NCBI GenBank assembly: GCA_902797695.1
Contig: CADBTW010000062.1
Span: 1 to 33,852 of the forward strand
Origin: an uncultured Sutterellaceae bacterium
GTDB lineage: Bacteria > Pseudomonadota > Gammaproteobacteria > Burkholderiales > Burkholderiaceae_F
Direction: 5' to 3'
Length of the DNA: 33,852 nt
Made by a program: the position numbers and the translations under genes. How positions within the stretch are numbered: the first letter of the stretch is position 1; the number at the start of each line of letters is the position of its first letter. Of this stretch, positions 1 to 33,852 are shown piece by piece. A model generated the notes under the pieces. It had not been told where the DNA came from and ran no database searches. It worked only from the letters and a program-made list of their open reading frames with translations.

Positions 1-85
1 AACCCTGCTGACAGCAGGGCCTACGAGACCCGTACGGGCGGTGGTGTGAGAGGACGGCGGAGCGAAGCTCCGCCTCCTACTCGAT
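1..85 (+). mobile_element. 3' end of a group II intron (domain VI and splice site)
   Basis: Positions 48-82 fold into a domain VI-like hairpin. GAG (48-50) pairs with CTC (80-82), AGGA (51-54) with TCCT (75-78), and GGCGGAGC (56-63) with GCTCCGCC (67-74) around a GAA loop. A79 is left unpaired on the 3' side, where the lariat branch-point adenosine sits in this family, seven nucleotides from the end counting the last base. The sequence ends in AT at 84-85, matching the AY end of group II introns. The CTACTCGAT ending and the upstream GTGGTGTGAGAGG are familiar from bacterial introns of this class. Domain V should lie just upstream but I could not fold it convincingly. The ribozyme core and any reverse transcriptase lie outside the window. 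Confidence 0.78.
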
Positions 86-417
86 TCGGCGTGGATTCAG
101 GCCCCGCACACGTTGCGGCGGCGTTTCAGGTTCCCGAGGTCGTGCTGTTCGGTCCTTCGCTTTCGCGGGTCTGGCATCCGTGGAAAAACTCCCGTACAGC
201 GATAGTGATGACGCCCGGTGTCTGCCGGTGCTGCAACCAGGAAGGATGCGGCGGGAGCGGAAAGAGCCGTTGCATGGGGGAGATCAGGGTAGAGGACGTG
301 CTCGAAGCCGCGCAAGGCGTCCTGAGCATGAAGCCCGATGCCCGCTCGGATAACCCTTCGATCTTTTACCCTGCGCAGTTCCAGGATCTTCCGCAACGCA
401 CGGGATTCGGGGGGTAG
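86..417 (+). CDS. Glycosyltransferase family 9 (heptosyltransferase), 3' exon
   Basis: This is the C-terminal part of an ADP-heptose:LPS heptosyltransferase, which adds heptose to the inner core of lipopolysaccharide at the cytoplasmic face. The GT9 signature VDSGPAHVAAA is followed by LFGPS and a tryptophan-proline segment. A cysteine cluster, CRCCNQEGCGG then CM, resembles WaaQ-type (heptosyltransferase III) proteins. The frame stays open to the left edge, but residues encoded before 86 have no GT9 character because they lie in the intron. The codon at 85-87 is split by the splice point, so any 5' exon ending in G would restore Val in the usual VGVDSGP. The 5' exon is outside the window, so the gene is partial here and depends on splicing. 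Confidence 0.85.
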
Positions 418-429
418 GGGGAGAAACAC

Positions 430-1221
430 ATGGCGAAGCCCCTGATCCTTGTCACGGTTGGAGCCGGAAGGGATCCGGACCGGGCAGTGTCCGCCCCGGT
501 TGTCGTTCCCCTCGGGCTTTTTCAGGCGATTTCGAAGTTTGGTGGCATTCCGTTCGTTGTTTTTGAGGAAATGGAAGCGGATCCGCGGGAGCTTGTCGAA
601 ACGTCGGACGGCGTCGTGATCGCGGGCGGTCCCGACGTTTCGCCGATTCTCTATGGTGAAATGCCCCACCCGGGGCTCGGGAAAACCTTTTATCAGCGAG
701 ATCGGTTCGAATTCAGGCTTGTGCGGCACGCGATCGAAGCCGGGAGGCCGGTTCTCGGGATCTGCCGAGGAATGCAGGTCGTGAACGCCGCAATGGGCGG
801 GACGCTCTGGCAAGATCTCTCGGAATTCCCGGGCGGAACGGGGGAGCACGCGCAGAAGGGCGACCCGTCCGATCCCTTCCACGAGGTCCAAATCGCGGAA
901 GGAACCCGGCTCCGCGAGGTGCTCGGAGACCGCGCTGTCGTGAATTCTCGCCACCACGAGGCGGTAAAGGACGTTGCCCCTGGCTTTTGCGTGATCGCTG
1001 TTGCGCCTGATGGTGTGATCGAGGCGATCGAATCGGAAACGGCTCCGGTTCTCTGCGTGCAGTGGCACCCGAAAGACCTTTGGCAACGTGACGATAAAGA
1101 AGAACTGCTTTTCAGGCTTTTTGTCCGGCGGTGCGCTAAAGAAACAGGAACGCGCCTGAAAATCGGGTCTGATCCGCGCACACAGGTACCAGATGATATC
1201 TTTCCGAGAGAGGACTTCTGA
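430..1221 (+). CDS. Class I glutamine amidotransferase-like hydrolase (peptidase C26, PuuD-like)
   Basis: A 263-residue protein of the gamma-glutamyl-GABA hydrolase/PuuD family, whose members hydrolyse gamma-glutamyl amides. The nucleophile elbow GICRGMQ places the catalytic Cys at about residue 112. The histidine lies in VQWHP near residue 213, and the IAGGPDVSP loop near residue 65 forms the usual oxyanion region. The start follows a GGGGGAGAAA ribosome site, 12 bp after the GT9 gene, so it probably belongs to the same + strand unit. The residue after HP is Lys, where the family normally has the triad Glu (HPE), so activity may be altered. No polyamine genes are nearby, so the substrate is unknown. 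Confidence 0.85.
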   Translation: MAKPLILVTVGAGRDPDRAVSAPVVVPLGLFQAISKFGGIPFVVFEEMEADPRELVETSDGVVIAGGPDVSPILYGEMPHPGLGKTFYQRDRFEFRLVRHAIEAGRPVLGICRGMQVVNAAMGGTLWQDLSEFPGGTGEHAQKGDPSDPFHEVQIAEGTRLREVLGDRAVVNSRHHEAVKDVAPGFCVIAVAPDGVIEAIESETAPVLCVQWHPKDLWQRDDKEELLFRLFVRRCAKETGTRLKIGSDPRTQVPDDIFPREDF

Positions 1222-1233
1222 GGAGGAGTGGAA

Positions 1234-2043
1234 ATGAGCGGACTCGCAATGGGATCGGACGGGGTTCTCCGTTATGAGGTTTCCGAAAAGGGAATCACGA
1301 TCGGGGAAGGGCTTCCCGGGATTCTCGTCTCGGCGTCCGGCAGGACGCCCGGTGAGATCCTCGGCGCGGCCGAGGCCCTCGCCCGTGACCCTGACGTCGA
1401 CGGGATCGAGCTCCGGCTTGACGGCCTCGACAGCGGGCGGAATTCCGACGAGATCCTCGCGCTCTGCAACCTCGTGAACAGCGCCTGGGAAAAGGCGGGT
1501 GGGAAGCTTCTCATCACAACGGTCCGCACGAAGGCGGAAGGGGGAGCCGCGTCCTACTCGGAACCCGAATACCTGAGGCTCATCGGCAGCCTCGTGCGGT
1601 TCGCCCGCATGGATCTTGTCGACATCGAGTCGTCGCACGACCCGAGGGTTGTTTCAGAGCTTGTCAGCGCGGCGCATGGCGCTTCGGTCGGTGTCATCAT
1701 GAGCTGCCACAACTTTTCCGAAACACCGTCTGTTTCCGACATGCTCGGAATCCTGAGGCGCGAGAAGGCGCTCGGGGGCGATATCGAGAAGCTCGCCGTG
1801 ATGCCGCGGAGCGCGGAAGACGTCGCGTCGCTTCTTCTCGCGACCGCTCAGGCGAAAACCGAGGGCCTCGGGCCCCTCATCACGATGTCGATGGGGTCTC
1901 TTGGCTCTATTTCCCGGATCGCGGGAGGGACGTTCGGGTCCTCGCTCACCTTCGCGATGGCGGGGAAGGCGTCTGCCCCGGGCCAAATGGCGGTGAAGGA
2001 CGTAAGGGTCGCGCTTTGTCTTCTCGCTTCGAAACGGCATTGA
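1234..2043 (+). CDS. aroD: 3-dehydroquinate dehydratase, type I
   Basis: Class I dehydroquinase of the shikimate pathway, converting 3-dehydroquinate to 3-dehydroshikimate through a Schiff base. The 269-residue protein has the GIELRLD strand motif, the catalytic His in SCHNF (His159) and the Schiff-base Lys in KLAVMP (Lys186). Their 27-residue spacing equals that of His143 and Lys170 in E. coli AroD. The ATG at 1234 is preferred because AGGAGG at 1221-1226 lies seven bases upstream; a GTG at 1228 is too close to it. The gene starts 12 bp after the amidotransferase stop, so the two are probably co-transcribed. It is separated from other shikimate genes. Confidence 0.93.
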   Translation: MSGLAMGSDGVLRYEVSEKGITIGEGLPGILVSASGRTPGEILGAAEALARDPDVDGIELRLDGLDSGRNSDEILALCNLVNSAWEKAGGKLLITTVRTKAEGGAASYSEPEYLRLIGSLVRFARMDLVDIESSHDPRVVSELVSAAHGASVGVIMSCHNFSETPSVSDMLGILRREKALGGDIEKLAVMPRSAEDVASLLLATAQAKTEGLGPLITMSMGSLGSISRIAGGTFGSSLTFAMAGKASAPGQMAVKDVRVALCLLASKRH

Positions 2044-2084
2044 TCTGGGGCTCGGCGTGCCGGCTGCAATTTCGCGGGCTTTTG

Positions 2085-2116
2085 TTGACAGACCCGCAGT
2101 CAGGTCCGGAAAATAC
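2085..2116 (+). promoter_or_regulatory. Possible promoter of the glycosyltransferase pair
   Basis: A perfect TTGACA at 2085-2090 lies in the 121-bp gap before the first GT2 gene. The downstream AAAATAC stretch around 2110-2116 could be a weak -10 at 18-20 bp spacing. The -35 element is good but the -10 is poor, so this is tentative. Confidence 0.3.
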
Positions 2117-2164
2117 CGGGATACGGGGCGTCTGACCCCATTTTCCAAAGGGAAGGAGCTGTAA

Positions 2165-3181
2165 TTGGCGGCTATGGATATCGAAAACCTGGAGAATTCT
2201 CGCGGGTGCGAGCCGAGAGTCGCGATTGTCCTTCCGGTCTTCAATGTCGAGCGATATCTTCCGGAATGCCTTGATTCACTGCTCGCACAGACCTACGGCA
2301 ACTTTGAAATCATCGCTGTGAACGATGGATCGACAGATGGGAGCGGAGCAGTGCTCGCTTCTTACTCTGTCCGGCATCCGCGTCTTCATGTGGTCACGCA
2401 GCAGAATGGAGGGCTAGCCGCTGCGCGCAACACAGCCTTGGGCAGGATTGAAGAAAACGGAACCTTCGACTATGTTTCGTTTGTCGACAGCGATGACCGT
2501 GTCGAACCGGTTTTCATCGCAGAGCTTGTGGCGGCAGCGGAAAAGAGTAATGCCGACATCGCGTGCTGCGGTTACTACAAGTTTGACGAAAGCAGGCGGT
2601 GGACCGAAGGGACCAAGCGGGAAGCCTGTAGCTTTGGGCCGGAGGAATATGCCGAACTCGTCTTTTCCGTAAGGGACTGGCGCCACGTGAATGGCGGCGG
2701 TGGCATGGTCTGGAAGTGCCTTTTCAGGGAAAAGACAGTTTCGGGCCTTCGGTTTCCTGAAGACCGCAGGGTTCTGGAGGACGAGCCTTACTGCGTTCTC
2801 GCTGCCGGACGTTCCAGCAGCGTTGCCTTTGTTCCAGACACGTTGTATGGGTACCGCATGCGGGCGAATTCGCTCATCCGGCAGGAAAGCTTTGAACTGG
2901 CAAAGCTTAACGCCCGCCGCCTTTGCCTCGATTCCGCATCGAATGCCCCGGAACGGGTCCGGAACGCAATTTCAGGGGAATTTGCAGGAGCATTCCTCTC
3001 CTTCGTCCGGAGGACAGGGAAATATCCTGACTTCGATCTGACCCCTTATTTACCTGCCGTGAGCCAGGCAGCAAAGGCAGGATATCTTCCACAGAGCCGG
3101 TTTCTGAAATTCAGGCTGTTCTGCTCCTTGCCTGCTCTTGCGAGGCTATATCATCAGCTTTTCGTCCGAAGGGTAAAGTAG
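2165..3181 (+). CDS. Glycosyltransferase family 2
   Basis: A 338-residue GT-A fold glycosyltransferase of the WcaA/EpsJ type, probably transferring a sugar from a nucleotide donor during LPS core or surface polysaccharide assembly. The N-terminal motif VAIVLPVFNVERYLPECLDS is followed by the nucleotide-binding VNDGSTDGS and a metal-binding DSDD near residue 110. There is no signal peptide or membrane span, so it is cytoplasmic or peripheral. The start is TTG at 2165, six bases after AGGAG at 2154-2158; an in-frame ATG at 2174 would be 15 bases away, too far. A second GT2 gene follows after 17 bp. The sugar and acceptor cannot be read from sequence. Confidence 0.9.
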   Translation: MAAMDIENLENSRGCEPRVAIVLPVFNVERYLPECLDSLLAQTYGNFEIIAVNDGSTDGSGAVLASYSVRHPRLHVVTQQNGGLAAARNTALGRIEENGTFDYVSFVDSDDRVEPVFIAELVAAAEKSNADIACCGYYKFDESRRWTEGTKREACSFGPEEYAELVFSVRDWRHVNGGGGMVWKCLFREKTVSGLRFPEDRRVLEDEPYCVLAAGRSSSVAFVPDTLYGYRMRANSLIRQESFELAKLNARRLCLDSASNAPERVRNAISGEFAGAFLSFVRRTGKYPDFDLTPYLPAVSQAAKAGYLPQSRFLKFRLFCSLPALARLYHQLFVRRVK

Positions 3182-3198
3182 TTGCAGGGAAAGGCCCG

Positions 3199-4044
3199 AT
3201 GGGACAAAAAGAACATATGAAAATCTCCGTCATCGTCTCCACCTACAACCGTCCTGACGCTCTTCGGCTGGTTCTTGATTCCCTTTGCCGGCAGACCGAC
3301 CAGAATTTCGAAGTTGACATTGCGGATGATGGATCGAAAAAAGAAACCCGGGATCTGATCGCTTCCTTCGTAAAAGCGAGCTCGGGAATCCCAATTCGTC
3401 ACTTTTGGCAGGAGGACAAGGGTTTTCGAAAAGCGCGCATTCTCAACAAGGCCGCGTCCGGCGCGAACGGGGAATACCTGATTTTCATTGACGGAGACTG
3501 CGTGGTGCCGCCGGATTTTGTGTCCGAACACCGTTCGCTTGCCGAGCCTGGCTACATGGTCGCGGGCAGCCGGATCCTGACGGGTGAGGCTTTTGCAAAG
3601 GACATCCTTACCGGAAAGACCAACCTTTTCTCTTCCGGATTCTGGTCTCTTCCCAATTTGATCCTCCTGGCCCGGGCAAAGGCGGTGAACCGTTGGCTTC
3701 CCGCCCTCAGCCTTCCTCTAGGAGTCTTGCGGAAGGCGAAACCGCGCAGCTGGAAGACCGTTCGGGGGTGCAACTGGGGAGTATGGAGGCGGGATTACGA
3801 GGCGGTGGACGGGGTTGACGAATCCTTTGAAGGCTGGGGAGGAGAGGATTCGGATATCGTGATCCGGCTGTTGAACTCGGGCGTCCGCGTGAAAAGCGGC
3901 CGCATGTGCTCGTACGTGCTCCATCTTTGGCACCCGGAATTCAGCCGGCATAACAGCGAGCGGAACTTCCAGATTGTTTACGAACGCCTGAGAAATGGCG
4001 TCACGAAGCCTGAGAAAGGCATTTCTCAGGACTCAGGAAATTAG
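3199..4044 (+). CDS. Glycosyltransferase family 2 with a galactosyltransferase-like C-terminal domain
   Basis: A 281-residue GT2 enzyme. The N-terminal half carries ISVIVSTYNRPDAL, DDGSKKETRDL and a DGDC metal-binding motif near residue 98. The C-terminal half has GWGGEDSDIVIRL near residue 215, typical of the Glyco_transf_7C domain found in chondroitin-synthase-like and LPS glycosyltransferases. The first Met at 3199 has an upstream AGGGAAAGG. An internal Met seven codons in (MKISVIV) matches common family starts but lacks a ribosome site. The gene ends 8 bp before the convergent glycosyltransferase at 4053. Role inferred: surface glycan assembly together with its neighbours. Confidence 0.88.
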   Translation: MGQKEHMKISVIVSTYNRPDALRLVLDSLCRQTDQNFEVDIADDGSKKETRDLIASFVKASSGIPIRHFWQEDKGFRKARILNKAASGANGEYLIFIDGDCVVPPDFVSEHRSLAEPGYMVAGSRILTGEAFAKDILTGKTNLFSSGFWSLPNLILLARAKAVNRWLPALSLPLGVLRKAKPRSWKTVRGCNWGVWRRDYEAVDGVDESFEGWGGEDSDIVIRLLNSGVRVKSGRMCSYVLHLWHPEFSRHNSERNFQIVYERLRNGVTKPEKGISQDSGN

Positions 4045-4052
4045 GCTCGAAA

Positions 4053-5048
4053 TTAGTTCCGCGCGGGAGTGCGGGCGTTGGCCTTCTGTTTCCCCCAAAA
4101 CCGGAAGGCAATCTGCGGGAAATGCCGGACTAGCCAGATCCGCTTCTTGTCCTTGAAGGAAAGGTGGTCCCAGGGGATGAGCCCGCGCTGGTCGAATTCC
4201 TTCATTTCCTTCGCCCATTCGCAGAGGAATTCCGGCCGTTTTTCTTCCGCAAGGCGCAGGCAGTTCCAGCGGTAGCAGTTGAAGAGCAGGTGCGGCATCA
4301 CGTCCAGCAGCTTTTCAAACTGATCCTGATTCTTCTCTACGAACGAATAGATTTCCTTCCACTCATCACAGACTGCGTATACCTTTGACTTCGAATGAAT
4401 CGAGGAAGACATGTTGTCACACCGGTAGTGGTGGAGCAAATCCGTGATCATCTGGAATCGATCCGCTTCAGCATATGCCTTGAACGTGAAGGACGTGTCC
4501 TGGAAGCTCGCGCCCGGGGTCGGAAGGAACCGGATGCCGCATTCGTTAAGCCAGTCGCGACGGTAAATCGCGGCCCATATGGAAGGGGCCTGAAAGAAAA
4601 CCTCGGTGTGTTCGAGCGGCTTCAGCACACAGTTTTTCGGGACGCTTGGTTCAGTCATCGGGTAGTTCTGCCCGGCGACATACTGTGCGTAGCAGCAGCG
4701 CGAGATGTCGAGGCCCTTCTCCTTCGCTTCCCCGTAGAGCCGCTCGAACATCACGGGTTCCACAAAATCGTCGCTCTCCACGATGCCGACGTATTCGCCC
4801 GAGGCTCGGTCTAGCGCCTTGTTCATGGAGTCGCCGTAGCCGGTGTTCGGCTTGTCGATAAGTTGGATCCTCGGGTCCCGCGCCGCGAACTCCTCCAGGA
4901 TCCGAAGGGTCCCGTCCCGGCTTCCGTCGTTCACGCAGATCACCTCGAGCTCCTTCAGGGTCTGCGAGAGGATGCTTTCAAGGCACTGCCCCACGTACTT
5001 TTCGACATTGCAGCAGGGAACCAGGACAGAAACGAGGGGCTTCGGCAT
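4053..5048 (-). CDS. Glycosyltransferase family 2
   Basis: A 331-residue GT2 enzyme. It has LVSVLVPCCNVEKYVGQCLES at the N terminus, VNDGSRDGT near residue 40 and the ESDDF metal-binding site near residue 90, then a long alpha-helical C-terminal region rich in Trp, Phe and Lys. Enzymes of this shape act in lipooligosaccharide and capsule synthesis. It runs opposite to the other two GT2 genes. The region upstream of its ATG reads as A-rich sequence without a Shine-Dalgarno, so translation may be weak. No partner gene identifies the sugar transferred. Confidence 0.9.
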   Translation of the reverse strand: MPKPLVSVLVPCCNVEKYVGQCLESILSQTLKELEVICVNDGSRDGTLRILEEFAARDPRIQLIDKPNTGYGDSMNKALDRASGEYVGIVESDDFVEPVMFERLYGEAKEKGLDISRCCYAQYVAGQNYPMTEPSVPKNCVLKPLEHTEVFFQAPSIWAAIYRRDWLNECGIRFLPTPGASFQDTSFTFKAYAEADRFQMITDLLHHYRCDNMSSSIHSKSKVYAVCDEWKEIYSFVEKNQDQFEKLLDVMPHLLFNCYRWNCLRLAEEKRPEFLCEWAKEMKEFDQRGLIPWDHLSFKDKKRIWLVRHFPQIAFRFWGKQKANARTPARN

Positions 5049-5298
5049 TTTTGTTTTTATGCGAGTCAGCGAGTGGGTTCGTCGGGCCGCAATCCGACTG
5101 CAGAAACGGAGCGCAGGGGAAACCGGCCGACCCGATTCTACCTGCGAAGCCGTCCGAAGAGAATAGGGGTTGAAGCACTTGCCGCGGGAAGGAAAAGATT
5201 TTGTATGACAACGGGTTCCGATATCCCCGGACGCAGAAACGCCTCGGAATCCGCATTTTGGGAAACCGGGGCGTTCAGGGGATGGAGCCGGGGTCAGG

Positions 5299-6015
5299 TT
5301 ACGGCTTCGCGCACTTCTTCACTTCGAGGAGCTTCGCGAGCGCCGTGTCGGTCGTCGTCTTGTTCGCGCGGGCGACGTCAGCCGGGCTCTGCCCCTTGTC
5401 GTTGCAGAGGTCCTTCCGGGCGCCGGCCTTGAGGAGCCGCTCGACGCACGGACGGTTCGCGACGCGGGCCGCCATGAAGAGCGGGGTGACCCCGGACTTC
5501 GTGCGGACGTTCACGTTCGCGCCCTTCTTGATGAAGAGGTCGACGAGTTCGGAGGAGCCCGCTTCGGCCGCGTAGTGGAGCGGGGTCCAGCCGGACGGAC
5601 GGTCGACGATCGCGCCCTTCGCGAGGAGCTGCTTCACGAGCTCCACGTTCTTCTTATAGGCCGCGACCATCAGGGCGGACTCGCCGTAGGCGTTCGACTG
5701 GTCGATGTCGATCCCCTTCGCGTTCATGAGAAGCGGGAGGACCTCGGAATTGTCCGCACGGATCGCGAAGACGAGCGCGGGGTCGCCATTCGGCATCTTG
5801 ACATTCGGGTTGTAGCCTTCGGCGAGCATCTTCTTCACGACGTCCGCGCGGTTGTTCTTCACGGCGCCCGTGAAGTTCGCGTAGGCTTCCTCGGCGCCGA
5901 TCTGCTCGGCGGCAACGGCGGCCGGGGCGTAGGCGACGGTCGCGACCGGGGCCGCGGCGACGAGCGCGGCGAGGGCGGCCGAGAAGACCGCGCCTTTAAT
6001 CGTAAACTGCTTCAT
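5299..6015 (-). CDS. Secreted ankyrin-repeat protein
   Basis: A 238-residue protein with an N-terminal Sec signal peptide (MKQF, then an Ala/Val-rich core, cleavage probably after AVAAE-like residues near 35). At least four ankyrin repeats follow, recognisable by GESALMVAAY, GWTPLHYAAE and GVTPLFMAAR. Ankyrin repeats bind protein partners, and this one should be periplasmic. It resembles small periplasmic ankyrin proteins such as AnkB-like factors of proteobacteria, but no catalase or partner gene adjoins it. AAGGA lies upstream of the ATG. It follows the TatD operon in the same direction after 108 bp. Specific function unknown. Confidence 0.85.
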   Translation of the reverse strand: MKQFTIKGAVFSAALAALVAAAPVATVAYAPAAVAAEQIGAEEAYANFTGAVKNNRADVVKKMLAEGYNPNVKMPNGDPALVFAIRADNSEVLPLLMNAKGIDIDQSNAYGESALMVAAYKKNVELVKQLLAKGAIVDRPSGWTPLHYAAEAGSSELVDLFIKKGANVNVRTKSGVTPLFMAARVANRPCVERLLKAGARKDLCNDKGQSPADVARANKTTTDTALAKLLEVKKCAKP

Positions 6016-6123
6016 CTTTCTCTTTTCCTTCTTCTGAATCAGGTTCTGGGAGGGGCGAACGACCCTTATGCGAACGGGGTCTGTCCGCTGTGCCTCAAAA
6101 GGGGATCAGGCGCCTGGCGCTGC

Positions 6124-6915
6124 TTACGGGGGAATCCTGAAGAAGCGCCTCGCGTTCCCTTCCGTCACGCGGGCGGCCTCTTCCGGAGGCACGCCGTGCA
6201 GCTCCGCTATTTTAGCGACCGTGTAGGAGACGAAGGAGGGCTCGTTCCGCTTCCCGCGCTTCGGGACCGGGGCGAGGTACGGGCAGTCGGTCTCGGCGAG
6301 GATGCGCTCGAGCGGCACCGCGCGGCAGGACTCCTGGATCACCGCGGAGTGCTTGAATGTGACGTTCCCGTTGATCCCGATCATGCCGCCCGCGTCTAGC
6401 GCCTTCCGGGCGACCTCAGGCGTTGACGAGAAGCAGTGGAGCACGAACCCGGTGTCCCCCGCGTGTTCACTTGCGAGGATATCGGCCGCCGCTTCCTCCG
6501 CGTCCCGTGCGTGCACGATGAGGGGTTTCCCGAGCCGCTTCGCGGCCTCGATGTGGCGCACGAACCGTTCCACCTGCCAGGGAACCGGGGGCTTCTGCCA
6601 GTAGTAGTCGAGCCCGGTTTCGCCGACCGCGACGAAAGAGGGGTCGGAGTTCGCGCGGACGATCTCCTCCACCGTCACCTTGTGCGTCATGTGCTCGGCG
6701 TCGTCCGGCGCGTATTCGGGGTGGAGCGCCCAGGCGCCCCAGAGGAACCCGGGTTCCGACCGGACGAGCGCCCGGAGGGGCTCGAGCTCCTTCTCCTCGC
6801 ACCCGATCACGACCGCGCCCGTCATCCCCGCGTCCTTCATCCGCTGGATCACGTCCGCGCGGTCGGAATCGAACTGCGGCGCGTTGATGTGGCAGTGCGA
6901 ATCGAAGAGCACCAT
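6124..6915 (-). CDS. TatD family metal-dependent hydrolase (DNase)
   Basis: A 263-residue amidohydrolase-fold enzyme. It has the metal-binding DSHCHIN at the N terminus, GETGLDYYW near residue 98, IVHARDAEE near 133, LHCFSS near 160 and the conserved ETDCPYLAP near 209. TatD/YcfH proteins are cytoplasmic 3'-5' exonucleases or DNases implicated in repair and DNA fragmentation. Length and motifs are normal. It starts 4 bp after the stop of the upstream acyl-CoA synthetase gene, so it is the last gene of a three-gene operon. There is no obvious functional link with fatty-acid activation. Confidence 0.93.
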   Translation of the reverse strand: MVLFDSHCHINAPQFDSDRADVIQRMKDAGMTGAVVIGCEEKELEPLRALVRSEPGFLWGAWALHPEYAPDDAEHMTHKVTVEEIVRANSDPSFVAVGETGLDYYWQKPPVPWQVERFVRHIEAAKRLGKPLIVHARDAEEAAADILASEHAGDTGFVLHCFSSTPEVARKALDAGGMIGINGNVTFKHSAVIQESCRAVPLERILAETDCPYLAPVPKRGKRNEPSFVSYTVAKIAELHGVPPEEAARVTEGNARRFFRIPP

Positions 6916-6919
6916 GTCG

Positions 6920-8764
6920 CTACGCCCTGCTGTTCGCGTAGAGGAGCTCGATCAGCTTCAGGTTCCGGCGGATGATCTCGCGGCGCCTCAGCTTCATCGT
7001 GGTGGTGGAGAGGCCGTTCTCAGGCGTCCACGGTTCCGAGAGGAGCCGCACCGCGCGCGGGACCCCGTACTGCGGGAAGGTCCGGGTGAGCTCCCGGATG
7101 CGCCTTAGCGCAGCGCGCTCCGCCGCCCGGCTCCGGTAGCTTTCGGGGTCGTTCGGGTTTAGGCCGAGCTCCCCGCAGAACTCCTTCCACTGGGCAGGGT
7201 TCACGACGATCAAGGCCGCGATGAAGGGGCGTCCTTCGCCGATCGCGAGCACCTGCTCGAAGAGGGGATCGGCCTGGATCGCGTGCTCGAGGTCGACAGG
7301 CGGAATCTTTTCGCCGGTCGAGGTCACGATGATCTCCTTGATCCGGCCCTTGATCCGGATCCGGCCGCCGTCCGAGAGGTCCGCCTGGTCGCCGGTGCGA
7401 AGGAACCCGTCCGAAGTGAACGCCTCGGCGTTCGCGTCCGGCCGGTTCCAGTAGCCCTTCATCAGCTGCGGGCCCCGGACGAGGAGCTCGTCGTTCGCGC
7501 CGAGCTTCACCTCGATCCCGGGGAGGGGCTTTCCGACCGTCGCCGGGTGGTTCCCGACCGTTTCGGAGACCGAGATCACGGGAGCGGACTCGGTGAGGCC
7601 GTAGCCCTGCCGGAGGTTGATGTCCATCGAGCAGAAGAACTTCGCGACCGAGTAGTTGAGCGCGGCGCCGCCCGAGATGAGGTCGCGGATCCGGCCCCCG
7701 AAGAGCGCGCGGACGCGCGAGCCTACCCGTTCGTTCAGGTCGGGCCACGCGGCGTCGTCAAGCTCTTCGCGCGGGCTGTGCTCGACAGGGAGCCCGTTCC
7801 TGCGGCAGAACCGCCGCCAGCCGACTTCCTGCGCCCACGCGAGCTCCCCGACGCTCTTCTGCCCCTCGCGCTCCATGTCGTTCACGAACTTCGTGTGGAG
7901 GCGTTCCAGCACCCGCGGGACCGTGTCCATGATGGTGGGGCGCGCGTAGAGCATGTCTTCCGACAGCGTCGCGACGGAGCGCGCGATCACGAGCTCCGCC
8001 CCGCAGGCGATCGAGAGGTAGTAGGCGATCGTCCGCTCGAACGCGTGCGAGAGCGGGAGGTAGGAGAGGAAGACGTCGTTCTCAGTCACCCCGAGCACCT
8101 GGGAGGACTGGTGGCAGTTCGCGATGAGGGCCCCGTGCTGCAGCATCACGCCCTTCGGGCGCCCGGTCGTCCCTGACGTGAAGACGAGCGCCGCGAGGTC
8201 CTCGGGACTCGGACGCTCCGCGGGGTCGATCTCGGTCCCCTTCCCGCGCCCGAGCCACTCGTCTAGCGGAAGCACCTGCGGGGAAGACTTTTCCTCGGTC
8301 GCGGTCGGGGAGTCCGCCGTCAGCACGACGAGCGCCATCGCGGAGAGGTCCGCCGTCGGGTCCGCGTCGCGGATCGAGTGCCAGCGGGCCTCCGACGCGG
8401 TGACGAGCATCCGGGCGCCGCTGTTCGCGAGGACGAACGCGCACGCGGACGGCGTGTCGATCGCGTGGAGCGGAACCGGGGTGAGGCCGTTCGCGAGCGC
8501 CGCCTGGTCGATGAGAAGCGCCTCGAGGCTGTTCGTGAGGAGCACGGCGACACGGTCCCCCTTCACGAGGCCGGACGCCTTCAGCGCCCGCTGCCACGCT
8601 TCGGTCCGGGACTTGAATTCCTTCCAGGTGATGCCGCACCAGCTCTCAGACTTCCTGTCGTACCACTGGTAGGCGGTCTTTCCGGGCCACTTGGAAGCCG
8701 CCCGGTCGAGGAGGTCCGGAAGCGTCCTGCAGCCTGCGGGGAATTCGGGGAAAACTGCGTTCAT
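6920..8764 (-). CDS. AMP-forming long-chain acyl-CoA synthetase (paralogue 1)
   Basis: A 614-residue ANL-superfamily enzyme of the FAA1/COG1022 type that activates fatty acids with ATP and CoA. The P-loop-like VFTSGTTGRPKGVML is near residue 195, GYGLTESAPVISV near 390, and the hinge and catalytic Lys region GDQADLSDGGRIRIKGRIKE near 450. It is a clear paralogue of the gene immediately upstream (8769-10625), sharing the LPLSH-FER, YARPTIM and SGGAALN segments. Only 4 bp separate the two genes, so they are co-transcribed. Substrate chain length cannot be read from sequence. Confidence 0.93.
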   Translation of the reverse strand: MNAVFPEFPAGCRTLPDLLDRAASKWPGKTAYQWYDRKSESWCGITWKEFKSRTEAWQRALKASGLVKGDRVAVLLTNSLEALLIDQAALANGLTPVPLHAIDTPSACAFVLANSGARMLVTASEARWHSIRDADPTADLSAMALVVLTADSPTATEEKSSPQVLPLDEWLGRGKGTEIDPAERPSPEDLAALVFTSGTTGRPKGVMLQHGALIANCHQSSQVLGVTENDVFLSYLPLSHAFERTIAYYLSIACGAELVIARSVATLSEDMLYARPTIMDTVPRVLERLHTKFVNDMEREGQKSVGELAWAQEVGWRRFCRRNGLPVEHSPREELDDAAWPDLNERVGSRVRALFGGRIRDLISGGAALNYSVAKFFCSMDINLRQGYGLTESAPVISVSETVGNHPATVGKPLPGIEVKLGANDELLVRGPQLMKGYWNRPDANAEAFTSDGFLRTGDQADLSDGGRIRIKGRIKEIIVTSTGEKIPPVDLEHAIQADPLFEQVLAIGEGRPFIAALIVVNPAQWKEFCGELGLNPNDPESYRSRAAERAALRRIRELTRTFPQYGVPRAVRLLSEPWTPENGLSTTTMKLRRREIIRRNLKLIELLYANSRA

Positions 8765-8768
8765 GGAA

Positions 8769-10625
8769 TCATTCTCCGCGACGCTCGTAAAGGGCGTCGA
8801 TGTCAGTCGCGAGCCGCGACAGGATCACGCGGCGCTTCAGCTTCAGGGTCGGGGTCATCTGGCCGTTCTCGATCGTCCAGGGCTTGTCCGTGAGGAGGAC
8901 GTCGCGCGGGATCCCGTAGTTCGGGAAGTTCGCGCAGGCCGCCCGGATCTTCCGGGTGACAGCGAGCCGCACGGGCCGCGCCCTGTAGGAGTCGGGGGCC
9001 GTGGGGTCGAGGCCGTGCTTCGCGCAGAGCTTCTTCCACTCGTCCTGGTTCACGACGATCACCGCCGCGATGTAGGGGCGGTTTTCGCCGACCACCATCA
9101 CCTGCGACACGAGCGGATCGGTCTCGATCGCCTGCTCGAGGTCGTCCGGCGGAATCTTTTCGCCAGACGACGTCACGATGATCTCCTTGATGCGGCCCTT
9201 GATCTTGATGTGGCCGTCAGGATAGATCTCGGCGACGTCCCCCGTGTGGAGCCAACCGTCGCTGTCGATCGCGCGCTCGGTCGCTTCCGGGAGGTGCCAG
9301 TAGCCCTTCATGACGGAGGGGCCGCGCACGAGCAGCTCGTCCTCGTCCCCGAGCTTCGTCTCGACATTCGGAAGGGCGGGGCCGACCGTGGATGGGTTGA
9401 GGGACCCGAGCTTGTTCACCGAGATGATCGGGGAGCTCTCGGTCATCCCGTAGCCCTGCGCGATTGGGATCCCGAGCGCGTTGAGGGTCCGGGCGACGGT
9501 CGGGTTGAGGGCGGCGCCGCCCGAAACATAGACATGGATCCGGTTGTTCTCGCCGAACGCCGCGCGCACTTCTCCCCCGACCTTCCGGTCGAGGAACCCG
9601 GCGACGAGCGGGTCGAGGAAGGAGAACGCCCCGGGTTCGACCGGAAGCCCGTTCTCGCGGCAGAAGCGCCGGTAGCCGACGTCGACCGCCCAGGCGAACA
9701 CCTTCTGCGCGAGCGGCGGCTGCTTCCTCACCTGCTGCATGATCTTCGAGTAGATCTGCTCATAGACCCGCGGCACCGCCATCATGACGGTCGGCCGCGC
9801 GTACTTGATGTCCTTCGCAAGCGTCGCGATCGTGCGGAAGAAGATGATCGTGTTCCCCATCCCCATCCCGACGTAATAGGTCGTCGTCCGCTCGAACGTG
9901 TGCGAGAGCGGGAGGAACGAGAACCAGCGGTCGTGCGGATAGGGGCAGAGGTGCTTCAGCACGGCGCGCACGTTGCAGAGGATGTTCATGTGGGTGAGCA
10001 TCACGCCCTTCGGCCGCCCCGTGGTGCCAGACGTGTAGACGAGCGCTCCGAGGTCGCTCCCCTTCGGGGGCGGCGGAAGCGGAGTGCCGGCGCCGCGGCT
10101 GAGGAACGTTTCGAGCGGCAGCACCTCGACCTTGTCGTCGGACGAGCCTTCCGGCACTTCGTCATCCGTGATCACGACGGTGCGGAGGTCCGGGAGCTCG
10201 GTCCCGGTGGCCCTGATGTTCTTCCACTTGAGGTACTTGTTCGTGACAAGCACCTTCGACCCCGAGTCCTTCAGTATGTAGGCCGAGGACCCGGGGGTGT
10301 CGATCGCGTGGAGCGGGACCGGGACGAAGGCGTCCGAGAGCACGCCCTGGTCGAAGCAGATCGCGTCGACGCAGTTCGGCATCAGCATTGCGCACCTGTC
10401 GCCGCGCTCAAGCCCGAGCGCCGCGAACGCTTCCCGCCAGCGCTGCACCCGCGCGTCCATTTCCCTGAAGGTGAGGCTCACCCAGCGCTCTTCCTTCGCG
10501 TTCCACTCCCGGAACGCCTCGTCATCCGCGTGGTCCGGGAGGTTGTGCGTCAGAAGCTCGGGCAAAGTCTGCAGCAGGTCCAGGCTCTTTGCGCGCATCG
10601 CGCTGGTGTCGTTTTCCGTGGCCAA
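8769..10625 (-). CDS. AMP-forming long-chain acyl-CoA synthetase (paralogue 2)
   Basis: A 618-residue acyl-CoA synthetase, first gene of the operon with paralogue 1 and tatD. It carries VYTSGTTGRPKGVML, GYGMTESSPIISV and GDVAEIYPDGHIKIKGRIKE in the expected order, so both halves of the ANL fold are intact. The start is TTG at 10625, preceded by AAGGAAAGGA; an ATG nine codons further in is an alternative. A perfect 12-bp palindrome lies about 60 bp upstream. The tandem pair probably arose by duplication and may divide substrates, for example by chain length or aromatic versus aliphatic acids. Confidence 0.93.
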   Translation of the reverse strand: MATENDTSAMRAKSLDLLQTLPELLTHNLPDHADDEAFREWNAKEERWVSLTFREMDARVQRWREAFAALGLERGDRCAMLMPNCVDAICFDQGVLSDAFVPVPLHAIDTPGSSAYILKDSGSKVLVTNKYLKWKNIRATGTELPDLRTVVITDDEVPEGSSDDKVEVLPLETFLSRGAGTPLPPPPKGSDLGALVYTSGTTGRPKGVMLTHMNILCNVRAVLKHLCPYPHDRWFSFLPLSHTFERTTTYYVGMGMGNTIIFFRTIATLAKDIKYARPTVMMAVPRVYEQIYSKIMQQVRKQPPLAQKVFAWAVDVGYRRFCRENGLPVEPGAFSFLDPLVAGFLDRKVGGEVRAAFGENNRIHVYVSGGAALNPTVARTLNALGIPIAQGYGMTESSPIISVNKLGSLNPSTVGPALPNVETKLGDEDELLVRGPSVMKGYWHLPEATERAIDSDGWLHTGDVAEIYPDGHIKIKGRIKEIIVTSSGEKIPPDDLEQAIETDPLVSQVMVVGENRPYIAAVIVVNQDEWKKLCAKHGLDPTAPDSYRARPVRLAVTRKIRAACANFPNYGIPRDVLLTDKPWTIENGQMTPTLKLKRRVILSRLATDIDALYERRGE

Positions 10626-10685
10626 TTTCCTTTCCTTTTTCTTATTTCAAGCTGCTGCCAGGCTCCGGGTGCTTTTCCTTTCCCC

Positions 10686-10697
10686 TTTCGTACGAAA
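10686..10697. promoter_or_regulatory. Perfect palindrome upstream of the acyl-CoA synthetase operon
   Basis: TTTCGTACGAAA is a perfect 12-bp palindrome 61 bp upstream of the TTG start of the first synthetase gene. Fatty-acid genes are often controlled by TetR-type (FadR, PsrA) repressors that bind such dyads, so an operator is plausible. A second, imperfect dyad (GGGTAT-N9-ATACCC) lies at 10752-10772. Confidence 0.35.
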
Positions 10698-10807
10698 CGC
10701 TCCGGCGGCAGGGGAAGGGAAAGGATCAGGGAGCGCTGGCGGCTTTCCCTAGGGTATTGTCGAAGGATACCCCAAAGAGTAGGACGAGTGCCTGTCGCAG
10801 CGGCATC

Positions 10808-11179
10808 TCAGGCGGACTGCCGGGATCCTTCGCGCGGGCCCGGAGCGGCCTCGCCTTGGCGAGCGCCGTGCGAACTGTCCTCTTCTCCGTTCTTCGGCCC
10901 GCCATTTGCTTTTTTCTCCCCGTTTCGGGCGTCACCGTGCGGTGTTTCAGGTTCCGTTTTTCCCGGTTCCTTCACGCCCCGTTCCTCTTCCCTGAAGGAG
11001 GAAATGGCGGAGGCGACGAGCGAAGCCGCGCCTTCAGCCCTCTCCACCCATCCGTCGATCGTCTCGCGGAGCGCGCGGAAGAAGCCCCGGGTTTCGCGGG
11101 GGAACGCGAGGAAAAGGAGGAGGGCGGAGGAGAGCGCGGCCGAGGCGAGAATCAGGATCCCACGGGCAATCTTTTTCAT
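10808..11179 (-). CDS. Small single-TM protein at the end of the metal ATPase operon
   Basis: A 123-residue protein of no family I recognise. Residues 5-26 form one hydrophobic span after MKKIARG. Residues 30-65 form an amphipathic region (FFRALRETIDGWVERAEG). The last 55 residues are hydrophilic and low-complexity, rich in Glu, Gly, Lys and Pro, with a His but no Cys. It lies 87 bp downstream of the HMA_2 gene on the same strand and is probably the last gene of that operon. Its architecture echoes the DUF6110-like protein at the other end. No clear ribosome site precedes the ATG, so the gene call is less certain than its neighbours. Confidence 0.6.
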   Translation of the reverse strand: MKKIARGILILASAALSSALLLFLAFPRETRGFFRALRETIDGWVERAEGAASLVASAISSFREEERGVKEPGKTEPETPHGDARNGEKKANGGPKNGEEDSSHGARQGEAAPGPREGSRQSA

Positions 11180-11266
11180 GGGGCAGGAAGAAGAATGGGG
11201 AACGGATTCCCGGAATGTTACCCGAGACAGTTTCTCGGGCGGAAGCCGTTCCCTCTTTCCTTCCCT

Positions 11267-11749
11267 TCAGAGCAGCGTCCGTCGGTAGCGCGCGAGGTGC
11301 CACGCGAGGAGCGCCGTGAAGGCGGAGCCCGCCGCCGTGTGGAGCGCGAGGCGCTTCCCGGGGAACACCCCGGGAACAAGCCCGAGGAGGACAAGCGCGA
11401 ACGCCGCCGTCATCGCGCGGTTCACGTTCCGGTTCACGATTTTCGTCGCGTGGAGGGGATCAAGCTTCGCGAGGATCTCCTTTCCGCTCTCCTCCTTCCG
11501 CCTTTGGACTTCAGGCGGGAGGCAAAAGGTCGCCATCCCCTCAAGAGTCTCAAGCGTGAGCTTCTTCGGGTCGTACGTGAAGAGGAGGCTCCCGACCCGG
11601 GGGTTCGGAGTGGCGGAGACGGCGCCCTCAAGCTCCATCAGGAACTTCGCGGCGGCCGAGGCCTTCTCCTCGTCGCGGAGCGCCGGGTGGCGCACCCGGA
11701 TCCGGCCCGGGACGTAGCTTCGGACGTATTTCGCGAGGGCTTCCTTCAT
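11267..11749 (-). CDS. HMA_2 domain membrane protein
   Basis: A 160-residue protein. The N-terminal half is an HMA_2-like ferredoxin fold (YVPGRIRVRHPALRD, then VSATPNPRVGSLLFTYDP) that lacks the CxxC metal site of classical HMA domains. A C-terminal part has two hydrophobic segments (FALVLLGLVPGVF and SAFTALLAWHLA). Its ATG overlaps the stop of the upstream P-type ATPase by 4 bp, which implies translational coupling. The fold repeats that at the N terminus of the ATPase (HHIPGRIRWKAG). A role as accessory subunit or metal-handling partner of the ATPase is inferred. Confidence 0.83.
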   Translation of the reverse strand: MKEALAKYVRSYVPGRIRVRHPALRDEEKASAAAKFLMELEGAVSATPNPRVGSLLFTYDPKKLTLETLEGMATFCLPPEVQRRKEESGKEILAKLDPLHATKIVNRNVNRAMTAAFALVLLGLVPGVFPGKRLALHTAAGSAFTALLAWHLARYRRTLL

Positions 11750-13842
11750 GCCGCTTTCTCCTTCAGGTAGTTTCCGCGCATCGCGTTCAGGCAGACGCCG
11801 ATCGTCGTGCCGTTATGGAGCAGGGCGCTCTGCGCCGGGGTGAGGACGTTCGCGAGCCCGCCCGCGAGGAAGAGGCTGTTAAGCCCCACGCTCGCGCGGA
11901 AGTTCGCGTGGATCCGCTTCATCGCGTTCCGGGAGAGGAGGATCGCCTTCGGGAGGTCCCCGAGGTCGTTCGCCGTGAGGACGACGTCCGCCACTTCCTG
12001 CGCGATGTCGGTTCCGTCGCGAAGCGACACGCCGACGTCAGCCGAGGTGAGCGCCGGGGCGTCGTTGATGCCGTCCCCCACCATGACGACGCGGCGGCCG
12101 GAAGAGCGCATCGAGCGGACTGCCTCGGCCTTTCCTTCGGGGAGCATCTGGGAGCGGAACTCGTCGATCCCGAGCCGCCCCGCGATGTTCTCCGCGGTCC
12201 TCGGGTCGTCGCCCGTCAGCATCACGACGCGGCTGATCCCGATCGACTTCAGTTCCCGGATCACTTCGACAGCGTTCGGCTTCGGCGGATCCTCGACCCC
12301 GAAGATCCCGACGAGGTGGCCGTCGTGGGCCATGTAGAGGATGCTCTTTCCTTCGCTTGAGAGCCGGATGATCGCGTCCTCCATTTCGGAAACGTCCACG
12401 TTCTCGTCCTCTTCGACGAAGTGCCGGGAGCCGAGGATCACTTCTTCCCCCTCGACCCGCGAGCGGATTCCGTGCGCGACCACGTACTTCACTTCCGAAT
12501 CGTGCTCTTCGACGAGGTGGTCGAGCCCGGCTTCCGCCGCCGCCCGCACGATGCTTCGCGAAACCGGGTGCGGGAAGTGCTCTTCGAGGCACGCCGCGAT
12601 CTTGAGAAGCTTCTCGCGGGACCACGTTCCGGCGCTCACGACGTCGGTGAGCCGCGGGGAGGCCTGCGTGAGGGTGCCGGTCTTGTCGAACACCACGGTG
12701 TCCGCTTCGGCGAGCGCTTCGAGATGCCTCCCGCCCTTCACGAGGACGTTCGAGCGGGTGCCTTCCCGCATCGCGGAGAGGACCGCGAGCGGGGTCGAGA
12801 GCCTGAGGGCACAGCTGTAGTCGACGAGGAGCACGGACGCCGTCCGGGCGAGGTTCCGCGTCGCGAGGAAGACGAGCCCGGCGAGGAGGAAATTGAACGG
12901 CACGATCGCGTCCGCGAGGTGCTCCATCTTCCCCTCGATCCCGGCCTTCTGCCGCTCGCTCTCGTCGATGAAGCGGGCGATCTGGCTGAGGCGAGAGTTT
13001 TCAACCGTCCCGGTGGGCCGGATGTCGATTTCGCCGTCCTCGATCACGGTGCCCGCGAAAACCGCGCTGCCGGCCGCCTTCCGGACGGGGAGAGCTTCGC
13101 CAGTCATTGTTGCCTGGTTCACGAACGCTTCGCCTGAGAGCACGACCCCGTCCACCGGTATCGCGGCGCCCGAGCGCGCGACGATCGCCTCTCCCGGCAT
13201 GAGCGACTGCACGCTCTTCTTCGCGACGGACCCGTCCGGGTTCCGGACCCAGACTTCGCTCACGCGGACCGAGAGCTGCTCGGCGAGCGAGTCGAGCGAC
13301 TTCTTCTTCGTCACCCGCTCCAGCATGTCCCCGAGCCCGAGGAGGAGGATGAGGAGCCCGGCGGTCCTGAAGTCCCGCATGAGGATCGAGACCCCGACAG
13401 CCGAGGCGTCGAGCACGTCGACGTTAAGCCTCCCCCGGAAGAGGCTCGCGAGGCCCCGCCCGATGAAGGGGATCGAGTTCAGGATCGTATGGGCCGTGTT
13501 CCAGAGCGCGGGGAGGACCGGTCGGACGAAGACGTAGCGCTCGAGCGGCCACCAGTCGTACTCCCCCTCCGATTTCTTCGGGAGCCCGGCCTGGCGGCTA
13601 GCTGGCCTTGGCGCCGCCGCCCGGGTCCTGATCGAAGAGAGCGCGTTGCACGCGGCGTCAAGCGCTTCCATCGTCGAATAGGCGACCGTGATCGAGCCGC
13701 AGCGGGGCGATACCCGGATTCCTTCAATTCCCGGTATCGCTGAAACCCGTTCCGCGATCGACTCGGCGAGTCCCCGGGTGAAGAGCGACCCCGCCTTCCA
13801 GCGGATCCGCCCCGGAATGTGGTGAACGACAGTAAGGTTCAT
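11746..13842 (-). CDS. Heavy-metal P1B-type ATPase with an N-terminal HMA_2 domain
   Basis: A 698-residue cation-pumping ATPase. In order: an HMA_2 domain without CxxC (residues 1-70), membrane segments, the actuator TMTGEALPV, the transmembrane motif YSCALRLSTP, the phosphorylation site DKTGTLTQ, the nucleotide-binding HP dipeptide in EHFPHPVSRS, and the hinge MVGDGINDAPAL. The membrane motif is not the CPC of copper pumps or the CPx of zinc/cadmium pumps, so the metal is uncertain; Mn, Zn or Fe are possible. The ATG at 13842 matches family starts of the MKLTVVHxxPGRIR type. A TTG 28 codons upstream would add residues encoded within a hairpin. Confidence 0.9.
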   Translation of the reverse strand: MNLTVVHHIPGRIRWKAGSLFTRGLAESIAERVSAIPGIEGIRVSPRCGSITVAYSTMEALDAACNALSSIRTRAAAPRPASRQAGLPKKSEGEYDWWPLERYVFVRPVLPALWNTAHTILNSIPFIGRGLASLFRGRLNVDVLDASAVGVSILMRDFRTAGLLILLLGLGDMLERVTKKKSLDSLAEQLSVRVSEVWVRNPDGSVAKKSVQSLMPGEAIVARSGAAIPVDGVVLSGEAFVNQATMTGEALPVRKAAGSAVFAGTVIEDGEIDIRPTGTVENSRLSQIARFIDESERQKAGIEGKMEHLADAIVPFNFLLAGLVFLATRNLARTASVLLVDYSCALRLSTPLAVLSAMREGTRSNVLVKGGRHLEALAEADTVVFDKTGTLTQASPRLTDVVSAGTWSREKLLKIAACLEEHFPHPVSRSIVRAAAEAGLDHLVEEHDSEVKYVVAHGIRSRVEGEEVILGSRHFVEEDENVDVSEMEDAIIRLSSEGKSILYMAHDGHLVGIFGVEDPPKPNAVEVIRELKSIGISRVVMLTGDDPRTAENIAGRLGIDEFRSQMLPEGKAEAVRSMRSSGRRVVMVGDGINDAPALTSADVGVSLRDGTDIAQEVADVVLTANDLGDLPKAILLSRNAMKRIHANFRASVGLNSLFLAGGLANVLTPAQSALLHNGTTIGVCLNAMRGNYLKEKAA

Positions 13843-14061
13843 TTTTGAAACAGTTAAAGAAAAAAGCCGTTGCAGGGCTTTCTTCCACCCTGCCTTCGCG
13901 GGGCAGGGAGCAAGTGCTTTGGGCAATCAAAAAGGGAAGCTCGCCGGACGGGCAGGCGACGCTCGCTTATCCGGAGGGCTTCCCTCTCCTGAAGTGGTCC
14001 CTGCGCCACCAGCTTCCGGGACCGGATTTCTCCGCTTCCGGAAACAAGCTTTCCGCGGACT

Positions 14062-14367
14062 TCAGGCCGCGGCGGCTTTCGGGGCTTCGACGGGTTCTTC
14101 CGGCGCTTCTTCAAGGACTTCGGTTTTCGCCGCGCGACGGGCTTCTGACTTCGCCTGGGCCTCCGCGAAGACGTCGGAAATGTCCTCGCGGCAGGCGTCT
14201 GCCTTCTCAAGCACTTTCTCCCGCACGTCGTAGCAGTGCGAGAGCACGTCGGAGGCAACAGGCTTCAGGTTCTTCAGTTTTCCCTTGCAGACAACCGTCG
14301 CGCCGATTGCGCCGATCGCAATGCCGCCGAGAAGAAAGAGGCCGCACTTCACAACTTCACGATTCAT
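14062..14367 (-). CDS. DUF6110-like single-TM protein
   Basis: A 101-residue protein. One glycine-rich membrane span (residues 8-27, GLFLLGGIAIGAIGATVVCKG) is followed by a helical stretch (LSHCYDVREKVLEKADACREDISDVFAEA) and an acidic Glu/Ala/Pro tail. The pattern, especially ED-ISD-FAEA after a short charged helix, resembles DUF6110, found next to HMA_2-type P-type ATPases; that assignment is from memory. Cys residues at the membrane edge and in the helix could bind metal. AGGGAGA lies upstream of the ATG. It is the first gene of the metal cluster, 219 bp before the ATPase. Role unknown. Confidence 0.72.
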   Translation of the reverse strand: MNREVVKCGLFLLGGIAIGAIGATVVCKGKLKNLKPVASDVLSHCYDVREKVLEKADACREDISDVFAEAQAKSEARRAAKTEVLEEAPEEPVEAPKAAAA

Positions 14368-14646
14368 TTTTTTCTCCCTGCCTCGCCCCCCTCTGCGGAG
14401 GGGAGGCCATTAGGTGCTTCAACAGACTGTCCGGGATTTCCTGATGCCGTTCGGGAACGCTTTCTGAAACCCGTTCGCACTATGAAACTCATTTGCATTT
14501 AAAGAATTCTACCCCCGTTTCTCAGGGAAGAATCCTGAATTGTCCTTTCTAGTCAGAGGGGAGCGAGGATGGGCCCATGCGGGATGGCGGAGAAAGAACT
14601 GATAAATGAATGAGAAATCTTTTTATTCAACGAATTGACGGATTGT
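14368..14646. other. Gene-free stretch upstream of the DUF6110-like gene
   Basis: No credible coding sequence in either strand. A CCCCTC-TGCG-GAGGGG hairpin at 14388-14403 lies in the probable leader of the DUF6110-like gene, just before its ribosome site. AT-rich sequence at 14460-14520 and 14600-14650 could hold - strand promoters. On the - strand TTGAAT and TTTATC with 18-bp spacing can be read near 14600-14630, but no pair is convincing. Confidence 0.4.
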
Positions 14647-14685
14647 AAAAAAAGGCCCGGAACTTCGTTTGGAAGAACCGGGCTT
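14647..14685 (-). terminator. Intrinsic terminator on the - strand
   Basis: On the - strand AAGCCCGG and CCGGGCC pair around a 17-nt loop and are followed by seven T residues (the A run at 14647-14653). No coding gene ends within 250 bp on this strand except nhaC, which has two nearer hairpins, so this may end a separate short transcript. Confidence 0.7.
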
Positions 14686-14773
14686 CAGGAAAGCATGGTT
14701 CGCTTGTCTGCAGCCGAGGGAAGCCACCTTCTGCTTCTCCTGGACTGCCCCTCGGAAGGAACCACACAGGGAG

Positions 14774-14817
14774 AAAAAATCGCCGAACGCCGGGGAAGAT
14801 GTCTTCCCCGCCATCGG
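14774..14817 (-). terminator. Hairpin with T-tract on the - strand
   Basis: CGGGGAAGA and TCTTCCCCG form a perfect 9-bp stem (14791-14810). It is extended by CCGA-TCGG pairing (14783-14786 with 14814-14817) and followed on the - strand by CGA and six T residues. It is a strong candidate intrinsic terminator or structured RNA element between nhaC and the metal operon. Confidence 0.55.
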
Positions 14818-14893
14818 TACAGGAGAAAATTAGCATCAGACTAGGTAAAATTGAATAGGCAAAAACACCTAGGAACAAATTGGGTATGAAAAT

Positions 14894-14923
14894 CCCCGGC
14901 GTCCTTTTGGGGAACCGCCGGGG
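14894..14923 (-). terminator. Probable nhaC terminator
   Basis: CCCCGGCG (14894-14901) and CGCCGGGG (14916-14923) form an 8-bp perfect stem with a 14-nt loop. On the - strand it is followed by ATTTTC. It lies 22 bp past the nhaC stop codon. Confidence 0.6.
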
Positions 14924-14945
14924 TGCTGCCCTGCAGGGGGCGATG

Positions 14946-16499
<1,554 letters not shown>

Positions 16500-17060
16500 T
16501 TTTTCTGTTTCCTATCGTGCGCCGGCTGCGAAGAGTGGTTTTTTTCGTTCCCCGAGGGAAGGAGGGACATCGCGCGGCATTTTCGGTGGATTTTACTGAC
16601 TCTTTTCCGGTTGGTGCTAAGGGAAACGGAAGGGACGAAATGGAAAGTAATTGTTAAGCCGCCCCACTAATCTGATTCATTGGATAAAATTAAAAATTCC
16701 CGGAGTTTTTCCGAAGAGGCTTCGCCAGTGGCCCGTGAATGTCGCGGCTCGAGACCTCTTCGGTCCGTCGGTCGTTCCGCCTTTTGCGGAGGCTGGCCGT
16801 AATTCCGGGACCCTTCCCGCCGCGGGACGCGCTGCCCGGGGCAATGGGGCTCCTCTTCCGGGGGAGGCCTGGAAGGGAAACCGCGGCGCGTTTTGCCCTT
16901 CCTGTTCTCCGCCTTTCCCTTTTTTACGAAAAGCGGACCCGGGCGAAGAGCGGGCTTTACAGCCCGTTCGTATAGTTCGCACCGGAAGCAGAAAGGACAG
17001 TTGGTAAAAGATGGCCGCCAGCAGAGCAGGCGGCACAAAAATAAGAAAGAGGTATTGCAA
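16500..17060. other. 560-bp gene-free region with many inverted repeats
   Basis: No coding sequence fits. CCGAAGAG (16711-16718) pairs with CTCTTCGG (16756-16763). TCCGC-GCGGA, CCCGC-GCGGG and GGAAGGG (16871-16877)-CCCTTCC (16896-16902) hairpins follow, the last one 17 nt before a T6 run (16920-16925). CGGGCT-TTAC-AGCCCG (16951-16966) precedes a TATAGT at 16971-16976. The density of stems suggests a structured leader for the small gene at 17061 or an independent RNA. Confidence 0.45.
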
Positions 17061-17240
17061 ATGACTGAAAGGAAAATCGAAACGAAGGACAGCGCCTTCG
17101 TGAAGAAGATGATGGAAAGAATCGCGGCCCGCGTTGCAGCGAAGCGCGAAGCAGGTGACGACCGGTGCGCGAATCCGCGCGACCGCGCCTGGCTCGAGGC
17201 CCTGAAGGGAATCGACGCCGCGTACGGGGTCGCCGCGTGA
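17061..17240 (+). CDS. Small hypothetical protein (59 aa)
   Basis: A 59-residue, highly charged, mostly helical protein beginning MTERKIETKDSAFVKK, without a signal peptide or membrane span. I do not recognise the family. The ATG is preceded by AAGAAAGAGG at a suitable distance. The same frame is open further upstream (to 16893), but that part is Arg/Ser-rich, overlaps the structured region and looks non-coding. A strong + strand terminator follows about 110 bp after the stop. The residues MMERIAARVAAKR form a basic amphipathic helix that could bind RNA or protein, which is inference only. Confidence 0.6.
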   Translation: MTERKIETKDSAFVKKMMERIAARVAAKREAGDDRCANPRDRAWLEALKGIDAAYGVAA

Positions 17241-17352
17241 CCCGGAGCTAGCGGAAAGTGCGGAGACGCATCCGCTTCCCGGTTCGGGATTACCCAATAC
17301 ACGTAACGCCCCTTCCCAGTCCCCGAGTCCGGGGACATTCCCCGGACAAGTG

Positions 17353-17385
17353 CCGCCCTCAGCCCCCGTGGCTCAGGGCGGTTTT
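17353..17385 (+). terminator. Terminator after the small CDS, nested in an outer stem
   Basis: CCGCCCTCAGCC (17353-17364) pairs with GGCTCAGGGCGG (17370-17381) with one mismatch and is followed by TTTT. An outer stem, CCGGACAAG with CTTGTCCGG, encloses it. Another hairpin, GTCCCCG-AGTC-CGGGGAC, lies just upstream. Confidence 0.7.
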
Positions 17386-17464
17386 CCTTGTCCGGCAGTT
17401 TATTTGCCAACGTTCCTTAGCTTGTAATGGCTAAATAAAACCGCCTAGAAGTCTCTCGATTTTC

Positions 17465-17493
17465 TTGACTGTAACAATTCCTTTCTTTATTCT
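17465..17493 (+). promoter_or_regulatory. Sigma-70 promoter of yjiH-yjiG
   Basis: TTGACT (17465-17470) and TATTCT (17488-17493) are separated by exactly 17 bp. This is the best -35/-10 pair in the window. Transcription should begin near 17500, leaving about 250 nt of leader before yjiH. Confidence 0.65.
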
Positions 17494-17499
17494 TCCGGG

Positions 17500-17748
17500 C
17501 TTGGTACCGGGGAAACCCGGTCGGAAAAGTCCGTGTTTCCTGCTTTCGCCTGAAGCAGCGGTGCGGGCCGGTTGCCCGGGAAGGAAAGGCATCGCTTTTC
17601 CCTGACCTTCCGGGTTTCTACCAAAAGGCGGGGGGCTGCGTTCAGGGCCTCCCATTCTTTTTATTCCGTCTGTACCAAGGCTCCCGCCGACAATAGTTTC
17701 CCGAAGAGGAAGCGGCGGGGAAAGTGCCTTGCTCAGGGAGTTTTTTTC
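17500..17748 (+). ncRNA. Structured leader RNA of yjiH-yjiG (candidate cis-regulatory element)
   Basis: The leader contains successive hairpins: ACCGGG-GAAA-CCCGGT with a GNRA loop (17506-17521), CGGA-AAAG-TCCG (17522-17533), CTGCTT-N7-AAGCAG (17540-17558), a long CCCGGGAAGG/CCTTCCGGG stem (17575-17614), a terminator-like hairpin (17630-17662) and CCCGCCG/CGGCGGG (17683-17719). The last one sits just before the ribosome site CAGGGAG, and a T7 run separates that site from the ATG. It matches no riboswitch class whose conserved core I could recall (cobalamin, TPP, FMN, glycine, lysine). The existence of the stems is seen; a regulatory role is inferred. Confidence 0.5.
17630..17662 (+). terminator. 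Possible attenuator terminator inside the yjiH leader
   Basis: GGGGGGC (17630-17636) can pair with GCCTCCC (17647-17653), including one G-U, around a 10-nt loop. ATTC and five T residues (17658-17662) follow. It lies about 90 nt before the yjiH start, the arrangement expected of a transcription attenuator. Confidence 0.45.
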
Positions 17749-18453
17749 ATGTCTGAAGCTAAAGTAGAAGCAAGTGCTGCTGACGCAGCTCAGATGCACG
17801 GGAAGCCGAAGGCGGGAATTGGCGCTTACATCGCGTTCATCGTCGCCGTCATCATGTTCTCGGGCGTCTTCCAGAAGAACCCTGCCGGCTGGGAATGGCT
17901 GAGCGCGTTTGACTTTTCCACCTTGATCGGCAAGTTCGGCTCCGTCGCGAGCATGGCTGCCGGCAAGGCCACCACGTTTGTCGGCAAGGGCTACATGGGT
18001 GCCCGCGGCGGCTTCGTCTTCGGCCTCTCGCTCGTCCCGGGCGTGATGTTCGCCCTCGGCCTGATCGAGGTCCTTGCGCACTACGGCGCTCTCCGCGCCG
18101 CGCAGGTCCTCCTCACCCCGCTCCTCAAGCCGATCCTTGGCCTTCCGGGCCTTACCGGCCTCGCCCTGATCACTGACCTCCAGTCGACCGACGCTGGCGC
18201 CGGCCTCACGAAGGGCCTGATGGACTCCGGGCTCATCAACCAGAAGCAGCTTGTCACGATGTGCGCCTGGCAGTACGCGGGCGCCGGCTGCATCAGCAAC
18301 TTCATGACCACCGTGGTCGGCGGCCTCCTCACCTGGTTCCTCGTTCCGATCTGGGTTCCGATGGTCGTCTTCCTCATCCTGAAGTTCGTGGGCGCGTTCC
18401 TCGTCCGCATGATGCTTTCCACCGTTTACAAGAAGGACTTCCAAAATGAGTAA
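17749..18453 (+). CDS. yjiH: YjiH-like nucleoside-recognition (Gate) membrane protein
   Basis: A 234-residue membrane protein similar in size and order to E. coli YjiH (227 residues), with four to six hydrophobic segments and a Gate-type core (LITDLQSTDAGAGLTKGLMDSG, then MCAWQYAGAGCISNFMTTVVGG). Gate-domain proteins form pairs and are thought to move or sense small solutes; the substrate is unknown. The ATG at 17749 is chosen over in-frame upstream starts because CAGGGAG lies eight bases before it and the upstream frame covers the structured leader. The gene overlaps yjiG by 8 bp. Its near-exclusive GGC glycine codons, unlike most neighbours, suggest strong expression. Confidence 0.82.
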   Translation: MSEAKVEASAADAAQMHGKPKAGIGAYIAFIVAVIMFSGVFQKNPAGWEWLSAFDFSTLIGKFGSVASMAAGKATTFVGKGYMGARGGFVFGLSLVPGVMFALGLIEVLAHYGALRAAQVLLTPLLKPILGLPGLTGLALITDLQSTDAGAGLTKGLMDSGLINQKQLVTMCAWQYAGAGCISNFMTTVVGGLLTWFLVPIWVPMVVFLILKFVGAFLVRMMLSTVYKKDFQNE

Positions 18454-18928
18454 CGCCGCTCCCGCCCAGACCCAGAAGCAGACGAACAATCCGTTCGACA
18501 TCTTCATCATCGGGTGCCGCAAGGGCTTCAACCTCGGCTGCTTCAACCTCATTCCGAACGTCCTGATGGCGTTCGTGATCACCTACCTCCTGCAGATCCT
18601 CGGCGTGATGGACTTCATCGGCCGCACCTGCGGCGGGTTCATGGCGCTCTTCGGCCTTCCGGGCCAGGCGATCCTCGTGCTCTGCGCGACGTGGCTCTCC
18701 TGCGGCGCCGGTGTCGGCGTCGCCGCGTCTCTCGCCTCTGCCGGGACGCTCACTGCCCATGACGTCACGATCATGCTGCCGGCCCTCATTCTGATGGCCT
18801 CCCAGATCCAGTACATGGGCCGTCTGCTCGGCATCACCGACTGCCCGAAGAAGTACTGGCCGATGCTCATGGTGAACTCCGTCCTCATGGCGTTCATCGG
18901 CATGGAGGCAATGCATCTCTTCGTCTGA
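18446..18928 (+). CDS. yjiG: YjiG family membrane protein
   Basis: A 160-residue membrane protein matching the YjiG family (E. coli 153 residues), with four hydrophobic spans and the Gate-type LPGQAILVLCATWLSCGAGVG block. It starts inside the end of yjiH (ATGAGTAA overlap), so the two are translationally coupled and probably form one complex. In E. coli the pair lies beside iadA (isoaspartyl dipeptidase); no such gene is present here, so that link is not supported in this genome. Like yjiH it uses C-ending codons heavily. Two hairpins, the second a terminator, follow. Confidence 0.85.
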   Translation: MSNAAPAQTQKQTNNPFDIFIIGCRKGFNLGCFNLIPNVLMAFVITYLLQILGVMDFIGRTCGGFMALFGLPGQAILVLCATWLSCGAGVGVAASLASAGTLTAHDVTIMLPALILMASQIQYMGRLLGITDCPKKYWPMLMVNSVLMAFIGMEAMHLFV

Positions 18929-18951
18929 CGAAGACCGCGTTGCTCCAGCCG

Positions 18952-19027
18952 CCTGAAGGCTCCTTCCGGAGCCGTCAGGTGAAACCAGCCCGCCCCGAGC
19001 CTTTTCGCTCCCGGCGGGTTTCTTTTT
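18952..19027 (+). terminator. Tandem hairpins and terminator after yjiG
   Basis: The first hairpin (18952-18979) pairs CCTGA and GGCTCC with GGAGCC and TCAGG around TTCC. The second pairs CCCGCC (18989-18994) with GGCGGG (19013-19018), with an inner GAGC-GCTC stem, and ends in TTTCTTTTT. The second is a good intrinsic terminator. Confidence 0.8.
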
Positions 19028-19146
19028 CCCAATGCGCTTCGTGCGCCTTCCCTTTTTCCTGATCAACGTACAATTTTCCTGCTGGGCCGGGGCTCGTTTC
19101 TCTCATGAACCGGCCGTTGACGAACGGAAAAAGGAGGCAACGCGCC

Positions 19147-19695
19147 ATGTCACGTGCACTGGTTTTCATTGCTGACGGGTTTGAGGAGGTCGAGGCGCTC
19201 ACCGCGGTCGACATCCTCCGCCGCGGCGGGGTCGAGGTCGGGACGGTTTCGGTGGGGGAGGGGCTTGAGCGGATGGGGGCGCACGCGGTCCCGGTCCGCT
19301 GCGACATGCCGCTTGACGCCGCCCCCTGGGCCCGGGCCGACATGCTGGTGCTCCCGGGCGGGTGGCCCGGCGCCGAGAACCTCGGGAAGTGCCAGGTCCT
19401 CAGGAAGAAGCTCCTCGAATTCTCCCGGGACGCGAACCGCTCGGTCGGCGCGATCTGCGCCGCGCCCTACGTACTCGGCGGCCTCGGGATCCTGAAGGAG
19501 CGGCGCGCGACCTGCTACCCGGGGTTCGAGAAATACCTCGAGGGGGCCGAGGTGACGGGAGCGCGGGTCGAGCGCGCCGGAAACGTCATCACGGGCCGCG
19601 GCCCCGGGGTCGCGCAGGACTTCGCGCTCGCCCTTCTTGAGAAGCTCGAAGGGAAGGCGAAGGCGGAAGAAGTCCGCGAGGGGCTCGTTCCGTAG
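19147..19695 (+). CDS. DJ-1/PfpI family protein
   Basis: A 182-residue DJ-1/YajL-type protein. The conserved Glu lies in FEEVEALT (Glu16), and the nucleophilic, oxidation-sensitive Cys in GAICAAPYVLG (Cys104). LVLPGGWPGAENL and the late ITGRGPGVAQDFAL motif are also present. Members act as glyoxalases, chaperones or stress proteins in the cytoplasm. The ATG at 19147 is chosen because AAGGAGG lies nine bases upstream; an in-frame ATG at 19105 would add a basic, family-atypical leader. It stands alone between a terminator and the phytase-like gene. Confidence 0.92.
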   Translation: MSRALVFIADGFEEVEALTAVDILRRGGVEVGTVSVGEGLERMGAHAVPVRCDMPLDAAPWARADMLVLPGGWPGAENLGKCQVLRKKLLEFSRDANRSVGAICAAPYVLGGLGILKERRATCYPGFEKYLEGAEVTGARVERAGNVITGRGPGVAQDFALALLEKLEGKAKAEEVREGLVP

Positions 19696-19766
19696 GCGGG
19701 CAGAAGAGCCGGGAATGCTTAGAATAGGGTTTTCACCACTGGCATTTCCTTTTCTCTTTTTCCGGC

Positions 19767-21161
19767 ATGCTTCGTCCGCTTCACATCCTTCCCTTACAGC
19801 TGGGAAGCGCCCTGCGCCTTGCTGCGGCGTTTGCCGCGGCCGCTGGGATTCTCTTCAGCACAGCTTCCGCTGCGGCTGGCGCCGTTTCCGCGTCCCGCCT
19901 TCGCGTTTCAGTGCCTCAGGCCTTTTCTCCTGAGCTTTCAGGGCCGGAGGGGACGGCGTTCGCAGCCCGGAAGAAGAAGGGCGAAGAGCCCGAGGGCGCG
20001 AGGCTCGACCTCGCCTTCGGGTCCGCCGTGGCGGTGCAGGAGTCGCTTGGCGGCGGGAAGTTCAGGCTGCTCGCCGCGACGAACGGAGGACCGACCTGCG
20101 AGGGACCGGCCCTCCGCGCGGGGAACCGCACGGAACCGACCCGGATATACCTTCTTCCCGATTATTCCCCGGCCTTTGTCGAGCTCGCGCTCGACCTCGG
20201 CGCGGGAACCCTTACCGCGACCGGCACTCGCCGAGCGCTGAAGAACGGCGAGGACTATGTCGGGATCCCGCCGAAGACCGCTGGTTCCCTCACGCTCGAC
20301 TACCGGGAGACCCCGGTTTCGCTCACTCTCCAGACGGTGCGGCCGATGCGGGCGCCGTTGAGCCCGCTCGGGATCTCGGTTTCTGGGAACGGGTCGGTAT
20401 GGGTCGCGGACGGAACGCTTCCCTCGCTTCTCAGGCTTTCCGCGAAGGGACTTGGCGAAATGCAGCGCGTAGTCCCCGGGAAGGGGCTCCCGAGGTTCCT
20501 CGCGCTCGGCGCCCTGCAGCTCGGGTTCCAGGGGCTCGCCGCGCTCCCGGACGGGCGGCTTGCGACCGTGCTCTACCCGGACGCGCGTCCGGAGTATGCG
20601 GTCATCCTCGTCTCGCGTCCGAGTGACTGGACATCTGAGGCCTACGTCTATCCGAGGCCCTCTGGTGTCCGCCGCTTCAGGCTGCGAGGCCTCGCCGCGT
20701 CGCCAAAGGGCGTCCTTTTCGCGGTTGAGGAGGGCGAGGGGAAGGGCGGACGGCGCTTTTCCCGCCTCACCCGCTTCACGTTCCGGGGAGCGGATGACAT
20801 GACAATGTCCCCTGCCGCCGCGGGCAGCTTCCCCGACACGACGCTCAGCCACCTCCTCGCCGAAGGCCTCCGGCCGATCCGTCCCGCGGTCCTCGCGGAT
20901 CTCGGAAAGCTCGGCATCTCGAACCCGGTCACGTCGCTCGCGGTGCTCGAACCCCGCACGATCCTCGCTGCGACCGATTCTGGCTACGGCGTCCGGTGCA
21001 CTGCAGGCGCAACCGCTTCTCCAGCGTCGCTCGAGCTTTCCGAAAAGCGGAAGCTTCTCCGGAACGGGAAGGTGCTTCCCGAGTCCGAGCAGGTGGTCCG
21101 CCTTCATCCGAGCGGCCTGAGGACCGAGGCCTGGGTGCTCCGGTCCTCGAAGCCTTTCTAG
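19767..21161 (+). CDS. Exported protein with a phytase-like esterase domain
   Basis: A 464-residue protein with an N-terminal hydrophobic export segment (about residues 12-38, Ala-rich). The body resembles the 'esterase-like activity of phytase' family (PF13449) beta-propeller: GISVSGNGSVWVADGTLPSLLRL, then VVPGKGLPRFL and LGFQGLAALPDGRLATVLYPD, and later DTTLSHLLAEGLRPIRPAVLADL. These proteins are periplasmic or secreted and may hydrolyse phosphate esters. No Shine-Dalgarno is visible before the ATG. Its 3' end overlaps the convergent crp-type gene by 4 bp. The substrate is unknown. Confidence 0.75.
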   Translation: MLRPLHILPLQLGSALRLAAAFAAAAGILFSTASAAAGAVSASRLRVSVPQAFSPELSGPEGTAFAARKKKGEEPEGARLDLAFGSAVAVQESLGGGKFRLLAATNGGPTCEGPALRAGNRTEPTRIYLLPDYSPAFVELALDLGAGTLTATGTRRALKNGEDYVGIPPKTAGSLTLDYRETPVSLTLQTVRPMRAPLSPLGISVSGNGSVWVADGTLPSLLRLSAKGLGEMQRVVPGKGLPRFLALGALQLGFQGLAALPDGRLATVLYPDARPEYAVILVSRPSDWTSEAYVYPRPSGVRRFRLRGLAASPKGVLFAVEEGEGKGGRRFSRLTRFTFRGADDMTMSPAAAGSFPDTTLSHLLAEGLRPIRPAVLADLGKLGISNPVTSLAVLEPRTILAATDSGYGVRCTAGATASPASLELSEKRKLLRNGKVLPESEQVVRLHPSGLRTEAWVLRSSKPF

Positions 21162-21898
21162 GCCTGCGCGTTCCTTCCGTATCCGGCGAGCCGCGTGCTC
21201 TGGACCGCGCCGGTGCCGTCCAGCCAGTCGTAGACCCGGTCGAAAAGCGCCCGGCGGACGGAAATCGCCCGCCCGTCCTTCCGGATGAGGCCTTCCGACT
21301 CCCACTTCGAGAAGATGCGGCTCACCGACACCCGGGTGAGGTTCACGATCTGCCCGTACTGGGTGTTGTTGAGGAGAAGCGGCACCACGGCTCCGTCCCG
21401 GACCGGTATCCCGTAGCTCGTGAGGAGGACCTTGAGGAGGGTCCGAAGCCTGTCCTGGGGGTCGAGCGTGAAGTTCGCGACCATCCCCTCGATGTGGCTC
21501 TCTTGCTTCGCTATCACGTCCTCCATGAGAAGCCGCCCGAACTCCGGGTCGCGCGCCCGTTTCTCGTTCAGGGTCCCCGGCGGCATCGCGAGTACCATGC
21601 TGTCCTGCCACGCGACCGTCGTCACGTTCACCCGCTCGTCCGCCGCGGCCGAGATGTCGCACATGCTGCGGCCCGGGATGATGAGGGAGAGGATCGAAGG
21701 CGACCCCTTCAGCACCGAATTGATCCGGTAGGCGCAGAGCCCCCGCACGAGGAGGAACGACTTCGGGTTCTCGCCCCCTGCCTTCAGGATCTCGTTCTTC
21801 CGGACTTCAAGCAGCACGCCCCGCTTCTTGTAGAGCTCTGCGATCGGCTGCGGAACCGCCGGATGGATCCATGGAAGGCTTTGGAAGATCTGCCTCAT
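21158..21898 (-). CDS. Crp/Fnr family transcription regulator
   Basis: A 246-residue regulator with an N-terminal cyclic-nucleotide-binding-like beta-roll (about 20-130), a long dimerisation helix, and a C-terminal winged helix with the recognition segment QYGQIVNLTRVSVSRIFSKWESEGLI (about 180-205). It lacks the N-terminal Cys cluster of FNR and the Arg-Ser-Ala phosphate cassette of CRP, so its effector is unknown. AGGAG precedes the ATG. It is divergent from the secreted flavoprotein gene, and a CRP-type palindrome sits 22 bp upstream of its start. Control of itself and of the flavoprotein is inferred. Confidence 0.9.
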   Translation of the reverse strand: MRQIFQSLPWIHPAVPQPIAELYKKRGVLLEVRKNEILKAGGENPKSFLLVRGLCAYRINSVLKGSPSILSLIIPGRSMCDISAAADERVNVTTVAWQDSMVLAMPPGTLNEKRARDPEFGRLLMEDVIAKQESHIEGMVANFTLDPQDRLRTLLKVLLTSYGIPVRDGAVVPLLLNNTQYGQIVNLTRVSVSRIFSKWESEGLIRKDGRAISVRRALFDRVYDWLDGTGAVQSTRLAGYGRNAQA

Positions 21899-21919
21899 TT
21901 CATCGCTCCTGCTGTCTTC

Positions 21920-21935
21920 TGTAACGGGAGTTACA
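21920..21935. promoter_or_regulatory. CRP/FNR-type operator palindrome
   Basis: TGTAAC and GTTACA form a perfect inverted repeat around GGGA, the TGTNA-N6-TNACA layout of Crp/Fnr sites. It lies 22 bp before the regulator's start and about 190 bp before the flavoprotein start. A -10-like GATAAT for the flavoprotein is near 22015. Confidence 0.6.
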
Positions 21936-22128
21936 TTTCGGATAAAAGTGTATCTGAAGTGCGTGTTGGCAAGATCAACTGTATTCCTTGTTACGGATTT
22001 CGGGACAATCCCTGCTGATAATTTCTCTTCGGAAGAACTAGGCAGGACGAAGTAGCGGAAAAGGGTGCCTGACAGGTTTTGCCCGCCGCGTTCGCTGCCA
22101 TTCCCTCATTCAATTGGAGAGAAAAAGA

Positions 22129-23625
22129 ATGAAATTCCTGAAGCCCGTCCTCGCCGTGGCTATGGCCGCGGCCTTCGCCTTCCCGGCCTCCGCTGCCGAC
22201 AAGGTCATGAACACCGACATCGCGATCATTGGCGCCGGCTGCGGCGGCATGGCCGCTTCGGTCGCCGCCCGCGAGCTTGGCGCGCAGGTGATCACCCTCG
22301 AGAAGCAGGGCATCATCGGCGGCACCTGCAAGTTCTCCGAAGGCATCATGGCGGTCGAGTCCAAGATGCAGCGCGACTGGAACTACGGCCTCACGAAGGA
22401 CGAAGCCTTCCAGCGCATCATGCGCTACGGCCACTGGCGCGGCAACGGCCGCGTGGTCCGCACCTTCGTCGAGAAGACCGCGAGCACGATCGACTGGATG
22501 CAGGCGAACGGTGTCGAGTTCGAGAAGCTCTTCTCGAACTATCCTGACGGCCTCTACACCTGGCACATCTACAAGGGCCGCGGCGCCGGCTGGCTCGCGA
22601 AGTATCTCGACAAGTTCCAGAAGATGGGCGGCACGCTCCTCCTCAACACTCCGGCGACTGAGCTGATCCAGGGCAAGGACGGTGTCGTGCGCGGCGTCAT
22701 CGCGAAGGACAAGGACGGCAACAAGATCACGATCAACTCGAAGGCCGTGATCATCGCGACCGGCGGCTTCGGCGCGAATGAGGAAATGAAGAAGAAGTAC
22801 CTCCGCTTCCCGGGCGTTGACGGCCTCGCCCAGACCGGCAAGACCGGCGACGGCGTCCAGATGGCATGGAAGGCCGGCGCCGCCCAGGACGGCACCGAGG
22901 TGCAGGCTTCCTATCGTCCGGGCCCGAAGGGCGTCGGCACCACGAACCAGGTCGCCGCTTCCGCGAAGCAGCCCCACCTCTGGCTGAACCCCGAGGGCGA
23001 CCGCTTCGTTGACGAGACCGTGATGCTCGAGTGGCCGTTCGCCGGCAACGCCCTTGAGAGGAACGGCGGCAAGATGTGGGTCGTCTACGACCAGGCGACG
23101 CTCGACTACATGAAGACCCAGGGCATCGACCTCGGCGTCGGCGTCATGGTTCCGGTTGCGACGAAGCTCACCAAGTTCGACTCCGAATGGGCTGCCGCCG
23201 AGAAGGCCGGCTGGGCGAAGAAGGCCGACACCCTTGACGGCCTCGCCAAGGCGACCGGCATGAAGGCCGACATCCTGAAGAAGAACGTCGAGGAGTACAA
23301 CGGCTTCTGCGACATCCGCCACGACGGCCTCTTCGCGAAGAGCCCGAAGTACATGCGCCCGGTCCGCAAGGCCCCGTTCTACGCGATCCAGCTCGTCGCG
23401 ACTTCCCTCGGCACGCTGGGCGGCATCAAGATCGACGACAAGTGGGAAGTCGTTCGTCCTGACGACACCCCGATCAAGGGCCTCTACGCTGCCGGCAACG
23501 ACGCGGGCGGCATGTACGGCGACTCCTACGACCTGATCATGGCAGGCTCCACGATCGCCTGGGGCGTGAACGGCGGCAAGATCGCTGCTGAAAGCGCCGT
23601 GAAGTACATCAAGAACGCGAAGTAA
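22129..23625 (+). CDS. Secreted FAD-dependent reductase, fumarate-reductase-like
   Basis: A 498-residue flavoprotein with a Sec signal peptide (MKFLKPVLAVAM, then Ala-rich, cleavage after PASAA). The FAD-binding DIAIIGAGCGGMAASVAA is followed by GGTCKFSEGIM, ATGGFGANEEMKKKY, RFVDE and the C-terminal GLYAAGNDAGGMYGDSYDLIMAGSTIAWG. This is the flavin domain of periplasmic fumarate/urocanate reductases, without fused heme or FMN-binding domains. The segment that carries HHTMGG in fumarate reductases reads SLGTLGG, so the substrate is probably not fumarate. The ATG at 22129 follows GGAGAG. Very strong codon bias (GGC, AAG, GAG) suggests high expression. The electron donor is not encoded here. Confidence 0.88.
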   Translation: MKFLKPVLAVAMAAAFAFPASAADKVMNTDIAIIGAGCGGMAASVAARELGAQVITLEKQGIIGGTCKFSEGIMAVESKMQRDWNYGLTKDEAFQRIMRYGHWRGNGRVVRTFVEKTASTIDWMQANGVEFEKLFSNYPDGLYTWHIYKGRGAGWLAKYLDKFQKMGGTLLLNTPATELIQGKDGVVRGVIAKDKDGNKITINSKAVIIATGGFGANEEMKKKYLRFPGVDGLAQTGKTGDGVQMAWKAGAAQDGTEVQASYRPGPKGVGTTNQVAASAKQPHLWLNPEGDRFVDETVMLEWPFAGNALERNGGKMWVVYDQATLDYMKTQGIDLGVGVMVPVATKLTKFDSEWAAAEKAGWAKKADTLDGLAKATGMKADILKKNVEEYNGFCDIRHDGLFAKSPKYMRPVRKAPFYAIQLVATSLGTLGGIKIDDKWEVVRPDDTPIKGLYAAGNDAGGMYGDSYDLIMAGSTIAWGVNGGKIAAESAVKYIKNAK

Positions 23626-23698
23626 TCCTTCCCGTTTCTTGAAGGCGGCAGCGCCCCGGGGTCCGCTCTCCTCTCCGGGCCTGCCCAGATAAAGCGAA

Positions 23699-23784
23699 GG
23701 GCCGGCAGAAGCCTCTGCCGGCCCCTCGCATGCCTGCAAGAGAAACCAATAGCCGCGGTCCAGTCCGGAACGCGGCTATTGTCG
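23699..23784. terminator. Two strong hairpins between convergent genes
   Basis: GGGCCGGCAGA-AGCC-TCTGCCGGCCC (23699-23724) has an 11-bp perfect stem. AATAGCCGCG (23748-23757) pairs perfectly with CGCGGCTATT (23771-23780), followed on + by GTCGTTTTC. Together they end the flavoprotein transcript and may act in both directions. Confidence 0.7.
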
Positions 23785-23835
23785 TTTTCTGGTTCGCTCT
23801 TTCCTTCGGGCAACAGTGGGAAAGAGCGTTGTTGG

Positions 23836-24174
23836 CTAGTTCATGATCGAGCTGCTGGCGGGCTCGACGCACTTGAAGCGGAGCCTCACCGTCGTTCCCT
23901 TCTGGTTCTTCTGGTTTACGGAGACCGACTGCTCGAGGGGCTGCATGCCCTTTCCGGTCTTGCTGCAGAATTCGTCAGCGTTCTTCGCCGCGGTGTCTCG
24001 CGCCCGCTGCGCGTTCCCTTCCCAGGCCCGGACCTCGGTCCGCTCCCAGATGTTCCCCATCACGTGCTTCTGCGTGATCACCGGAGCGCCGGCAGGGTCC
24101 CGGAGGACAGGTCCCGTGCAGGCCGAGGAAGCGATCGCGGCGAGGGCGGCCGCGGCGATGATTGCCTTTCTCAT
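23836..24174 (-). CDS. Small lipoprotein (112 aa)
   Basis: A 112-residue predicted lipoprotein, MRKAIIAAAALAAIASSAC, with the lipid-bearing Cys at 19. The lipobox is slightly off consensus (Ser-Ser-Ala-Cys). The mature part begins with a Gly/Pro-rich stretch, then a mixed region with two more Cys (EFCSKTGKG and RFKCVEP) that could form a disulphide. I do not recognise the family. It follows the second lipoprotein gene after 14 bp on the same strand, so they are probably co-transcribed. The start is set by the signal peptide; the frame is open far upstream but overlaps the other lipoprotein. Confidence 0.75.
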   Translation of the reverse strand: MRKAIIAAAALAAIASSACTGPVLRDPAGAPVITQKHVMGNIWERTEVRAWEGNAQRARDTAAKNADEFCSKTGKGMQPLEQSVSVNQKNQKGTTVRLRFKCVEPASSSIMN

Positions 24175-24188
24175 TTTCTGGAATCCTT

Positions 24189-24860
24189 CTAGTTCCGGTT
24201 GTTGTTGAGGAGCCCGTCGACTGACGTGAGCCCCTGGAGGTCGACGGTGTGGCAGGGGTCGAGCTGCTTCACGCGGACGATCTGTTCGCCAGGAAGCGAC
24301 GTGAAGACCGCGCTGCAGGTGTAGTCGCCCTGGTGCCCGCCCCAGATGAAGCTCGCCTGGTAGGCCTTCCCGGCTTCGGGCGTCATCCTGAACCCCGTGC
24401 GGCAGATCGCTCCGAGGTCCTCCGGCATCTCGTCCCCTTCCCGGAGCTTGATCTTCGGCGCGGTGCCGGGGATCCGCTCGTAGGGGAGCGAGTACATGAT
24501 CTCGATCTCCTTCCCTGCCGGGACGCGGATCTCTGCCCACCGGTTCCGGTCACGGAAACGCTTCGTCGCGGTGGATTCGGGGATCCCGAGGCTCCTTCCC
24601 TGGTAGGGGAGGGGTTTCGTCACGGGGACGCCTTCGAGATAGCTGAGGACGAAGTCCCGGTCCGTGTGCCAGAGGAAGCACGACTCCCGGTCGCCCTCTT
24701 CGACCGTGCGCACCGAGATCAGCCCTTCGCCGCCAACGCGAAGGAGCGCGGTCTTTCCTTCAGCGGGCTCCGTGTAGTAGGGATAGACGGGAGTGGTGGA
24801 GCAGCCGGAAGCGAGCGCCGCGGCGGTTGCCGCGAGCGCGATGAGGAAGCGTTTCTTCAT
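24189..24860 (-). CDS. Lipoprotein (223 aa)
   Basis: A 223-residue predicted lipoprotein with a clear signal and lipobox (MKKRFLIALAATAAALASGC, Cys20). The mature region has several Cys (ESCFLWHT, AICRTGF, DYTCSAV, LDPCHTV) and mixed beta content, suggesting a small disulphide-stabilised domain. I do not recognise the family. It is the first gene of the two-lipoprotein unit, and its start is chosen from the signal peptide because the upstream in-frame region is Arg-rich and overlaps a hairpin. Function unknown; envelope location is inferred. Confidence 0.78.
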   Translation of the reverse strand: MKKRFLIALAATAAALASGCSTTPVYPYYTEPAEGKTALLRVGGEGLISVRTVEEGDRESCFLWHTDRDFVLSYLEGVPVTKPLPYQGRSLGIPESTATKRFRDRNRWAEIRVPAGKEIEIMYSLPYERIPGTAPKIKLREGDEMPEDLGAICRTGFRMTPEAGKAYQASFIWGGHQGDYTCSAVFTSLPGEQIVRVKQLDPCHTVDLQGLTSVDGLLNNNRN

Positions 24861-24906
24861 TACTGGGTCCGATCGGGCGGTTGTTTCGTGTCGAGGAGGG
24901 TATTTT

Positions 24907-24945
24907 AAGCCCGGGGAAGCGCGTTTCCCGCGCGTCCCCGGGCTT
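24907..24945. terminator. Long hairpin downstream of copA
   Basis: AAGCCCGGGGA (24907-24917) pairs perfectly with TCCCCGGGCTT (24935-24945), with an inner GCGCG stem. It lacks a good T-tract on the - strand, but its place between copA and the lipoprotein genes suggests it blocks read-through or protects the 3' end. Confidence 0.5.
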
Positions 24946-24988
24946 TGTTCGCTTTTCCTTTCCCCGTCCGGGTCGGCCCCGGGCTGCG

Positions 24989-27829
24989 CTAGGCCGCTTC
25001 GTACCCCGCGTCCGCGACCGCCTTCACGAGGGTTTTCCTCGAAGTCCCCGCGCCGCACTTCACGCGGGCCGCTTCCCGCTCGAGGTCGACCTCGGCTGAC
25101 TCGACTCCGGGGACCGCTTCGAGCGCTTTCTTCACGCGTGCGACACAGTGCGGGCACATCATTCCCTTCACCGAGAGTTCTACGGTCGAACCGGCCTCGG
25201 TCGCCTTCGCCTCGGCCTCATACCCCGCTTCCTTGATGGCCGCGACGAGCGCTTCAGTCCCGACCGAGGAGTCGACCGTCACCGCGGCCTCGCCCTTTTC
25301 GAGGCTCACGTCGGCGTTCTTGACGCCGGGCACTCCCTCAAGCGCCTTCTTCACGCGCGCGACGCAGTGCGGGCACATCATTCCCTTCACGGAGAGACAG
25401 GCTTTCTTTTCTTCAGTCATTTCCTTTTTTCCTTTTGGTGAAGATAAAACTGCTGGTTGGTGGTTCTGCGGATTGCAGGCGGATGCCCCGGGCGCGGCGG
25501 CGCACGAGGCCGCCTCGCCGACTGCGGCGTCGGCCGCCGGATCTTTTTCGAACTCGCCCCTGAAAAGCCGGAGCCTCAGCGCGTTCGTCACGACGCAGAC
25601 GCTTGAGAGGCTCATCGCGGCGGCGGACACCATCGGGTTCAGCACGAGCCCCCAGTGGCTGAAGAGCCCGGCCGCGACCGGGATTCCGAGCGTGTTGTAG
25701 ATGAAGGCCCAGAAGAGGTTCTCGTGGATGTTGCGGATGACGGCTTGCGAGAGGCGCCTCGCGTCCGCGAGCCCGGTGAGCCTGCCGCGCGAAAGGACGA
25801 TGTCGGCGGATCCGATCGCGACGTCGGTTCCGGTGCCGATCGCGATCCCGACATCCGCTGCGGCGAGCGCCGGGGCGTCGTTGATTCCGTCCCCCACCAT
25901 CGCGACAAGTTCTCCCTTCGCGCGGTATTCGCTGAGGATCCGGGCCTTGTCCTCAGGCTTTAGCCCCGCGCGGACCTCGTCCACGCCGGCTTCCGACGCG
26001 ATCGCCCGGGCGGTACGCTCTTCGTCTCCGGTCAGCATGACGAGTCGGAGCCCGGCCGCCCTGAGGCTTGCGAGCGCCCGCTTCGCGTCTTTCTTCAGGG
26101 GATCCTGAAGCGCGGCGGCTCCGAGGAGCCTGCCGCCTTCCGCGAACCAGATCACGGTTTTTCCTTCGCGCGCGAGCCGCTCGCTCACTTCCTTCGTCGC
26201 CGCTGTGTCGACCCCGTTCTCCCGCATGAGGCGTTCGTTCCCGGCGAGGACGAGCGCTTCGCCCTTCTTCGCCCGGACGCCCCGGCCCGGGACCTGCATG
26301 AAGCCGGAGAGCGTGGAAAGGGCGAGATGCCGTTCTTCGGCCATCCTGCAGATCGGGATCCCGAGCGGATGCTCGGAAAGCCGCTCGACCGAGGCGGCTA
26401 GCCCGAGGAGCTCATTCTCCGCCACGCCCTCTGCCGGAATCAGGTCGGTGACCGCAGGCTTCCCTTCGGTGAGGGTGCCGGTCTTGTCGAGGAGCAACGT
26501 CCGCACGCGCCCCATCAGTTCGAGCGACTTCGCGTCCTTCACGAGGTTTCCGAGCCGCGCGGCGCGCCCGGTGCCCACCATGATCGCGGTCGGGGTCGCG
26601 AGCCCGAGCGAGCAGGGGCAGGCGATCACGAGGACCGAGATCGCCATCGTGACGGCGAACGAGAGCTCTTTTCCAAGGAGGAGCCAGATGACGAGCGTCG
26701 CGAGCGCGATTCCGATCACGGCCGGGACGAACACCGCCGCGGCCTGGTCCGCGAGCCGCGCGATCGGAGCCTTGGAGGAGGTGGCTTCCTCAACGAGCGC
26801 GATGATCCGGGAGAGCGTCGAATCACGCCCGACCCGGGTCGCGCGGACGAGGAGGTGCCCGGCTTTCAGAACCGAGGCGCCGGTTACCTCATTCCCGGCA
26901 TGCTTCTCGACCGGGAGCGACTCACCCGTCACGATCGACTCGTCCGCCCACCCGGTTCCTTCAGTGACGACGCCGTCCGCCGGGATCGTTTCACCGGCCT
27001 TCACGACAAGGATGTCGCCCGAGGCGACCCGCTCGATCGGCACCCGTACTTCAGCACCGTTCCGCAGCACGGTTGCGGTCGAGGGACGGAGCTTCGCGAG
27101 CGACGTCACCGCTTCGGTCGCCTTCGACTTCGCACGGCTTTCCATGTACTTCCCGATCGAGACGAGGGTCGGCACCATGGCGGCGGAGTCGAGGTAGAGG
27201 TGGCCGTAGAGCTCCATTACCCGGGCGCTGTCGCCGTCAGCCGACGCGAACGCCATGAGGTAGAGGTATGCGAGGCCGAAAAGGTACGCAGTGCCGGACC
27301 CGATCGCGACGAGCGCGTCCATGTTCGGGTGCAGCGCGAAGATCGACCGGAAGCCCGCGATATAGAAACGGCGCTGGATGAGGAGGACGACGCTCGCGAG
27401 GACGAAGAGCGTGATCGTCACCGGAACCGCCCCGCGGGCACCAGCGAGCGGCTCGGGGAGCCAGCCCCGCATCGCGGAGACGGAGAGCGCCATGAGGAAG
27501 GCGGAAATGACGGAAGAGGAGACGAGCGCACGCCACCGCGACTTCATTTCGGCCTCGGCCCTTTCTTCCTGCTTCGTGCGGCCGGAGGGATTGGCCCCGG
27601 CATTGGTGGCGTCGCCTCCTTCCGGCGTCGCGCCATACCCGATCGACGAGACGCGCTCGCAGATCAGGCCTTCCGTTACCTTCTTCTCGTCAAACTCGAC
27701 CGTGAGCTTGTTCGCGAGGAGGTTCACGACGGCGCTCTGGACGCCTTCCATCTTCCCCACCGTCCGCTCGATCGCCGCCTGGCATGCGGCGCAGCTCATG
27801 CCGGTCACGTCAAAACGCTGCTTTTTCAT
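24989..27829 (-). CDS. copA: Copper P1B-1 ATPase fused to a two-HMA CopZ-like tail
   Basis: A 946-residue copper-exporting ATPase. In order: an N-terminal HMA domain (GMSCAAC at 10-16), membrane segments, the actuator VTGESLPVEK, the membrane copper motif CPCSLGLATPTA, the phosphorylation site DKTGTLTEG, SEHPLG, and the hinge MVGDGINDAPAL. The usual last membrane pair ends around LRLRLF near residue 760. An atypical extension follows: a linker, then two closely similar HMA domains with GMMCPHC at about 816-822 and 889-895. The linker encodes SSPKGKKE from an AAGGA-rich sequence just before an internal ATG (codon 804), so a free CopZ-like product may also be made. The gene is divergent from an HxlR regulator. 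Confidence 0.92.
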   Translation of the reverse strand: MKKQRFDVTGMSCAACQAAIERTVGKMEGVQSAVVNLLANKLTVEFDEKKVTEGLICERVSSIGYGATPEGGDATNAGANPSGRTKQEERAEAEMKSRWRALVSSSVISAFLMALSVSAMRGWLPEPLAGARGAVPVTITLFVLASVVLLIQRRFYIAGFRSIFALHPNMDALVAIGSGTAYLFGLAYLYLMAFASADGDSARVMELYGHLYLDSAAMVPTLVSIGKYMESRAKSKATEAVTSLAKLRPSTATVLRNGAEVRVPIERVASGDILVVKAGETIPADGVVTEGTGWADESIVTGESLPVEKHAGNEVTGASVLKAGHLLVRATRVGRDSTLSRIIALVEEATSSKAPIARLADQAAAVFVPAVIGIALATLVIWLLLGKELSFAVTMAISVLVIACPCSLGLATPTAIMVGTGRAARLGNLVKDAKSLELMGRVRTLLLDKTGTLTEGKPAVTDLIPAEGVAENELLGLAASVERLSEHPLGIPICRMAEERHLALSTLSGFMQVPGRGVRAKKGEALVLAGNERLMRENGVDTAATKEVSERLAREGKTVIWFAEGGRLLGAAALQDPLKKDAKRALASLRAAGLRLVMLTGDEERTARAIASEAGVDEVRAGLKPEDKARILSEYRAKGELVAMVGDGINDAPALAAADVGIAIGTGTDVAIGSADIVLSRGRLTGLADARRLSQAVIRNIHENLFWAFIYNTLGIPVAAGLFSHWGLVLNPMVSAAAMSLSSVCVVTNALRLRLFRGEFEKDPAADAAVGEAASCAAAPGASACNPQNHQPAVLSSPKGKKEMTEEKKACLSVKGMMCPHCVARVKKALEGVPGVKNADVSLEKGEAAVTVDSSVGTEALVAAIKEAGYEAEAKATEAGSTVELSVKGMMCPHCVARVKKALEAVPGVESAEVDLEREAARVKCGAGTSRKTLVKAVADAGYEAA
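25418..25438 (-). promoter_or_regulatory. Internal ribosome site and ATG for a free CopZ-like protein
   Basis: On the - strand, AAAAGGAAAAAAGGAA immediately precedes an in-frame ATG (25418-25420), with AAAGGA nine bases before it. Initiation here would give a 143-residue protein (24989-25420) consisting only of the two C-terminal HMA domains. The purine-rich stretch looks like a former intergenic ribosome site now read through by copA. Confidence 0.45.
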
Positions 27830-27862
27830 TCAATGCAGTCCAAAAACGCTGTTGGCGATCAT

Positions 27863-27891
27863 TTTATATGCTGGTGCTAAAATCGCAACAA
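27863..27891 (-). promoter_or_regulatory. copA promoter
   Basis: On the - strand, TTGTTG (27886-27891) and TATAAA (27863-27868) are exactly 17 bp apart. An overlapping + strand extended -10 for the regulator, TGCTAAAAT at 27875-27883, lies within the same spacer, so the two promoters face each other and would interfere. Confidence 0.6.
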
Positions 27892-27908
27892 CTGTCAAAA
27901 AATGATGC

Positions 27909-27928
27909 TGATATCAAAAATGATATCA
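27909..27928. promoter_or_regulatory. Repeated palindrome, probable HxlR operator
   Basis: The palindrome TGATATCA occurs twice (27909-27916 and 27921-27928), separated by AAAA, 16 bp before the regulator's ATG. It lies just downstream of the inferred hxlR start point and upstream of the copA -35, well placed for control of both genes. Confidence 0.55.
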
Positions 27929-27943
27929 ATAGGAACTGGTGCG

Positions 27944-28387
27944 ATGCTTTTGGATGAGAGGAATGAAGGGTGCCCCGCCTGCGCGGCGGCTTCGAAACAC
28001 GGGTCGGACGGTCCATTCTGCCCGGTCGAGACGACCCTCGGGCTGATCGGCGGGAAGTACAAGGCGCTGATTCTCTGGCGCCTGATGGAGGGGCCGCTCC
28101 GGTTCTCGCAGCTTTCGAGGATCGTCACCTGCGCGACGCCACGGATGCTTACGCGGCAGCTTCGCGAGCTCGAGGCGGACCATCTCGTGCACCGGGAGGT
28201 CTATCCGGAGGTTCCGGTGCGGGTCGAGTATTCGCTCACCGAAGCGGGGAAAAGCATTTATCCAATACTCGAAGCGATGTACCGCTGGGGGAGCGGCTAC
28301 CTCGCGCGGCAGGGGAAGGCGGTCGGGTGCGCGATGCGGCCTCCCCTTGGGTTCGATCCGAAAGCACCTGAGGACCAGGGGAAATAG
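27944..28387 (+). CDS. HxlR family transcription regulator
   Basis: A 147-residue winged-helix regulator. The family signature CPVETTLGLIGGKYKALILWRLMEGPLRFSQL starts near residue 26, and TPRMLTRQLRELEADHLVHREVYPEVPVRVEYSLTE follows. The ATG at 27944 is chosen because AGGA lies nine bases upstream and HxlR proteins begin close to the conserved Cys; an ATG at 27902 would overlap the operator. HxlR proteins respond to aldehydes, quinones or oxidants through that Cys (Cys26). Here an extra CPAC (Cys10, Cys13) could add a metal or redox site. Its position suggests it controls copA, a role usually held by CueR or CsoR. Confidence 0.88.
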   Translation: MLLDERNEGCPACAAASKHGSDGPFCPVETTLGLIGGKYKALILWRLMEGPLRFSQLSRIVTCATPRMLTRQLRELEADHLVHREVYPEVPVRVEYSLTEAGKSIYPILEAMYRWGSGYLARQGKAVGCAMRPPLGFDPKAPEDQGK

Positions 28388-28532
28388 TTCGTTCTGCCTT
28401 TTAGGTGTTACGCCCGACGGCGGAGGAGGGCATCTGTCTCACCTATAATGCGATGAAAACGAAGGGGTCCCGGCCGGGAAAACCGAACCCGGGGGCCCGT
28501 TTCCGCACATCGGAAAGTTTCGGAGGAAAAGC

Positions 28533-29432
28533 ATGAAACTAGGCGTCATCGGCGCAGGAAACATGGGGCGCGCGATCATTTCCGGGATCCTCGCGTCAGG
28601 CCTCGTCACGAAGGCTGACATCATCGCGTCAAACGCGACGCAGGCTTCGCGCGACCTCACGGCGAAGCTCGGCGTCGCGACGACGGCGGACAATTCCGAG
28701 GTCGCCCGCGCGGACAACGTGATCCTCGCCGTGAAGCCGCAGCGGCTCGCCGCGGTGATCCGCGAGATCGCGCCAGTCGTCAGCACCCAGACCCTTGTCA
28801 TCAGCGTCGCCGCGGGCCAGCCGATCAGCGCGATCGAGGCGCTCTTCGGTAAGCCCGTTCAGGTTGTGCGCGCGATGCCGAACACCCCGGCGCTCGTCCG
28901 CGAGGGGATGACGGCGCTCTGCGCGAACAGCCTCGTCTCGAGGGAGTCGTTCGCCTGGGTGCAGGCGCTCTTCGCGACCTGCGGCAGGGTAGAGGAGATT
29001 CCGGAAGGCCTGATGGGGGCGGCCGGCACCGTGAGCGGAGCATCCCCCGCCTGGGTCTACATGCTGATCGAGGCGATGGCGGACGGCGCGGTCCGTGACG
29101 GAATGCCCCGGGCCCAGGCCTACAAGTTTGCGGCCCAGGCGGTGATGGGGGCTGCGAAGATGGTGCTTGAGAGCGGCATGCACCCCGGGGCGCTCAAGGA
29201 CCAGGTGACGAGCCCCGCCGGAACCACGATCGAGGCGGTCAAGGTGCTCGAGGAGCACGGGTTCCGGGGCGCCGTGATCGACGCGATGGCGGCCTGCACC
29301 GCGAAGAACGACAGGATGGCGGAGAAAGCCGCGGAAGCGCAGGAATCCGCTGCCGCAGCCGAGCGCGAGGAGGAGGACGCGGGAACCCTTTCCCATATCC
29401 TCAGGGCCTTCAAGGGCGGGGACAAAAACTGA
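28533..29432 (+). CDS. proC: Pyrroline-5-carboxylate reductase
   Basis: A 299-residue NAD(P)H-dependent enzyme for the last step of proline synthesis. The Rossmann motif GVIGAGNMGRAIISG is at the N terminus, with NVILAVKPQ near 70, VVRAMPNTPALVREGMTAL near 110, and the signature GMHPGALKDQVTSPAGTTIEAVKVLEEHGFRGAVIDA near 215-250. The last 30 residues (Ala/Glu-rich) extend beyond the usual end. GGAGGA precedes the ATG, and a TATAAT at 28444-28449 may be its -10, though no -35 is apparent. It is monocistronic with a terminator after it. Confidence 0.95.
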   Translation: MKLGVIGAGNMGRAIISGILASGLVTKADIIASNATQASRDLTAKLGVATTADNSEVARADNVILAVKPQRLAAVIREIAPVVSTQTLVISVAAGQPISAIEALFGKPVQVVRAMPNTPALVREGMTALCANSLVSRESFAWVQALFATCGRVEEIPEGLMGAAGTVSGASPAWVYMLIEAMADGAVRDGMPRAQAYKFAAQAVMGAAKMVLESGMHPGALKDQVTSPAGTTIEAVKVLEEHGFRGAVIDAMAACTAKNDRMAEKAAEAQESAAAAEREEEDAGTLSHILRAFKGGDKN

Positions 29433-29470
29433 TGCCTTACTGATCTGGCACGAAGTCCCCCAGAAGTGGA

Positions 29471-29497
29471 AACCTCCGCGAAGAGCGGAGGTTTTTT
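29471..29497 (+). terminator. proC terminator
   Basis: AACCTCCGC (29471-29479) and GCGGAGGTT (29485-29493) form a 9-bp stem with a 5-nt loop, followed by a T run. It is a textbook intrinsic terminator for proC. Confidence 0.88.
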
Positions 29498-29502
29498 GCG
29501 TT

Positions 29503-30150
29503 TCAGGGCTGCGGCTCTTCTTCAGGGCGGGAAATGAGCGCTCCGCCCGAGGTGATCTCGGTGAGCTCGCGGCTGAAGGGTTCGATCTCGGGCTCCGGGA
29601 TCGCGAGCCGGTACTCGGCGTCGAGCCCGAAGGAGGACCCGGAAACGCTCGCCCGGTGCTTCGGGAGAAGCCTGAGGAATAGCGTCACGAACCGGTGCTC
29701 GATCGTGACGTCGAGGGGCACCGTGACGAGGCGCTCCGCAGTGGGAAGGGTTTCAAGCGCCATCTGCACCGTGCCCTGGTAAGCACGGACCAGGCCTCCC
29801 GTCCCGAGGAGGATCCCCCCGAAGTAGCGCGTCACGACGACCGCGATCTCGCCGACCCCGGAGTGGAGGAGGACGTTCAGCATCGGCCGCCCCGCAGTCC
29901 CGTGGGGCTCGCCCGCGTCGCTCGCGCCGATTCTCGCGGTCGACCCGGGGGCGCCCGCAGCGAACGCCCAGCAGTTGTGGCGGGCGTCGGAGAACTCCCG
30001 CGAGACCGCCTCGATGAAGGCCTTCGCTTCTTCAGGCGACGCGGTGTGGGCGACCGAGCAGATGAAGCGGCTTCGCTTGATCGTCTGCTCGGCTCGGTGG
30101 AGCTCGCCCGGAGCAAGCGCGGGGACGGGGTAAAGGGGTTCTGTCGTCAT
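29503..30150 (-). CDS. yigZ: YigZ/IMPACT family protein
   Basis: A 215-residue protein of the YigZ (UPF0029/IMPACT) family. KRSRFICSVAHTASPEEAKAFIEAV opens the core. DARHNCWAF, GEPHGTAGRPMLNVL and VVVTRYFGGILLGTGGLVRAY follow, in the usual order and length. The cellular role is poorly known; members are linked to translation or nucleic-acid binding. The ATG at 30150 gives a family-typical N terminus; the same frame is open to 30288 but that part covers the Fur box. The gene is convergent with proC. The Fur box lies 53 bp upstream. Confidence 0.88.
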   Translation of the reverse strand: MTTEPLYPVPALAPGELHRAEQTIKRSRFICSVAHTASPEEAKAFIEAVSREFSDARHNCWAFAAGAPGSTARIGASDAGEPHGTAGRPMLNVLLHSGVGEIAVVVTRYFGGILLGTGGLVRAYQGTVQMALETLPTAERLVTVPLDVTIEHRFVTLFLRLLPKHRASVSGSSFGLDAEYRLAIPEPEIEPFSRELTEITSGGALISRPEEEPQP

Positions 30151-30202
30151 GTCGGAAGAGGATTCTAGCGGCAGGGCGGAATGGAGTCTCGACCGAAGGG
30201 AA

Positions 30203-30223
30203 ATATGAGAATCATTCTCATAT
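30203..30223. promoter_or_regulatory. Fur box
   Basis: Two 10-bp arms, ATATGAGAAT and ATTCTCATAT, form a perfect inverted repeat around a single C. The core GAATCATTC matches the centre of the classical Fur consensus (GATAATCATTATC). It sits 53 bp upstream of yigZ on - and just upstream of a + strand stretch that ends in a strong terminator. Confidence 0.8.
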
Positions 30224-30234
30224 GTAATAATTTG

Positions 30235-30395
30235 TATCCCTGACCACGTCCCCCTTGCGGTTTTCCTAAATCTGAGTAAAGTACTCAAGTATTGGGAGGG
30301 CTGATGCGGAAGCGCCAGGTCCCGCCCGATTGAATCTGTTCATGCAAGTCTCCTATTTTCAAGGCCTTTCCGGGATTCCGGAAAGGCCTTTTTTT
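30235..30395 (+). ncRNA. Candidate Fur-regulated small RNA
   Basis: Between the Fur box and a strong + strand terminator there is about 160 nt without a gene, while both flanking genes run on -. The terminator therefore needs a + strand transcript that begins here. An AATAAT with an extended TG (about 30223-30232) overlaps the right edge of the Fur box, and TTGCGG-N16-TAAAGT (30255-30282) is a second possible promoter. A 9-codon frame, MRKRQVPPD (30304-30333), follows GGGAGGG. The layout resembles RyhB, PrrF and NrrF iron-responsive RNAs. Confidence 0.5.
30361..30395 (+). terminator. Strong intrinsic terminator of the small RNA candidate
   Basis: AAGGCCTTTCCG (30361-30372) pairs perfectly with CGGAAAGGCCTT (30379-30390) around a 6-nt loop, followed by a run of seven T. 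There is no T-tract on the other side, so it acts on the + strand. Confidence 0.88.
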
Positions 30396-30440
30396 CGAGC
30401 TCTCCGTGGCTGGTTCGCTTCGCGGCCCGGTGCTTTGCGG

Positions 30441-31082
30441 TCAGCTCGCGCGGCCGTGGATGCGCCGCACGTAGTAGGCGCCGGCGGATATCGTCATCAG
30501 GGCGTAGCTGAGGATCTCCATAGATTCTTCGGAAATGCGCTTCGCGATGTACATGGAATCAGGGTCGCTGATGAAAAGCTTCCAGAGGCTTCCCGAACCG
30601 TAGAGCCTCGAGAAGACGAGAAGCATCGCGACACCGGCCGCCATGAGGACGAACGAGTCGGACCGCACGAAGTTCCCGAGGCCTTCGAGCGTTTCAGAAA
30701 GCCCCCTCTTCCAAACGTACCAGAAGAGCGGGACGAGGAATACCGCTTCCGGTATGAGCCACGCGGAATGTGAGATGGCGTCAAACGCGAAGTCCTGCTC
30801 GCGGATGAAGAGCGCAGTGAGGAACCCTGCGATGAGGAGGATTCCGGCCCGTTCCTCCGGGATCTTCCGCGCGAGGGCAAAGAAAAGGACTGCCGCGGCG
30901 CCGAGCATGATGTCCTCCGCGATCTCGAGCGCGGCTTCCGTGTCGGTGCCGTGCTTCGTCTGCAGGAAGAGGAATCCGATCACGACGAGGTAAACGGCGC
31001 AGCACGCGAGCACCGCGCCGATTGCCCGCAGGAACGTTTTCAGGTTTGCACTGTCTCTTTCTGTCAGTCTCACTTCGTTCAC
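30441..31082 (-). CDS. Unrecognised integral membrane protein
   Basis: About 213 residues with five or six hydrophobic segments (for example AIGAVLACCAVYLVVIGFLFL, IMLGAAAVLFFALA, AGILLIAGFLTALFI, IPEAVFLVPLFWYVW, LMAAGVAMLLVF). I do not recognise the family. The start is uncertain: GTG at 31082 and GTG at 31073 are both possible, and neither has a clear ribosome site. A longer frame to 31145 begins with Gly/Arg-rich sequence that is probably the shared upstream region of the AGCS gene. It is divergent from agcS. An internal Asp/Glu-rich loop (TKHGTDTEAALEIAEDIM) lies between spans 1 and 2. Confidence 0.72.
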   Translation of the reverse strand: MNEVRLTERDSANLKTFLRAIGAVLACCAVYLVVIGFLFLQTKHGTDTEAALEIAEDIMLGAAAVLFFALARKIPEERAGILLIAGFLTALFIREQDFAFDAISHSAWLIPEAVFLVPLFWYVWKRGLSETLEGLGNFVRSDSFVLMAAGVAMLLVFSRLYGSGSLWKLFISDPDSMYIAKRISEESMEILSYALMTISAGAYYVRRIHGRAS

Positions 31083-31168
31083 CGTCTGGTGTTTTCTTCG
31101 GTCGAAAGGGCGGCCCGCTCCGCCTGCTCTTCCCGGCATGGGCAACCCACCCCGAAAGTAAAAAAGCC

Positions 31169-31181
31169 GTAAAGATTTTAC
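31169..31181. promoter_or_regulatory. Palindrome overlapping the agcS promoter region
   Basis: GTAAA and TTTAC form a 13-bp dyad around GAT. It overlaps a TACAAT (31179-31184) that would be a good -10 for agcS, although no -35 stands 17 bp upstream. It may be an activator or repressor site. Confidence 0.35.
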
Positions 31182-31279
31182 AATCGAAAAACGTTGCCCG
31201 AGAGGGCCGGATTCGGGCGGGCCCTCCCTTGGCCGCCCGGCCGAACGAGAAAAAAAGAGACAACAAAGGAAAGAATCCC

Positions 31280-32842
31280 ATGGAACAGCTGGTCACGACG
31301 GTGAGCAACATCGTCTGGTCCCCCGCCCTCGTCGCGCTATGCCTTCTCGGAGGGCTTTGGTTCTCGATCCGGGGCCGCTTCCTGCAGATCCGCCTGTTCG
31401 GCGAAATGACGCGGCTCCTCTTCCAGAAGAAGAAGGGCGAGATCGGCATCTCGAGCTTCCAGGCGCTCACGATGACGCTCGCCGGCCGTGTCGGCACGGG
31501 GAACATCGCAGGCGTCGCGACCGCGATCTGCTTCGGGGGACCGGGCGCCCTTTTCTGGATGTGGATGGTCGCCTTCCTCGGCGCCTCCTCCGCCTTCGTC
31601 GAGTCGACGCTTGGCCAGGTCTACAAGGTGAACCTGAACGGCGAATACCGCGGCGGCCCCGCCTTCTATATCGAGAAGGGCCTCCACAGCCGGGCGTTCG
31701 CGATCCTCTTCGCGGTCGTCACCCTCATCGCGACCGGTTTCCTCTGCCCGGGCGTCCAGAGCAACTCGATCGCCATGGCTTTCACGCACGCCTTCGACCT
31801 TAACGTCGCCGTGACGACGGTCTTCACGATCTCGCTCCTCTGCTTCGTGATCTTCGGCGGCCTCACCCGCATCGCGAAGTTCACGGTGGTGGTCGTCCCC
31901 TTCATGGCGCAGATCTACATTGTCGCGGCGCTCATCATCATGGGGGTGAACATCGAGAAGCTCCCGGCGGTGCTCGAACTCGTTTTCCGGTCCGCCTTCG
32001 GGATGGACTCGGTCTTCGGCGCGATGCTCGGCTCCGCGATCACCTGGGGCGTGAAGCGCGGCCTCTACTCGAACGAGGCGGGCCAGGGCACCGGCCCCCA
32101 CGCGTCGTCCTCCGCCGCCGTTTCGCACCCGGCGAAGCAGGGCCTTGTGCAGGCCTTCTCGGTCTACATCGACACGCTTTTCGTCTGCTCCGCGACCGGC
32201 TTCATGGTGCTCCTCACGGGCTGCTACAACGTCGTGGGAGCGGCCGGGACCGCCCTCTACGAGCGTCTCCCCGGGATCGAGGCGGGGCCTGGCTACACCC
32301 AGGCCGCAGTCGAAACCGTGATGCCCGGCTGGGGGGCGCCCTTCGTCGCGATCGCGCTCTTCTTCTTCGCCTTCACGACGATCCTCGCCTACTACTTCCA
32401 GGCGGAGACGAACGTGATCTACCTGCTCCGGGGAAAGAACCGCGGTTTCTGGATCTTCGCGCTCCGCGTGGTCTTCGTGATCGGCACCGCGTACTCCTCC
32501 ATGAAGAGCGCGGGTCTCGCCTGGGCGATGGGCGACATCGGCATCGGCCTCATGGCCTGGGTGAACTTCATCGCGATCCTGCTCCTTCAGGGCGTTGCCT
32601 TCAAGTGTCTCAAGGACTACGAGACGCAGCTCCGCGCGGGGCTCGACCCGGTGTTCGACCCCGTGAAGCTCGGGATCGCGGACGCCGACTACTGGACGCA
32701 GGCGCAGCGCGAGGCGAACACGATCCTCGAGAAGTCCTCCGGCGTCGACAACCGCGTGCTCTCGACCGAGCAGGAGAAGCGCGAGCTCGACGCGGTGAAG
32801 AAGGGGAAGAAGATCGGGATCTTCGACGATTCCGAGGACTAG
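31280..32842 (+). CDS. Alanine/glycine:cation symporter (AGCS family)
   Basis: A 520-residue sodium-coupled amino-acid symporter of the AGCS family (TC 2.A.25). The family signatures LAGRVGTGNIAGVATAICFGGPGALFWMW near residue 70 and GLYSNEAGQGTGPHASSSAAVSHP near residue 260 are intact, with about ten membrane spans. It imports alanine, glycine or related amino acids with Na+. AAAGGA lies nine bases before the ATG. The C-terminal 70 residues are hydrophilic and cytoplasmic. With NhaC it points to a sodium-based bioenergetic economy. A bidirectional terminator follows. Confidence 0.94.
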   Translation: MEQLVTTVSNIVWSPALVALCLLGGLWFSIRGRFLQIRLFGEMTRLLFQKKKGEIGISSFQALTMTLAGRVGTGNIAGVATAICFGGPGALFWMWMVAFLGASSAFVESTLGQVYKVNLNGEYRGGPAFYIEKGLHSRAFAILFAVVTLIATGFLCPGVQSNSIAMAFTHAFDLNVAVTTVFTISLLCFVIFGGLTRIAKFTVVVVPFMAQIYIVAALIIMGVNIEKLPAVLELVFRSAFGMDSVFGAMLGSAITWGVKRGLYSNEAGQGTGPHASSSAAVSHPAKQGLVQAFSVYIDTLFVCSATGFMVLLTGCYNVVGAAGTALYERLPGIEAGPGYTQAAVETVMPGWGAPFVAIALFFFAFTTILAYYFQAETNVIYLLRGKNRGFWIFALRVVFVIGTAYSSMKSAGLAWAMGDIGIGLMAWVNFIAILLLQGVAFKCLKDYETQLRAGLDPVFDPVKLGIADADYWTQAQREANTILEKSSGVDNRVLSTEQEKRELDAVKKGKKIGIFDDSED

Positions 32843-32887
32843 TGCCGAGGTGGCGCTTCTGCGGGAGCGCCTCGCGTCCAAAGAAGA

Positions 32888-32924
32888 AAAGCCGGCCGGA
32901 GGGCAGCCCCTTCCGGTCGGCTTT
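32888..32924. terminator. Bidirectional terminator between convergent genes
   Basis: AAAGCCGGCCGGA (32888-32900) pairs with TCCGGTCGGCTTT (32912-32924), including one G-U. T-rich tracts follow on + (TTTGCTCTT) and on - (TTTTCTTCTTT), so it serves both the symporter and the radical SAM gene. Confidence 0.78.
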
Positions 32925-32947
32925 GCTCTTCCGGCTAGGCCTCCGGG

Positions 32948-33724
32948 CTAGTAGGACGCCTGGGCCGCGATCCCGAGCGAGCGGACTCGGTCCGCAATCC
33001 GGTCAAGCTCCTCGCGCGTCGCCTTCCGCAGGTCCTTGTCCGGGGTCTCGCGGTCGATCGTGTAGATCGTGACGAGCTTCGGGCGGATCCGCGCGATTTC
33101 CTCGAGCCACGGCGCGACGAACTCCTCCCCCGTGTTGTCGACCCGGCGGCCTTCGAACGAGCCGTGGAGGAACATGGTCTGGATCACAGCGCGGCTTCCG
33201 AACCGCTCCATCGCGCGGAGGATTTCGGGAAGCTCGTACCTCGAATTCGGCCGGTCGACGAGCCGGATGTAGTCCGGGTCGACCGTGTCGAGCTTGAGGA
33301 GCGCGTTGTCAACGCGAAGAAGCGCCTGGAACACCTCTTCCTTCGTGATCCGGGTTGAGTTCGTGAGGACCGAGACCTTCGCATTCGGACAGAACTCGTT
33401 CCGGAGCGCGATCGTGTCGTCGATGATCCCGGGGAATTCCGGGTGCCCGGTAGGTTCCCCGTTCCCCGAGAACGTGAGAGTGTCGGGGAGGGCGCCGTCA
33501 CGGCGCATTTCGACAAGCTTCTCGCGGAGCGCCTCGCGGATCCGGGCTCGGCCCGGCATCTTCTCCTTCGGCCGATGGTCCGCGTTGAACCCGCACTCGC
33601 AGTAGATGCAGTCGAACGAGCAGATCTTCCCGTCAGGCGGACAGACGTTGATGCCGAGCGAAATGCCGAGCCGCCGGCTCTTCACCGGTCCGAAGATGGG
33701 GGAGGGGTAGATGATCGTGGACAT
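32948..33724 (-). CDS. Radical SAM protein (COG0731-like)
   Basis: A 258-residue radical S-adenosylmethionine protein. The cluster motif CSFDCIYC (Cys35, Cys39, Cys42) binds the 4Fe-4S cluster, and the nearby Cys28 and Cys44 are extra. LTFSGNGEPTGHPEF is the SAM-binding GGE-like motif, followed by VSVLTNSTRI. It resembles the COG0731 group related to wyosine-forming Tyw1, but without a flavodoxin domain; in bacteria this group has no firm function. It is full-length for that group. A promoter with an overlapping palindrome lies upstream. Confidence 0.87.
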   Translation of the reverse strand: MSTIIYPSPIFGPVKSRRLGISLGINVCPPDGKICSFDCIYCECGFNADHRPKEKMPGRARIREALREKLVEMRRDGALPDTLTFSGNGEPTGHPEFPGIIDDTIALRNEFCPNAKVSVLTNSTRITKEEVFQALLRVDNALLKLDTVDPDYIRLVDRPNSRYELPEILRAMERFGSRAVIQTMFLHGSFEGRRVDNTGEEFVAPWLEEIARIRPKLVTIYTIDRETPDKDLRKATREELDRIADRVRSLGIAAQASY

Positions 33725-33766
33725 GGACGCGGGTCCCTTTGAAAACTATTGAAGCGAACCCCTATT

Positions 33767-33796
33767 CTATTAACGTGGCAGGTTAATAGTTAACAA
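33767..33796 (-). promoter_or_regulatory. Promoter and dyad upstream of the radical SAM gene
   Basis: On - TTGTTA (33791-33796) and TTAATA (33768-33773) are 17 bp apart. CTATTAAC (33767-33774) and GTTAATAG (33782-33789) form an 8-bp inverted repeat spanning the promoter spacer and -10, a likely operator. Confidence 0.45.
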
Positions 33797-33852
33797 ACCG
33801 CCGCCGCATACCGTACGTGTTCGTTCTCAAAAATCTTCTTGATATTGCGCAC

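Follow-up and report, generated by a model that had tools for sequence, protein, structure and literature searches.

The yjiHG locus and its promoter

The window, by which we mean the whole 33,852-nucleotide stretch of DNA from an uncultured Sutterellaceae bacterium of the gut that was analysed, contains yjiH (17749..18453) and yjiG (18446..18928), both on the plus strand. They encode a transporter-like pair that is also present in distant bacteria; each carries the Gate domain PF07670, and YjiG scores above the NCBIfam PRK10519 cut-off. The pair is flanked by a Na+/H+ antiporter-family gene (PF03553) and a DJ-1/PfpI gene. A small frame of 59 amino acids without a Pfam match lies at 17061-17240, and weak similarity to it was found in the yjiH upstream regions of D. 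massiliensis (27%, E 0.009) and M. multiformis (27%, E 0.16).

In the literature searched, titles and abstract openings neither name the substrate of YjiHG nor treat a leader of yjiHG. The homologous gene pair of Escherichia coli belongs to the yjiHG-iadA operon, which is named in a table row on RpoD promoters; that row holds no leader or promoter sequence assignable to the operon (PMC3946193). Gene content was compared at ten distant yjiHG loci, eight of which (L053, L056, L061, L071, L074, L075, L082 and L101) have M20-family peptidase genes nearby: nine peptidase-looking proteins were found, and all nine match PF01546 (Peptidase_M20), a lead and not a frequency, given that we picked the proteins for their peptidase look and the loci by hand. 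These M20 peptidase neighbours hint that the YjiHG substrate is peptide-related. An M20-like frame, named by inspection, also lies upstream of yjiH in M. porci (L036:1387-2541).

Upstream of yjiH, a sigma-70-type promoter (TTGACT-N17-TATTCT, 9/12 matches) occupies 17465..17493 on the plus strand, with TTGACT at 17465-17470 and TATTCT at 17488-17493. It had been proposed in the first-pass annotation, and a scan of 17000-18000 finds this sigma-70-type site and no other, where 0.2 would be expected. The -10 hexamer ends 255 nt upstream of the yjiH ATG (17749), and the predicted 5' leader of yjiHG spans 17500..17748 (plus strand) if transcription starts about 7 nt past the -10. A Shine-Dalgarno (SD) sequence, AGGGAG, lies at 17735..17740 (plus strand), 8 nt upstream of the ATG.

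This arrangement was compared across five Mesosutterella genomes (hereafter the genus set): that of the window, M. multiformis (G002), M. massiliensis (Dakarella/Mesosutterella; G003), M. porci (G004) and G001. Their leaders form three lineages, namely the window, multiformis/massiliensis and porci/G001. Both promoter hexamers, with a spacer of 17 or 18, are kept in all five genomes, and the -10 ends 246-258 nt before the ATG. Two other relatives (L015 and L124) carry a similar promoter whose -10 lies just 31-33 nt before the yjiH ATG, with the motif TTGAC(T/A)GCAACA 61-62 nt before the ATG; the counterpart of this motif in the window and M. porci is TTGACTGTAACA. These two relatives have no long leader, which speaks against a general need for it.

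The yjiH upstream region of D. massiliensis has an insertion of about 1.9 kb (L038:711-2638), with the break 362 nt before the ATG. It carries a 599-codon frame (734-2530, minus strand) that is presumably transposase-like.

Hairpins of the leader and the terminator-like element

The first-pass annotation had described a leader of about 250 nt with at least five hairpins. The length holds (255 nt from the -10 to the ATG), and the count of five comes from predicted folds. Three of the hairpins were named from the letters and are present, all on the plus strand. P1 (17506..17521), seen in both the sequence and the nascent fold, is the hairpin with a GAAA tetraloop, ACCGGG-GAAA-CCCGGT. P4 (17624..17662), the putative attenuator, is the terminator-like hairpin, which had been placed about 90 nt before the start codon; it reads AAAGG-C-GGGGGGC...GCCTCCC-ATT-CTTT and runs into a T5 tract. 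Its core stem covers 17630-17653, pairing of the A-tract with the U-tract extends it to 17624-17660, and the T5 tract at 17658-17662 lies about 87 nt before the ATG. P5 (17683..17719) pairs CCCGCCG (17683-17689) with CGGCGGG (17713-17719) between the terminator-like hairpin and the SD and adjoins the ribosome site; in the other two lineages, the predicted folds place a hairpin of different sequence here. The hairpin regions P2 (17529..17568) and P3 (17570..17622), on the same strand, are predicted in the nascent fold only.

In all three genus lineages, the predicted nascent transcripts form a row of hairpins that ends in the terminator-like hairpin; in the window, the row is enclosed by one further 5-bp helix. 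Folds that pair the SD with the 5' end of the transcript were set aside, as they used bases upstream of the likely start. On its own, the leader of the window is scarcely more stable than dinucleotide shuffles and hardly beyond chance (minimum free energy (MFE) z -0.98, -1.5 or -1.63 in three runs), and the M. porci leader is not significantly stable either (z -1.35 or -0.54). The leaders of M. multiformis and M. massiliensis reach z -3.4 and -3.2, and across 29 family regions the fold z of the 240 nt before yjiH ranges from +1.0 to -4.5. The main weakness of the case is that the window leader stands without close relatives, so that the sister species have to supply its inferred structure.

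The position of the terminator-like hairpin is shared by these leaders. In all five genus genomes, and thus in three diverged lineages, the strongest such hairpin (dG -15.0 to -18.3) ends 78-100 nt before the ATG, some 160-170 nt from the promoter. Within 17000-18000 of the window, four terminator-like sites were found on the two strands together (1.8 +/- 1.5 expected). As a control, we took 312 kb of M. massiliensis and its M. multiformis counterpart, the Mesosutterella pair that also supplied the intergenic controls below; 271 conserved frames, some of which are surely not genes, gave 73 upstream regions, each 250 nt or longer, of which 66 were used and 7 were left out as duplicates or because the aligned block was too short. 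An equivalent hairpin occurs in the position range in 5 of the 66 in M. massiliensis and in 3 in both species, yjiH being counted each time. A terminator-like hairpin at the same place, which was chosen after seeing the data, appears in 23, 8 and 24 of 200 shuffled leaders of the three lineages, and the best terminator-like site anywhere in the leader is equalled in 6/40 shuffles for the window and in 3, 5, 13 and 10 of 40 for the other genus leaders.

In predicted nascent transcripts, the terminator pairs form with a mean probability of 0.81-0.98. In the full-length minimum-energy folds, four of the genus leaders keep all or most of them (13/13, 12/12, 8/10 and 8/10 pairs), and in that of M. 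multiformis the hairpin is absent (0/12). The simple hairpin before T6 in M. porci has just -13.7, and the value of -15.1 belongs to an alternative, overlapping fold; M. multiformis and M. massiliensis have a weak U-tract (ATATTTCTT). No antiterminator pairing common to the lineages was seen on inspection by eye. A terminator-like hairpin followed by a U-tract, weak in two species, is predicted between promoter and gene in 5/5 genus genomes. For the possible attenuator of the first-pass annotation, this means support from three features kept across the genus, namely the promoter, the long leader and the attenuator-like hairpin, with termination itself as a prediction.

M. porci and G001 also have a second yjiH copy (L031 and L032, reverse-complemented), preceded by a hairpin-rich region in which a G+C-rich stem and then T5-6 can be recognized by eye.

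Substitutions in sister leaders

The leaders of M. multiformis and M. massiliensis are 94% identical and differ by 14 substitutions. Eight of these fall at paired positions of the consensus fold, where standard pairing is kept in every case; two of the eight together make a compensatory A-U to G-C change in the stem of the terminator-like hairpin, and the other six substitutions are unpaired. When the substitutions were placed at random, the observed consensus energy was reached in 4/1000 placements. The yjiH leader also ranks first of 42 intergenic upstream regions in this pairing test (z -2.58; next -2.16; 60 placements each), although a first place among 42 amounts to only about P 0.02. The 42 were those of the 73 regions that offered an aligned block of 230 columns or more, 240 columns free of gaps, no more than 6 gaps and 6 or more substitutions, with duplicates removed. 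The M. porci and G001 leaders are 98.5% identical, and their 4 substitutions, 2 of them paired and kept, give no pairing signal (P 0.48).

Unusual conservation of the leader between M. multiformis and M. massiliensis was considered and not upheld: 94% is ordinary among 30 intergenic regions that are 85-99.8% identical. The stretch between the insertion break and the promoter, with 67/92 columns alike, lies below the leader.

Elsewhere in the family, the yjiHG leaders of Duodenibacillus and Sutterella differ in sequence and likewise favour pairing. The two Duodenibacillus leaders (L007 and L008) show 43 substitutions in 242 columns; 14 variable pairs are kept, 7 of them through changes on both sides where about 2.2 are expected, and random placement reaches the observed energy in 7/240 and 0/240 cases (two directions). 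In the Sutterella pair (L006 and L121), which has 8 substitutions, it does so in 5/240. The SD of both Sutterella leaders sits in a very stable helix, with an opening energy of 11-12 kcal/mol and 0/100 shuffles as closed. Queried with the window and Duodenibacillus leaders, DNA and model searches detected no relation to other leaders. The covarying stems that the first-pass annotation wished to see among Sutterellaceae leaders are thus found in part, in the form of changes that preserve pairing inside species pairs from three genera, without a core common to the lineages.

Two side observations concern these leaders. In Duodenibacillus, invariant stretches such as ACCAAAACTGAGCAGATTCCTACGCAATCGCATTGAC stand beside hairpins with many compensatory changes (L007:1213-1455 and L008:1231-1473). 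In the last 282 nt before yjiH of L006 and L121 (reverse-complemented), a TTGATNNNNATCAA box, which we take to be FNR-like, lies 282 nt before the ATG.

Support beyond chance comes from the relatives, through the place of the hairpin in three lineages and the pair-preserving substitutions in sister species. We read this as selection acting on pairing more than on sequence, and it suggests that a leader can persist as a structure even as its sequence turns unrecognizable within one genus. Because of this bias towards pairing, a structural device (for termination or stability), or a leader read by a factor that sees structure, is likelier than an aptamer. On balance we lean towards a fast-evolving structured leader of attenuator type whose sequence is lineage-restricted.

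The alternative that survives best, although we think it rather unlikely, is a passive structured 5' untranslated region, in which hairpins protect the mRNA or slow its decay, the terminator-like hairpin does not terminate, and the structure of the window leader may partly be an effect of G+C-rich DNA. It would account for the unremarkable stability of the window and M. porci folds, the weak U-tract in two species, the frequency of terminator-like sites in shuffled leaders, and an SD opening energy that is like that of shuffles in 5/5 genus leaders. It fits poorly with a terminator-like hairpin at the same place in three lineages and with the compensatory change in its stem.

Riboswitch searches and the likely nature of the leader

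The first-pass annotation had raised the possibility of a riboswitch, in which a 5' hairpin domain would bind a metabolite, perhaps the YjiHG substrate, and shift the terminator. The long structured leader, the terminator-like hairpin and the transporter-like genes are compatible with this, as are the two Duodenibacillus leaders, which pair invariant stretches with covarying stems and are the most riboswitch-like of the leaders examined. The searches point the other way. Rfam 15 gave no match in the window at gathering scores, in line with the earlier remark that no riboswitch core considered there fits; at relaxed thresholds there were two weak matches, Fungi_SRP (E 1.9) and twister-P1 (E 2.1, minus strand), and in 40 of the 80 named yjiHG loci Rfam returned one tRNA and nothing else. 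The three Mesosutterella lineages have no alignable core, with a leader identity of 47-52% compared with 47-48% in the flanking 250 nt.

A DNA search of 67 family genomes with the window leader returned the leader itself and short matches. The best of these (E 6.5e-5) is in Turicimonas (L117; also L119) and was rejected, as the Turicimonas matches lie inside DNA that reads by eye as TRAP-transporter coding; M. porci and G001 were matched over the promoter only (E ~0.03). Covariance models recovered little beyond their own sequences. R1, built on the M. multiformis and M. massiliensis leaders, found its own two and 7 weak matches (E 0.087 to 5.5) in the 67 genomes, the best of which (L133) overlaps, as judged by eye, the start of another gene and the DNA just ahead of it. 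It misses the window, M. porci and G001 leaders, with one fragment in L003 (minus strand, E 0.0096). R2, built on the two Duodenibacillus leaders, recovered from the 67 genomes just these two plus a single match at E 0.79.

The binding core of a riboswitch class is preserved across distances far greater than one genus, yet here the unpaired positions change even between the sister species M. multiformis and M. massiliensis, so a small-molecule aptamer is unlikely. No ligand-binding core is conserved among the homologues, and covarying secondary structure appears within species pairs only, the M. porci/G001 pair showing none. The general layout resembles that of Rfam riboswitches on a terminator platform; the leader differs from them in having no match at gathering score and no sequence core kept within the genus. 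Together with the two relatives whose -10 lies 31-33 nt before the ATG, without a long leader, these results make a riboswitch improbable. Nothing shows the leader to be a new metabolite sensor, and it is probably a regulatory leader.

A broader reading is that yjiHG in Sutterellaceae has repeatedly come under RNA-level control by sequence-unrelated leaders that answer to one cue, possibly the transported, peptide-related substrate, as several lineage-restricted riboswitch classes with one ligand. The leader types would then be a terminator in Mesosutterella, an RBS-sequestering leader in Sutterella and another fold in Duodenibacillus. We regard this reading as speculative and its truth as quite doubtful.

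The distance of about 160-170 nt between promoter and terminator-like element would also suit a small RNA of about 160 nt that ends at this hairpin, with yjiHG expressed by read-through. No region is conserved between lineages that could serve as its seed, and constraint on structure only is unusual for a base-pairing RNA; we consider a small RNA very unlikely. Control of the terminator by a translated leader peptide is the least credible of the alternatives and was rejected: every lineage does have a short frame (6, 10 and 8 codons) that begins 38-46 nt past the first base of the -10 hexamer, but the start codons of these frames differ (GTG, ATG, GTG), their best SD matches are of 3-4 bases or none, the peptides look unrelated, the window leader has no ATG, and no conserved short open reading frame (ORF) with an SD and control codons is found in the genus leaders.

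Sequestration of the ribosome-binding site was rejected for Mesosutterella as well. In 5/5 leaders the SD is within the shuffled range (31-48 of 100 shuffles are at least as closed), and the P5 stem that adjoins the ribosome site leaves it no more buried than in shuffled leaders. Because the SD is not extra-buried and there is no conserved short ORF, the terminator-like hairpin is the most likely working part of the Mesosutterella leader.

Intrinsic-terminator attenuators in 5' leaders form a general class that consists of a promoter, a structured leader, a terminator hairpin and then the gene. The yjiHG leader is like them in its promoter, its structured leader and a terminator-like hairpin with a U-rich tail ahead of the gene; it differs in that no conserved antiterminator, leader peptide, protein site or ligand core was found. 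On the attenuator reading, transcription from a conserved promoter of housekeeping type would produce the stretch as the untranslated 5' end of the yjiHG mRNA. Its RNA would fold into a row of hairpins. Some are lineage-specific, the terminator-like one with its U-rich tail comes some 160 nt after the transcript begins, and a final one precedes the ribosome site. RNA polymerase would meet the terminator-like element, which is predicted to form by default in nascent RNA, and some transcription would end there, so that only part of it reads through to yjiHG. Computation shows the promoter, how long the leader is, where the terminator-like hairpin lies and the pair-preserving substitutions of the sister species; the transcription start, termination, partial read-through and any regulating signal are inferences.

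Searches that start from sequence would, as these comparisons suggest, miss a leader of this kind, because its structure is kept while its sequence becomes unrecognizable within one genus. A leader that controls YjiHG would offer a handle on when, and perhaps for what, YjiHG is made.
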